Source of the DNA: Dactylorhiza incarnata
Taxonomy: Eukaryota > Streptophyta > Magnoliopsida > Asparagales > Orchidaceae
Direction of reading: 5' to 3'
Assembly (NCBI GenBank): GCA_033032865.1
Contig: JAWHQI010000009.1
Location: 15,097,001-15,161,000 of the forward strand
DNA length: 64,000 bases
Shown: positions 1 through 64,000 of the stretch, piece by piece
Position numbering within the stretch: position 1 is the first letter of the stretch
Layout of the letters: each line of letters begins with the position of its first letter
Program-made: the position numbers and the translations under genes
Notes under the pieces: model-generated
What the model saw: only the letters and a program-made list of their open reading frames with translations
Told to the model about the DNA's origin: nothing
The model's database searches: none

Positions 1-103
1 AACCTTGCTTTAAAACGTTCAACCAAACCTTCAGAGTTCTGCTTCACGGTAAACAACCATTTACATCCAACGGTCTTCTTACCGTATGGGAGGTTGTTAA
101 ATC

Positions 104-1159
104 CTATGTATAATTTTTTTCTAAAGCCGTCATTTCTTCAATCATTGCCTCTTTCCACTTTGGATGCCCAAGAGCCTCCTGCCATGTGGAGGGAATAGAA
201 ACAGACGCAAAAGAAGAAACAAAGACTTTATGTGAAGGAGTTAGAGAGTCGTAAGAAACATAATGGGATAAGGGGTGTTGTGCGCAATATTTGGTACCTT
301 TACGAAGAGCAATGGGGAGTTCAGAGGAGTCTATCGACGGAGTTGACACTGAGACTGGTAGCGTGTGATTAGCCTGTATGTTATGACCTTTACTCCGTCT
401 GGTGTATACTTGTAATTCTTGCGCTTTATGGGGAGACTCCCCCTGATTGGAAATCTCGGTATGAGGTGACGGACGTGGAGGAATGAAATATGAAGGAGGA
501 ATCAGTAAGGAGATAGTAGGAGAGCTCACTTCTTCCGTAGGTGCAGGCTCCCCTTGAAGTGAGGTCACATAATATGATTCAGATTCACGAAAGGTAACAT
601 CCGTCGTGACAAATATTCGCTGAGTCGGGGGATGATAACACTTATATCCCTTATGGGTAGGTGAATATCCATGGAATACACAGCGGAGAGCACAAGGGTC
701 AAGCTTAGACCGACCCGGAGAATGGATGTGAGCAAAGCAAACACAACCAAAAGTTTTTGGTTGCAGAGAAGTCGGTTTAACCCCTAAGGTGATAAGAGGG
801 GTTTGATAGGCCAAAACTTGAGACGACAAGCTGTTGATAAGATATGCAGTTGTGAGAACATCATCACCCCAATAGAATTTATGGAGGTTCATAGAGAAAA
901 GTAAACACCGAGCAACCTCCAAGAGGTGGCGATTTTTTCGCTCAACAACCCCATTTTGAGAAGCAGAGTGAACACAGGATGTTTGGTGGAGAATGCCATG
1001 ATCGGCAAGGTAGTGAGCAAAAGGAGAGTTGACATATTCCCGACCATTATCACTGTGAAGAATTTTGATAGTAGCAGAAAATTGAGTAGAGAACATTTTG
1101 TGAAAGTTTTGAAAATTTGAAAAAACTTCATTTTTATTTTTCATCAAATAAACCCACAT
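104..1159 (-). pseudogene. Copia C integrase with start of reverse transcriptase
   Basis: A 351-residue open frame on the minus strand. It contains the C-terminal half of the rve integrase core: LHSDNGREY gives the second catalytic Asp, and QNGVVERKNRHLLEVAR gives the catalytic Glu. The copia-typical block KTFGCVCFAHIH and the FHGYSPTHKGYKCY segment follow. The end (STWQEALGHPKWKEAMIEEM) is the start of the RVT_2 reverse transcriptase domain. The polyprotein continues in another frame at 1-103 (KKTVGCKWLFTVK), so there is a frameshift near 104. The first catalytic Asp lies upstream in the damaged stretch 1160-1220. The parent protein would insert cDNA into the genome; this copy is unlikely to work. 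Confidence 0.88.
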
Positions 1160-1218
1160 CGTGCGAGAGAAACAATTAATAAAAGTAATAAACCAATGAC
1201 ATCCAAAAATTGAAGCAT

Positions 1219-1635
1219 CTAGGCAGGGCCCCCAAACATCAGTATGAACAATATGAAATGAGGTAGTACTTGGTAAAGAAACATGATGAGCATGATTACG
1301 GTGATGTTTAGCAACAACACATACATCACAAACAAAGTTTTTAAAAACACACAGAAGGAAAAAACAGGAAATAAACGTTGCATTGGAGCAATATAGGGGT
1401 GGCTAAGATGACGATGCCAGGTGAGCAGGTCGGAAGTCTGCGACGCATGGAGAGCTTGCGGAGGACACCCAATGGAGGAGTCAAACACATACAGACCATC
1501 CTGCATGCTACCAGAGCCAATCACCTGTCCCGTCTTCAGATCCTGAAAACACAATGAGAAGGAAAAAAGGTAAAGTGAGAGAAGAACAAGGGATGGATCC
1601 TTTTCCAACAATGGAGGAGAAAGAGTCATCAGCAA
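1219..1635 (-). pseudogene. Copia C GAG-pre-integrase segment
   Basis: A minus-strand ORF containing FQDLKTGQVIGSGSMQDGLY and LLTWHRHLSHP, the hallmark of the copia pre-integrase zinc-binding region (the HxxxH part of the HHCC finger). The Cys pair follows in altered frames (FVMYVLL corresponds to the usual CxxC block), so frameshifts break it. It lies between the protease and integrase segments of copia C in the expected order and overlaps the end of the gag-protease frame. Confidence 0.8.
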
Positions 1636-2611
1636 TGCTCACTTTATCTCGTCCAGAAAGAGGAGAATATGACGCAAAACCTGAAGCTGATCCAGTCATG
1701 TGATCAGTGGCGCCGGAATCGATAATCCAATGAGTAAAATGATGAGCAGTAGCAGAATGAGCACCTGGAGTACCAGTGTGGGCAAGAGCAGTGGAGGAAG
1801 TGGCAGGCTCTGTAGTAAGACCAATCATGCGTCGTAGGGCCAGCATCTCTTCAGCAAAGAAGGAGGATGACTGAGAAGTAGGAGTAGGGCAAAGAACTCC
1901 TGAAAAACTGCTCTCAGGAACCTCGGTCAGATGAGGAGAATGATAGGTTCTCCCTGGATTTCTACCACGGCGGCGGCCACCACGCGATGACAAGCCTCCC
2001 ATGGGAGGAGGAAATCCATGTAGACTGAAACAGGTATCACGGGTACGACGAGGTTTGCCACAATAATCGCAAGTGAGATGATCTCGATCTGTAGGTTTAG
2101 GTTTGAAATCACAAGAACCACGGCCGCCAGAAAAAGGCTGATGAGCAACCAATGTTGATCCCTCGGTAATAATGGTGGCGTTCCAGGATTGTCGACGGTC
2201 AAACTCCTGCTGAACAATGCTGTAAACCTCTGGAAGCGAAGGAATAGGAACACGTCCAAGGATCTGGACAGTAATCTGATCAATATCTTGGTGTAACCCA
2301 TGCCAAAATTCGAATACCCGATTACGTTCCACGTGAGCCCGTAGTGAGAGTTCATCCACATTACAGACCATGACGAGAGAATCAAAGTGGTCGTACTCCT
2401 GATAGAGTTGAGCAAACTCAAGATAATAAGCTGAAGGGGGGCGATCGCCCTGGCGAAGAAGAAAGATCTTGCGACGCAGTTGGTAGATCTGGGCTGCATT
2501 CCCTTTCCTAGAATAGGTAGCCTCAACTCGTTTCCAAATATCAGCAGCAGTGTCTAAAAAAAGGTAGTTGCGGGAAATGGATTCCTGCATGGAATTTTTG
2601 AGCCAAGACAT
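1508..2611 (-). pseudogene. Copia C gag and aspartic protease
   Basis: A 367-codon frame. Residues ~1-170 are a UBN2-type copia gag (WKRVEATYSRKGNAAQIYQL, YYLEFAQLYQEYDHF). A CCHC-like knuckle follows (CDYCGKPRRTRDTC), in which the usual His is Arg, so zinc binding is doubtful. After a Gly/Arg-rich stretch comes the protease active site WIIDSGATDHMTG with the catalytic Asp intact. The gag N-terminus continues upstream to ~2735 in the same sense but is broken by an in-frame stop just before MSWLKNSMQ. Gag would form the virus-like particle and the protease would cleave the polyprotein. The knuckle change and the stop argue that this copy is dead. Confidence 0.87.
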
Positions 2612-2735
2612 AACAAGGGAGCTTTTCGACTCCTATTGAGACCAAGTTGTATAGTCCTTGACCAAAACACTGGTGGCGCCGCTGATATAACCAAAGAGAC
2701 GACTCTTTAAGGATAAAGTGATGGAGCGAGATCAT

Positions 2736-3293
2736 GATAGGTAATTAGTATCGTCCAGTCTGATCGTAGTAATCTGAGAGAAATTGTGATCCAAGCCAGC
2801 CCGGGTAGATCCAACGGGGGTCATGGAGGCACCCGAATCCGTCAGTTCCGACATAAGAGAGGAATGCCTCCAAAAACACGATGGCGGGGAACGGAGAACA
2901 CTTCTTCAAAGACCGGAGTGGAAGGAGGGCTTCATTTGAGAGCTAGAAGTATTTCTCCTCTTAGGCCAAAAAACACGAGATCTGAGTCTGGGGAACATCC
3001 AACCGTTGGAATCTCTCAAGAAATCAGTATAGCTGTAAGCAAGCGAAAGCGATACTTTTTCCAAAGTTCAGGTCAATCGGACCGGCAGAGCTCCGACGAG
3101 GGAAGCATCCCATCGGCCAGTGCCGACTGGCCGACACAGAGATCGCACGGGACTGCTGGCGGAGAAGAGAGGGAAGGAGGGCGGCGGCGAGCGGCGGCTG
3201 GGAGAGAAGAAGCGGCAGCGTCGAGCGGTGGCGAGCGGTGAGCGACAACAAGCGGAAGACCGGAAGACCACGCTAGGTTACAACGAGGACTCC
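2736..3293 (-). other. Copia C 5' leader between primer site and gag
   Basis: About 560 bp between the primer-binding site and the gag start. It is purine-rich on the plus strand (GGCGGCGAGCGGCGG-type repeats at 3180-3240). The ORFs here are low-complexity Ser/Arg/Pro frames without domain similarity, and I do not regard them as genes. Confidence 0.6.
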
Positions 3294-3304
3294 CTCTGAT
3301 ACCA
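3294..3304 (-). promoter_or_regulatory. Primer-binding site of copia C
   Basis: On the minus strand TGGTATCAGAG follows the LTR directly. This is the complement of the plant initiator-Met tRNA 3' end, the usual primer for copia minus-strand DNA synthesis. Confidence 0.9.
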
Positions 3305-3391
3305 TATTACGAATAAAACCGTAATAGATTATGCGTGTGAATAGTGCCTCTTATATAAGAGGTTACAAAAAGGCTAATAAATAAGCTAACA
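3305..3391 (-). repeat. Copia C 5' LTR, only ~87 bp
   Basis: Read on the minus strand it runs from TGTTAGCTTATTTATTAG to TTCGTAATA next to the primer site. It contains a TATA-like CTTATATAAGAGGC. The 3' partner is outside the window, so the outer boundary rests on the TGTTA start and the change to copia B sequence. Confidence 0.7.
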
Positions 3392-4105
3392 ATAGTGTAG
3401 TTTTATGGTCCTATGGATAGGAAACCCAATGCCAGACAAAATAAATCTAACTCATATTATCATTACATTTAGTAATGACGATGACTCTATATTTAGCTTC
3501 AGCAAAAGATCGAGCAACAACATTCTTCTTCTTACTTTTTCAAGAGATAAGATTTCTATCCACGAAGATAGTGTATCCACTCGTGGATCTTCTATCAGAG
3601 AAAGAACCAGCCCAATATGTATGGTTGTAGCCATGTATATTAAGATACCTGTGAATTGATATATAATATCTTTTCCAGAATACTTTTTTAGATACGTAAG
3701 AAGAATTCGAAGGACAGATTCATAATGATAAATTTTAGAGTTGTGCATGAATTGGTTGATCAACTCAACAACAAAAGAGATATCCGACTTAGTAATAGTG
3801 AAGTAAATTAATTTCCCCACAATGCATTCGAGTTCAACTTTATTTAAAGATCATGTGAACCATCCTTATGAATATCATAGTTTGGATAAACCAGGCTATC
3901 CATGGGTTTCACTCAAAGATATCCAATGCCAGTGAGGAGGTCCAAGACATATTTACGTTGGGAAATTATAATCTTCTCTGCAGATCTAACAATCTTAGCT
4001 CCAAGAAAATACCGAAGAAAACCTAGTTCTTTATTTCAAAAGTGGACGCCAACTCTTTTTTTACACGAGCAATGTGATGATCATAAGTCCGTGTGATAAT
4101 AATAT
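3392..4105 (-). pseudogene. Copia B, left fragment: reverse transcriptase C-terminus to RNase H
   Basis: Minus-strand fragments match the end of a copia RT. Around 4000-4060 there is a segment like the usual EFEIKDLG-LRYFLG block, then SQRKYVLDLL. At 3452-3820 comes GKLIYFTITKSDISFVVELINQFM followed by a decayed RYLK segment. Several stops and frameshifts are present. The upstream part of the same kind of element resumes at about 25.03 kb, beyond the copia A nest, so this is the left half of a split element. Confidence 0.75.
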
Positions 4106-4212
4106 TGTTGTACATGACTTGATACCTCAATAAAGGTACAAGGATTTATTTATATAAAGTGAGCATGTTACCTAATGTGTACAATAAATACAAAATACAT
4201 AATATATCTAAT

Positions 4213-4213
<1 letters not shown>
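4106..4213 (-). repeat. Copia A 3' LTR
   Basis: Aligns with 24677-24796 over the segment beginning tgacttgatacctcaat and continuing through the poly-T/A TATA region (TTTATATAAA-like) to cataatatat. About 12 bp near the LTR start are missing compared with the other copy. Confidence 0.85.

Positions 4214-4245
<32 letters not shown>
4214..4245 (-). repeat. 32 bp C-run (G-run on the sense strand) at the polypurine tract of copia A
   Basis: An uninterrupted run of 32 C on the plus strand between the RNase H stop and the 3' LTR, exactly where the polypurine tract that primes plus-strand DNA belongs. The exact length may be affected by sequencing of homopolymers. Confidence 0.85.
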
Positions 4246-4247
<2 letters not shown>

Positions 4248-4874
4248 GTTGAGTCATGGGTATCAACCAGACCTAACTTGTTACATAGAAATTTCATTCG
4301 AATTCCCGTAAATCCCTTAGTAAGAATATCTACAACTAGATCTTCGGTCTTCACATGACTTAGAGAAATAAGTCCTTCATACTTTTCCCTAATAAAATGA
4401 CAACCGACTTCGATGTGTTTTATGCGTTCATGGAACATAGGATTAGTAGTCATATGTATCGCAACTTGATTATCACACCATAGTGGAGTGGGATCTTGAA
4501 ATGAATACCCGATTTCACAAAGGGTCTGTCTAATCCACATGATCTCAACAACAATGCGAGACATAGCTCGATATTCCACTTCTGTACTAGATCTGGTAAC
4601 CGTGGTTTGTTTCTTGTTCTTCCAAGACAATTTTTTCATCCATAAAGATAGTGAAACATGTGGTTGGCTTCTAAGTTGCTAAGCAGCCTACCCAATCAGA
4701 GTCGCAATACGCTTCTATATTAGAATGACCCCGATTCTTGTACCATATCCCAAGTTCAGGATTTTTCTTTATGTATCTAACAATTCGAAGTATAGATTCC
4801 CATTGAGAGTTAGGTGGAGCATCCATAAACTGACTGTCCTTACTTACTACATAAGCAATGTTAGGACGGATCAT
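4246..4874 (-). pseudogene. Copia A RNase H
   Basis: Two adjacent minus-strand frames. 4671-4874 contains AYVVSKDSQFMDAPPNSQWE and EAYCDSDWVGC, with the first RNase H Asp. 4246-4639 contains SSTEVEYRAM with the catalytic Glu, LWCDNQVAIHM with the third acidic residue, and the conserved IKHIEVGCHFIREK. The reading frame breaks between them around 4640-4670. The enzyme would remove RNA from the RNA-DNA hybrid. The catalytic residues are present but split. Confidence 0.85.
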
Positions 4875-4897
4875 GGTAAGGTAGTTCAGTTTTCCAA

Positions 4898-5802
4898 CTA
4901 CTCTTCGATATTTTTATGGTGAATCAAATAATTTGCTTTCGACATGAAAACCTTTTCTCTTGGTTCAAGTGTAGAGTCCATAAGGCCACACCCAGACATC
5001 CCAAGATCTGATAGCAGATCAAGAGCATATTTGCGCTGACAAATAAAGAGGATGTTAGCATAATCTGCAGCTTCAATGCCTAGAACGTAACGCAATGAGC
5101 CCAGATCCTTGGTTTGAAAGTTGCAGTGTAAAAATTCCTTGAGATTGATTGTCCCTTCTTGATTGCTTTCTGTGAGAACAATATTATCGACATATGCCAC
5201 TAATAGGATAGTGCCTGCCAGAGAGTTCTGATAGAAGAGAGACGAGTCTTTCGTACCCTTTGTAAGACCAAACTGAGTGACGACAGATCTGAAGCGGGCA
5301 AACCATGCTTGGGGGGATTGCTTCAATCCATATAACAACTTCTTGAGGTGGCACACCTTGGTGCTCTTCCCCTCAGGCACGAGCCCAGATGGTTGCTCCA
5401 TGTACACCTCTTTTTCCAAGGACCCATGAAGAAAGGCATTATTTATGTCCAATTGGTGTAGGGGCCACTGGTGAGAGGCTGCAAGCAAGAGAAGAATGTG
5501 AATGAAGAATATTTTTACCACCAGGGCAAATGTTTCATCATAGTCCACTCTATAAGTCTGAGCATAGCCTTTGGCAACCAAGCGGGCTTTCCAGCGATCA
5601 AGGGAACCATCGACATTGCCTTGATAAAGTAAATCCATTTGCACCCAATAGCCCGCTTCCTAGTGGGCAAAGAAACCAAGTACCACGCGTGATTAAGTTG
5701 AAGAGCCGTCAACTCATCTTGCATTGCAGTTGCCCTGCCAGGATGAGCTTTGACATCTACGACGGTAGATGGAAGACGGTATTGATCCAGAGTGGAGTGC
5801 AA
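4898..5802 (-). pseudogene. Copia A reverse transcriptase (RVT_2)
   Basis: 5515-5802 holds the N-terminal part (MQDELTALQLNHAWYLVSLP, GCKWIYF). 4898-5644 holds the rest: KARLVAKGYAQTYRVDYDETF, LHQLDINNAFLHGSLEKEVYM with the first catalytic Asp, CHLKKLLYGLKQSPQAWF, and LVAYVDNIVL, where the usual YVDDI active site reads YVDNI. The second Asp of the YxDD motif is therefore lost, and a frameshift separates the two frames around 5515-5640. The parent enzyme copies element RNA into DNA; this copy should be inactive. Confidence 0.88.
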
Positions 5803-5826
5803 TGCAGTATGCGAAGTCGATAATCC

Positions 5827-6586
5827 CTAATAAGAAGTTACAAATTGTGGTTTGTTCTGACAAGTACGAGTTCCTTTCTGTACAGCAATAGGTGGCTTCG
5901 GGCTGACTGGCAAGAGATCCATAAGCGCACTAGCAGGGTCTTCCCGAGGAACAGTCGTCAGACTACCAGTGGAAGAGGTAGGCTGAAGTGGAGTCGTGGA
6001 TGTGCTATTAGAAGGGCGACGAGTGTAAACTGGCCTCCAAAGAGGACCCAAGAGGTCATCCGGAGAAAGTACAACAGGCTCGGGACGTGGAACAAAGATA
6101 GAATCAATGGAAGAGTCGGGAGGGGTGGATCCACGAGGAAGGGCAGTATAAGAGTTGTATTCATGGAAGACAACATCATCCGAGATAATGTATCTGTGGA
6201 AGTCGGGAGAATAACATTGATATCCCTTAGTAGTACGGGAATACCCGAAGAAAATATATTTCAAAGAGTGAGGGTCAAGTTTGGAGACAGAGGGACGAGC
6301 ATCCCACACCCAAAGACACGTAAAGGTTGGGATAAACTTGGGTGATTCAAATGAAGGGTTTGATAGGGTGTCTCCCCCTGAAGAATATGAATAGGAAGAC
6401 GATTGATAAGATGTGCGACGTTAAGGAACGCATCACCCTAGAAGTGTTTGGGTACTTATGATGAAGAAGGGCGTGCGTGACTTCAAGGAGGTGGCAATTT
6501 TTCCTTTCGACAATGCATTTTTGTTGGGGAGTATCAGAACAAGTGGTTTGATGCAGAATGCCTTTGTCAGAGAGGAAGGTAGACAT
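5827..6586 (-). pseudogene. Copia A integrase, C-terminal and core remnants
   Basis: 6347-6586 has KGILHQTTCSDTPQQKCIVERKNCHLLEV, the integrase core around the catalytic Glu, with damaged residues. 5827-6309 has SKLDPHSLKYIFFGYSRTTKGYQCYSP, the copia post-core block, followed by a Pro/Ser-rich linker (VYTRRPSNSTSTTPLQ) to RT. 6587-6756 is a decayed core that should hold the catalytic aspartates. Confidence 0.82.
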
Positions 6587-6756
6587 AGATTACGATAAGT
6601 ATTCTATACCATTATCAGTTCTTCGACATTTAAGACGAACATAAAATTTAGTAAATATTTCATTTCACAAGTTTGAAAAACAGAAGGAAGCTCAGAACGA
6701 TTTTTTATTTAATACCCCCAACTCATACAAGAGAAATCATCCATAAAAGTAATATA

Positions 6757-7440
6757 TTATTTATGTCCCAATAACGTAGGGACAGGACAATGTCCCCAAA
6801 CATCAGAGTGAAGTAAATCAAGCAGTGCAGAAGCACGTACATCAGGACGAAGGACATAACTAACTCCGTGGAGTTTAGCAAAATGACAAAACTCACAGTT
6901 GAGATTGGACACATGCCCAAACTCGGGATAGAAACGACGCATAACATGAACAGACAGGTGACCGTGACGATAATGAAGATCCGAAAACTTGGTGGAAGCA
7001 GTAGAAGAAGATGTGAGACTTCATCCAGGACATACACGCCACCACCCAGCTTCCCTCTACCAATAATACGGCTCGTCGACTCCTCCTAAAATACACACCC
7101 AGAAGATGTGAATGTAACAATACAATTTAAATCACGAGTAAGCTTACTAATGGACAATAAGTTGTAAGCAAATTGAGGAACGTGAGCAACCGATGGCAGA
7201 GTCATGTCTGGAGTCACATCACAACTACCAAACCCAACAATGGGTACAGCCAATCCATCTGCAACCGTAATCGAAGACCCACTATGAGGTTTGTATGAGT
7301 GTCAGATACCTGAGGTACTAGTGTGGTGATCAAAAGCTTCTGAATCTACCAACCAACGAACAAGGCGCTATGAAGTACACACTGTCTTAATGGTTTGTGC
7401 AACAACAACATTATGAGCCAAAGAATCAATCTGGAGTGCC
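6757..7440 (-). pseudogene. Copia A GAG-pre-integrase and protease region
   Basis: 6757-6942 (MRRFYPEFGHVSNLNCEFCHFAKLHG) is the pre-integrase CxxC part. 6893-7120 is a shifted continuation. 7121-7440 should encode the protease; it contains no long frame, and no intact DSGA motif is readable. The sequence continues after the gypsy insertion at 23125. Confidence 0.65.
7436..7440. repeat. Target-site duplication gtgcc (left copy)
   Basis: gtgcc directly left of the gypsy LTR at 7441 is repeated at 23125-23129 directly right of the other LTR. A 5 bp duplication is what gypsy integrase makes. Confidence 0.92.
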
Positions 7441-9028
7441 TGACGCGCTGTTCCGCCGCTCCGCTATAGGCGGAAGCGAGACTGCGGTCCGAACGACAGT
7501 GAACCGGTCGTTGTCAAGTAATAAATAAAACGGGAATAGATCCCCGAGTATCGAATTTCACGTCGAACACGACAGAGTGGATTAATCGTTTGAGGAGAGA
7601 CTTGAGATTGAAGTCTCTTATGTCGGGGTTTAACGGGGGGTTTTGGTTTCGGATTACAGCTAATGCGAAAAAAGGAAACTTGAAACTATGCGGGCCACCT
7701 ACACCGCTTCGCTCCTCCGCGGGTCGCAAACCTCCACTTCGCTCGTTGCACCTAGCAAAATGCTCAGGTCAACCATTGTCTCAACGTCAACACAAGAACT
7801 CAAATGGAAAGTAACACATACAAGAGATTAGGCCTCCTAAGCAACTCAAAGGAACATGGCAAACAATAAATCTTAGAGATTTGCATATAAGAAAAATCAT
7901 GTCTACGACCATCATCATAAATAGAAGAACACAACCATTCAACTACCAAATGTGCGGAAAAAGAAGAGAAAATACAAACAGTGCTCGAGACTATTCCGTG
8001 GATGCGGAGGAAACTCCGGAGGAACACTCCTTTGAAGCTCCGATCGTCGGCTGTCGTCTGGGGTCCTTGAAGTTGTCACCCTTCTAGCCCGTCTTCTCGA
8101 GGGAATGCACCGTCCACGTCTCCACCTCAGGATCCTAGCTTGCGGAGAGGAAATGGAGGCTTGATCTTTACTTGGATGCTCTTGGATGATGGATAGAGCT
8201 TAGGGGATGATCCCTAACCCTTGGAGGAAGAAAAATCGCCTCTAGGGCGTTGGCTGGGAAAGAGTTTCGGAGGGAAAATCACGGATTCCGTCAAATCCCG
8301 TCAAATCCCGTATTTATAGGCAGCAAAAATGAAGAACGCGCACAAGTAGACGCACGACAACTGGTCGTGCGCTAAGGAAAGTCTAGTACTCGTGCGCCAA
8401 GGAAGCTGTACCAAAAATATCTGAAAGATAAGTACGCACGTGTAGACGCACGACCACTGGTCGTGCACTAAGGAATGTCCTCTACTCGTGTGCGACGAAA
8501 CATTCGTCGAGAAGAACTGGTGGGAGGCAAAAACATCGAGAAAAATCAAGGAGATTTTTAAGACACGACCATTGGTCGTGCGCGAAAAAATCCACTGATC
8601 CTGCGCGAAGAAGGGCCAGTACTTGTGCGAGTCACTTTAAATTTTGGCCAAATCGTGCGCACGACCACTGGTCGTGCGCGAAGAGTCCTCTGTTCGTGCG
8701 TGAAGTAAAACGCAGATCAGTGACCATCAATGCGAAATGGGCCGAAACTTTCTGGAAATCTACACAAGTCTGTACCTACATGAAACACAGCCATACCCAC
8801 CAGAACAATGCATCCACATAGAGAAACGTAAAGCAAAATAGAAAGAAGATATAAAATCTTCTTCATGTAAGGATTGACCTAAACTAAGCTCCAAATAGCT
8901 AAAACTTGCTCAATAGATTATAAACTACAAACAGAGATTTTATGCTAAAATCAAATGAAAGATGAGCGAAAAGAGATGAAACTGAGCTATTAAAGGAGTC
9001 TAAAATATTATATAAAATGCGCTCATCA
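7441..9028 (-). repeat. Gypsy 3' LTR with embedded palindromes
   Basis: Begins tgacgcgctgttccgccg and ends gcgctcatca on the plus strand, giving a TG...CA LTR on the minus strand. It aligns throughout with 21531-23124. The segment 8340-8720 contains four or more imperfect palindromes around CGACCACTGGTCG (8351-8371, 8448-8467, 8563-8582, 8657-8678), interspersed with cgtgcg/cgagta words. ORFs here have no recognisable domain. Confidence 0.93.
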
Positions 9029-9043
9029 AATACCCCCAGACTT
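9029..9043 (-). promoter_or_regulatory. Polypurine tract of the gypsy element
   Basis: On the minus strand GTCTGGGGGTATT lies immediately before the 3' LTR, the position and composition of a plus-strand primer. A near copy of its core (cccccagactta) recurs at 9565-9576. Confidence 0.75.
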
Positions 9044-10480
9044 AAATTATTGCTCGTCTCGAGCAATTCGACTACCTAAGGGGAGTACGTTATGTTAATT
9101 ACAAACTGAAAATCAAAACAGGAAAGTGGACCGAGAAGTCTCGTGCCTAAGGAGGATACAAGTAGAGTAGAAAAAATCTCTAAACCTAAAATCAAACACA
9201 ATGCAACTAAATAAATTATTCTAAGGTTATATCCACTCTTTTTCAAAAGAACTAAATGATCCGTCATACGCATTGTGTAGGCGAAAGTAATGATGCTGAG
9301 TGCGGTGTTACAAACTCAAAACTACTAGGGTGGCCTCCAAAGAAATCCATCAATGACGATGACCGTAGGCTCACCCGGTCACACCTTCTCCACTGCCTTC
9401 GACACAAACTCTAAAGATCATTAGGACTTAAGTAGGAGAATTATTTGGCTTAGGCTTAAGGTATGGATATCAAATCAGTAGATAATGGCTAAATCACACT
9501 TAAGCGAAAAGAAGAGCTCGCACATCGGAAATAAACCGCGACACACAAGATTGGATGAGTAACACCCCCAGACTTAGCTTTTAACAAATGGGGTTACTCG
9601 CCGCTCGCTAAATACCTCAATAAAAAGTATTTTTCATGTTCTTTTCTTTTTCTTTTTCTTTTTATTCTTTTTTTTTTCTTTTCACAAAACATTTTAGCAA
9701 CATGATATTTTCAAAATTTTCTTCTCACAAATGATTGCTAAAACAGTACACCCAAGTGAGATAATGAATTTTTCACCAATTTACGGAATTAGACTTGCCA
9801 CCGAATGATAGCAAAAGCTCAAGCTAAGCGTGTTGGGGATTTTGGCAAATTGGCTTTGGTGTTAGTGAGGTGGAGGTGATCAAAGAAGCGTTGTAAGCTC
9901 AATTTTGGCTCGCAACGATAGTGAACATTAGGTTGGATATGAAGGCTCAAACTATCCAAGTAAAGGCCTAAGTCATGTTCTTGGAGTTAATTAGTGCTAA
10001 GCGCACATGCTTCGAAGGTCGCTAGGGGCAAGTTCTAGACACCGAGAAAGGACACCCCCTTATTGTGACTCTACACTAGCTTCAAACTCGATCACGTTCT
10101 AATGAAGAGTGGATATAAAAACCTACAATAGTAAGTAACATTACATTGTATTTAACCTAAGCAAGAGATTAACTCTAATTCTATTTCTATCCGAGAACAT
10201 GGGCACTCAACTAGGAGCACTGCATGAGTCTACGGTTCACTACCCGATTTTGATTTTTGCAATTTTAAATTAGTATAACCTACACTCCTAAGAAAATCAA
10301 ACTAAATGAGACTAACAAAAATTAAAGCCTAATCTAAGCGGGTGCGGTGAATACGATACTTAGAGCGATAAAAATTGAAAAAATTGTGAAAAATTTGGAG
10401 CAAAAATAGTTTTTTATAAGAAAAAGCGAAGCTTATCGGAATGCGTGAAGCAAGTGCTTACACACGTGGGAACGAAACTA
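9044..10480 (-). other. Non-coding 3' region of the gypsy element
   Basis: AT-rich DNA between the polypurine tract and the DNA transposon. No frame over 65 codons has any domain similarity. It includes a pyrimidine tract (cttttctttttctttttc) at 9640-9682 and a second polypurine-tract-like motif at 9562-9577. In an autonomous relative, pol or an env-like region would lie near here. Confidence 0.65.
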
Positions 10481-10494
10481 CCCCCCCCCCCCCC
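10481..10494. repeat. C-run flanking the DNA transposon on the left
   Basis: Fourteen C directly left of the terminal inverted repeat. C-runs of 10, 7 and 6 bases also follow the right terminus (18511-18536), so any target-site duplication would consist only of C. Confidence 0.8.
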
Positions 10495-10514
10495 GGTCGG
10501 GCCTCACTCTGGTA
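10494..10514 (+). repeat. Left terminal inverted repeat
   Basis: cggtcgggcctcactctggta matches the reverse complement of 18490-18510 at 16 of 21 positions, including an unbroken 10-base block CACTCTGGTA and the CGGG block. The outermost base is ambiguous because of the adjacent C-run. Confidence 0.75.
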
Positions 10515-10560
10515 GACTGAATCCGACTGAATATCATTATTTTATTCAGCGCAACCTAAG

Positions 10561-10800
10561 AAAATATAAAATATAACGAATCCCGCCGCTTCAATCCCGC
10601 GCCCCTTCATTTCTCCTCTCCGTACTCAGCTCTCCTCGCTCTCCTCGCACAGCTTCCTCGTGATTTCTCTAGGGTTTGATTCCGGCGCAGCCTCCCCCAT
10701 CGTCTCCGGCAATTAATCACAGCTCTCCGGCGCTCCTTTTCCAATCCGATTCAGTCTACACAGGAGCTCTCCGACGCAGCCTACCCATCCTCTCCGCAAG
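10561..10800 (+). promoter_or_regulatory. Probable 5' untranslated exon of the transposase gene
   Basis: Pyrimidine-rich leader typical of plant 5' UTRs (tctccgtactcagctctcc, ttctctagggtttgattc). It ends in a strong splice donor, CGCAAG|GTACGTATC, at 10800/10801. AT-rich DNA with TATA-like atataaaatataac lies just upstream (10563-10577). If spliced, array A would be intronic, with a candidate acceptor at actcaaaatag/gatg just before 11320. Confidence 0.5.
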
Positions 10801-10854
10801 GTACGTATCGCATCCACCATTATCATGTTCGAACCCATTAGGAGAAACGACTCT

Positions 10855-11242
10855 ACCCGGAGAGCCAGTGGCTATCCGAGGAGAGTAGAATGGCTCTCCG
10901 CGTAGAGCCAGTGGCTATCCGAGGAGAGTAGAATGGCTCTCCGTGTATCGCATCTGTTTGGCTCTCCGCTGATGGCTATCCAAGGAGAGTACAATGGCTC
11001 TCCGCGTAGAGCTAAACAACTCTCCCGCTGAGATCCACTGGCTCTCCGAGGAGAGCCCTTTGTCTCTCCGCGGAGAGCCGGAGAGCGGTTTGGCTCTCCG
11101 CGGAGAGCCGTTTGGCTCTCCGCGGAGAGCGGTTTGGCTCTCCGCGGAGAGCCGTTTGGCTCTCCGCGGAGAGCCGTTTGGCTCTCCGCGGAGAGCGGTT
11201 TGGCTCTCCGCGGAGAGCCGTTTGCTCTCCGCGGAGAGCCAA
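10855..11242. repeat. Palindrome array A (CTCTCCGCGGAGAG)
   Basis: About eight perfect 14-base palindromes CTCTCCGCGGAGAG between 11064 and 11240, most extended to GGCTCTCCGCGGAGAGCC and separated by GTTT. Six or more degenerate copies precede them from 10855 (ggctatccgaggagag, ggctctccgcgtagag). Overlapping ORFs on both strands are by-products of repeat length and are not called as genes. It lies directly upstream of the transposase, probably in its 5' leader intron. Confidence 0.92.
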
Positions 11243-11319
11243 AAAGTTTTAATTTGGAATGTGAGGTAGGAAATAACCTAGGCAAGCTACTATAACCAAT
11301 TATAATTACTCAAAATAGG

Positions 11320-14300
11320 ATGCTAGTATTATGGCTACTAATCTACCCTTTGGGTTTGGTGACTAGATTATTTGACTATTTGTCTTTATCGGCAATGAAT
11401 GGTGTTGACATTGTGCTGCGGGACATTGCGAAAACACAACGATCAGTAGAGACCCTCGTTCATCGCTGCCCTGAAATTCTACCCGAATCGATTCCGACGC
11501 AAACGCCTCCATTCTATTCGTCAGCCTTCGACCGCCCCACTACTGAGCCGTGCATTTGTGGGAAGCAATCAGGCACGTTGAACAAAATTCAGGAAGATTG
11601 GATCAAGACCCAAGTGAAAATGATGGAGGATGGCATTCGCCTTCCCATCCGAATCGATCCGCCCGTGCCACTGTGGAACAAGCGACCTGACCTGAATGCG
11701 TATCTTTTGAAACCGTTGTTCGTGATTGATCCGGAACGGCAGTACGGCGTCAATGTGACAGCGGGTGCATGTCCATCTTGCAACAAAGTCGGCTTTCTTT
11801 CCCGCAAGCAATTAAGTGCTCCGCGAGTTGTCGATTGCATCGACACCACTGCATTCTCTATCAGTGCTAGATACATGTGCAAGAAGTCGAACACCTCCGG
11901 CGGCTGTGGTGTCACGTTCCAGGTCATGGACGAGGCAAAAAACGAGAAGTTGATCCCGACAGCCATCATCCTTAACTATCCTGTGCAGCTTTTCGAACAG
12001 AGCGCACACGACGTCGGTCTTGTTCAAATGGCATACGACTTGTACACGTCCCGTTCCGGCATTGCTGATGCAGCCAAGGTGATTCGTTGTGCACGAACGA
12101 CTCGATACATGCGTCAAGCCGCACTATATCGTGGTCACGTGTCGTGGTATTTGGATATGCGCTTATGGGATGCAGCAATTGGGCAAACGTCATCGCAGAA
12201 GGATCCAGCAGTGTTCCCTGATTTCCCATCATTTTTTCAGCATTGTAACGGGTACAATGGCACTCTTGGTCCAGTGGAATCAACGCTATCACGCCTAATC
12301 AATGACTGCATTGCTCGCCAACTTTCTTTCTTCAACCGAATGGAAGGCGCCATAACCGGGACTCATCTCTCGGCTGACCATCATCACAACGTGCCGGGAC
12401 GCATGAAATTGACGGACGAGTTCAATGGCAGGAAATTTTCCCCCGTTGAAGGATTGCACTCCGTCATGAACGAGCGCCAACAAATTCTCTCCCATCAATT
12501 CACATCAACTACGGGCAATGCAGAGCGTCGATTTGTTGGTCGAAGTTTGCAGAATCGGTACAATGCTTACAATATTGATACTTCTCTGCTCATCATGTAC
12601 CTTGACAAGTGCTGCGATGACCGAGAATGGCTACAAGATTTCGACAACATCATTGTTCTCCTAGACAATCATCACCTGATCACGAGGTATAGGGACAATT
12701 CGAACGGCACGGATCGTGCTCGGCAGGAACTATTTATGGCTGGCGTGGCCGAAATCATTGTTGGCAATGGAAATGCTTCAATGCGGGAAGGCTCCATCAT
12801 TGAGGCTGAACTGGATGCATTGTTGGAGAGCATTAAAAGCTGGGAAAACGAGAATGATGTGCCACAGTCGAAGCGCATTGTGACGACCAAACTTCTATCT
12901 TGCCACGAGACGCAGAAAAAGCACATCAGAAATTGCTTAACACCGCCTGTAGGGGCGTCAAACACCGTCGTGGATCGCTTCTTCCGTTCGACTCTACGTC
13001 GTGGATCGGGGAAGAACGAAAACTTATGGCGTCAAGGACGAGCCATTTTCCCGGAGACTATTTCCCTGGATGGAGGGATCTTGCTGCTCCATGCCGTGGT
13101 CGCTCAAATCAACTTTCGCGGCGAACTCCAATTTGATCCTCGCTGGGCATATTTGCCAATCTCTGGTATGCATATCATTCTCACTCAATATCTCGCAGCT
13201 CTTACGACCGACGGCATAACTCCCTCCCAAACGTCTCTTTCGACAATGTTTCATATGTTGCCTCTCTCGATTGAGGATTGCCACGGAGAGTTTGGATTAA
13301 CGGAGGCATTTGGACAATCCCTTCCTCAACTTCCAGAAATTCCAGCAGGTCAGATAGAATCCGTTGGAATGATTGCCGAAGCAATAGCTGATAATGCAAT
13401 TTGGTCGAGCCACACGTTCGATGCGATTGTGAACGATGCGCTTGAGGTTGCCGCAACTGCTGTGGAGAGGACTCCGAACGATGATCATCACTGCATTGGA
13501 GAAGACGAAGCACTACCGCTAAACCATACTGATATAAGCAACACGCCCCATTCTATTCAGTCCAGTCGCAAGCGCAGAAAACCCGGACCAACATCGCATG
13601 GGCAAAGCTCTGCTTCAAATCACCATAAAAAATCACGCAGCCTCAACGCGTTGGGAAATGAACGTCAATCGGCATTAGAAGGCCTTAATCTCTGGGAAAA
13701 AGTGATGAGCACTTCACCAATGATCAACCCCTTCGAACGGCGCTTACTCAGAATGGTGGCTCTCAAATTTCTTCAACCCGATGAACTGCTTGATCTAAAA
13801 GATTTTCCAATTGAATCTTTGCATATTCCACAATTGCATCGAATTTGGTCTGTTCTTGTCTCGGCTTTACATAGCACCAATTACGCTTTCAAACGGTTCA
13901 TTCGGCCAAAAACAGAACAGGTTCTTAAACAGCACTTGGAGGATATGGTTGCCCAGTCTCGTTTCAGATTGCCCATTCAACGAGCAGCGCCAAAACGCAG
14001 CATCATTACTGCACTAAATCTGGCCGCGTCATTGATTGCTCCAACGCAGGCGGGCCGTGAGGATAGTTTCATCCAGTTAGAAGAGACTGTCACCACAACA
14101 GTAACTCGAAGCGTCACTTTTACAACCGGCGCCCCAAGTCACAGTTCAAGTCAGCCCCTTGCAACAGATCTGCAAACGTCCCCGCCCGATCTAGTAATTG
14201 AAGGATCAGCGGACGATATCATTGATCGAATTGTTCAAAACGAGATTGATGCTGGGCATGCCGGCAACATTCACTGGACCAAAGTGGTCGCCCCAGCTTA

Positions 14301-14901
14301 CGCCCGCATTGCTGCACGCCGTGAGGATCTAGTTCAGATGACCCACAAGGAGATTCAAAATCGTTGGGATTATCTTAGACGTCTCAAAAGGAAAAGGACA
14401 TCAAACACTTTGCAGTCGCATACCGAAGCGCAAAAGGAGCTCGGTGATCAAGACGCCATCTACATTCAATCATCGCCGGTTGTTACACAATCATTGCCAG
14501 CGTCTTCTGCAGTCATCACGACGACGGAGGAACCTAATGTGGGCATCTCGTCCGCTGTCAGCGAGATTGGTTCTCGTCCTCCATTCATGGTAAATCAACA
14601 ATTGCCGACTTTCAATCAGATAATGGAGGCCATCGTCCCCGCCCCAGCTACAGGAGAGCCGTTCTCCCAATCGGAGAAGGAGCTGCTCAATTACTTGCTA
14701 ACTAGTCCAGCAGAGCGCTCCCATGTGAAATCGTCGACTGGTGATCAAATGTCTTGGAAGAGCCTAGCCAAGCGTTTCTTGTACTGGGGGCGAGTCGCAC
14801 GGGTGTTGGGGATGAACCAGTTTCGGGTTCGATCCGATGTGCAGCTCAAGCAAAAGGTTAAGGATATTAACAAAAAAAAGAGCTTGCAACAGTATGTGTG
14901 A
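11320..14901 (+). CDS. Transposase-like protein, 1193 codons, zinc ribbon plus RNase H fold
   Basis: A single uninterrupted frame. Start at 11320 follows a possible intron acceptor; Met at 11395 (MNGVDIVLRDI) is an equally good start. A CIC motif lies at Cys78/Cys80, then a zinc-ribbon-like CPSC...YMC...GGCG (Cys151, 154, 187, 196). A likely RNase H-fold core follows: SADHHHN (Asp353), YLDKCCDDREW (Asp429), LLDNHHLITRY (Asp449/His452) and SGKNENLW (Glu567). This order resembles the DUF6729-type transposase-like proteins I know from fungi and fish, and generally the D-D-E layout with DxxH of Mutator-type enzymes. A basic Ser-rich linker lies at ~740-790. Residues ~965-1030 (HKEIQNRWDYLRRLKRKR) and 1110-1193 (MSWKSLAKRFLYWGRV) look like Myb/SANT-type DNA-binding segments. 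Family name is from memory; transposase function is inferred. Confidence 0.8.
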   Translation: MLVLWLLIYPLGLVTRLFDYLSLSAMNGVDIVLRDIAKTQRSVETLVHRCPEILPESIPTQTPPFYSSAFDRPTTEPCICGKQSGTLNKIQEDWIKTQVKMMEDGIRLPIRIDPPVPLWNKRPDLNAYLLKPLFVIDPERQYGVNVTAGACPSCNKVGFLSRKQLSAPRVVDCIDTTAFSISARYMCKKSNTSGGCGVTFQVMDEAKNEKLIPTAIILNYPVQLFEQSAHDVGLVQMAYDLYTSRSGIADAAKVIRCARTTRYMRQAALYRGHVSWYLDMRLWDAAIGQTSSQKDPAVFPDFPSFFQHCNGYNGTLGPVESTLSRLINDCIARQLSFFNRMEGAITGTHLSADHHHNVPGRMKLTDEFNGRKFSPVEGLHSVMNERQQILSHQFTSTTGNAERRFVGRSLQNRYNAYNIDTSLLIMYLDKCCDDREWLQDFDNIIVLLDNHHLITRYRDNSNGTDRARQELFMAGVAEIIVGNGNASMREGSIIEAELDALLESIKSWENENDVPQSKRIVTTKLLSCHETQKKHIRNCLTPPVGASNTVVDRFFRSTLRRGSGKNENLWRQGRAIFPETISLDGGILLLHAVVAQINFRGELQFDPRWAYLPISGMHIILTQYLAALTTDGITPSQTSLSTMFHMLPLSIEDCHGEFGLTEAFGQSLPQLPEIPAGQIESVGMIAEAIADNAIWSSHTFDAIVNDALEVAATAVERTPNDDHHCIGEDEALPLNHTDISNTPHSIQSSRKRRKPGPTSHGQSSASNHHKKSRSLNALGNERQSALEGLNLWEKVMSTSPMINPFERRLLRMVALKFLQPDELLDLKDFPIESLHIPQLHRIWSVLVSALHSTNYAFKRFIRPKTEQVLKQHLEDMVAQSRFRLPIQRAAPKRSIITALNLAASLIAPTQAGREDSFIQLEETVTTTVTRSVTFTTGAPSHSSSQPLATDLQTSPPDLVIEGSADDIIDRIVQNEIDAGHAGNIHWTKVVAPAYARIAARREDLVQMTHKEIQNRWDYLRRLKRKRTSNTLQSHTEAQKELGDQDAIYIQSSPVVTQSLPASSAVITTTEEPNVGISSAVSEIGSRPPFMVNQQLPTFNQIMEAIVPAPATGEPFSQSEKELLNYLLTSPAERSHVKSSTGDQMSWKSLAKRFLYWGRVARVLGMNQFRVRSDVQLKQKVKDINKKKSLQQYV

Positions 14902-15015
14902 AACCATGAAAGGTATGTTTTTTATATGTATTATAGTAAAAAAATGATTTGAAAATAACACAATAATTTGCACTTATTATTCCATTATACAATTGTACCT
15001 CATTTAGGCCATTAC
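14902..15015 (+). other. Transposase 3' flank
   Basis: AT-rich stretch after the stop (tttttatatgtattatagtaaaa, aataatttgc) that probably contains the polyadenylation region. No gene. Confidence 0.45.
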
Positions 15016-15350
15016 CCAATTGGATCTCCATGGAGAGCCAATTGGATCTAAACGGAGAGCCAAATGGCTCTCCATGGAGAGCCAATTGGATCTAAACGGA
15101 GAGCCAAATGGCTCTCCATGGAGAGCCAATTGGATCTAAACAGAGAGCCAAATGGCACTCCATGGAGAGCCAAATGGCTCTCCACGGAGAGCCAATTGGA
15201 ATGGCTCTCCGGAGAGCAAATGGCTCTCCCCGGAGAGCCAAATGGCTCTCCCCGGAGAGCCAAATGGCTCTCCGCGGAGAGCCATCTGGCTCTCCGCGGA
15301 GAGCTACATAGCTCTCCGCGGAGAGCCGTTTGCTCTCCGCGGAGAGCCGT
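15016..15350. repeat. Palindrome array B (CATG, CGCG and intermediate cores)
   Basis: About 14 units. The left part uses CTCTCCATGGAGAG alternating with the one-armed ggatctaaacggagag. The middle has CTCTCCGGAGAG and CTCTCCCCGGAGAG. The right part has the canonical CTCTCCGCGGAGAG (15269-15350). Spacers are mostly CCAAATGG/CCAATTGG on the left and GCCGTTTG on the right. The array lies between the two genes and probably in the 5' leader of the second. Confidence 0.92.
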
Positions 15351-15428
15351 TTGCTTCCTCTATTTCTCTCTCCAATTTATTCTTCTTGTCCCTCTATTGT
15401 AACATATGTTTATAAATTTTGCAGATCA

Positions 15429-17931
15429 ATGGGGCAGAAAAAGATCCATTTTTTGAGCTCGAGGTGCTATTTAAACTCATTTGTTGGCCTAAGTTCAGCA
15501 ATACTAGAACGATTGGAGGAGGATCAGAAGAAGATGCTGATGGATGCCAACATCTGGCATATCTTCCATGCACCAAAGGTATCGCAGAACACTCCCCTTC
15601 TTTACGGTCTACTAAACTGGTATGATATAGAGAAGGATGTCTTCGTCATTGGATCGAGGGAGCTAACCTTCTCCCCCAATGACGTGGCAATGATATTGGG
15701 TCTGCCGAACCATGGGGAGGAAGTCATCCTGACTACCAAGCCATTTGGACCGCTAACGAAATCCGATTTGAAGACGGAACTTCAATCGATGGAGAAAGGG
15801 TCGTCCCCTGTGACGATGAAGATATTGATTTTGCACCTTCTGTGCAATTTCTTCTTCCCCTCGAGCGCGGAGAGGATGCCAATGTTCTTCGAGGAGGTCT
15901 CCAGCTTGGAGAAATTTCAAAAGTTCAATTGGCCAGAAGCGATCTATACCTTCGTTATGAGGTCGTTCAGGTCGATGGTGGAGAAGCTGCCACCTGTTGC
16001 AGAAGAAGGCCAACTGCAACATTGGCCAGAGTCTTCAATGGGATACATCTATGGATGCACCCATGTTCTCGTTGTAAGTATCTATATTTCTAATTCCTAA
16101 AATGAAATTTGTTTAATATGTTCTAAGCTATCGCAATGTTTGATATAGATTTGGTTCCTCGAGCACACCACCACCTTCGCTCCGCACTATCCGTCGTTGA
16201 GACCACGAATATTAAGATGGTCGGAGAAGGTCTCATTTTCAATGAAAGAGATGGGGACTGTTGCAAAACTCTTGGATGAGCAGGTAAATAATTTAGTTTA
16301 TTCGATTAATAACCACTTTTGAACTATCCAATACAATAGTTGTATTTCTTCTTTTTAGGTGTTGGAAGTACTAGATGAAATAACACCGACAGAGAAGTTG
16401 TTATGTTCAGACGTGACAACACAGTGGACACCACCACCTCCCACATTTAAGAGAAAACCAATAGTCTCGCCATCTAGGGTAGTAAAAAAAATGAAGTTTG
16501 CACCACCACCTCCCACATCATTACCACCTCCCTCATCATCATCACCTCCCCCATCACCCAGCACATCAGCACCTCCCCCACCACCTAGCACACCATCTAT
16601 CCCTCCGTCACAGTTTTGGATTGATTTCCAACATAGGATGTTAGATCAATTTGCTTTATTAAATAGCAAGATAGATAGTTCTGTAGATAGATTAGACAAA
16701 AAAATAGATAGAGTACATAGTGATTTAATTAGTTTTAGTCACAGTGTAGGTGAACGTCTTGAATCCATGAGTGCTGATATAGACACACTCATTCATCATT
16801 CCTCGCCATCATCTAGCCCGAGTATCTCTAGATCCCCTGCCCATCAAAACGCTACCACCCTCACTACCCCTCACGATACTTCCATTACTAATATTCTAGA
16901 CTCCCCATTGGGAGAAAGAGAAATTAAAACTACAAAGGCGGATGAAATTGATGTGTACCCCGTTGACTATCCGGGGAGACCGCTAATAGCTGCAGAAGAT
17001 AGAGATATCATCCATCAGCGTATGAGCGCCATACCATCGAGGTGCCCTTTTGACATTATACACTTTTATATTTTCAAAATTTTGATCTATGCACATTGAT
17101 ATTGACGATGACTTTCTAATGTTTCAGGAACGACCAAGCATTCAATAAATGGAATATAGTCGGATTTCGAGATGGCATGGATGCTCTTCTGACGGACAAA
17201 TACGTCGAAGATTGTCACATTGATGCCTACGCAAAGATCTTGACTTTGCGTAGAGATCGGGATAAAGAACCGTATCATCCGTTTATGTACATCAGTCCGA
17301 ACTTTTTGGTATGATCTCCCTATCAGTGCTTTATACATTAATAATTCTGTTTGCATTGCTAAAAAATGTTACAAATTATGTAGTTGCACTTCCCAAGGTC
17401 CAATGACGGAGAATCTAAGCTTGTAGCTGCATTCCTTGAGGGCATTACCAAGGAGAATCTTGCCAATATCAAAATGATTCTAATGCCAGTATGTTATAGT
17501 CAACACTGGTATTTATTGGTGGGTATGGTTAAAGAGAAGAAGTGGCTTATACATGACTCTCTGCGTAATGCCCAACGAAAAGTTTCCGCTAAAGAAGCTG
17601 TAAGTGCAGTTCATTGACATGCACTGTAGTATTGTACATTACGAGTTACTAATGTACGAACAAATTTGTGTTAATGCAGATTTCTGCGCTCCAGAAGGCG
17701 ACCGTTAAAAAAGTCCACGCAGGATTTTCCAATTGGAAACTCGACTTGACTGCTGGTATACCACAGCAGGAGAACTCCGTGGATTGCGGTGTCTTCGTTA
17801 TGAAGTATATGGAGCACATAGCGAAGGAAGGGCTGATGAGCTGGGAGAGTTGCGTAGACTGGCAGAAAAATATGCCTATGTTTAGAGCCCAGATCTGTGC
17901 AGACATCTTTAAAAATTTTGTGGTTGATTGA
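15429..17931 (+). CDS. PMD/DUF1985-like plus Ulp1 (C48) SUMO-protease-like gene, six exons
   Basis: Exons 15429-16073, 16149-16283, 16359-17041, 17128-17308, 17384-17599 and 17680-17931 all have GT-AG borders and join in phase to 703 codons ending TGA. Residues ~10-215 resemble the plant-mobile/DUF1985 region often fused to Ulp1 in plant transposons (FSPNDVAMILGLPNHGEEV). Residues ~300-350 are a Pro/Ser-rich linker (PPPPTSLPPPSSSSPPPSP), followed by a possible coiled coil (NSKIDSSVDRLDKKIDRVHS). The C48 domain has SQHWYLLV (His589), LIHDSLR (Asp606) and PQQENSVDCGVF (Gln649/650, Cys656). Ulp1 enzymes cleave SUMO from proteins. The catalytic triad is complete. An acceptor (attttgcag) before 15425 suggests an additional 5' leader intron spanning array B. 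Substrate and role in transposition are unknown. Confidence 0.88.
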
Positions 17932-18059
17932 TGTAAATTAAGAAACATTATTCGTGTACATTTGTAATGTTTGTCTATAATAACAATTGTTTCATGGATG
18001 AATACCGTTTTCAAATGGGTCAAAATCATAGCTTTAAATGAAATCAGTGAAGATACAGA
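17932..18059 (+). other. Ulp1-gene 3' flank
   Basis: AT-rich spacer between the stop codon and array C, with no further ORF. Probable polyadenylation region. Confidence 0.4.
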
Positions 18060-18320
18060 AGGCTCTCCGCGGAGATCCAAAAGGCTCTCCGCGGAGAGCA
18101 AAAAGATCTCCGCGGAGAGCAAAAAGCTCTCCGCGGAGAGCAAAAAGCTCTCCGCGGAGAGCAAAAAGTTCTCCGCGGAGATCCAAATGGCTCTCCGCGG
18201 AGATCCAAATGGCTCTCCGCGGAGATCCAAATGGCTCTCCGCGGAGATCCATTTGGCTCTCCGCGGAGAGCCATTTGGATCTCCGCGGAGAGCCATTTGG
18301 ATCTCCGCGGAGAGCCAAAT
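18060..18320. repeat. Palindrome array C (CTCTCCGCGGAGAG/ATCTCCGCGGAGAT)
   Basis: Twelve units with a ~21-22 bp period and invariant CTCCGCGGAG core. Flanks vary between GAGC, GATC and TTCT. Spacers are CAAAAAG in the first half, CCAAATGG in the middle and CCATTTGG at the end, so spacer polarity flips near 18250. It lies between the Ulp1-like gene and the right terminus. Confidence 0.93.
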
Positions 18321-18349
18321 GTCTATCTTTCGCAAATTGTGGCCGCGTT

Positions 18350-18489
18350 CTCTCCCTCCCTCCCTTCATTTTTTCTTCCTTTCCCTCTTTTTTCTTTCTC
18401 CCTCCCCCTTTCCCTCTCCTCCCCCTCTTTTTTCTCCTCCCCCTCTTTTTCTTTTTTCTCCCCCCCCCTCCCCCCTTTTTTCCCCCTCA
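18350..18489. repeat. ~140 bp polypyrimidine tract near the right terminus
   Basis: Almost only C and T on the plus strand (ctccctccctcccttcat, ttttctcctccccctc and similar) directly inside the right inverted repeat. Such homopurine-homopyrimidine DNA can adopt triplex structure. No coding value despite open frames. Confidence 0.8.
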
Positions 18490-18510
18490 TACCAGAGTGG
18501 AACCCGGCGG
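18490..18510 (-). repeat. Right terminal inverted repeat
   Basis: taccagagtggaacccggcgg is the inverted partner of 10494-10514, followed by C-runs and then by gypsy host sequence (gaattaaacggagc). Confidence 0.75.
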
Positions 18511-18536
18511 CCCCCCCCCCACCCCCCCACCCCCCG

Positions 18537-18932
18537 AATTAAACGGAGCATTGCCCTCAATGCGAGAAAATCACTTAATTAAAAGAGAGGCAAGCTAAAA
18601 ATAAAAGGGAGGAAGAGATTCGTTACCCATGCCCGAGAATGGGGCATTCCGGAAGACGCTAAGTCTGAGTTTGGCTCATACTGTTGCTCCCGGTTCTAGT
18701 TTGGTAAAATGCAGCTGCCCAGAAATCCAGATCCCGCGGAAATTAGTAGAAACAGGAAACAACAATACAAATATAGAACAATTTAATGAAACTAAAAGTA
18801 AAGCATGGATAGCAATGGATGTCTCCCAAGTGCGCTTTGTTTAACGTTCTTGAGCTGGACCAAATACCTGTATTAACAGTTATATATATTGTTCTTGCAT
18901 AAAAGAAAACTACTCAAGTTCACAAAAGATTA
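18537..18932 (-). other. Gypsy internal region, non-coding
   Basis: Gypsy host sequence resumes after the transposon. No domain is recognisable; in an autonomous relative the reverse transcriptase would be expected in this direction. Confidence 0.5.
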
Positions 18933-19256
18933 TCACAGATTAAAAAGTCCGCGCCAGACCTTAACACCACAAACAAATCTGCTAAACGCCGATTTATAAT
19001 GTAATTCAGCTTGAAGGGATTTAGATGCCGCAGCACCGACGCCCAGGCGTGGGAAACAAGATCTTCCCTGCTTGGCAACGACATGATTTAAAGCTGCAGC
19101 TCGGTGTGCTGCGCGTTCATCCCTTAATTTTTTCTTCTGCTCCACCCTTGGTGACCTCCACCGGGGGGCATACTTCTTAGATTTAGTACAATCCATTTCA
19201 GAAGTGCCAGGGTTGGCATCTTGCTCTACCAGACTGGTGGAAACAAGATCCGTCAT
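18933..19256 (-). CDS. Unidentified 107-codon ORF downstream of gag-protease
   Basis: Starts with an ATG that overlaps the gag-protease stop (ATGA at 19253-19256). The product is basic in its middle (RVEQKKKLRDERAAHRAAAL) and has no protease, RT or integrase motif. It occupies the place where pol would begin in a complete gypsy element. It could be a translated remnant of the deletion junction or an accidental frame. No function assigned. Confidence 0.35.
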   Translation of the reverse strand: MTDLVSTSLVEQDANPGTSEMDCTKSKKYAPRWRSPRVEQKKKLRDERAAHRAAALNHVVAKQGRSCFPRLGVGAAASKSLQAELHYKSAFSRFVCGVKVWRGLFNL

Positions 19257-20290
19257 TGGACTTTGTGTAATACTTTTGGTCCGGCATGACTCCCAGCTCG
19301 AGTCGCCTCGCCAACAAAAAAAATCTGCTCGTCAGGTTCATCTTCAACACTTCTCTTCTTCTCCGAAGTCTCCGCATCCAGCAGCCTTTCTTCAGCAATC
19401 ATCCTCAAGTCCTGATCATAATTGACGGTTACATCCTCATGTTCCTCCGCCATATCTGCACACAACCTTTTTAAAACATTAGAATTATCACTACACAAAA
19501 GTGTAGCGTCAGTATCAGGAATAATATTGGTGCTGAGGTGAGCTATACCAAAAAGAAAAGATATGCGCCCCTCTGCAAGATGAAGGGTGGCACCTAAAGA
19601 TGTGAGTAAAGGAAGGCCGAAAACCAGTGGTGAATCTTTTTCCGACGGTCCCATCACTTGGAAATCAGCAGTAATAGAATTTCCTTCTAATGTTATTTCT
19701 ACATTGCTATCGGCCCCCACCGTAAGAACTTCTTCGCTGTTAGAAAGTTTTAGCGGCACAGCTTTCTCTCTATTTGTATGAATGTTGAATTTATCAACAT
19801 CCTTTAATGCAATGATGTTGCAAGAGGAACCCGTGTCAACCAGAACTTGAGTTGGCACGCTATTTAATTGACAATCTACTACTATCCCACCACAAAATTC
19901 CGGAGCAAGATCCGTAGAAGCTCGGCCTTGCTCCCGAGGATTATTCTCGGATTGGCTTGGGAGAGTGTCAGGCATTCTCTCGGTGATCAGCTTAGCAAGC
20001 TGGGAAATTTGGGTCTCGAAGCTTTTCACCGTGGCGCTTTGATTAGCCACAAAACACTTGGTAAAGTCAATGTGCTGATCGAGTTTGTCTTCCCACGATG
20101 CCCTCTCGTCTTGCTTTCCTTGGTGAAAAGGAGGAGGAGCATACGGCTGCGGTGGTCGACTACCACTAGCTTGCCCATCCTGTGTTTGCTGCGGGCCATC
20201 TCTCCAGCTAAAATTAGGGTGATTTCTCCACCCTGAATTGTATGTATTGGAGTATGGGGGGCCCCTCTGCTGATTTCCTAGATAGTTCAC
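19253..20290 (-). pseudogene. Gypsy gag C-terminus and aspartic protease
   Basis: A 345-codon minus-strand frame without a proper ATG. Its first part (PYSNTYNSGWRNHPNFSWRD) is the end of an Athila-type gag; after a Pro/Gln-rich linker come SQISQLAKLI and the retropepsin motif QVLVDTGSSCNIIAL with the catalytic Asp present. The frame then ends ~140 residues later without any RT sequence. It overlaps the upstream gag ORF by 4 nt in another frame. A cysteine-knuckle-like segment with GHHSFEC lies in the shifted frame just upstream at ~20340-20380, which shows that gag and this ORF were once one frame, broken near 20400. Confidence 0.85.
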
Positions 20291-21279
20291 CTCTTCGAAG
20301 GTGTTGGCAACGTAAGATTCAGCAGGGACGCTCCCCGCTTGGCACTCAAATGAGTGATGCCCTGGACACCACAGCTCTGGTAGGAAAGAACAAACATGGG
20401 GGTGGCAACTGGCGTACCTTTTCCTAATAGACCCAGCTCTTCAATTATCTTTGACATGACCCCCAATTGGGCGGAAATAGCGGTGTAAGGATCGACTTGT
20501 TGTAAACCCGCTACCACCTTCTTGGGGGTTCCTCTCCCATCGCCCCATTGGGCATTCTGCAGCGCGAGATTCTTCATAATGCTCCACATCTCATCAGGGG
20601 TTTTCCCCATCATAGATCCTCTGGCAGCGGAATCGACATTTGCCAGAATGTTGGGATCAAGAGCCCCATAAAATGTATTGACTAGGGCCCAGAGAGTGAT
20701 TTCGTGATGAGGACATCTCCTCAACAACTCATTAAATCTCTCCCAGGCCTCAACTAGGGACTCCTGATCACGCTGCCGAAATGTGTGGATTTCAGTGTGG
20801 ATTGCTAAAAGTTTTGCAGCCGGGAAGAATTTTGTAAGGAAAGTATTCATAAGATCGGTCCAAGATGTGATACTTCCGGATGGGATAGAAAAAACCCAGG
20901 ATTTGGCCATATCCCTCAATATAAAAGGGAAGAGCTTCATCCGCATTGTGTCATCAGACACCCCATGAATTCGGAACGTATCACAGATTTCAAGGAAGCT
21001 GAAAATATGCTGATGCGGGTCCTCCAGAGGAAGGCCGCCAAACTGAACAGAATTTCGAAGCATGTTCAAAATGGAGGGCCTGATCTCAAAGTTCGGGTTG
21101 TTGATGGTCGGGCTCAACGTGAGATATACACTGCCCATGGTAGGGGCAGTGCACTCATACATTGTGCGAGCTATCGACTGCTCCACTTCATCCTCCACCT
21201 GAACATTTAGATCAAGGTTCCCGTCCGGATTTAAATTATCCCAAGCATGTTGGAGGGGATTGGGGTTAATATTAGCCAT
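20287..21279 (-). CDS. Gypsy (Athila-like) gag
   Basis: 330 codons from a good ATG (MANINPNPLQ). Residues ~85-230 form a retrotransposon gag capsid domain: FSFLEICDTFRIHGVSDD, MKLFPFILRDMAKSWVFS, WTDLMNTFLTKFFPAAK, FRQRDQESLVEAWERFNELL and the Athila-like RCPHHEITLWALVNTFYGAL. KTPDEMWSIMKNLALQNAQW follows. Gag would assemble the particle that packages element RNA. The C-terminal ~35 residues are out of frame because of the indel near 20400; otherwise the ORF is complete, which is unusual among elements this diverged. Confidence 0.88.
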   Translation of the reverse strand: MANINPNPLQHAWDNLNPDGNLDLNVQVEDEVEQSIARTMYECTAPTMGSVYLTLSPTINNPNFEIRPSILNMLRNSVQFGGLPLEDPHQHIFSFLEICDTFRIHGVSDDTMRMKLFPFILRDMAKSWVFSIPSGSITSWTDLMNTFLTKFFPAAKLLAIHTEIHTFRQRDQESLVEAWERFNELLRRCPHHEITLWALVNTFYGALDPNILANVDSAARGSMMGKTPDEMWSIMKNLALQNAQWGDGRGTPKKVVAGLQQVDPYTAISAQLGVMSKIIEELGLLGKGTPVATPMFVLSYQSCGVQGITHLSAKRGASLLNLTLPTPSKR

Positions 21280-21507
21280 GACCTAAGCTTGCTCTCGTCT
21301 CCGATTTCGCAATGTACACTCAATTTCAAGGTCAATAGGGTCTAATACACCCTTTCTCTTTTCCAGGGTACCGGTCACAAATAAAACACGAGATAACTAA
21401 AAAGAAAATTTTCAAACAGAAAAATACAATAACTAGAAATGTGATAAACAAAGGAGAGAACACAATCTCAGGATTTCTTCCAAACAACGAATCACACGTG
21501 TCGTGTT
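21280..21507 (-). other. Gypsy 5' leader
   Basis: Short untranslated region between the primer site and gag; no ORF of note. Confidence 0.55.
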
Positions 21508-21524
21508 CCCCGACAACGGCGCCA
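21508..21524 (-). promoter_or_regulatory. Primer-binding site of the gypsy element
   Basis: On the minus strand TGGCGCCGTTGTCGGGG lies 6 nt from the LTR. It matches, with one difference, the TGGCGCCGTTGCCGGGG site common in Athila/Tat-type elements (tRNA-Asp-like, from memory). Confidence 0.85.
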
Positions 21525-21530
21525 AAAACT

Positions 21531-23124
21531 TGACGCGATGTTCCGCCGCACCGCTATAGGCAGGAGAGAGACTGCAGTCCAAACGACAATGAACCAGTCG
21601 TTGTCAAGTAATAAATAAAACGGGAATAGATCCCCAAGTATCGAATCTCACGTTGAACACGACAGAGTGGATTAATCGTTTGAGGAGAGACTTGAGATTG
21701 AAGTCTCTTAAGTCGGGGTTTAACGAGGGGTTTTGGTTTCGGATTACAGCTAATGCGGAAAAAAGAAACTTGAAACTATGTGGGTCGCCTACACCGCTTC
21801 GCGCCTCCACGGGTCGCAAACCTCCGCGTCGCTCGTTGCACCTAGCAAATGCTCAGGTCAACCTTTCTCTCAACGTCAACACAAGAACTCAAATGGAAAG
21901 TAACACATACAACACAAGAGGTTAGGCCTCCTAAGCAACTCAAAGGAACATGACACACAATAAATCACAGAGATTTGCATATAAGAAAAACCATTTCCAC
22001 AACCATCATCATAAATAGAAGAACACAACCATTCAACTACCAAATGTGCGAAAAAAGAAGAGAAGATACAAACATTGCTCGAGACTATTCCGTGGTTGCA
22101 GTGGAAACTCCGGAGGAACACTCCTTTGAAGCTCCGATCGTCGGCTATCGTCCGGGATCCTTGAAGTTGTCACCCTTCTAACCCGTCTTCTCGAGAGAAT
22201 GCACTGTCCACGTCTCCACCTCAGGTCCTAGTTTGCGGAGAGGAAATGAAGGCTTGATCTTTACTTGGATGCTCTTGGATGATGGAGAGAGCTTAGGGGA
22301 TGATCCCTAACCCTTGGAGGAAGAAAAATCGCCTCTAGGGCGTTGATTGCGAAAGAGTTTCGGAGGGAAAATCGCGGATTCCGTCATTCCCGTCAAATCC
22401 CATATTTATAGGCTTCATAAATGAAGAACGCGCACGAGTAGATGCACGTCCACTGGTCGCGCGCTAAGGAAAGTCCAGTACTCGTTCGCCAAGGAACCTG
22501 CACCAAAAATATCAGAAAGATAAGCGCGCACGAGTAGGCGCACGACCACTGGTCGTGCGCTAAGGAATGTCCTCTACTCGTGCGCGACGAAACATTCGTC
22601 GAGAAGAACTGGTGGGAGGCAAAAACGTCGAGAAGAATCGAGGAGATTTTTAAGACACGGCCACTGGTCGTGTGCGAAGAAATCCACTGATCGTGCGCGA
22701 AGAAGAGCCAGTACTCGTGCGAGTCACTGGAAATTTCGTCCAAATAGTGCGCACGACCACTGGTCGTGCGCGAAGACTCCACTGATCGTGCGTGAAGTAA
22801 AACGCACGATCAGTGGCCATCAATGCGAAATGGGCCGAAACTCTCCGAAAATCCACACAAGTCTGTACCTGCATGAAACACAGCCATACCCACCAGAACA
22901 ATGCATCCACATAGACAAACGTAAAGCTAAATAGAAAGAGAAGGATATGAAATCTCCTTCATGCAAGGAATGACCTAAACTAAGCTCCAAATAGCTAAAA
23001 CTTGCTCAATGGACTATAAACTACAAACAGAGATTTTATGCTAAAATCAAATGAAAGATGAGCGAAAAGAGATGAAACTGAGCTATTAAAGGAGCCTAAA
23101 ATACTATATAAAATGCGCTCATCT
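21531..23124 (-). repeat. Gypsy 5' LTR
   Basis: Aligns with 7441-9028 along its whole length, including the palindrome cluster (22430-22810). The outer terminal base is T where the other LTR has A (gctcatct against gctcatca), so the terminal dinucleotide is mutated. The flank is the TSD gtgcc. Confidence 0.93.
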
Positions 23125-24070
23125 GTGCCTATAGGCGATGATACCCCTCTTCAGATATATTGCAACCGTCCTAAAAATCCCAGATTCAGAAGAAGAATTA
23201 GCAAGGTGTGCAAAGCGTGATGATGAAGGAGGTTTAGAGGCCCAGTCAGGCTTCACATGAACAACCCAACAAGTGTCCTTCATGTGGCCCCGACTCCCGT
23301 AATGGGTGCAATGTCTCGTGTCGGTGTCACGACCACGTCCAGAGCGGCTTCCATGGCTACTCCCCTTCCACCACGAGAAGGAAGAGCCATCGGATCCCCA
23401 GAGGAAACATGCAGTGCAAAAGAGGTAGTGGTACTGGCTGTTTAGGCTTTGGTCAGACGATGGTACACACTAGCAGTCTTCAGAGTGGAGGGATTCGCTA
23501 GCATTTAAGTTTTTTTTGTAGAGAAATTCAGATCAAGGTCATTTAGTAGCCAAAGTAGTACAATGTGCTCATGTTGGGCCTGGTGCTCCTCCATGGTAGA
23601 AGGGATCTCCCAAAGATCCAAGATCTCATGAGTAAGGACCTTCCATTTTGCAAAGTACTCGGTGACTGAACGTGCCCCTTGTCCCAGTTCAGCCATCTTG
23701 GGGAAGAGTTCACCTAGACGAGTGAGGTTGTTCGCTTTGGATAACATCATATATAAGGTATCTCATAGTTCCTTAGTACTGTCACAGTTTTTGCACATTT
23801 GTTGAACTGAGGGATCCATGGAGCTCAGTAGAAGAGTGAAGATCCGACAATCATAACTATACCAATCCTCGTACTCTTGACTTCCCACAATATGAATTGG
23901 GAGTCAGAGTAAGGTGGTGCAGACGTCGTATGCCCGATAGGGACATAGCGACCCCCTTTTTCCACAATTGAAAGTTTGAGGAGGTAAGGATAATAGTAGC
24001 AAGTCTCGCATTAGGAGGAAATGTATTGTTGCAATCCCCTGGGGTACGGTCGTTGGAGCGGTGCTGGTAA
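23125..24070 (-). pseudogene. Copia A gag (right of the gypsy insertion)
   Basis: 23505-23750 contains MMLSKANNLTRLGELFPKMAE and SVTEYFAKWKVLTHEILDLW, a UBN2-type gag. 23260-23340 read on the minus strand gives a knuckle-like CTHYGSRGHMKDTCW, in which the second Cys is Tyr. 23820-24070 has the N-terminal NFQLWKKGVAMSLSG-type block in a different frame. Several frameshifts and stops. Confidence 0.78.
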
Positions 24071-24664
24071 CTGAGGATGACATGACGTAGATGTAGATGT
24101 AGATCAAAAGGCTGTATTGGAATCGTAGATGAGAGGGAGCGGATCGTCTAATTCAGATCAGAGAGGGAGCAGATCGTCGATGAGAGGGAGCATCGGTCTG
24201 TACAGGTAGTAGCAGCTTCTGTTGATCGACATCACTGAGCACGGTCGATGTCAGCAGACATCAACAACAACGACATATAAGGCTTCTTCTTCGTCTGGCG
24301 TCGTCTTCATCTGGCGTCGTCTTCCTTTGGCGTCGTCTTCATCAGGCGTCGTCTTCGTCTGGCGTCATCTTCGTTTGGTTTCGTCTTCATTTAGCGTCGT
24401 CTTCGTCTGGCGTCGTCTTCGCCTGGCGTGATCTTCGTCGATCGACAGAAGTGAAAGTCGCGTCGATCGTCTTTGTCGATCGTCATTGTCGATCGGCAAC
24501 TGCGGGACACACAAGTGTCATCTTCGTTGGAGACGATCAGAGAGACGTCGTCATCGTCGATCGACAATGGAAACTGGAGGAAATGGGAGTTACGCTGGCG
24601 TCTTCGTCGATCGTAGAGGATGCGGGATTTTCTTTTCGGAGAGCGGCGGGCTACGCCCTATTTT
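24071..24664 (-). other. Copia A 5' leader
   Basis: Between gag and the primer site. Its main content is the 16 bp tandem array listed separately, plus cgatcg-rich sequence. Plus-strand ORFs (e.g. 24222-24431) are translations of the array. Confidence 0.55.
24299..24442. repeat. 16 bp minisatellite in the copia A leader
   Basis: Nine consecutive 16-base units of the type cgtcgtcttcgtctgg with one to four changes each. A partial unit precedes them. Confidence 0.85.
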
Positions 24665-24676
24665 GCTCTTATACCA
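24665..24676 (-). promoter_or_regulatory. Primer-binding site of copia A
   Basis: TGGTATAAGAGC on the minus strand, adjacent to the LTR: one mismatch from the initiator-Met complement TGGTATCAGAGC. Confidence 0.85.
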
Positions 24677-24796
24677 TGTTATAAATGACTTGATACCTCA
24701 ATAGAGGTACAAGAGTTTATTTATATAGAGCAAGTGTGTTACATAATGTGTACAATAAATTCAAAATTCATAATATATGAAACAACAATCCTAACA
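24677..24796 (-). repeat. Copia A 5' LTR, 120 bp
   Basis: TGTTAGGATTGTTG...TTTATAACA on the minus strand, with a TATA-like CTCTATATAAATAAA. Pairs with 4106-4213. Confidence 0.88.
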
Positions 24797-27700
24797 TGAA
24801 TCATTACAAATACAAAAACTTGACTACTGGAAACTACAACGGTCATTATCCTGACATAATAATGTCGGCAGTGCACCGATCTTAGTAATATAAAATAGTG
24901 GATTCCCACCGAGTATCGACTCACGTGGAGCGCGGGTGAAGATATGAGAATGTCCTATACCTTTGGCTATCTAAGCGAATAATAATGAGGATGTCATATA
25001 CCTTTGGCATGTTACATTAATCTTTATTTCAAAGGTGGAGGCGAGCAATGTGGTGATCATAAGTCCCTGACATAATAATATCATCTGACGTAGAATGATT
25101 ACATGTACTACGACAGAACTGTATCCTCAAGAGTTCGATACTTTGTTTCTCAAATCAGACACGAGGTGATTGTTTAAGGCCATATAGAGGCGGCTCGGCC
25201 CGGGAAGCGCTGGCAACATCTTAAGGCAACATCCATGTCCTTTAGGCATTTGTATGCCAGATGGAGGAGTCGTATAAATTTCTTCCTTCAATTTTCCACG
25301 AAGGAATGCATTCTTCGGATCAAGTTAGTGTAGTTGGTAATATTTGTGAGCACCAATAGATAAGAGAATTGTAACATAATTAAGTTTAGCAACATGTGCA
25401 AATGTCTCATGAAAGTAGAACTCATTAATTTGCGTAAAATTTTTGGCAATCAGTTTTGCTTTATATCTAATAAGAGTGTCATCTTTAAGATAATTGATAG
25501 TGTATATCCATCTACATCCAACAACATGATGCCCCTATGGAATATGAACAATCTCTAAGTATCTTGCCTCTAAAGGGCTTCAATCTCCACTTCCATAGCT
25601 TTCCTCTAACGAGGATTCGACATTGCATCTGAAAATTATTATGAATGACAATAGGGGAAATGAAAGCAAGGTAGGATTTCAAAGATAGAGAGATAAAGTG
25701 ATATCCAACCTTTGTCTCAATATGGTATCTAGTAGGATCACTATGAATTTGAACAGGAGAAGACATATCTCCTTGAGTGAGTCTCAATGTTCAGATCTGG
25801 TGGAGTGAGGATGGAAGGTGGAATATGATTATTAACGTACTGATCTGAACATCTGATTTGCTTCCTTTGGTAAACTTGAAGTTCTTTTTGCTATTGTAGA
25901 CACGCATGTTTTTAGCGTAGACTTCATTCTCAGTCAACATGTTCATGCTACTGGAAGATAGAACATTCACAAAGGCAGGTAGAAGAGGTATTATACAACT
26001 CTCATTTTCATTATTAACTTGAAATTTATCTGTTTCCCTTCCTCAGTAAAATGTAGTATGTTCAAAGAAAGTGACATATTTGGATATAATCCTTCTATGT
26101 GATTGTAAATAGTAACACCTGTACCTTTTTTGGTTAGCATCATACCCAACAAAAACATATTTGATAGCTTGTGGACCCAGTTTATCCTTATTTGGGCAAC
26201 GATATGCACAAATGCAACACATCTAAATTCCTTTAGGTGGGAGATTAAATAGGGGAAGACTTGGATAGAGTAGTCTCAACGGGCTCTTACCCCCGGACCT
26301 ATTTGACAATTTTAGACGACATTTGATTAAACAGATAGAATGCAGTAAGAACACCTTCATCCCATAGTCCCTTAGGGAAGTGCATCTTTTTTAACAAGCA
26401 CCTACTAGTTTCAATAACGTTATAGTTCTTTCTTTCTGAACTCCATTATGCTGAGGAGTTTCAGAACATGAAGTTTGGAAGACAATGCCATTGTCTCCCA
26501 AGAATATCTGAAGTTCTTCACCAGTAAATCTGCCTCCATTATCACTCCTTAGGTTTTTAATTTGGGCACCAAATTCGTTCTTCCCATAATGATAAAATAA
26601 TTAAAATAGTTCATTCAGTTCACTTTTTTTTCATAAGATAGACCCAAGTAAAGCAAATGTAATCATAGATGAATGAAACAAAATAACGCAATCCATTCGC
26701 AGAGGAAATCGAAGAAGTCTATACAAGCGCACAAGATTGACCTTCAATTCTAGTGGTAATACCATCAAAATGAATAGGAAAAACAGGTGCTAGGGTCTTC
26801 AAATTAGCACGCACAAAACGTTTATGCCACAAATCTGTACTTGAGGATTTATGAGCACCAAACAATTATCCAATATCCATGATAATATATACTTTGCATG
26901 ACTCAGGTTCACAACCAATCGTTCTCCCACTCGCCAAATCCTGAAATATACAATGAAAAGCAAAGGAGATAATAAAGCGGTTAAGTTGTTTGGTTAAACA
27001 ACTCATAAAAAGTAAGTTTGTAGGGAATGTCAGAACACTTATAACAAATTTGAGATGAATATTAGGAGAGACTTGAATGATCCCTTTTTCCGTCACAGAT
27101 GCAGACGACCAATCAACAAGTCGAACACTGCATAGGAAGGTGAGAAAGTAGTAATCTCACTAGAGATCCTATCGTATGATCAGAGGCCCCAGAGTCAATT
27201 ATCCAGGGTATGTGAGGCTTATAGTCGATAGAGATGTTGTTTGAGCATGAACAATATTAGATGTGTCCTCTACAGGGGATCTCCCAATATTGGCCTTCAG
27301 TTAACTCTCTAATTAAACTTTCATTTTTAGTCATTAGTTGTCATTTATTGTTTAAGATGCCATGCATAGCGGTTTGGGGTCTAACATATCTCCCATCTGA
27401 CCACGTATCCATCTTGTTGGAACCAAGTTGGCGTGCAAGTCCCAACACTTTTCTTTCTGATGTGCCCTCTTTCTCCAGTAGGGACACTCCATCTAACTCT
27501 TAGTTTCCTGTCTTTTAGGCTCCAAGCTTCTAGTTGTCCACTTTTTTTGTTCGACAATAAAAGCGAATTTGTTATATCCTACATTCACTTCAGTATGATG
27601 AGAGTTTATACGGCTAACCTCTTCCCGAATTTAATGTGTGGTAATCTCCAAATCAAGAACAAAATCTCTTCTCAACATTTGAACATTCTGAAATTGAAGC

Positions 27701-28664
27701 TCTGGATGCAGGCCAGGAAGAAGTTCAAAGATTCTTTGCATAAACTCAATTTTGTAGTCCTTGATAGTTTGAATAGTTGAGCATTGATCAATATCTTCCC
27801 ACTTATGGGTTATTTACTATAATACTCCTCAAAGTCATTCATATTCGTTATGTGTGTCTGCTCTGTTTGAAATTGATAGATCCTTGCCAAGTGTTTCTTT
27901 TTTGAATAGTTTCTTTCAACTAATTCCCGCATCTCCTTAGTGGTTTGACAGACAAGAATTTGTTAGCAATCTTGAGTTCTATAGAGTTGAGAAGTCAATT
28001 AATCACCATGAGGTTCTCTCCTTCCCATTCTCATAAGTGGGGTCCGTCTTGGTAGGAGCAAGTTTGAATCCAGTAATAAATCCAAGTCTTCTACGACTCA
28101 ATAAATATTCGCATAGACTGAGCCCATAGAAGGTGGTTCCAACTATTCAATCTAATGAAAGTCACGCCATGTGAGAAGTCCACATTCGGATTTCCTCCAT
28201 ATAATTTAGTTTGATTACCCGACCCTTCAAGGACGACAACACTCTTAAATGTGTCCTCCAAATGGGGAGGACATGAAGATGCACTCCTATAACAAGAAGC
28301 CACACCGATGGAGAGTGAAGTGGAAAAGCAACAATGGTGAGCAAGAACTGGATAGGAAGGTCTCCTCCACGACGTCCGAAGACGAAGATGCAGAGAGGAA
28401 ATGGGGTCTGGAGCATGTAGATCGCAGAAGATGTTGAAGGTTGCATGTTCGGTTCACGTCGAGTTCACCATGGTATTAGAGACTGATTGTAGAAGCACAC
28501 ATCCAGGAGAAAGCCATTGAAGTAGAGACCCGTCGAAACGTCAATTTCATCGAGGAAAATGATATGATGAAGCAGAATACCCGTCCAACGAAGTAGAGAA
28601 TGACGAAGGGAGCAACGTCACCAATCGAGGGGACCGCGGATCCCAGACCATAGTTCTGATACCA
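24797..28664 (-). pseudogene. Copia B, right fragment: RT N-terminus, integrase, protease and gag
   Basis: Minus-strand order from right to left: primer site (28654-28664), gag, knuckle, protease, GAG-pre-integrase, integrase, RT start. Recognisable words: gag start FIRLNSWNHLLWAQSMRIF (28091-28303); damaged knuckle CPYWRKRAHQKEKCW (~27450); protease region ~27190-27215; integrase C-terminus NKDKLGPQAIKYVFVGY-like (~26140-26200); an RT segment with LDPKNAFLRGKLKEEIY (~25280-25330). All frames are heavily interrupted, so this is an old copy. 24797-25030 itself shows no copia similarity. Confidence 0.75.
28654..28664 (-). promoter_or_regulatory. Primer-binding site of copia B
   Basis: TGGTATCAGAA on the minus strand directly after the LTR end CCAACA; initiator-Met type. 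Confidence 0.85.
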
Positions 28665-29957
28665 TGTTGGAGAGAACGCGCCTTTAGATTGTTTGGTTGT
28701 CATCAGTTTCCCTCACAACCACCGGGAAAAAATGTTAAATGAATCCCTAGTCACTTCTGATGATATGATCACCCCTTGGTGAGCCTAAGACAACTTGCCT
28801 TTTTAACACATTTTCCCTATTTGTTGGGAATAAAAGGAAGTTTGCAAATGTGTTGTTTTGATTACGAAGTCCACATACGATTGAAAGGGCACATTACAAA
28901 GATTAACTTTATGGTAGCTCATGAGATATGTCAATTATTAACATTACAATTGACAAAAAAGAATGTCTTCTTGCCACAAACATATGGAAGAGCTAATCAT
29001 GTTGGGATTAGAATTTATGCCATCTTGGTCTCCAACTATGGTAAAGGGGCATGCTTTTGTTCTACTTCAATTCGTAAATAAATTTACTTGTTTTTAGAGA
29101 CGTCTTACATAATCAGTTTGGGAGGAATCACATGGGCCAACCAACTTGTCCAGGGGTAATGGGGCGGATGTGAACATTTTTATGCGATATTGTTAATGTG
29201 GCTCAAGCGTTGAGACAGATACTGTCTTGGAAACATTGGTGATAGAGGTCCCGTTGATCTATTTATCAACATAGGCATTGTTGATGGAGGCATTGTTGTT
29301 GTTGATTTTATTATTCACCACTAATTATGGGTAAGAGAATATAACATCTTAAGAAGGTTAAACAGTAGGATAATCATTAACATGAATACTCAAAAAATAT
29401 TGAATTTGTAAATCGTATATATTTGCCAACCAACTCCTAAATATATCAGTCTCTTCTTCACTCCCCATGAAACTGAAAAGTTATAGTCTGTTAAGACTGT
29501 CTAAATGAGTTCTCTCTTTATAATTAATAGGAGTTTCCCTAACTGTGATTGAATAAGTTGAATTCCCAAACTGGAGTTCAGCAAGAATGATCCATTATTA
29601 TGGCGTGGAAGCCAACCTGGTACGACTCGTTGTTGTGAACTATTTAACTAGGATGAATCAAACTGTGTTATCATGAAATTGATTGTTAAGAGCTTTCAGA
29701 CAATAATCATATATATCCTGAATTGCATCAGTTGATAGGATTTTTATTGAGTTGAATGTTGAATAGGTTTGGTAAGTTAGATTTGAGTCAAACTTTTCCT
29801 CATGGGATTAGTTTTTTGGATATCGGACGCATGGCCCTTCAGCTAAATAGGAATCAAAATATATTTAATCCTACTAATTTAAGGAATTTACAATTTATTT
29901 CCCTTAGTTCTAGCATTTCGTAAAATAAAGGTAAATTATATTTTTCTATACTCTCCC
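28665..29957 (-). other. Copia B 5' LTR and unassigned DNA up to copia D
   Basis: The copia B LTR begins at 28665 (tgttggagag on the plus strand), but its partner is outside the window, so its outer edge cannot be fixed. A 101-codon plus-strand frame at 28776-29081 has no recognised domain. 29090-29950 is AT-rich without coding signal; its left part may include the LTR end and its right part the 3' LTR of copia D. Confidence 0.45.
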
Positions 29958-31221
29958 TTAAGCTAGTGATACATGTTCTTCATTCTCATCTTGTATACAA
30001 ATTGTTTGAAATACTGGGCTACTCAAATCCATTGTTAAGCGCGTTTTCAATCTGACATCCAATATTCATATAAGGTGTACTGATTTGCCATCCAACTTAT
30101 CTTCATTGAAATGTTTGCTTATCTCTGTATATTGTTTGATCATGATGCATTGAGCTATGGGCTAGTTGATTGCAAATTTTTTTGGTTATGTTATACTATT
30201 ATTGGTTTGCCCCATTAGGTCATCTTCTAGAATGTTCTCAACCTCAGTAGCTCAAACATTCCTTGAGCCATTGCTTGAAACTCTATAAGAAAGGTATAAT
30301 ACCTAGAAGTCAATCTTTTGTTAATTATTGATCTAAGCATAGTTAGCATCTGTGCATGTCTCAATTACTGGTCTCATCTTCATTTTGAACAAAATTTCTT
30401 TTCCTTGAGTCCATTTAATATATTGAAACAATCGAGTGACTACTTTAAAATGAACTTTTTTTGGATCGTGCATAAATTGACTAATCACTTTAGTAACATA
30501 GGTTATACCGAAGTGTAGATGAGACTTATCTGAGTTCCTTACTAGGTATTGATGTATCTCTCTATCTACAGTTATACCCTCCTTAGCCTCCTTGAGTTTA
30601 TGACTAAGATCTATCATTGTGCTTGTTGGTCTACATGCGAGCTTTCTTGTTTTTTAAGAAGTTTGAGGCGTATTCTTGAGTGTGCAACTTCAATCTCTAG
30701 GAAGTACTTCATCTTTCGCATTTTTTTAAATTTTAATCTTTGGTTATGAGTGTGTTCTTTTCAATATTTCAATATATGATGGTCTTATGCACATATTCCA
30801 GAAGAACTGTAATTCTCACTGAATTTGAATGCTTAGCAAATAAAGTATGGTCTCCTTGACTTCGTTTATATCTTATATTTATCAATACTTTGGCAAATCT
30901 CATAAACCAAGTTCTTGGTGACAATTTAAGTTCATACAAGGCTTTCTTAAACTTGCACATTTGATTAATGTTTAGGTTGCTTCTGAATTCAATTGAATTT
31001 TCTATATAAATTTCTTCTTAATGATTTTCATGTAAGAAGATTTTCTTAACTTAATAATTGCAAATCCCACTCTTAGTTTGTCGCTAATGATAACAAAACA
31101 TTGTCACGGTTCATCTTGGCAATTGGAGCAAAATGTCTCACGATGATCTACTTCAGAAGCCTCAGTGTGCCCTTTAACTACCAACCTTGCTTTCTTACCT
31201 CTTTGTATGCTCGTATGTTCT
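29958..31221 (-). pseudogene. Copia D relic: reverse transcriptase and RNase H
   Basis: A polypurine tract (CTTAAGGGAGAG on the minus strand) near 29960 is followed upstream by decayed RNase H. 30333-30617 has RT C-terminal words (SHLHFGITYVTKVISQFM, VTRLFQYIKWTQGKEILF). 30769-30960 has CKFKKALYELKLSPRTWF, and LLEYV in place of LLLYVDD. 31104-31307 has KKARLVVKGHTEASEVDHRETF. The element is cut by copia E at 31221. Confidence 0.78.
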
Positions 31222-31370
31222 TGTAGAAAAATACGAAAATGAGAAAATAAAATAAATTTTATTAATTTCTCACTCAATGTCATATCTAGATACACGTATT
31301 TGCACATTTATAGGAAGAGAGAAATACACCATACTCTCATTCTAAGGTGTGACACTAAAGCTTAAGGAGG
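31222..31370 (-). repeat. Copia E 3' LTR, first piece
   Basis: Matches 41694-41850 nearly base for base (aaatacgaaaatgagaaa, tttataggaagagagaaata). Ends in the TSD ggagg (31366-31370), where the gypsy LTR starts. Confidence 0.88.
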
Positions 31371-32914
31371 TGTTGAAACCGATTTCTCGGTCTCTGTGGA
31401 GGTCGGGGCCCCCAACAAGTTGAGGGGTGGCCAACTCTTACTCCCCCCAAGGGAGAGCTCTAGGTTGAAGGTGTTGGAACTACGAACTGGACCAAGGGCT
31501 CGGCGAGGAGGTCTCACCACATACCCGGAAGATCTTTAGAGCGCTTCCCCTCCCAAGCCAATGCCGGGCTTGGGCACCACTGGAGGCTCTCCTCGCACAC
31601 TAGAGAGAGAAAATGGGGAGAGAGAGAGAGGGAGAGTTAGCCTAGAACAAGCTTGCCCCCAAATGGTGCCCCCTTGGTCCTATTTATAGGATTTCTGGAT
31701 TTGGGCTGTAAATAACCAAACTCTGGCCTATCAGATTACCAAAATACCCTCGGATTTGGCTGCGGATAGCCAAATCCCGCTGTTCTGCAGCGCTAAATGC
31801 AGGCCAAACCCTCCCCCCAGAACTGGGCGAGAGGGGGTACCACGCGGTGCTCGGCGAGCCCACTAACTGGGTGGAGCGAGACCCAGGGTTCCCTTTGCTG
31901 GTCTCGCCCCCTGCTAGGAATGGGGGCGAGAGGGGTGTCGGCCCCCGCCTCCTCTCGCCCCTGCTGGGAATGGGGGCGAGAGGGGGGTCGGCCCCCGCCT
32001 CCTCTCGCCCCTGCTGGGAATGGGGGCGAGTGGGGGGTCGGCCCCCGCCTCCTCTCGCCCCTGCTTGGAATGGGGGCGAGAGGGGGGTCGCCCCCCGCCT
32101 CCTCTCGCCCCTGCTAGGAATGGGGGCGAGAGGGGGGTCGGCCCCCTCCCCCTCTCGCCCCTGCTAGGAATGGGGGCGAGAGGGGGGTCGGCCCCCTCCC
32201 CCTCTCGCCCCTGCTGGGAATGGGGGCGAGAGGGGGGACGGCCCCCGCCTCCTCTCGCCCCTGCTGGGAATGGGGGCAAGTGGGGGGTCGGCCCCGCCTC
32301 CTCTCGCCCCTGCTTGGAATGGGGGCGAGAGGGGGGTCGGCCCCCGCCTCCTCTCGCCCCTGCTAGGAATGGGGGCGAGAGGGGGGTCGGCCCCCGCCCC
32401 CTCTCGCCCCTGCTGGGAATGGGGGCGAGAGGGGGGTCGGCCCCCGCCTCCTCTCGCCCCTGCTAGGAATGGGGGCGAGTGGGGGGTCGGCCCCCGCCTC
32501 CTCTCACCCCTGCTGGGATGGGGGCGAGAGGGGGGTCGGCCCCCGCCTCCTCTCGCCCCTGCAAGGAATGGGGGCGAGGGGGGGGGGGGGGGGGGGGGGG
32601 GGGGCGGCCCCCGCCTCCTCTCGCTCCTGCTGGGAATGGGGGCGAGAGGGGGGTCGGCCCCCGCCTCCTCTCGCCCCTGCTAGGAATGTGGGCGAGGGGG
32701 GGTCGGCCCCCGCCTCCTCTCGCCTTTGCTGGGAATGGGGGCGAGAGGGGGGTCGGCCCCCGTCTCCTCTCGCCCCCTTTGTTTGGAAGGGCGAGCGGGA
32801 GGCTCCCGCCTCCACCGCTTGCCTCCTATCTTCCTGCCCTGGAACATACTGAAAAATAATGTGACAAAATATCCCTTGCCTCTAGGACATACTCGGCGAA
32901 TACAGGGTTGTACA
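31371..32914 (-). repeat. Gypsy 2 left (3') LTR with 50 bp tandem array
   Basis: 1544 bp. About 17 copies of a 50 bp unit (tgggggcgagaggggggtcg...) fill 31900-32790. The long plus- and minus-strand Gly/Pro/Arg ORFs in this region are reading-frame artefacts of the array. A 27 bp pure G-run interrupts the array at 32578-32604. Confidence 0.93.
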
Positions 32915-33120
32915 CAATCCCCGCTCTTTTCGAGCGAGGTACACGCTCGGAAAGAAATGTCCAACCATGCATATTCGACTAGTGTCGCCGGGAATCCGGC
33001 TAACGGTGCTACCTCGGAAAAAACATATAGCCTCCCCGAGAGTTCCTCCACCCTGTCGGCTAGCGAGAGTCTGGCTAGCGGAGCCACCTCGGGGGAAAAA
33101 TTTACTTTGACAATCTCCGG
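32915..33120 (-). other. Gypsy 2 internal, left end
   Basis: Unique sequence with diverged versions of the 86 bp unit (gctagcgagagtctggctag). On the minus strand it leads to the 3' LTR. No ORF with similarity. Confidence 0.5.
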
Positions 33121-34330
33121 CGACCGAGCGGTTCCCGCCCCTGCCAGCTAGGTGAGAGTCTGGTCAGCGGGCCAGCATCGGGACTAAGTACCTTGAGCAA
33201 CGTCCGGCCACCGAGCGGTTCCCGACCCTGCCAGCTAGGTGGGAGCCTGGTTAGCGGGCCAACATCGGGGCTAAGTACCTTTGAAACATCCGGCCACCGA
33301 GCTGTTCCCGGCCCTGCCAGCTAGGTGGGAGCCTGGTCAGCGGTCCAGCATCGGGGCTAAGTACCTTTGAAACATCCGGCCACCGAGCGATTCCCGACCC
33401 TGCCAGCTAGGTGGGAGCCTGGTCAGCGGGCCAGCATCGGGGCTAAGTACCTTTGAAACATCCGGCCACCGAGCGGATCCCGGCCCTACCAGCTAGGTGG
33501 GAGCCTGGTCAGCGGGCCAGCATCGGGGTTAAGTATCTTTGAAACATCCGGCCACCGAGCGGTTCCCGGCCCTGCCAGCTAGGTGAGAGCCTGGTCAGTG
33601 GGCCAGCGTCGGGGCTAAGTACCTTTGAAACATCCGGCCACCGAGTGGTTCTCGGCCCTGCCAGCTAGGTGGGAGCCTGGTCAGCGGGCCAGCATCGGGG
33701 CTAAGTACCTTGAGCAACGTCCGGCCACCGAGCGGTTCCCGGCCCTGTCAGCTAGGTGGGAGCCTGGTCAGCGGGCCAGCATCGGGGCTAAGTACCTTTG
33801 AAACATCCGACCACTGAGCGGTTCCCGGCCCTGCCAGCTAGGTGGGAGCCTGGTCAGCGGGCCAGCATCGGGGCTAAGTACCTTGAGCAACGTCCGACCA
33901 CCGAGCGGTTCCCGGCCCTGCCAGCTAGGTGGGAGCCTGGTCAGCGGGCCAGCATCGGGGCTAAGTACCTTTGAAACATCCGGCCACCGAGCGGTTCCCG
34001 GCCCTGCCAGCTAGGTGGGAGCCTGGTCAGCGGGCCAGCATCGTGGCTAAGTACCTTTGAAACATCCGGCCACCGAGCGGTTCCCGGCCCTGCCAGCTAG
34101 GTGGGAGCCTGGTCAGCGGGCCAGCATCCGGGCTAAGTACCTTTGAAACATCCGGCCACCGAGCGGTTCCCGGCCCTGCCAGCTAGGTGGGAGCCTGGTC
34201 AGCGGGCCTGTATCGGGGCTAAGTACCTTTGAAACATCCGGCCACCGAGCGGTTCCCGGCCCTGCCAGCTAGGTGGGAGCCTGGTCAGCGGGCCAGCATC
34301 AAGGCTAAGTACCTTTGAAAAACTTTCATA
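33121..34330. repeat. 86 bp tandem array inside gypsy 2
   Basis: About 14 head-to-tail units of 86 bp (ctaagtacctttgaaacatc...ggccagcatcgggg). For example, consecutive starts are at 33271 and 33357. Two unit types alternate irregularly: ctttgaaacatccgg (majority) and cttgagcaacgtccg (three copies, near 33185, 33710 and 33885). No ORF runs through it. It fills the place of pol. Confidence 0.92.
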
Positions 34331-34468
34331 ACTTTGATTGTCATATTACATGTAAGAAAAACTAAGTCTGAAAGTAAACCATCATACCACATGGGTTTAA
34401 AGAAAAAGCTAAGTAGTAAAAAAAAACTAAAACCTGGTCTCCTACTCCCAAGTCTTGTCTTCCTCGAC

Positions 34469-35768
34469 CTATTCTGGTTGTTGTTGTTGTTTCCTCGGAC
34501 CCCTCGCCTCCCTTAATTCCAAGAACTCAGGGCAGGCGGACGTCGCGTGACCCTCCTCATCGTGGAAGTCGCAGTAAGGTAACTCGACCATATCCCTTCT
34601 TTTTCCTCTTCTTTCTGCTTTCCTGGCTCTCCTCCTTCTCCCCCAACCGATTGTCATGGTTTGCTGAGGTGGTGGAGATGGTGCCTTCGGTCCCTGCCTC
34701 CACCTGGGAGGTCGGACTCTTCTTCCTGGAAGTTGTCTTCCTCTTGGTCGAACTTCCTCTTGGGGGCCCCTACCCTTCCCCCTGCTGCCTTGCCTCCGGC
34801 TCACTCAGCTTGGCCAACCTTCTCGCGAACTCCGGGTTGGCCTCCTCACTCTCAACTTCTTCTGTCACCCTTTCCATCAACTCCTCAAAGGACAAAGGAG
34901 TTCTCCTCTTGAGGTCCATCTTGAAGAAGCCCTCCCGCAGTCCCAACGTAAAGGCAAGCTTGAGGGTGTACTCGGGCACCTCTTGGACGAGGAGAACCTC
35001 CTCCCTGAACAGCTCCAGATAGTGAGCTAGCGACTCCCCTTGCTCTTGCTTGATTTGGAAAAGTGCTTCGGCATGTTTCTTCCTCTTCCTTGATGTCGAG
35101 AAGCGTAGCAGGAAGCCTTGACGCAAGTCTTCGAAGGCATAGATGGATCCCATAGGGAGCTGGTGGAACCAATCTTTAGCCCTCTCCTTCAGGGTTATTG
35201 CGAAGAGTCGACATTTGAAAGCGTCTGACATGGGCATGACGGAGACCATGTCCTCAAACCACTACAGGTGCAGGACTGGATCATTCCTGCCGGAGTAGTG
35301 GGACGTCTCCGCCACCCTGAACCCCTCTGGAACCGGGGCTGAGAGGATCTGCTCACAAAAAGGACTTCCCATGCTCGCCTCCCTTTGGGGCTGGGCGAGT
35401 GGGGGCCTGGCACCTCCCCACTCGCCCCCTTGGGGCTGGGCGAGTGGGGGCCTGGCGCCTCCTCACTCGCCCCCTTGGGGCTCGGCGAGTGGGGGTCTGG
35501 GACCTCCCCACTTGCCCCCTCCTGGCACCTCCTTCCCGGATGGCCGGCCGAGGGTGTTCTCGCCAACCTGCTGAGGCGAGGCCTCCGGACCACTTTCTCT
35601 CCTGCTTATCGAGGCGAAAGCTACCTGCAAGGTCTGCATGACCTCCCGCTTGAGATTTTCGAACATCTCCAACGTCACCCCAGCCACCGGGGGCTGCGAG
35701 TGACCTGGGTCGGATCTTCCACCACCTCCGTCCATGAGCTCATCTTGAGAGTTTCTTGAGTTGGTCAC
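34469..35768 (-). pseudogene. Gypsy 2 gag
   Basis: N-terminal frame 35463-35768 (MTNSRNSQDELMDGG, TLEMFENLKREVMQTLQ). A capsid-type core lies at 34770-35249: MSDAFKCRLFAITLKERAKDW, FEDLRQGFLLRFSTSRKRKK, QIKQEQGESLAHYLELFREE, LREGFFKMDLKRRTPLSFEEL. The C-terminal frame 34469-34804 contains the knuckle YCDFHDEEGHATSACPEF. Three frames are needed, so at least two frameshifts (around 35250-35460 and 34780) break it. 35195-35460 also holds a short repeated Pro-rich segment (GASGEVPGPHSPSPK). Gag would pack element RNA, relying on a related element for the enzymes. Confidence 0.85.
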
Positions 35769-35791
35769 ACTCCACGCTCACCGCACCATAA

Positions 35792-36973
35792 TGTTGAAAC
35801 CGATTTCTCGGTCTCTGTGGAGTTCGGGGCCCCCAACAAGTTGAGGGGTGACCAACTCTTACTCCCCCCAAGGGAGAGCTCTAGGTTGAAGGTGTTGGAA
35901 CTACGAACTGGACCAAGGGCTCGGCGAGGAGGTCCCACCACATACCCGGAAGATCTTCAGAGCGCTTCCCCTCCCAAGCCAATGTCGGGCTTGGGCACCA
36001 CTGGAGGCTCTCCTCACCCACTAGAGAGAGAAAATGGGGAGAGAGAGAGAGAGGGAGAGTTATCCTAGAAAAAGCTTGCCCCCAAATGGTGCCCCCTTGG
36101 TCCTATTTATAGGATTTCTAGATTTGGGCTGCAAATAACCAAACTCTGGCCTATCAGATTACCAAAATACCCTTCGATTTGGTTGCGGATAGCCAAATCC
36201 CGCTGTTCTGCAGCGCTAAACGCAGGCTAAACCCTCCCCCCGGAACTGGGCGAGAGGGGGTACCACGCGGGGCTCGGCGAGCCCACTAACTGGGTGGGGC
36301 GAGACCCAGGGTTCCCTCTGCTGGTCTCGCCCCCTGCTAGGAATGGGTCCGAGAGGGGGGTCGGCCCCCGCCTCCTCTCGCCCCTGCTGGGAATGGGGGC
36401 GAGAGGGGGGTCGGCCCCCGCCTCCTCTCGCCCCTGCTTGGAATGGGGGCGAGAGGGGGGTCGGCCCCCGCCTCCTCTCGCCCCTGCTAGGAATGGGGGC
36501 GAGAGGGGGGTCGGCCCCCACCTCCTCTCGCTCCTGCTGGGAATGGGGGCGAGAGGGGGGTCGGCCCCCGCCTCCACTCGCCCCTGCTAGGAATGGGGGC
36601 GAGAGGGGGGTCGGCCCCCGCCTCCTCTCGCCCCTGCTGGGAATGGGGGCGAGAGGGCGGTCGGCCCCCGCCTCCTCTCGCCCCTGCTAGGAATGGGGGC
36701 GAGAGGGGGGTCGGCCCCCGCCTCCTCTCGCCCCTGCTGGGAATGGGGGCGAGAGTGGGGTCGGCCCCCGCCTCCCCTCGCCCCTGCTGGGAATGGGGGC
36801 GAGAGGGGGGTCAGCCCCCGCCTCCTCTCGCCCCCTTTGTTTGGAAGGGCGAGCGGGAGGCTCCCGCCTCCACCGCTTGCCTCCTCTCTTCCTGTGCTGG
36901 AACATACTGAAAAATAATGTGACAAAAATATCTCTTTCCTCTAGGACATACTCGGCGAATACAGGGTTGTACA
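35792..36973 (-). repeat. Gypsy 2 right (5') LTR
   Basis: 1182 bp, aligned with 31371-32914 except that the 50 bp array (36330-36840) has about 10 copies instead of about 17. That accounts for nearly all of the length difference. It contains tcctatttataggat (TATA-like) and a GA-rich segment (36030-36060). Confidence 0.93.
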
Positions 36974-36978
36974 GGAGG

Positions 36979-37032
36979 GAAATGGGCTCTTGTTGGGCCT
37001 TGCAGTGGGATTTTATACGGATTTATTTAACA
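36979..37032 (-). repeat. Copia E 3' LTR, second piece
   Basis: Continues the LTR after the ggagg duplication and ends ttatttaaca next to the polypurine tract ctcccccgcaag. Confidence 0.75.
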
Positions 37033-38885
37033 CTCCCCCGCAAGATGGAGCATACAGATCGTAGGCACTAAGCTTGGACAAGAATTGATAATAGAGCAGT
37101 CGACGTAAGACCTTAGTAAGAATGTCAGTAATTTGCCCAGCAGCAAAAACATGTTTCAGCTTCAATTTCTTTAGTTGAACCTTCTCCTGAATGAAGTGAC
37201 AATCAACTTCGATGTGTTTGGTATGTTCATGGACTACAAGATTCTTGACAATATGGATAACAGCTTCACTATCGCAAAAGAGAGTATCTGGAGAGAAGAG
37301 TTTGACACCCAGATCACTCAGGAGGTTTTCCAACCATGTAAAATCTAATACTACATAGGCCATTGAACGATACTCAGCTTCGGTTGATGACCGTGCAACC
37401 ACAGATTGCTTCTTGCTGCGCCAGGGGATAAAGTGTTCACCGAAGTGTGTACAATATCCACTCGTTGAATGACGATCATCCAGATAGCCAGCGTAGTCAA
37501 CATCAGAGTAGGAAATAAGAGATAAGGAAGAAGAGGACTTGTATACAAGCCCTTGTTCAGGAGCACTCTTTAGATATCGGAGGATGCGCTCAACTGCTTG
37601 GAGGTGAGAAATCTATGGAGCATGCATGAATCGACTGACAACTCCGACAACAAAGGATATATCAAGTCTTGTAATTGTAAGATAAATCAACTTCCCTACA
37701 ATACGACGATAATACTCTTGGTTTGGAATAAGCAGGTCAGGAGGCTTGCATCCAGAGTAGCCAACATCATGAAGAAGGTCAAGACAGTACTTTCGTTGAG
37801 ATAGCACAAGGCCATCAGGATGCCGGGCTACCTTGAGACCAAGATAGTACCGAAGATTTCCCAGATCTTTAGTTTGGAAAGCAGAGACTAAATGCTGCTT
37901 GATCATGTGTATTCCTTTGAGATCATCACCCGTAATCAAAATATCATCATCATAAAACAAGAGAATTATTGTGCATGTCGGACGATGACGAGTGAATAGA
38001 GAGAAGTCGGGCGAGCTTCGGGTGAATCCAACCTCATGAACAACCCGCTAAACTTGTCAAACCATGCGCGAGGTGACTGTTTGAGACTATAAAGAGAATT
38101 TTTGAGGTGACATACCAGAGACTCCCCCGTGGTCTCAAACCCGAGAGATTGTTGCATGTAGACAGTCTCAACTAGATCGCATTGACAAAAGCATTCTTAA
38201 TGTCCAATTGATGCAATTGCCACTATCGATGAATAGCTAGGGAGATCAAGACACGAACATTATTTAATTTTGCGACTGGTGAGAAGGTCTCGTCATAATC
38301 AAGGCCGTGTTGCTGAGTAAACACACAGGACACAAGGCGAGCTTTTAGACGTTGAACCATCCCGTCCGGACCATGTTTAATGGAGAAGACCCACTTGCAT
38401 CTCACACAAGTCTGGCCAGGAGGAAGAGGGACAAGATCCCAAGTCTGATTTACCCAAAGAGCAGCCATTTCTTCATCCATGGCCGCCTGCCATTCCGGAT
38501 GCTGAAGAGCCTCTTGCAGATAGTTAGGGGGTGAAAAAAGACGACAAAGAAGTTGCAAATTTGTGAAGCACCAGAGATAGGCGGTACAAGGATACATAAT
38601 TGGCCAGGGGGTGAGCGGCAGACACTGGCGTCGGATCTTCAGGCCGCGCGATATCATTAGTAGAGGGAAACTATCGTAGAGCATCAGAACAAGTTTGGCG
38701 ACGAGTGTACATACGAAGAAGAGGTGGTTTGGAGGGTATGGTGTTTGGGGTTGGTAGGAGTGGTGGAAGTTGAGAATTAACAGGAACGGTAGGGCGTGGA
38801 AGAGTAGGAGGTGCTGGCCGTATGGAAAGAGTGAAAAGTTTAGTCTTCCAGGAAGGTCACATCCATAGATGCAACCACCTTGCAA
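37033..38885 (-). pseudogene. Copia E reverse transcriptase and RNase H
   Basis: 38223-38885 holds the RT N-terminus: LQEALQHPEWQAAMDEEMAAL, CKWVFSIKHGPDGMVQRLKARL, YDETFSPVAKL. 37966-38157 and 37613-37960 hold CHLKNSLYSLKQSPRAWF, then MFYDDDILITG (active site YDDD for YVDD), GNLRYYLGLKVARHP and LVLSQRKYCLDLL. 37351-37566 is a shifted RNase H start. 37013-37402 has ARSSTEAEYRSMAYV with the RNase H Glu, LFCDSEAVIHI, and EHTKHIEVDCHFIQEKV. At least four frameshifts or stops. Confidence 0.88.
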
Positions 38886-38914
38886 TTGACGGGAGAATAG
38901 CCGACATATCCTTT

Positions 38915-39460
38915 CTAAGTGCGAGAGTAACCTACGAACTTATATTTGGTAGCAATAGGTGCAAACTTGTCGGTGGAGGGACCAAGGTAGTGAACATAGC
39001 AGGTGCAGCCGAAGACGTGAGGCAAGACTGTAAATGGGGGTGTGGATGGAAAGAGAAGACTAAAGGGAGCCTCATCGTTGAGAATTGAGGAGGGCATGCG
39101 ATTGATGAGATAGCAAGCTGTAGAAACCGCAAAATGCCAATAAAGCTTGGGAACCTGCATTTGAAACATAAGTGAGCGAGCAACCTCAAGAAAGTGACGA
39201 TTCTTGTGCTCAGCGACACCATTTTGTTGAGGGTATAAGCGCATGAGGTTTGGTGGATGATCCCGAACTCTGTACAGAGGTTACTAAACGCATGAATTTT
39301 GTATTCACGCGCATTGTCAGTTCGAATTGTTTTAATTGAGCTAGAAAACTATGTACTAGCCTCAACAATAAAGGCACAAAACACGAGTTAGATCAGAACG
39401 ATCGTGAAGTACAATCATGTCATGCAAGAGTAACCATCAATAAATGTAAGAAAATAATGA
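38915..39460 (-). pseudogene. Copia E integrase remnant
   Basis: 38915-39244 contains QNGVAEHKNRHFLEVARSLM (catalytic Glu region, with EHKN for the usual ERKN) and the post-core VFGCTCYVHYLGPSTDKF. 39245-39460 carries fragments of the core with stops. Confidence 0.82.
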
Positions 39461-39515
39461 TAACCAAATACACTAGTCGTTTTGTAAGGGACCCAAATAT
39501 CAGAGTGCATTAAAT

Positions 39516-39781
39516 CTAAAGGAGCATTGTTCCGAGTACAATGAGGGAGAAAAGAAGAACGATGATGTTTGCCGAAGATATAAGATGCACAGGTAAAGTC
39601 AGTAAGGGATAGATCGGGAAAAGCTTTTTGAGAATTGGAAGAGGAGCATGCTCAAGACGCCAATGCCAATCAACAGAGGTAATGGAGGAGAGAACTGTGG
39701 GAGAAACGTCCAGAGTGTAGAGCCCGTTGGATAGTCGTCCTTTACCAATGATATTCTGCGTTCGTTGAGCCTGCACAACAA
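39516..39781 (-). pseudogene. Copia E GAG-pre-integrase
   Basis: QNIIGKGRLSNGLYTLDVSP followed by DWHWRLEHAPLPILKKLFP, the copia pre-integrase block with WHWRLEH in place of the usual WHxRLGH. Confidence 0.8.
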
Positions 39782-39989
39782 AAGAAGAAGAGGAGAAAGT
39801 TACAGAGCAGTCATGGTCTTGAGTAAGACGACTAACAAAAGAAGATTGAAAGGAGAGCTTGAAACATGAAGAACCGAGCGAAGGGAGATAAATGAAGTGA
39901 AGGTCACATTAGCAGAACCAAAAACAGGGGTGGTGTCACCATTGGCCACTGTGATAAACTTGGGGTGCGCAAAGGTCAAGTACTAAAGC

Positions 39990-40060
39990 GGTTCTGCGGA
40001 GTAATATGGTCTGTGGTACCGGAGTTCACAATCCAATTTGGACTATGAGAGAGACATGAG
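39990..40060 (-). pseudogene. Copia E protease active-site segment, catalytic Asp mutated
   Basis: Read on the minus strand the segment gives WIVNSGTTDHITPQNRF. The family motif is W-[IV]-[IV]-D-S-G-A-[TS]-D-H; the Asp is Asn here (codon AAC). The protease of this copy cannot be active by this motif. Confidence 0.8.
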
Positions 40061-40106
40061 ATACCTTCATTGTATATAGAAGCAATATAGCCAGAAGAAC
40101 AACTGA

Positions 40107-40941
40107 TTAACCCCTGGAGATGCTAGAGCTGGGTGCGCAAGGCGTCAGTGTCGGTGCGAGTGGTGGAAGATGCATCAACCGCAATGGAGACATGTTATGG
40201 CGGAGGTATACCATGCTTACGATAACATGTTGCCTCAAGATGACCATTCCAGCCACAATGAGTACACTTGGGACGAGTCCTGCTGTTGCGACCTCTACCC
40301 CGGGAGCCGGTGCGACCTCCACGAGCAGATGGAGTAGCGGGGTGAGATGTAGACGAGTGCTGGAGGAGAGCCGAAGAGAGTTCCAGGAGCATCTGGGGGT
40401 GGTGTTACCTTCAAAAGCATGGAGCAAACATCCGAGAGAGAGGGAATGGTGGAAGAAGAAAGGATCTGAGCCCGGACGTTGTGGAGATGAGGCGGAACAC
40501 GAGCCATCATCATGGCGATGCCAACAACTTCTTTTTGAGCACGTTGGGCAGCGAGATTGACTGTTGGAGGCTGATGTTGAATCTAGGCCTCAACTAGAGT
40601 TTTGGATTGCGCAACAAAGGAGGTTAAGTCTCCATCCACACCCGAGTCGAGAGATTTGAGGTCCGTGCGATGTCAAACATGTGTTGAAGGCTGTCCTTGT
40701 CGGAATAGAGGGAGTGCAGTTCATCCCACATTGCCTTTTCCGTCTCATGATACATGACCATACAATATGGTTCACTTTCCATAGAGTTTAGGATCCATGA
40801 TTGAACACGACCATCATCACGGAGCCATTCCTCGATGATCGTAGTAGGTGTGGCCTTAGAGAGATGTTGCATGAGGCCTTTGGTCTGAAGAACACGGCGG
40901 AAGAGGAGCTGTTGCACGAGCCGGAAGAGACGGAACATCAT
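40107..40941 (-). pseudogene. Copia E gag
   Basis: 40624-40941 starts MMFRLFRLVQQLLFRRVLQT and leads into WLRDDGRVQSWILNSMESE and YHETEKAMWDELHSLYSDKD. 40195-40392 contains the knuckle CTHCGWNGHLEATCYRKHG, CCHC complete, after a Gly/Arg-rich stretch. Intermediate frames at 40295-40513. Frameshifts between segments. Confidence 0.82.
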
Positions 40942-41681
40942 TCAAGGCCATTGAACGATAAGGAATGAGGAGAGTTCGACGATCATGCGAAGAAGCAGAT
41001 GAACGGGCACTTCAGATAACAAGCGATCATTCGAGCTGGAGACTGCGGCCAAGCGATCAAGCAGCAGAGATCAGGCGATCAAGCGAACAAGCGATCAAGC
41101 AGCGGAGGGAAGAAATCGGCGATCAGGCGAACAAGTAGGAGAAAACCTGACACTGCAAATAACGGTAGCGAGAGCGCGATTGCGATCAAGCGAGCAGGCC
41201 AGGCACGAGCAGACAAGCGAATGAAAAGGGCGATCACGAGAGCAACCTTGGGCGAGAGAGATGGCGCGATTAGGCGAGCTGGAGATTGCAGCCAACGGGA
41301 GGTCAGCGATCGCAAGAGAGGATGAGCTACTGCGGACAGGGTCTCGGCGAACACACTGTGACGATGCTGCGAACAAGAGTTGCGTCCAGATAAGCTCAAC
41401 AAGAACACAGTTTGCGTGATCAGAAGTGATGACAACTAGAGCAGACAGAGCATGAGGCCGTGGGAGACGCCAATCAGGTGGATCCCAGGCAGGCAACGAT
41501 GGAACGCTATAAAAGTAGCGGGGGGGGGGGGGGGGGGGGGGGGGGGATGGCGAATGAAGAGAGGGGGGGGGGGGGGGGGGGGGGTAAGATGCGATCTCTA
41601 GTATAAAGGCCGTCGGTCCGCCTACGCAGGAAGGGAGGAAGCGAGCGATAACAAGAGGAAAATAATTTTATGATCGATTTT
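40942..41681 (-). other. Copia E 5' leader with two long G-runs
   Basis: About 740 bp with many gcgatcaagcga-type words (40990-41230). Two pure G-runs on the plus strand (41520-41546, 27 bases; 41563-41584, 22 bases) are separated by 16 bp. Minus-strand ORFs here are low-complexity Leu/Ser frames and are not supported as genes. Confidence 0.6.
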
Positions 41682-41693
41682 CCTCTGATACCA
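41682..41693 (-). promoter_or_regulatory. Primer-binding site of copia E
   Basis: TGGTATCAGAGG on the minus strand directly after the LTR end TATCTACA; initiator-Met type. Confidence 0.9.
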
Positions 41694-41918
41694 TGTAGAT
41701 AAATACGAAAATGAGAAAGTAAAATAAATTCTTTATTAATTTCTCATTCAATGTCATATCTAGATACAAGTATTTGTACATTTATAGGAAGAGAGAAATA
41801 CACTGTACTCTCATTCTAAGGTGTGGGACTAAAGCTTAAGGAGGGAAATAAACCATACTTTCATTAAAAGATGAGAGTTCTTATAAGTATCTGAACTCTC
41901 ACTTGATCCAATTTAACA
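41694..41918 (-). repeat. Copia E 5' LTR
   Basis: Matches the 3' LTR up to aaggaggga. The remainder (41851-41918) is different in sequence but ends with the same TGTTAAAT start on the minus strand, so the outer boundary is tentative. Confidence 0.65.
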
Positions 41919-42520
41919 TTGAGATTTGTATGGAAGTCATACACCTCATTCTGGTCCTCTTCTGTTTCAACAATTGGGTATCTCTAAATAGAAGTAGAGG
42001 AAAATGGGTCTTATATGTGGGCCTTAACAACGGGCTATTTAGCTCATTAAATTAGTCTGTAATTTAACTCTCCCCCTCAAGATTGGAGTATATGTCGATC
42101 ATTCTCATCTTGGAGATGTTATCGGTGAACGCGTCACAACTTAAGCCTTTGGTGAAGATGTCTGTCAGCTGATCTTGGGATTGAATGAAGAGAGTGCAGA
42201 TATTGCGATTCTCCAGGTGATCTTTGATAAAGTGTCGATCGATCTCAACATGCTTTGTTCGATCATGCTGAACAGGATTATGAGCAATTTTGATAGCAGT
42301 TTTATTGTCACAGTATAATCGTATAGGCTTCTCATCTTGTAGCCCTAAATCATGCATTAGAAATTTGAGCCAGAGCCCTTCGCATACGCCTTGCTACATT
42401 GCTCTGTATTCCGCCTCTACACTGGATCTTGCTACTACATTTTGTTTCTTATTTCGCTAGGTCACGAGGTTTCCTCTAACAAAGGAGCAATATCCGGTGG
42501 TTGACTTTCGGTCGTCTTGG
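41919..42520 (-). pseudogene. Copia F, left fragment: 3' LTR and RNase H
   Basis: 42064-42357 has LYCDNKTAIKIAHNPVQHDR, KHVEIDRHFIKDHLEN and the typical end DIFTKGLSCDAFTDNISKM, followed by the polypurine tract CTTGAGGGGGAGAG. 41919-42063 is probably its 3' LTR. The RNase H continues upstream to 42515 in broken frames (ARSSVEAEYRAM-like at ~42400-42430) and is cut by the gypsy LTR at 42521. Confidence 0.8.
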
Positions 42521-44505
42521 TGTCACGACCCGTCTCAAAACAAAAGAAAGAGTGCGCCTCGGACGAATCGTGATGCCACAGGCGTAAGGGGGGAGAATCA
42601 AAATGTCTGTAAGGCGGGGCTGGTCTAGCATTATTAGTTTTTAAACAAAAGTTAAATTGAATAAAAACATGTTTTTAATACGCGGAAGCTTTAAAATGCA
42701 AAGGGAAAAGAAACATGCAGACATGTTATAAAACTCATATTTCAAAACACTGATACGGATACAGGTAATATAGACCTCCAGGAGGATGAACATGCAATGA
42801 TACAAAATTTTAGTACTTAAAGTAACCTAACAGTTGTCCTTGATACAAGAGAAAATGGCTGACCATAATCATTACATAATAAGTAATAATTGACAATAAA
42901 GGAAATACAACATGGAACCTGACACAACAATTAACTAAAACAAACCTCCAGGGAAACAGGAACAGGGTGCAGAGCAGGCTCAGGTACCGCGGGGCGCAGT
43001 CACGGACGCTAAGGCAAATTCCAAAGTAAATAAGGAAAAAGCCTCAGAACTGCAAACAGATAGTTAAAGCATGATAAATAGCATATCTAGCAAGACAGAC
43101 AAGTTTAAGAGATGCAAAAATAGAACTGAGATAAAAGCCTACTCCGGAGTATAAATGTTCATGTAATAACATAAGTTGAAACAAATGAAAGGGCAGGTAT
43201 ATTTGTTTGATGCACAGGATTCATGATTCAGACAGATTCAAGTACGGATTCAGGAGATTCAGAAGTTTAAGCTCACTATGACCGGTCCTTTGTTCCCATT
43301 AGGGATTCAAGAGGGAACTCAAGTAAAGGAGTTGCATCAATTAAACCCTACCTTTCAATGTTCACTCACGTTATTACTGACTTGATTCATGATTTAGCCG
43401 ATTCTAGCGTAGTGAAACAAGTTATCAAACCAAGGATTCAGGTATTTAACAGACAAATTTACGATATAAGGAAAAACGTAACAAGCAAAAAAAAAGAACA
43501 AAGTTTGCAAGCGAGAGATTTCTCTACTTTCCTTAAGAAGGCTGAGGCTGACAGTGACAGTTAAGCTGCGCAAACAAGATTTCAGAGTCTTACTTTAAAT
43601 CTTGTTAAGCATAAACAAGGGTGATATTGAAACCCTACGCTAGCACAAGGAGTTATCATTAACACGAAACCTAAACAGGGGAGGGTTTAGCAAATTACCT
43701 CCCTCGAAGTGAGGGGAGAAGGAATTGCAACGCGGGAACCGGAGATTTGGCGGCGCATTAGGCTAGGGAAACCCTAATTCGGAAGGGTTTTCAAGAGATC
43801 CCGCCAATTGGAGCGACGAACGGCGCCGGGGAGCACGAATACCTAAGGATTTGGCGATTAAGACGTGCACAAAATCTGAAAATGCAAATTGGAGCGCCAA
43901 AAAAACCCAAATAATCAAGGCAAAATTCTAAAATAAGGGAGAAAGAGAGGAATTTTACCCAAGGAACTTAGATCCGGGCTCGAGGAGGAGAGGGAAGAAA
44001 ACCCTAGATTTTTCCTCCCGAAATCAATGGCCAAAATGACGAGGGAGAGCAGCTGCCGGCCGCCGGAGGGGAGCAGTCACTGGTGCCGGCCCTTGAAGAG
44101 GCTGCTGCCGACCTTGGAAGGGAAAGAGGGGCCTTGCTGCTGGAGGGAGGAGTTGGAGGGCTGACGGCTTGGGGAAGGAAGCAGGAAGCTGTTGTCGGCC
44201 AGAACAGGAGGATTAGACGGAATAGGGGGCGGCGCCGGCAGGAGGGGGAGCAGGAGGCGGCGTCGGCGAGAGAAGGAGCACCAGGCGGCGGCTGCGCTGC
44301 GCGCGCGAGACGGGAGGGGAGACGGGACGGGATCGCTGCTTGCGGGAATACCTAGCGCTTGCGGTTTGCGGAAGACTTGGACCGGGGAGTGGGTTTAATC
44401 GAGTGAGGGAAAGGCTGGGGGGGTGCAGCTAGAAGGTTTTTTTTGGGCAAGAGGTTTTTATTTATTTATTTATTATTATTAACATTATATGAGTTGTTAT
44501 AATCT
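42521..44505 (-). repeat. Gypsy G 3' LTR
   Basis: About 2 kb from tgtcacgacc to the polypurine tract (AAGTAGGGGAGA on the minus strand at ~44503-44515). The first ~1.43 kb aligns with 50055-51484. The distal part (43960-44500) is GC/purine-rich and absent from the truncated right copy. ORFs inside (e.g. 44083-44355) are low-complexity and unsupported. The exact outer edge is uncertain by some bases. Confidence 0.85.
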
Positions 44506-44683
44506 CCCCTACTTAGGAAGTTTCGTCCCGAAACTCTTGAGGATTTTCTGGAAGGGGTCTCTTATGGCGACGATTCAGATGTCATTCATTCCAACAGAAT
44601 TTTTTTTCAAACCAAGACATGGAAGATAACCATGAACATAACAAAAAAAAAGGGAAGAGAACAAGTTCAGTGGCTTACCAAGA

Positions 44684-45886
44684 TCAGGAGAATATGTGCG
44701 GATACTTGCTACGCATGTCAGATTCAAGTTCCCAAGTGAACTCCTCAAACTTACCATGCATCCAAAGCACTTTTACCATGGGAATAGTTCTTTTTCGAAG
44801 TTTGCGTTCTTGATACTCCACGATCTTAGCAGGCTCGACAGGATACGAGAGATTGGCTTCAGGAATCACAGAAATCTCTTCAACGATGCAGTTAGGATCA
44901 TGAATGTACTTCCGAAGCTGGCTGACTTGGAAGATGTTATGAACACCGGCAAAAGAAGCAGGTAACTCAAGACGATAAGCAGATTCCCCAACACGCTCTG
45001 AGATAGGATATGGTCCCATGAACCTCGGGCTAAGCTTGTGATGGCGACCAAACCGTTTCACCCCAGGAGAAGGGGAAACCTTCAGAAAAACTTGATCACC
45101 CACCACAAATACTAACGGACGGCGGCGCAGATTAACATACTTCCTCTGCCTCTCGATAGCACGACTGAGTTGAAGTCGAGTCTTCCTTGTGGTTTCTTCC
45201 ATTTCCTGGAGCAACTCAGGTCCCAACACAACTTTTTCACCAACTTCTGACCAATAGAGAGGGGTCCTACAACGTCGCACATACAGTGCTTCGAAGGGGG
45301 CCATTCGGAGGCTCTCTTGATAGCTATTGTTGTAGGCAAACTCTACCAAAGGTAAGTGCTCATCACAAGCTCCCTTGTAGTCCAAAATATAACACCGAAG
45401 CATGTCTTCAAGAATCTGATTAACTCTTTCGGTCTGACCATCGGTTGTCGGATGATAAGCGGTGCTCAGGTTGAGATCGGTGCCCAACGCTTGCTGAAAG
45501 CCTTTCCAAAAATGAGAGACAAATCTCGAGTCACGATCTGATACAATCCGCAAAGGGATCCCGTGAAGTCTAACGATCTCCGACACATAGATTTGAGCCA
45601 TCTTCTCAGTAGAGTGGCCTTCCCTATAAGGGATGAAGTGGGCTACCTTGGTCAACTTATTCACTATGACCCAAATCGCATCGTGCCCTCTCGGAGTGCA
45701 AGGCAAACCTGTGATAAAATCCATAGAAATGTTCTCCCACTTCCATTCAGGGATGGGCAGAGGCTGCAAAAGACCACCAGGACGCTGAGCTTTCACCTTC
45801 TGGCACGTCAAACATCGGGAAACGAAGCGAGCTATAAAATTCTTCATACCGGGCCACCAAACAATCTGCTTCAAGTCTTGATACAT
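44684..45886 (-). pseudogene. Gypsy G integrase with chromodomain-like C-terminus
   Basis: A 400-codon frame. Its start MYQDLKQIVWWPGMK and CLTCQKVKAQRP carry the Cys pair of the HHCC finger; the His pair lies in another frame at 45871-46089. The core has MDFITGLPCTPRGHDAIWVI (Asp), VSDRDSRFVSHFWKGF (Asp) and TDGQTERVNQILEDMLR (Glu), so all three catalytic residues are present. The GPY/F-like segment LSPRFMGPYPI and a chromodomain-like end (VKVLWMHGKFEEFTWELES) follow. Chromodomains guide integration to certain chromatin. The ORF is intact apart from its N-terminal frameshift. Confidence 0.92.
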
Positions 45887-46089
45887 CTTATTATTGCCTG
45901 GATGACCAGATGTCGCGACCCATGAGCTTCACTACATATAACATCAAGTAATTCAGGAACATCGGGGATGCAAAGACGGCCTTGGAAACGCAAAACATCA
46001 TTAGAGATAGAGAAATCCGGAAGGGACTTAAGTTCAACCCTTCGGCGAATGCGCTGGAGAGCGGGGTCGGAAGGCTGCAAATCTTTCAC
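45871..46089 (-). pseudogene. Gypsy G RNase H-integrase junction
   Basis: FQGRLCIPDVPELLDVICSEAHGSRHLVI is the integrase N-terminal HHCC start (normally EAHxxxxxxHPG). A frameshift moves the Cys half to the next frame. Confidence 0.82.
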
Positions 46090-46788
46090 CTACTCCACCC
46101 ACGACGGGCCAAAATCTGACCTTGACCTTCTGGTGAGATGGATATGTCCATCCGCTCGAGGTCACCAATCAGTGCTGCAAGAGTAGCTGACATGGGTGCA
46201 CAAGAGGAAACGGAAACTTGACGACTCAACGCATCAGCTACCGCATTGGCCTTGTCGGGAACATAAGTAAGCTCCAAGTCATTGTCTGCTACAAATTCGA
46301 CCCACCACCTCTGACGAAGATTGAGATCCTTCTGATCAAAGATATACCTCAAGCTCTGATGGTTAGTGAAGAAGTGACACTTCACGCCATAGAGATAATG
46401 TCGCTAAAGCTTCAAAGCAAACACCACTGCAGCGAACTCCAGATCATGGGTGGGGTAATTGCGCTCGTGAGTCTTCAACTGCTTCGACCCATAAGCAATA
46501 ACACTATCACCCTGCATCAAGACACATCCCAAGCCAACTCCGGAAGCATCAGTATAGACTGAAAAAATCTGCCCCCTCTGAAGGAAGGGCCAGAACTGGC
46601 TCCGAACACAGACGTTGCTTCAGTTCCAAGAAGGCCTGCTCACACTGATCTGACCAATCGAATCTAACATGCTTTTGCGTTAGCTTTGTCAGCGGAGCAA
46701 CAAGAGAGTAGAAACCCTTGACAAAACGTCGGTAGTATCCAGCAAGTCCAAGGAAACTGCGAATCTTAGAAGGGGTAGAAGGTCGCTT
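46086..46788 (-). pseudogene. Gypsy G RNase H and RT C-terminus
   Basis: 46086-46385 has FFTNHQSLRYIFDQKDLNLR, YVPDKANAVADALSRQ (the RNase H end). 46390-46788 contains the connection and RNase H N-terminus on the minus strand ([27 protein letters not shown] segment near 46540). Two stops appear where the family has Trp: TGA at ~46786-46788 (DWKRPSTP block) and TAG at ~46404 (LKLWRHYLYG block), both explainable by single G-to-A changes. Confidence 0.85.
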
Positions 46789-47736
46789 TCAGTCCATAAC
46801 AGTAGAAATCTTGGCAGGATCAACAGAGAGTCCATCTCCAGAAACAACATGTCCCATAAAATCTACACGATCCAGCCAGAACTCACATTTTGACAGCTTG
46901 GCATAGAGCTGATGCTGACGGAAAGTGGAGAGAGTGAGCCTAAGATGTGTTGCATGATTCTCATGAGTCTTGGAATAAACCAAAATGTCATCAATGAACA
47001 CGATGATGAACTTATCCAGATATTCACGAAAAACAAGGTTCATCATATCCATAAAAGCAGAAGGAGCGTTAGTCAGACCAAAAGACATCACTAAGAATTC
47101 AAAATGACCATACCGAGTTCGGAAGGCGGTCCTGGGAATATCGGACTCCTTGATCTTCAGCTGATGGTAACCTGATCTGAGATCTATCTTGGAGAAGACT
47201 GAACTACCTTTGAGCTGGTCGAAAAGATCGTCCACACGCGGAAGGGGATACTTATTCTTGACAGTCACCTTATTTAAATCCCGATAATCGATGCAGAGCC
47301 TCATAGAACCGTCTTTCTTTCTCACGAAGAGAACGGGGGCTCCCCAAGGTGACGAGCTGGTAAGAATGTATCCACGCTCAAGCAATTCGTCTAACTGCGA
47401 TCTAAGCTCCTCTAGCTCGCGCGGGGCCATACAGTACGGAGCTTTCGATATGGGGCGCGTTCCAGGCTCTAAGTCAATAGAGAACTCCACATCTCGATCA
47501 GGAGGCATCCCAAACAATTCAGCAGGAAAGATATCAGGAAATTCAGAAGCAACAGGTATGGATTCAAGTGAAGGAGAGACAGAATCTGAATGTGCAGCAT
47601 ACATAAAACACGCAGAACATCCTTGACTAAGAAGGCTAGTGGCGCGTACAACGGAAATTACCTTCATGTGACTACAGGTCTGAACATGAATGCTGAAGTC
47701 CTTGCAATCAATGCTGAGGTTGACCCTCTTCGCCAC
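46789..47736 (-). pseudogene. Gypsy G reverse transcriptase with protease linker
   Basis: [20 protein letters not shown], the RT start [60 protein letters not shown] (first Asp), [17 protein letters not shown] and [12 protein letters not shown] (FIDD active site). All catalytic aspartates are present. The frame is open for 315 codons and ends at the Trp-to-stop change noted in the next segment. Confidence 0.93.
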
Positions 47737-47766
47737 ACAGTCCAGTTTAGCTTTATACGCAACCAG

Positions 47767-48057
47767 TCAATTCATACCCAAGATTACATCGAACTCTGAC
47801 ATCTCTAGGACAATGAGATCGGCTGAGACTCGCCATTCACCAAGCATGATTGGGCAATTGGGAATGCCACTATGCGAAAGGTGCAGATGACCAGGCACGG
47901 AGATCTCATAAGGGACCTCAAGAGGCGAAGTAGTCCAACGATAAAGATCCACTATATGGCGAGCAATGAACGAATGGGATGCGCCAGAATCAAAAAGAAT
48001 CTGCATCCATTTTTTGTTGACCCTAAATCTCCCTAAGAAAGAAGAACATGCACGCAA
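47767..48057 (-). pseudogene. Gypsy G aspartic protease
   Basis: NKKWMQILFDSGASHSFIARH gives the retropepsin motif with DSGAS. The end SEFDVILGMN is the usual second conserved block; the following DWL lies past a frameshift. Confidence 0.9.
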
Positions 48058-48120
48058 ATCATGACTGCTCGGATCTAAAGCAAATAAGCTAAAAAAATGC
48101 AGGAAAATAACAACTGTGCA

Positions 48121-48396
48121 TTACATACCAGAGATGACGTCGGTGGATGCAAGCGCCTCACCCTGGGTAATGACATTCAGCACGGCTCTACCCTGTTCCT
48201 GAGCTCCCGGAACAGACTGCAGAGGCTGAGCGGGAGTCGGGCAGTCTTGGATATGGTGCCCAACCTGACCACATCGGTAGCACGCATTCTGCTTGCAGCG
48301 ACAGTCCTTCAGCAGATGACCAGGCCTTTTGTAGCAAGTGCAGACTGAGGAGAAAGTGGCAAGCGTCAACTGGGGTTGCTGTGCAAGAACAACCAT
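48121..48396 (-). pseudogene. Gypsy G gag C-terminus with zinc knuckle
   Basis: CTCYKRPGHLLKDCRCKQNACY...CYRCGQVGHHIQDCP: two adjacent knuckle-like motifs, the second a perfect CCHC. Nucleic-acid binding part of gag. Confidence 0.88.
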
Positions 48397-48407
48397 CTTC
48401 TACTTCT

Positions 48408-49366
48408 TCAGGAGAGTGCGGCAGACTTGGGCGACATGACCCACCTTGTGGCAGAAGGCACACACCTCTTTGGACTCGGGGCCTTGCTCCTGGAATGGAG
48501 TACCTTTGCGCTTGAGATCAGACGATGCAGCATTGCTAGAACCATGTTAAACCTTCTTAACAGAACGCTCCAGCTCGATAGCTTCCACCTGCAACGCAGC
48601 TTCCATAGTCTCGGCATAGGTAGCGGATCCATGAGCTACCACATGCTAACAGAAATCATGCCGAAGTCCCTTCACGAAACGGCTGATCTTCTTGGACTCA
48701 GTTGGCACCAACTCCACAACAAGGAGTGACAGGAGGGAGAACTCTCTTTCGTACTCGGTCACTGTTCTGCCTGGCTGCTGAAGAGACAAGAACTTCTCAG
48801 CTAGCCGGTCACGCTCCACGAAAGAAAGGAACTTCTCCATTATAGCTCTTTTGAACTGAACCCAGGTCATGGAGGCAGAGTCGGGAAGAGTGCGGCGCTG
48901 AAGCCACCAGGTGTACACATCCTCGGTTAGTTGCTAGGCCGCAAAAGGAACCTTCTGAGCATCTGGAATTCCAGCGTACTCGATGTGCTTCTCCATTTGA
49001 GAGAGCCACTCAGAAATGACGAAGTAGTCACGGTTGCCATCGTAAGATGGCGGCTTTAGCCTTTTGAACGCCAAAGTGTCTCATCGCCACAGGAGGAGCA
49101 GTCGGAATCGATGCAAGCAGAGTCAGCAGATTGATGGCGAGCGAGCTTGTTCCCGGTTCGGGGGCAAGAGGGGTAGCTCCAGGAGTGTTAGCCACTCCAG
49201 CTGTCCCTGTGGGGCCGGAACCAGAGGCTGGATCAGGAGTCTGGCGATCCCCTTCAAGACGAGTGAGGCGATCCCGGATATGCTTCAGAATTTGGGCGGT
49301 AGCACCACCAGAAGTTTCCCCTACAGGAGGGGTTGGCTTCTTGCGCTGAGAACGCTTAGGAGCCAT
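48408..49366 (-). pseudogene. Gypsy G gag
   Basis: The start MAPKRSQRKKPTPPVGETSG at 49366 is a typical chromovirus gag N-terminus with LKHIRDRLTRLEG. 48646-48918 holds the core TWVQFKRAIMEKFLSFVERD, EYEREFSLLSLLVVELVPTE and RFVKGLRHDF. 48408-48632 is a continuation in another frame. Frameshifts at ~49030 and ~48640. Confidence 0.88.
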
Positions 49367-49379
49367 CTAGAAGGAGACA

Positions 49380-50040
49380 TGGGAGCATCGGGTTAGATCG
49401 AGAATCAAGCAAGAATAGGATAGCTGAAAACTAGAGGTTCACCACTCCTTATACTGTCAGATATGTAAATCATGTAATAAATACAACATTTTCATTGGAC
49501 AACTGCAAGTAATGATCATGCAAATGCAACAAGAATCATGTGTAAATTGTAAACCATTAATAAATTTGTGTGTACAATCAATATCTGTTGTTCCTAGCTT
49601 GACACTTGTGCAAATGATTTATGTTATGCATGCGATGCAATTTTTTTGCCTAAATGCATTCCTAATAATGTTTATGAATGAATACACATGCCATGTTAAG
49701 TGCCCATATCACATAACATGTTATGCATATTATGCAACTAATGTCACACACTTGAAAATATTAAAATTGCCCATAACCATTTAATATTCGCAAGGTTGTA
49801 TAACCTAGTGGAAATTCGTATGCACATAAATGTTAAGTTTGCCCATAACCCCTTAACATTCGTGTGCATACTACACATGATTATGAGTGTAGTGGGTGCG
49901 TGTTTCGGCCAAGAACAACAGTTAATGATAAGGTGAGTGAAGAAGTGTAGCATGCATATTTGTACATATAAAATAATCGCAAATATGTATTTTATTTTAT
50001 TATTTTTTAAAATAAAAACTATCTATAAACTCTAAACCTA
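49380..50040 (-). other. Gypsy G 5' leader
   Basis: About 660 bp of AT-rich DNA with atgcatg-rich words between gag and the primer site. No supported ORF. Confidence 0.6.
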
Positions 50041-50052
50041 GCTCTGATACCA
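50041..50052 (-). promoter_or_regulatory. Primer-binding site of gypsy G
   Basis: TGGTATCAGAGC on the minus strand, 2 nt from the LTR end TGTGACA; a perfect initiator-Met complement. Confidence 0.93.
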
Positions 50053-50054
50053 AC

Positions 50055-51484
50055 TGTCACAACCCGTCTCAAAACAAAAGAAAGAGTGCGCCTCGGACGA
50101 ATCGTGATGTCACAGACGTGAGGGTGGAGAATCAAAATGGCTGTAAGACGGGGCTGATCTAGCATTATTAGTTTTTAAACAAAAGTTAAATTGAAGAAAA
50201 ACATATTTTTAATATGCGGAAGCTTTAAAATGCAAAGGGAAAAGAAACATGCAGGCATGTTATAAAACTTATATTTCAAAACACTGATACAGATACAGGT
50301 AATTTAGACCTCCAGGAGGATGAACATGCAATGATACAAAATTTTAGTACTTAAAATAACCTAACAGTTGTCCTTGATACAAGAGAAAATGACTGACCAT
50401 AATCATTACATAATAAGTAATAACTGACAATAAAGGAAATACAACATGGAACCTGACACAACAATTAACTAAAGCAAACCTCCAGGGAAACAGGAACAGG
50501 GTGCAGAGCAGGCTTAGGTACCTTGGGACGCAGTCACGGACGCTAAGGCAAATTCCAAAGTAAACAAGAAAAAAGTCTCAGAACAGCAATACAGATAGTT
50601 AAAGCATGATAAATAACATATCTAGCAAGACAGACAAGTATAAGAGATGCAAAAACAGAACTGAGTTAAAAGCCTGCTCTGGAGTATAAATGTTCATGTA
50701 ATAACATAAGTTGAAACAAATGAAAGGGCAGGTATATTTGTTTGATGCACAAGATTCATGATTCAGACAGATTCAAGTACGGATTCAGGAGATTCAGAAG
50801 TTTAAGCTCACTATGACCGGTCCTTTGTTCCCATTTGGGATTCAAGAGAGAACTCAAGTCAAGGAGTTGCATCAATTAAACCCTACCTTTCAATGTTCAC
50901 TCACGTTATTACTGACTTGATTCATGATTTAGCGGATTCTAGCGTACTGAAATAAGTTATCAAACCAATGATTCAGGTATTTTTCAGGCAAATTTACGAT
51001 ATAAGGAAAAAACATAACAAGCAAAAAAAAAAGAACAGAGTTTGCAACCGAGAGATTTCTCTAAGAAGGCTGAGGCTGACAGTGGCAGTTAAGCGGCGCA
51101 AACAAGATTTCAAAGTCTTACTCTAAACCTGGTTAAGCATAAACAAGGTGATATTGAAACCCTACGCTAGCACTAGGAGTTATCATTAACACAAAACCTA
51201 AACATGGGAGGGCTTAACAAATTACCTCCCCCGAAGTGAGGGGAAAGGAATTACAACGCGGGAACCGGAGATTTGGTGGCGCTTTAGGCTAGGGAAACCC
51301 TAATTCGGAAGGGTCTTCAAGAGATCCCGCCAATTGGAGCGACGAACGGCGCCCGGGAGTACGAATACCTAAGGATTTGGCGATTAGGACGTGCACAAAA
51401 TCTGAAAATGCAAATTGGAGCGCAAAAAAACTCAAATAATCAAGGCAAAATTCTGAAATAAGGGAGAAAGAGAGGAATTTTACC
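50055..51484 (-). repeat. Gypsy G 5' LTR, truncated
   Basis: Collinear with 42521-43958 up to gaggaattttacc, then changes abruptly to copia sequence at 51485. About 540 bp of the LTR, and any TSD, are missing. Confidence 0.9.
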
Positions 51485-53220
51485 ACGAGCATCATATTTC
51501 CCTTCATTGCCACTGCGGAGGAAACAAATTTTATAGCCAACCTGAGTGTCAACCATCTTATGAAAAAGTTGTAAACAGTTAAACACATCAATCCTCTTTT
51601 TTAATAAGCACACTCAGGTAGTACGAGAAAAACTGTCAATAAATGTGACAAACCATCGGTGACCAGAGAAAGAACAGGAGAAGGTCCACAAACATCTATT
51701 TGAATTATGTCAAGGGAATTGTACTTAGAGAAGATACATTGTGTGGACTATGTCGTACATGCTTAGAAAAACTACAAGCATCACAAACAAATTTGTCCAA
51801 ACATTTGGAAAACATAGAAAACATCTTAAGAAGATAACCGGGGGACGGATTCCCAAGATGTTGATGCCACCAACGTACATCCGCATGAGTGGGTGCAAAG
51901 GTACTGGAGAGAGCTTGGGCAGGAGGATGGTCCAAGATGTACAGGCCACCGGAGTTCCTGACACTGCCAGTACACCGCTTTGTTTTCAGATCCTGAAAAA
52001 TACAACCATCGGGGAGAAAAGATATGAAGCAGTTTAAGGATTTGGTCAAGCGACTAATAGAGTAAATTGCGAGGAAATGTAGGAATATGCAAAACGGAAG
52101 TGCAGGGCATGGCTTGGGAACAGAAGACAGTCCCTTTGCCAGCGATAGAAGAAATTGATCTATTAGCTGTGATGACTTTATCATGTCCCGAGAGAGGGGT
52201 GTTTGTGGTAAAACCTGATGACTCCCCCGTCATATGATCGGTAGCACCAGAGTCGATGATCCACTCGGACGGGACAACAGAAGCAGATTGCGCACTGGGA
52301 CCTCCAGAGGTGGCAATTGCAGCGGTAGAGAAAGTGCTATGAGGTCGAAGGAGAAAGCGTCGTGAGAAAGCTTCTCAGGTCAAGCGTCAGTAGTATGGGC
52401 AGCAGGACGGGAAGTATGCGGACGAGAACTACATCTACCACCACCAGGGGTCTTGTGGACATGAGCAAGGTGAGGATGGAGGCGGTAATAGGATGCCCGA
52501 ACATGTCCCAGCTTCCCATGGTGAGCACAAATCTTTGACGAGGGACCAGTGGATGGTGGCCCCTGGATAATGCCTGCAAGAGCGGAACGATCCAGAACCC
52601 TATTAGACTGGAGAGAGTGGCGACGATCTTCATCACCCAAGATCGTGCTGAAAGCTTCTCGCAGATAGGGAAGCGGATTACGGTTTAGGACGTGTGTGCG
52701 AACCATGTCAAACTCCAGGTTAAGACCCATAAGGAAGACATGGAGGCGGTATATGTCCTCCTTTGTTTTTCAATGCCCGAGCATCTGCAGTGCATGCGAG
52801 AATGAAATCGTTGAAGTAGTCAAGCTCCTGATAGAGATGTTCAAATTCAGAAAAATATGACGCAACACCAACATATCTTCCTTACTGAAGACTGAGAAGG
52901 CGGAGGGTAAGCTCATACACCTGAGTAGAGCTACCAATTTGGGAATATGTCTCACGTGCCCAAGTCCAAATCTCAAGGACAGAGTCCATGAGCATGTAAC
53001 TGCGAATGACCAAAGGAGACGTAGAGTGGAGAAGCCACGAGACCACCAGAGAGTTATCAGCATCCCACTTCATCCATGAGGGGTCAGTGACGGCAGGTTG
53101 CACCACGGTCCCATCAATGTAGCCATATAGTTGATGGTTGCGGATTGCATGTTGAGCAGCATGGGACCACTTGAGATAGTTTGAACCGTTCAAACGAACA
53201 ATAGTGAACCGCTGCATTTG
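51485..53220 (-). pseudogene. Copia F/H, right fragment: integrase start, protease and gag
   Basis: 51705-52184 holds FQDLKTKRCTGSVRNSGGLY, DVRWWHQHLGNPSPGYLLKM and FVCDACSFSKHVRHSP (pre-integrase HHCC). 52150-52270 holds WIIDSGATDHMTGESSGF (protease, Asp intact). 52380-52730 holds gag C-terminal words, with the knuckle altered to CAHHGKLGHVRASYY. 52882-53217 is the gag N-terminus: MQRFTIVRLNGSNYLKWSHA, VVSWLLHSTSPLVIRSYMLM. The RT part is missing between this fragment and 42520, lost together with the end of the gypsy LTR. No clear LTR or primer site can be placed at 53220-53650. Confidence 0.82.
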
Positions 53221-53767
53221 CTGAACCAGGTGGAAGACTTCCTAGAACTGTTTTCGTGGACAGAGGGAAGGGAATGAGAGGAACCAAGGCAGCTCAAATT
53301 TTAAATTCAAAACGAGCAGCTAAAATTCTTTCTTCATATTAACTTAAAACCTATTGGTCTAAGGTTTATATAATCTTACAATGAACCATCATAACCAACT
53401 CAAACCAGAATTAAAACTGAAATTAAAATCAGTCCCTAAGAAATAAAACTGCCTTCTAAACGTAAATTAAAACTTAACTAAGAACATCTTTTGGTGTGCC
53501 CCTGAGCGCCTATATTACCTGCTTCCTGCAATATGAGTTTCCTCAGAGCGCATATGTAGCATTGACTAGAGAGACAGACCTTTACCATCATACGCATCAA
53601 ACTTGAATTGAAATGGGCCTTGAAGGGATCTAGCTAGGACTGCGAGATATCAGATTGAAATGCATGCGCTTGTATATAGTGATGGAAAAACAGTGCATAC
53701 ACATATCTTTATATATGGTTTCAGATTTAAATTATTGTAGATGTCTGTCTAATTATCTGTCTATCTC
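53221..53767. other. Stretch without a recognised gene
   Basis: AT-rich sequence; may contain the copia F/H leader and 5' LTR, but I find neither TGGTATCAGA nor a repeat partner. Confidence 0.4.
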
Positions 53768-54085
53768 TCAATTTATTAGAATTGAGGTCCAAAGCCTAAA
53801 ATACATCCTACCACCATCTGTATCTACTGCCGCCCGGCGATAGCACTCAAAGTACGTCGACTTGCATTCAAAGATCAGCTGTGGACCCAGAAGAGTTTCT
53901 ATGGACTTAGAGAAATTTGAGGCTGTCTGGAAAAGCTCTTGAAAGCTGCTACCACCTATGATAGCCCTTATCTCCCGTCGGTAGTGTGAAGAACTCATTA
54001 TAGTAAGACCACGTTGCAGTGCGTCTTGGAGGGAAATGAGAGCGGGGAATTCAATTTTACTATCACCACCAGCCTTTAACCAAGC
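53768..54085 (-). other. Unidentified exon-like ORF
   Basis: A minus-strand frame open from the stop at 54086 through 53768, with Met at 53998 (MSSSHYRREIRAIIGGSSF). Upstream of the Met the frame continues with AWLKAGGDSKIEFPAL. The composition is protein-like (SFQELFQTASNFSKSIETLL, LIFECKSTYFECYRRAA), unlike the low-complexity frames nearby. No family is recognised. It could be an exon of a captured or broken host gene. Confidence 0.4.
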
Positions 54086-54589
54086 TTAGGTCTTCTCGAG
54101 ATTGGATCAAATGAATCCGAGCTTATCTGCCTATGTGCCAGAGTTGGATTGACTCTAGATTGGGTTTTTAATAGCCCTAAGTTTGAATAGCATGTGGGCT
54201 ATCAATGTTGCTGAAAGTTCTACCTGGAAATTATTTAGAAATCATTTTAAACTATGATTTTTAGGCACTTTTTCATTCCCAATCTTGTTCTAGAGAACCG
54301 CGTCAAGGTTAATATAAACCTCTTTTATATCTAAGTTCAGTGCTATTTTGACTCTCTTCTTATATTTCTAACGAGGGATACTGTTTTTCTAACTTATATT
54401 ATCTTGATAATTACAGTGGTATTTTTTATTTGGTAGAAAGTTGAATTCTCAGTGTAAGATTATAGTGCACTTATGTTACTGATCAGAAATAATCACATCT
54501 TCACAGGTAGATGAATGATTGCAGCCATGCCGAAAAGTCCTATTAGATTTTTTGACCTAAAGTTTATAGTTTTGTGTTTATATTTACAG

Positions 54590-54767
54590 ATCATGATGAA
54601 GGATCAATTTGCGAATTACGTAGTTCAGAAGATTCTTGATGTTTGTACGGATGAACAACGAGAACTACTACTCGGTTGCATACGGTCCAACTCACAAGCT
54701 TTGAAGAAATATACGTATGGAAAACATATTGTCGCCCATGTTGAGCAGTTATGCGGCGATGAGGAAG
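54590..54767 (+). pseudogene. Pumilio (PUF) C-terminal repeat exon, isolated
   Basis: Bounded by an acceptor (tatttacag/atc) and a donor (gaag/gtgtgt), the 59-codon exon reads [16 protein letters not shown] and [16 protein letters not shown]. These are the last PUF repeat signatures of plant APUM-type RNA-binding proteins, which bind 3' UTR UGUA motifs and repress or destabilise mRNA. The rest of a PUF gene (seven further repeats) is not in the window: upstream DNA up to 53.2 kb has none, and downstream nothing matches. It is either the last repeat of a gene disrupted by the retroelement nest or a captured fragment. Confidence 0.8.
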
Positions 54768-55860
54768 GTGTGTATAAAACTATCTCTCATGATTGCAATA
54801 ACTGGTAAAATTCTAGCGTGAAATAGATTCCTGATTATTCTTCTATTATTTGTTGATTGCTTTTACCATATGTTCTTCAGTGTTTTTCTTAAATGTTCTG
54901 ATTGAAAGTTTGAATATTAAACACTACAGTATCGATTTTGTCACAGATGCTTTTATTGAATACCAATAAGTCAGGAGACAGTGGGACGACGTGGCAAGTT
55001 ACGCCAAGATCCGTAATAATTTCAATTAGGCATCTTTTAGGTTTTAGGGTTCGATCAAACCCCCACCGCCGGTTCCCCCCTCTCAGCTGCACAGCAGCAG
55101 CCTTATGGTGGCACTCATGCCCCCACCCCCCTTCCATGCGGACACTGCCACGGGCCGGCCACTTCCCAAGAGCAGTGGCAGTGCTGTGCTGTAGCCTTCA
55201 GCCTCTGCTTTAATGCAGAATTACAGCAGCAGCTCACATCTGCTGCTAGGCGCATAGGTTGCCCCTCTTGCGCAGCAGACTCACCGACGTCGGGCCTCCT
55301 TGCGCTCCGCCTCCGCTTCTCCATTGACGTCCGCACTTCGGACTCCACTGATGGACTCCAACTCCGATCCCATCGTATGTCGCCACCGAGGATCTCGGGG
55401 AAAACAGTACTCTCATCCATCCTTGTCTCCTTCATTGAATCCTTTCCTCTGACCTGATCCTACGCATGGGGTTATTACAGTTTTTTATATGTTTGTGTGT
55501 ATATATGGATGCATATACATTTTTGTTGGAAATTGATAGGGTTTGCACATTTAATCTATGTATGGATTGATTGATAGAGACTAGAAGGGTGGAAGGATGC
55601 ATGGATTAATTTATTCATAATAAATAAGTGGGATGTGGATCACACCACTCAGACTGTTAGGGTCTATTCCTGATGACCACGGACACAGTGACGATTGGGA
55701 CCGCTCATCTTGAGCAGGTCGCCGATCGTAGTATTTTCCGTTCTTTGCATTTTTAATTTTACTTTGTAATTTTGTTTGTTTTGAGGTAGGCAACGAACGA
55801 AGAATCATGACCGTTAGTCTATATATAGTGGTAGAAGGCTCTAATGAGAGGCATTGAAAC
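54768..55860. other. Stretch without a supported gene
   Basis: 54768-54960 is AT-rich, intron-like sequence with an acceptor-like gtcacag at ~54947. 55050-55440 is CG-richer with short frames on both strands (plus 54938-55213; minus 55115-55435), none with a recognised domain. 55450-55860 is AT-rich with ORFs below 70 codons. Confidence 0.4.
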
Positions 55861-55899
55861 TTGAAGCCAAGAAGCCCGACTTTTGATCAACCGGTGCTG

Positions 55900-56418
55900 A
55901 AGCCGGAACCCCTCCAAGTGCGACGCTTGGACCTCCCCTCTCCCCTTGGCCTCCGGCCATACCCCACCCCTTTCCCCCTCCAAATCGAGCCTTCCCAACT
56001 ACCCCCAACCGGCCCCCATATCCCATTCCCCTCCCACCACCACCTCCTTCCGGCAGCCCAAACCAGCCCCCTAACCACCGGCCAACCACCACCAAAATCC
56101 CCTCTCCAACTCCACCAAAAATAGCCCCCCTCGTTGCTCCAAATTCTCCCAGTTTCCGGTCTCTATTGATCATCGGAAAACCTTCCCCAACCACCTACGG
56201 CGAACCTCCACCATCACACTCCAAGTTCCCTTCATTTTTAGTTTTCCGGCAATCGCCGGAAAACACCTTCGGCCACCAACACCACTGGCCGCCACTCCGG
56301 CGACCCCCTCCGGCCAGCCACTACCCCATAACCACTTCCCCTCACTACCTCCATAACTCCCCACTACCCCCATTTCTCTCTCACGTGGAGCCCCCGTTCC
56401 TCCCATTACTGCTCCCCC

Positions 56419-56449
<31 letters not shown>

Positions 56450-56951
56450 ACTCACCCCATTTCTCCAACAAACCGAGCCCCACTCCACCCATCTCCTCGA
56501 ACCACCTCCAACTGAAACCCACCATTCCCATTCGGCATATTTCCCCTCTCCTGTGGAGCCACTCTTCACCCAGCCGAACCCCACCCTCAACTGCCAGGAC
56601 TCCTACAGCCGGCTGGTCTATCAAATCCACCCTCTCCTCCTTGCTGCCAGCCGCAGTCCAGCCCCTACTGTGTTCTCCACACAGCCGGCAGCACCCCCAA
56701 CAGCCTCGGGAACTCCAGGAACACCCCTACAGCAGGTCGACACCTCAAGACCCCTCTCACCCCTGCTTCCCGCCCGTCCATCGCCTCTTTGTGATCTTCA
56801 TACAGCCGGCAGCCTCCCTACAGACCCGGTAACTCCAGAAACAGTCCCACTACCCGCTGTCCAGCAGTTCAAATGTTCATCGGGAGCCCAAAATTCAGTG
56901 CCTACTTTGATTTCAGCTCCGGGAATACCCTCCAATCCCTCTACCACATAG
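55900..56951 (+). CDS. Proline-rich ORF in a strongly C-rich strand
   Basis: 56166-56951 is a 261-codon open frame with Pro, Ser, Thr and His dominating (FGHQHHWPPLRRPPPASHYP). 55861-56124 is a second Pro-rich frame in another phase. The plus strand of the whole 55.9-56.95 kb stretch is poor in G, which suppresses stop codons in C-rich DNA, so the ORF may be accidental. A C-run of 23 (56413-56435) followed by a CA repeat lies inside it. No domain recognised. Might be the transcribed leader of an LTR element or a remnant of a hydroxyproline-rich protein gene. Confidence 0.3.
56413..56451. repeat. C23 run and (CA)n microsatellite
   Basis: Twenty-three C followed by acacacacacacacac. Confidence 0.9.
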
Positions 56952-58768
56952 TTGTGTAAGTTTTCTAAGTTGGGAGTCTTTTATTTCATGTTGAATCGTG
57001 CTCTAGTTCTCTACTTTAGGTATATCCGTTTGTAACTGTTGTTGCCAAGCTTTTGAAACATTGTAGGTTCTTATTTACTTTTGTAATTTAATTACGAGCC
57101 CTCTTGCACCTATACAACTTTTCTTGTTTCCTTTGTAAAAGCTTCATCATTGTGGTTTATCTAGCATCAATTTTATAAAATTATTATTGCAAGTTACAAA
57201 TCGCCGGATCTCATATAGTTGCACGTAGAGTTCACCAGTTATCCCCCCATTAGGACCGTCCTGCGTCAATGTGTATGCTATAACTTGTACACCCAACCTA
57301 AAACGAATTGTTTATTGGTAAAGGGGATCTCGGTCTATATATTAAGTGTATAAGACTGAGCTATCCGTTGCGGGACTAAATTTTATGAGTTTCCCATTGT
57401 GCGACTAAATTCTCACCACATGCTCTCTCCCGTAGAGTCTTTGACCTCAAACATAAAGTGCACAAGGTTACATAAGTTTCCTATTCTGGGACTAAATTCT
57501 CAAGACGCCCCTCAAGTGTAGGGTCTGTATTTGACCTCTAACGCATGATGAACCTTTTTAAATTGTATGATGCGAGAGCTGGCCGTTTGGTCTACCATGT
57601 TAGAACAGTGCATTTAACCTAAAACCAATTAGTTGTAGTTAGAGGGGCCCAAGATTTCATTATGCACGCCAGGTTACATGAGTTTTTTCTACGTAAAACT
57701 ATATTCTCAGTAGTCTTGAAAGGCAAATCGAATTTTTTTTACTCTTCACTGCTTTAACCAACTCAGATTTATCTTCAAGAGGCCTCATACTTGTATATTT
57801 GTGGAACACCCACAGCAAAATAAGGGAAGGATTGCAGCCACCATGGCTTTGAAAGACAAAGCAGACTCTCATCAATAGTTGGGATATTCTCAATCTACTG
57901 ATGAATGCATTGCCTGTTTCTATTTATTGATTCATTTCTCAACTCATTTTCTTAGAAAAAGTGTTTCTCTGATCAGCTCTACCCTCTTTGACACAGAGAG
58001 CCCCTCTTCGGAACTCTGAAATGCCGGAGATGCCCAGCACGGAAACTGTACAGGTCGTAGGAATTAGGGCTCTCCAGATTGTCGAAGGCGGCTGAACTCC
58101 CGGATGCCATGGAGATCATCACTTAACCACGGTCTTCCGGTCGCCAGTTCGTATATATGCAGTGCGCCGAAGGCGGTAAATATATTTTCTACTTTTATTG
58201 TATACTTAGAATGCATGGTATATATGTAGTGTACCTGACAGAATTCTATCTCAAAATCCCCTAGTGTTAAGTTATATCTCTAACTCTATTATTTACTGAT
58301 CGGATTCGAAGAAATCATTATATGATATTTGATTCTTCTTGCCTGTTCGTATTATTCTATTCTTTGGTTTTTGCGGAATGCGGACATGGATGCACACAGA
58401 GGACCCTGGTCGCCATCCAAACAAGTTTTTTGTGATGTCTTGGTCTATTCGAGTGATCATGAAGTTATTCCAATGTGAAAAAAAATCTTTTATCATGTTT
58501 TTATTTTTAAATTGCATTGTAACTAATTTAAGCTGGCCGATTCTTACGTTTAAAATATTTGAGGCTGCAAGTTATAAACGGATGAATTAGAACTCTGCTC
58601 TTGGTTCTTCATGTTGCTTCAATCACTTTTTGGTTACTGCCGAAATTAGTTGAAAATAAAAATCAAAATAACTATTAGGTGTAGTAGTGTATAGTATTGG
58701 AACTTTGAGGGTGTTAGAATAATTTATGAGAAATTGAAAAGGATAGAAGATGGACAATTAGGCTTTGA
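56952..58768. other. Stretch without a supported gene
   Basis: Contains a diverged pair of similar segments around gggactaaatt (57370-57430 and 57490-57540, each followed by tttgacctc). Otherwise AT-rich DNA with ORFs under 85 codons lacking domain signals. Confidence 0.4.
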
Positions 58769-58778
58769 GGGGGGGGGG

Positions 58779-58845
<67 letters not shown>
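58769..58845. repeat. G-run and (GA)n microsatellite
   Basis: Thirteen G followed by about 32 GA units. Confidence 0.95.
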
Positions 58846-58847
<2 letters not shown>

Positions 58848-59458
58848 GTTATCACATTGCCTTGCTATCCCATCCCAAGTGCAATCCCGATGTTGTGCCA
58901 TCCCTTCGATCTGGGTTTGTCTTCATCTGAACTTGAATGGACGGCCTGATCAATCTCATTTTCTCTGCTGAGCCATTGGATCATCTCGCACGATTGATTT
59001 CGAGTCGACGTCTCGATACTCCTTGTTGCCCATCAGCACTGTTGAATGGATGGTCTTCGCCGCGCATCTGCACCGTCTTATCAACCCAAGGAATTTTATT
59101 CCACAGTACTTTTTCTTAATTGGTCGGCCAAATAGATCATGGGGCGGAGTTGTGCTTGGATTTCTCCTTTGGTGAGATATCTTTCCTCTTAAGCATATAT
59201 TTATTGTGCTTTGTTATCAAGCGCCTAATGTGACTAATAAGCACGGTTGTCGATTGCATTTAGGAAATGGCGTAGTCGGTGAAGAGTCTTTTGCGAGCGC
59301 TATCTAATATGAGTTTGAGAAGTTCATGTGATTATTGATTTCAATATCCAAGTTGGGTATGCTCAAGATTTTGAAGAGTCTTTTTCGATTCATTTCACTG
59401 GAGAAATGAAATTATTTGGGTTCTCTCTATTATTTATCTCCAATGTGGTTAGGAAGAC
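58846..59458. other. Stretch without a supported gene
   Basis: Several plus-strand ORFs of 60-75 codons overlap but show no domain; I see no promoter or splice pattern worth calling. Confidence 0.4.
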
Positions 59459-59461
59459 TAA

Positions 59462-59591
59462 GGCTCTGTTTGGGGGGACTTATTTTCACCGGTCAAGCGG
59501 TCACGACCGCATGAACCGGACCTTAATTAAGGTCCGGTTCATGCGGTCGTGACCGCTTGACCGGTGAAAATAAGTCCCCCCAAACGGAGCC
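59462..59591. mobile_element. Tourist-like MITE, 130 bp near-perfect palindrome, TSD TAA
   Basis: Two 65 bp arms (59462-59526 and 59527-59591) are reverse complements with one mismatch (ggctctg against ggctccg) and no loop; the centre is ttaa. Flanking taa (59459-59461 and 59592-59594) is the 3 bp target duplication typical of PIF/Harbinger-type Tourist MITEs. The near identity of the arms shows a recent origin. Transcripts would form a 65 bp hairpin. Confidence 0.92.
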
Positions 59592-59594
59592 TAA

Positions 59595-61690
59595 GATCTC
59601 TATTTTGGAGGTTCATTTTTCATCAAAAGGTGGGAGTTCCATTTTTCACTGGACCTTCATTTTTAACTGGAGCTATCAGCACTGCTCTCCCAAATGGGCT
59701 TAAGAAGTAAGTAAAGTGGTTTGGGGTAGCTCGAGTGCGCACCGACATGGGTAATATATTTTCATATTAACATGTCTGCATTACTTGAAGGATCCATTAC
59801 TAAGAGTTTTGCACCATCACTCACTATAGTACCTTTTTTTATCCTGAAGAAAAAGCGCATGCGCACAAAATGTAATTTCTCGCGAAAAAGCATAAGCCTT
59901 TTTTATTATAAAAAGTTAGTGGTCAATACACAACAAGGCTCTTTTTATTGTTGAGTTAGGAAGCCAAAGAGGTGGGAGGTGAATGCTAGATGAATGATGA
60001 TCATAAAGGCGGCAATTTGAAGAATTTAGAGTTTAGGAGGATGTTTGTGTTTTATGGTGGTAAAACATGTTTTTTAGAATTTAGTGTCATTCTCTTTGAT
60101 TAGATCAAATGAGTCTTTACATATAACAAAGAAAATCTTAAATTGTAGTGAAGAAGAAGAGTGAAGTTTTCATGGTGCAAATCAGCATGTGGTATTTGAC
60201 AAGTGAACCTGCCTGCCCCTATTGGATGCTTAAAGTTGGATGGCCCACTACATGTTCTTTATAGACAAATTAAGGTATTAGGGTTTTCGACTAAACATAG
60301 GTCATACTAATTGTAAATCATTTATCTTGCTATTGTAACCATCAATTTTGGGCAAATTTGAGGAAAGTTGATTATACCATTATAGTGGAGTCTTTGACTG
60401 TGATTCTATGTTTTTCTCTTGTTTGGGGCGTTCATGTTTATGTTTAGTGATCTAATTTTTTTATGTTACGTTTCTCTTGTTTGCTACTTCCTTATAGGTT
60501 CATACAAATAGGAAACATGTTTTTTAGAAAAAGAAAGTTATGTCATATCATAGTGTGTGCTTTTCTCAGGAGATTGGTTTCGTGGCAACATGTGTCAATT
60601 GTGTTGTTTATCTTGTGAATGAGAGAAGCAGGTGCAAAATTATGATCTCCTTTGTTTGAAAGGATGTCATATATTAGTCTTTGTTGCAAGCAAACTCATG
60701 TCTAAGGCTGATGAAGCATGAATATTTCAGCACGAACAAATATATGGATACATAACAAAGTAAATTGATGATAGTGCTCTAAATCATATTTTAGAGGTAC
60801 ACATTAGATGAAAACCTATGTGCTAGTAAGAATGGGAAAACGAAATGATCAAAAAGTAGATGAAAATGTTTAAAAAAGTGTTCCATGTTTCATTCACTTA
60901 GAGCAATATCGAAGTGTGGCAAAATTGAAATGAGAATCAAGTACAAGATTTATTTTAAATTTTTCAGAGACTTTTAATGTGACTACTATTAGCATACAAT
61001 ATAAAATAGAAGCATCGGCAAAACTGTCTTACAAAATAATTGCTAATAATCAAAGCTCTATTTTTTTTACAAATATAGACAAGAAAATAATAGGCCGCTA
61101 TGAAATACACAATATTGTAGCCAATTTCATGTTATATATAATTGATGGGATATTAGTGTCAATACGTTGTTTGTTACCTTCCCCTAACTTGGTAGCCGCT
61201 TGGACAACGTCATTTATCACCTTCTCCTTTCTTGAATGATCGCCTTCAAGGACTGGACACTTACTCTTTGAGATCTCTGTAATGAGAGAGGAGAGCACAA
61301 GTTGATTAGATTGCAAAGCAAACTCAATTTTCTTTCATTCATTCAAAAAGTTATTGCAGCATGACTTATAAATTTTAATAGCAAATGAGTGTATGTATTT
61401 AATGGTGTGAGGAAGTCAAGGGGACAATGAAGAAGTCAAAGGAGGTAATATGTTCATCTAGGATAAAGGGGAATTGCATATGGTGATTGGCTTTAGGAGA
61501 GGGAACTTAGATTTTTAATGAAGTAAAAGTGGGGATCTTGGCCATTGGATGGAGAGGGGAACTGATGCAAACCTAAAATAGTGGGCGATGGGGGGAGGTA
61601 GAAATAAATTCAATATATTTCTGCATGCTTCTTTCTTATTGCAATAATTAACGATAATCACTGATCAATTCAAAATATTAACCCAACCCA
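59595..61690. other. Stretch without a supported gene
   Basis: AT-rich DNA. Short frames (e.g. plus 60979-61239, minus 61098-61316) have no recognised domain. Confidence 0.4.
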
Positions 61691-62330
61691 ATTCTAGCAA
61701 ATGAATGTGATTTGCAGAAACATCAAATCTTAACCTCCTCTGATGATCCTCGTCGCCAAAAATATACTATAGACATCTCTGAGAGAGGGAAGAGAAAAGT
61801 AATGCAACACATGAGTTCTAATAGTATCAAACCCATGAATAAGACGTACATGAAAATTGTCTTCTTTCTTTTTAAGTTTAATGACATCCACAATGCAATC
61901 AAGTGTAAACTTCTTAAAGAAATCAAACTCTTGATAAAGCCTTTCGAAATGCTATCAGGTGTAAACTTCTTAAAGAAATCAAACTCTTGATAAATTCTTT
62001 CAAACTTAGGAAAATAGGAAGATATATGCAGACATCATCTCTTGTTCCAACTCAAAGACCTGTCGAATAAGCTCATACACTTGTTTTGAAATGTCAATGT
62101 ATAAATAAGTCTCATGATTTCGGGTCTAATCATAGGTGGAATGCATAAGCCTGTAATTATGTCTTACATTATCAGACCTTAAGTGAAGTAGCCATGAGAA
62201 TCATTTGAATCCTACTTCCATGAAAAATCACAATAATTCCATCAATGCATCAAAAAAACATATGGTTACAAATTACATGTACTAATGTGACAATTCAAGA
62301 TAATTTGTTTCATCCAAATGCACAGCGGTG
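61690..62330 (-). pseudogene. Copia gag relic with a 56 bp internal duplication
   Basis: Reading the minus strand in shifting frames gives UBN2-type gag words (SKQVYELIRQVFELEQEM, FERIYQEFDFFKKF, then a block like LHYFSLPSLRDVYSIFL). The segment gtgtaaacttcttaaagaaa occurs at ~61903 and again at ~61959, a direct duplication that repeats part of gag. No LTR found; an old isolated fragment. Confidence 0.6.
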
Positions 62331-62826
62331 TTCATAGAAAAAACAAGAATGATTGTGTGCATCCGGATTTTATCGGCAGTGATCTTCGGCCATAGACATT
62401 CGAAGTTGTGAACTAATTGAGGATTTTGATAAATCTCCCATTAAGGTCATGAGATCAAGCGCACTTTAACAATAACTGAGGGGGAAAATATTGGATCGCC
62501 TAGACATTTGTGACCATCTTAGCACATTACTCATCGAAAAAGATGGTTGGGGGTGAACCCAAGTAATCTGTGATTCGACAATCTTTATGCGGGGATTGAA
62601 CCCTTTGGATGAAGGCCTAGGAGACAATGTCCATAGCAACATGTTACAATGAAGACCTAGGAAATATTGAAAATGCTATATGTTATTAAAGTCTTGTTGG
62701 TTGTGGAATCAGATACCGGTGGATATGAGGAAGGTGAATAAGCGAGTTGCGGGAGGTAGGATTCTTGCGTAATGGGGAAAGTAATGAGATATGTTCTTGC
62801 GGTCTGTATCAAATCAAGCGAGATAT

Positions 62827-62827
<1 letters not shown>
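62331..62827. other. Stretch without a supported gene
   Basis: No frame over 60 codons has similarity; no repeats seen. Confidence 0.4.
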
Positions 62828-62880
<53 letters not shown>

Positions 62881-63000
62881 GTGTGTGTGCGCGCTTGTGT
62901 TCTTGTGTGCATGTGTCTGTGTGCCCGTGTGTGTGTGTGCGCTTCTTTGCGTCTGTGTACGCCTCTACGTCTGTGTGTTTGTTCGTTTGTGTGCCCGTGC
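62828..63000. repeat. (TC)n followed by GT-rich microsatellite
   Basis: About 25 TC units (62828-62877) then ~120 bp of imperfect gtgtgtgc/tgcg repeats. Open frames across it are Leu/Ser/Val/Cys low-complexity artefacts. Confidence 0.92.
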
Positions 63001-63254
63001 CCGTAAATTATGCAACAAAGAAATAAGAAATACATAGCCGCAAAAAAGTACGTGACAACTTAATATGTAATATTCTATTATGATTCCTTGATAAAAATGT
63101 TTTTGGTAATTAAATATTTATCTGGACTAATTAAATATAATTAAAACTATATGTAAGTCGTTAAAAACACCGCACTTTTGGCTATGAGCGTATCAAATTC
63201 ATAAGAATTTAGGTCTAAAATCCTCCTCTAAAAAATACTAGGCTCACTACAGAA

Positions 63255-63706
63255 AGAGGCAATCTCCGTGCACACCAGTGGGCTGTAATTGCCGGCGACC
63301 TTGCTCTCCGCTGCCCCTCTTCATCCTCCCCCAATATCTGAAAAGCATTGATCCATCTTGTCTTGACCCTACTTCCGAAAGATGGATGATGCCATGAATA
63401 GAGCGCCGACCAAACCAGCATATCCCCGACCGAGTTCCGGCTGGGCAATGAAGAGAGGGCTTGAGGAGATGAGGCAGAGAGTGGAGGAGAAGAGGGAGAG
63501 GAGAAATGCGGAGGAATGACATCGGAGATGAGGATTTAGCGGCGGCGCTTGAAATGCTTGGAGATATGCTCTTGAGTACGGAACGGAAGAAGCTTGAAAT
63601 GGCAATGAAGGTGGAGAAAATGAGGATGGAGATTGAGTTGAAACGCACCGAGATTATCCTCCACTGTCACCGCCCGATCTTTGATGTCATTTCCAACTAT
63701 TCCTAA
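63255..63706 (+). pseudogene. Trihelix transcription factor fragment
   Basis: Frame 1 from 63255 reads RGNLRAHQWAVIAGDLALRC, the end of a trihelix (GT-factor) DNA-binding domain, and stops at 63341. In a shifted frame around 63360-63510 a PYFRKMDDAMNRAP-like segment is followed by a coiled-coil-like KRGLEEMRQRVEEKRERRN. 63506-63706 then reads LERKKLEMAMKV-type helix (STERKKLEMAMKVEKMRMEI, ELKRTEIILHCHRPI), the C-terminal helix of the same protein class. Three frames, stops and a missing N-terminus make it a pseudogene. Parent proteins are nuclear DNA-binding repressors or activators. Confidence 0.7.
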
Positions 63707-64000
63707 AGCCGACTGATGAATCTCGATCCTTCAATCGACGTTGGTGCCACTCGACATCTCAATGTATCTGTTTTCTCTTGGATCAAAATTAGGTGAGATT
63801 GTTCCAGTAATTAGGTGTTTATCACACGGTGAAATGTTTCACTCTGAAATGTTCCGGCAATTAGGTGTTTATCACACTTAAAATTTTAGATTGTAAGTTC
63901 TTTTTCATTGGTTTGTTGTTAATGATATTGCGGTGTCTTTAACATTTTTGTATGCATTTTGCATAGTGTGGTGCCTTTAACAAATTTGTGCACGTTGCCA
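63707..64000. other. Stretch without a supported gene
   Basis: Contains a local direct repeat of ttaggtgtttatcacac (near 63811 and 63860). No gene. Confidence 0.4.

Follow-up and report, generated by a model that had tools for sequence, protein, structure and literature searches.

The element and its two genes

A bounded transposon of 8.0 kb, with its genes in the + orientation, lies in the window (the whole 64,000-nucleotide stretch of DNA analysed; Table 1). The initial annotation described an 8-kb unit with inverted ends of ~21 bp; the unit is indeed bounded, but the inverted match between the termini is perfect only over the inner 10 bp (CACTCTGGTA) and rough over the outer ~10 bp. Three arrays of one palindrome were correctly placed before, between and after the genes, and GGCTCTCCGCGGAGAGCC, allowing up to four mismatches, is found nowhere else in the window. 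Array 1, whose unit count differs from copy to copy, probably sits inside a 5′ UTR intron, as the donor AAG/GTACGT at 10800/10801 suggests, and array 2, taken as a single strand, folds more favourably than all 100 shuffled sequences. A 3-kb non-autonomous relative retains the ends and the palindrome arrays, together with poly-C flanks, suggesting that the arrays are probably cis-acting.

Table 1. Positions of the transposon, its flanks and its internal features in the window
Feature	Position	Strand	Remarks
Left target flank	10481..10494	+	C14; unoccupied paralogues hold one C tract here
Whole transposon	10495..18510	+	boundaries from 20 further loci with differing flanks
Left terminus	10495..10514	+	GGTCGGGCCTCACTCTGGTA; 666 genomic matches with ≤2 mismatches; reversed control 0
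Palindrome array 1	10849..11242	.	15 units; upstream of ORF1
ORF1	11395..14901	+	transposase-like, 1168 aa; Cys-rich DUF6729-like N-terminal region; candidate D328, D404, D424xxH427, E542
Possible intron	14892..15424	+	CAACA/GTATGT ... TTTGCAG/ATCAATGGGG; array 2 inside; from sequence only
Palindrome array 2	15014..15348	.	13 units; between ORF1 and Ulp1
PMD-like/Ulp1 (Peptidase C48) gene	15429..17931	+	exons 15429-16073, 16149-16283, 16359-17041, 17128-17308, 17384-17599, 17680-17931; 703 aa
Palindrome array 3	18059..18322	.	12 units; downstream of Ulp1
Right terminus	18490..18510	+	TACCAGAGTGGAACCCGGCGG; 512 genomic matches with C8 behind, ≤2 mismatches; control 0
Right target flank	18511..18520 (C10)	+	C10 then A C7 A C6

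The long uninterrupted frame first counted as 1193 codons is present at a slightly different length, with 1201 codons open (11296–14901) and 1168 aa from the ATG. Its assignment as a DUF6729-type transposase stands for a homologous relative rather than for the protein itself, which has no match in Pfam, DUF6729 included, at E-values up to 10. The relative, P0006, matches DUF6729 (PF20499) at residues 60–244 with 35.6 bits against a cut-off of 27 (E 9.5e-9) and aligns to ORF1 residues 80–700 with 34% identity over 98%. This alignment spans the whole length including the Cys-rich N-terminus, and the PF20499-matching region of P0006 aligns to ORF1; the DUF6729 relationship of ORF1 is supported through this relative only. 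Residues D404, D424, H427 and E542 are invariant in all six aligned sequences, and D328 in all five that cover its position. The predicted structures of ORF1 are of low confidence (mean pLDDT 39 and 53) and gave no significant match in fold comparison; in one such model, the order of strands and helices is compatible with an RNase H-like DDE fold. These motifs and the predicted strand order suggest that ORF1 is probably a DDE transposase. A standard MuDR or CACTA transposase would have spoken against the initial annotation, and no such domain match appeared: the Pfam models for MULE, hAT, CACTA and KDZ match neither ORF1 nor its relatives (eight members scanned for MULE/MuDR).

The second gene was predicted correctly, with six exons, GT-AG at every intron and one continuous frame. 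As for its reading as a PMD-Ulp1 protease, the protease part is clear (Peptidase_C48, E 3.5e-19), and the HW, DS and DCG words, which we take to hold the His-Asp-Cys triad, align to Sentrin-specific protease 7. The PMD (PF10536) match has an E-value of 6.5e-7, yet its 29.3 bits fall below the Pfam cut-off of 34.9, and the plant mobile domain is likely a diverged PMD member. Splicing out the possible intron between the genes is predicted to fuse ORF1 and Ulp1 in frame into 1870 aa; a second, better-looking donor is predicted at 14913, past the ORF1 stop. From the two sequences, we infer that the ORF1 and Ulp1 proteins may be active.

Copies and recent movement

The 3.27 Gb host assembly contains 1090 candidate matches to ORF1, and the best 40 were scored, 35 at 100% identity and five at 98%. 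Twenty of 21 loci were aligned, leaving out the rearranged L013, and these copies differ by 0–14 substitutions per 8 kb (gaps excluded), which indicates that the family moved recently. Further copies with the same ends and both genes, as predicted, do exist: the 703-aa Ulp1 frame is present in 19 of the 21 fully read loci (the window and L009–L028) and absent from L013 and L015. Among the 40 copies there are three element-to-element tandem pairs, with one more tandem join among 20 further left ends; head-to-tail joins whose ends are separated by little or no C occur. L010 and L013 belong to one common rearranged locus. The remaining read copies have termini at identical positions and different flanks. 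That nearly identical copies sharing both ends occur at many sites with different flanks shows recent movement, a stronger case than could be made from the window. The transposon is a recently active two-gene plant DNA element, and its description as self-contained, pairing a non-MuDR transposase with an Ulp1 gene, is borne out by the many copies carrying both ends and both genes. Because the family is young, many copies retain intact genes and the genome contains hundreds of its ends, activity, the part played by a SUMO protease borne on a transposon and DUF6729 function become directly testable.

In two protein searches for relatives (~8,000 candidates scored each), the matches were only Platanthera proteins and unnamed ones, and a third (5,787 candidates scored) returned its own query only. 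A scan of viral contigs gave no relatives.

Insertion into poly-C tracts

The insertions sit in runs of C, and on either side of the element it is the strand of the genes that carries the C. Among the 40 copies, 31 of 35 readable left junctions have 9–50 C; the other four are the tandem joins L021, L023 and L024, and L010, with C27 then GC. On the right, 32 of 37 readable junctions have 7–33 C and L018 has C8 by eye, the other four being the tandem joins L020, L025 and C2648 and the rearranged L010 with C4. Genome-wide, with up to two mismatches, the left end was counted 666 times, preceded by C8 479 times and by G8 once, and the right end followed by C8 512 times; reversed controls gave 0. 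Of the 666 left ends, 187 fail to match C8 plus left end within two mismatches, and the reasons were examined in a sample of 20 left ends taken regardless of C. Twelve of these have at least 12 C, and five have no clean C run directly at the end: one is a tandem join, three have a broken run of C close by, and L071 has CCCCCAC only. Thus, most insertions lie within one kind of simple repeat. The poly-C flanks on either side and the target specificity had been missed in the initial annotation.

For the unoccupied state of the window's site, the best 40 of 157 candidate matches to the joined flanks were scored, and 39 of these span the join. Twenty unoccupied paralogues were fetched (ranks 1–18, 20 and 22), one of which was not readable; all 19 readable ones have a run of 5–29 C between the same flanking words, which suggests that the C tract very probably existed before the insertion, these sites being paralogues, 81–93% identical, rather than alleles. 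C tracts also occupy the corresponding position in unoccupied repeat units beside L012, L014, L016 and L020/L021, and diverged paralogues of the L026 site in the window read across the junction. The transposon therefore lands mostly in pre-existing C runs, nearly always in one orientation. Such target choice is unusually strict and is the most surprising property of the element.

As the insertion sites are homopolymer C, the length of the target-site duplication is unreadable. Equal C tracts on both sides were considered and rejected. In a first set of 26 pairs, taken from the 40 copies without tandem joins, L010 and copies with one side unread, nine had tract lengths agreeing within 1, against 3.75 expected (p 0.0066); this setting was one of 18 tried post hoc. 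A second set of 29 pairs had 26 with at least 6 C on each side (dropped were C133 at 4978448, C66 at 1598869 and C1197), and four of these were within 1 (expected 3.5, p 0.48). The right and most left ends of the second set were listed by C8-containing patterns, so that the C runs of this set do not count as independent support for targeting.

A proposed mechanism and its alternatives

We favour, with a probability of roughly 0.7, an autonomous DUF6729-related, probably DDE, transposon that selects poly-C:poly-G tracts already present in the genome and enters them in a single orientation. In this mechanism, ORF1 would cut both ends and join them within the C tract, most likely by cut-and-paste, with any duplication hidden by the homopolymer. 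Joining would link the left end with the G strand and the right end with the C strand, and the complex would therefore have to read the tract asymmetrically; the Cys-rich N-terminus of ORF1 is a candidate tract reader. The palindrome arrays may be bound in cis by ORF1 or a partner, and the PMD-like/Ulp1 protease may assist in trans, e.g. by stripping SUMO from proteins located at the element; a single ORF1-Ulp1 fusion protein could even arise through in-frame splicing. Insertion in strictly one orientation is unusual among DDE transposases and is also compatible with a homology-driven mechanism.

The best-surviving alternative, though an improbable one, is that the transposase only excises the element, which retains a C tail at each end; annealing or homologous repair would then capture it into another C tract. 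Such capture would make the same-strand orientation automatic, in agreement with C on the same strand at both sides, and the head-to-tail joins nearly or wholly devoid of intervening C fit as well. However, some tracts are short for efficient homology (7–9 C per side), and unoccupied sites with just 5–6 C exist, although the site of the window copy was not necessarily so short. It is very unlikely that the insertion event itself makes the poly-C, by non-templated tailing or expansion, with no choice of target: filled sites often hold more C in total than unoccupied local units, but a C tract is already in place at each of the 19 paralogues of the window's site that are unoccupied and readable, and unoccupied neighbours lie in C-bearing repeats. 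Equally slim is the chance that the copies are segmental or satellite-like duplications, to which the four tandem joins and the rearranged locus of L010 and L013 would be suited, since the other read copies end at the same termini with different flanks. Least probable of all is random insertion with survival, under selection or in the assembly, of C-tract copies only: C tracts may be neutral landing places, but the compared copies are near-identical and hence young, C or G runs of at least 9 make up only ~0.3% of the window outside the element, and selection leaves the 479 versus 1 orientation unexplained.

Beyond oriented targeting by the transposon, we consider it somewhat better than an even chance that the element represents an undescribed eukaryotic transposon superfamily, in which a DUF6729-related DDE transposase distinguishes the strands of poly-C:poly-G, integration is site-class-specific and oriented, the arrays act as cis sites and a SUMO protease is co-encoded or fused. 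Among open-licence papers, we found none naming DUF6729 and none relevant on C tracts and transposable elements. If true, oriented homopolymer targeting would be a new way for a DNA transposon to find a harmless landing site and a possible tool for oriented insertion at C tracts. It might further be relevant to the long tracts of C/G present in the window.

Among known systems, VANDAL and KI-type plant Mutator-like elements carry Ulp1 and share with the present element a PMD/Ulp1-type gene beside the transposase, whereas ORF1 has no MULE or MuDR domain match. CACTA/EnSpm elements have CACTA/G termini, a 3-bp TSD and a Transposase_21/24-type domain; this assignment was rejected, as CACTC lies inside the element, whose terminus at GGTCGGGCCT is 10 bp beyond it, and there is no domain match. 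The hAT superfamily, with its dimerisation domain and 8-bp TSD, was likewise rejected, with no domain match in ORF1 or the scanned relatives. Dada elements are DNA transposons that reportedly also have strict targets, multicopy RNA genes in their case versus a homopolymer here. KDZ (Kyakuja-Dileera-Zisupton) transposases are large and DDE-type with Cys-rich parts. In transposase size, Cys-rich parts, TIRs and, probably, DDE type, KDZ elements resemble the present one. Their TSDs are 7–8 bp (PMC12730594); the KDZ Pfam model, however, is unmatched by ORF1 or its relatives. The closest precedent is MuTAnT/AutoMuTAnT, Mutator-like elements of Medicago found inside (TA)n, with a TSD of 9 nt where readable, alongside which TAFT and Micron are named (PMC4486113). 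Both systems are plant DNA transposons with autonomous and non-autonomous copies in simple repeats that obscure the TSD; MuTAnT, however, has a mudrA-like rather than a DUF6729-related transposase, and its (TA)n target is its own reverse complement and offers no orientation, in contrast to mononucleotide C with strict orientation. Finally, according to a review, transposable elements of plants and humans often have microsatellites around them, which may act as landing pads (PMC12477314); its text does not mention a homopolymer, and the passages considered describe no oriented DNA transposon.

Poly-C tracts at the insertion sites

The initial annotation described a self-contained transposon in the window. 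We set its limits from 21 copies, namely the window copy and 20 ten-kb loci (L009–L028). Their ends agree and their flanks differ, which confirms the element. At the readable junctions of 40 copies, a C run on the gene strand lies directly at the element end on both sides, the exceptions being tandem joins and the rearranged copy L010. On the left, 31 of 35 readable junctions carry 9–50 C, and the remaining four are the tandem joins L021, L023 and L024 and L010, which shows C27 followed by GC. On the right, 7–33 C were found in 32 of 37; the others are L018 (C8, read by eye and outside the script's 32), the tandem joins L020, L025 and C2648, and L010 (C4). Genome-wide, with up to two mismatches, eight C followed by the left end occurred 479 times and G8 followed by the left end once (reversed controls, 0), and the right end followed by C8 occurred 512 times (reversed control, 0). 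Among 20 left ends chosen regardless of C, 12 had at least 12 C and three had 7 C; the other five comprised one tandem join, one end with only CCCCCAC and three ends whose nearby C run is broken by other bases. For background, C or G runs of at least 9 sum to about 0.3% of the window outside the element.

The window copy is located within a dispersed repeat. In a genome search with its joined flanks as query, 39 of the best 40 of 157 candidates crossed the join, and one of the 40 was the right flank of the window itself. Twenty matches were fetched (ranks 1–18, 20 and 22), and all 19 with a readable join showed a run of 5–29 C, flanked by words resembling GGAACGAAACTA on one side and GACTTAAACGGAGC on the other. 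The filled site reads C14, the element, then C10-A-C7-A-C6; compared with these unoccupied sites, which are paralogues 81–93% identical and not alleles, it shows no gain or loss besides C and single-base differences typical among paralogues. Unoccupied units adjoining L012, L014, L016 and L020/L021 gave the same picture; for L026, diverged paralogues within the window itself extend across the junction. By these comparisons, the C tract very probably preceded insertion. A homopolymer hides the length of any target-site duplication.

A (C)n tract differs from its reverse complement, and the one-sided outcome therefore means either that the strands are distinguished or that homology of the C tails guides the element. 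Our main reading is the former, in which the integration machinery tells the strands of a pre-existing tract apart; the main rival is that the C tails themselves steer the element by homology. In the open-licence literature we found no report of a transposon targeting poly-C tracts, and papers elsewhere may exist. One paper gives (TA)n as the target of the Medicago MuTAnT elements and names TAFT and Micron as similar to them (PMC4486113). According to a review, microsatellites often flank plant and human elements and may act as landing pads (PMC12477314).

Long pure C or G runs (13–32 bp) without this element also occur in the window, some in AT-rich sequence; unused targets and old excision sites are among the possible explanations. 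A GC-rich minisatellite with CG-(C)n-TCTCGCCC units has repeatedly received insertions of the transposon (flanks of L012, L020/L021, L067 and L078), and similar sequence is present in the window. At another locus, L110, the right-side C23 gives way directly to GGTCGGTCGACTGAAATCGACTG, a sequence resembling the left end of a diverged relative.

Positions of the element and associated features (window coordinates unless a contig is named)
Feature	Position	Remark
Transposon	10495–18510	+ strand
ORF1 ATG	11395	1168 aa from here; enclosing open frame 1201 codons
Splice option A (sequence-predicted)	donor 14892, acceptor before 15425	ORF1 joined in frame to Ulp1, 1870 aa
Splice option B	donor 14913, 3′ of ORF1 stop	two-cistron message predicted; better-looking donor than 14892
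Pure C or G run without element	4214–4245	
Pure C or G run without element	32578–32604	
Pure C or G run without element	41520–41546	
Pure C or G run without element	41563–41584	
Pure C or G run without element	56414–56435	
Pure C or G run without element	58769–58781	
Minisatellite-like sequence	32022–32781	
Minisatellite-like sequence	36397–36553	
L110	C1121:605754–605874	
L010 and L013	C2485:1102331–1119310	

Genes and palindrome arrays

The Ulp1 gene, downstream of ORF1, encodes 703 aa in six exons and a single frame. Its protein contains a Peptidase_C48 domain (Pfam, E 3.5e-19) and a sub-threshold match to the plant mobile domain, and its active-site words align with Sentrin-specific protease 7. 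No informative Pfam model matched ORF1, the transposase-like gene. Its relatives are Platanthera zijinensis proteins (the longest 83% over residues 80–700), unnamed proteins at 51–59%, and P0006 at 34%, which scores 35.6 bits for DUF6729 (cut-off, 27); we found no mention of DUF6729 in the open-licence literature, and papers elsewhere may exist. D404, D424, H427 and E542 are invariant in a six-sequence alignment, and D328 is kept in all five aligned sequences covering that position. Several eukaryotic DDE superfamilies have a D-D-D(2)H-E series as their signature. In a low-confidence model of the ORF1 core, D404 follows a strand, D424 follows the next strand and E542 lies in a later helix, an arrangement that agrees with an RNase H-like fold, short of proof.

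Near-copies of the palindrome GGCTCTCCGCGGAGAGCC number 15, 13 and 12 in the three arrays and 0 in the rest of the window. Arrays 1 and 2 likely lie within introns, and array 3 downstream of the genes. A 3.0-kb non-autonomous element at L087, flanked by C23 and C13, has both ends the same as the window element and palindrome arrays close to both; among the BLAST matches listed, its similarity to the window element is in the arrays and ends only. As ends and arrays are kept in this one element, and given the array locations relative to splice-site words, we infer that the arrays act in cis in DNA. The left part of a further locus, L088, resembles the L087 element, with no right end within the 4 kb read.

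Recent movement and rearranged copies

We searched the orchid's own genome (3.27 Gb, 3184 contigs) with the ORF1 protein and scored the best 40 of 1090 candidates, of which 35 were 100% and five 98% identical; ORF1 was stop-free in 38. The frame has two main length forms; of the 35 fully identical matches, 26 have the longer one (1213 codons, +12 codons, e.g. L016–L028). Pairwise divergence, gaps left out, was 0–14 substitutions per 8 kb among the 21 read loci less L013, whose right part is rearranged, and palindrome unit numbers differ among these 20. The 703-aa Ulp1 frame is present in 19 of the 21 loci (exceptions, L013 and L015). Near-identical copies with intact frames indicate that the family moved recently, and it may be active at present. 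The left terminus has 666 genome-wide matches with up to two mismatches (control, 0). In the first 20 such places outside the 40 copies, which are the 20 left ends whose C runs are given above, similarity to the window element was 100% in one and 70–89% in most, and two share just its first 34 bp.

Head-to-tail tandem copies were found at L020/L021, L023 with C2648, L024/L025 and L068. In these, the right end of one copy joins the left end of the next with little or no intervening C (GGCG/GGTCGG, CCCG/GGTCGG, GGCGGCCCC/GGTCGG and GGTG/GGTCGG). L010 and L013 are two facing copies fused next to a duplicated stretch of Ulp1 exon 4, with a CCCCAAT filler at the fusion, a complex rearrangement.
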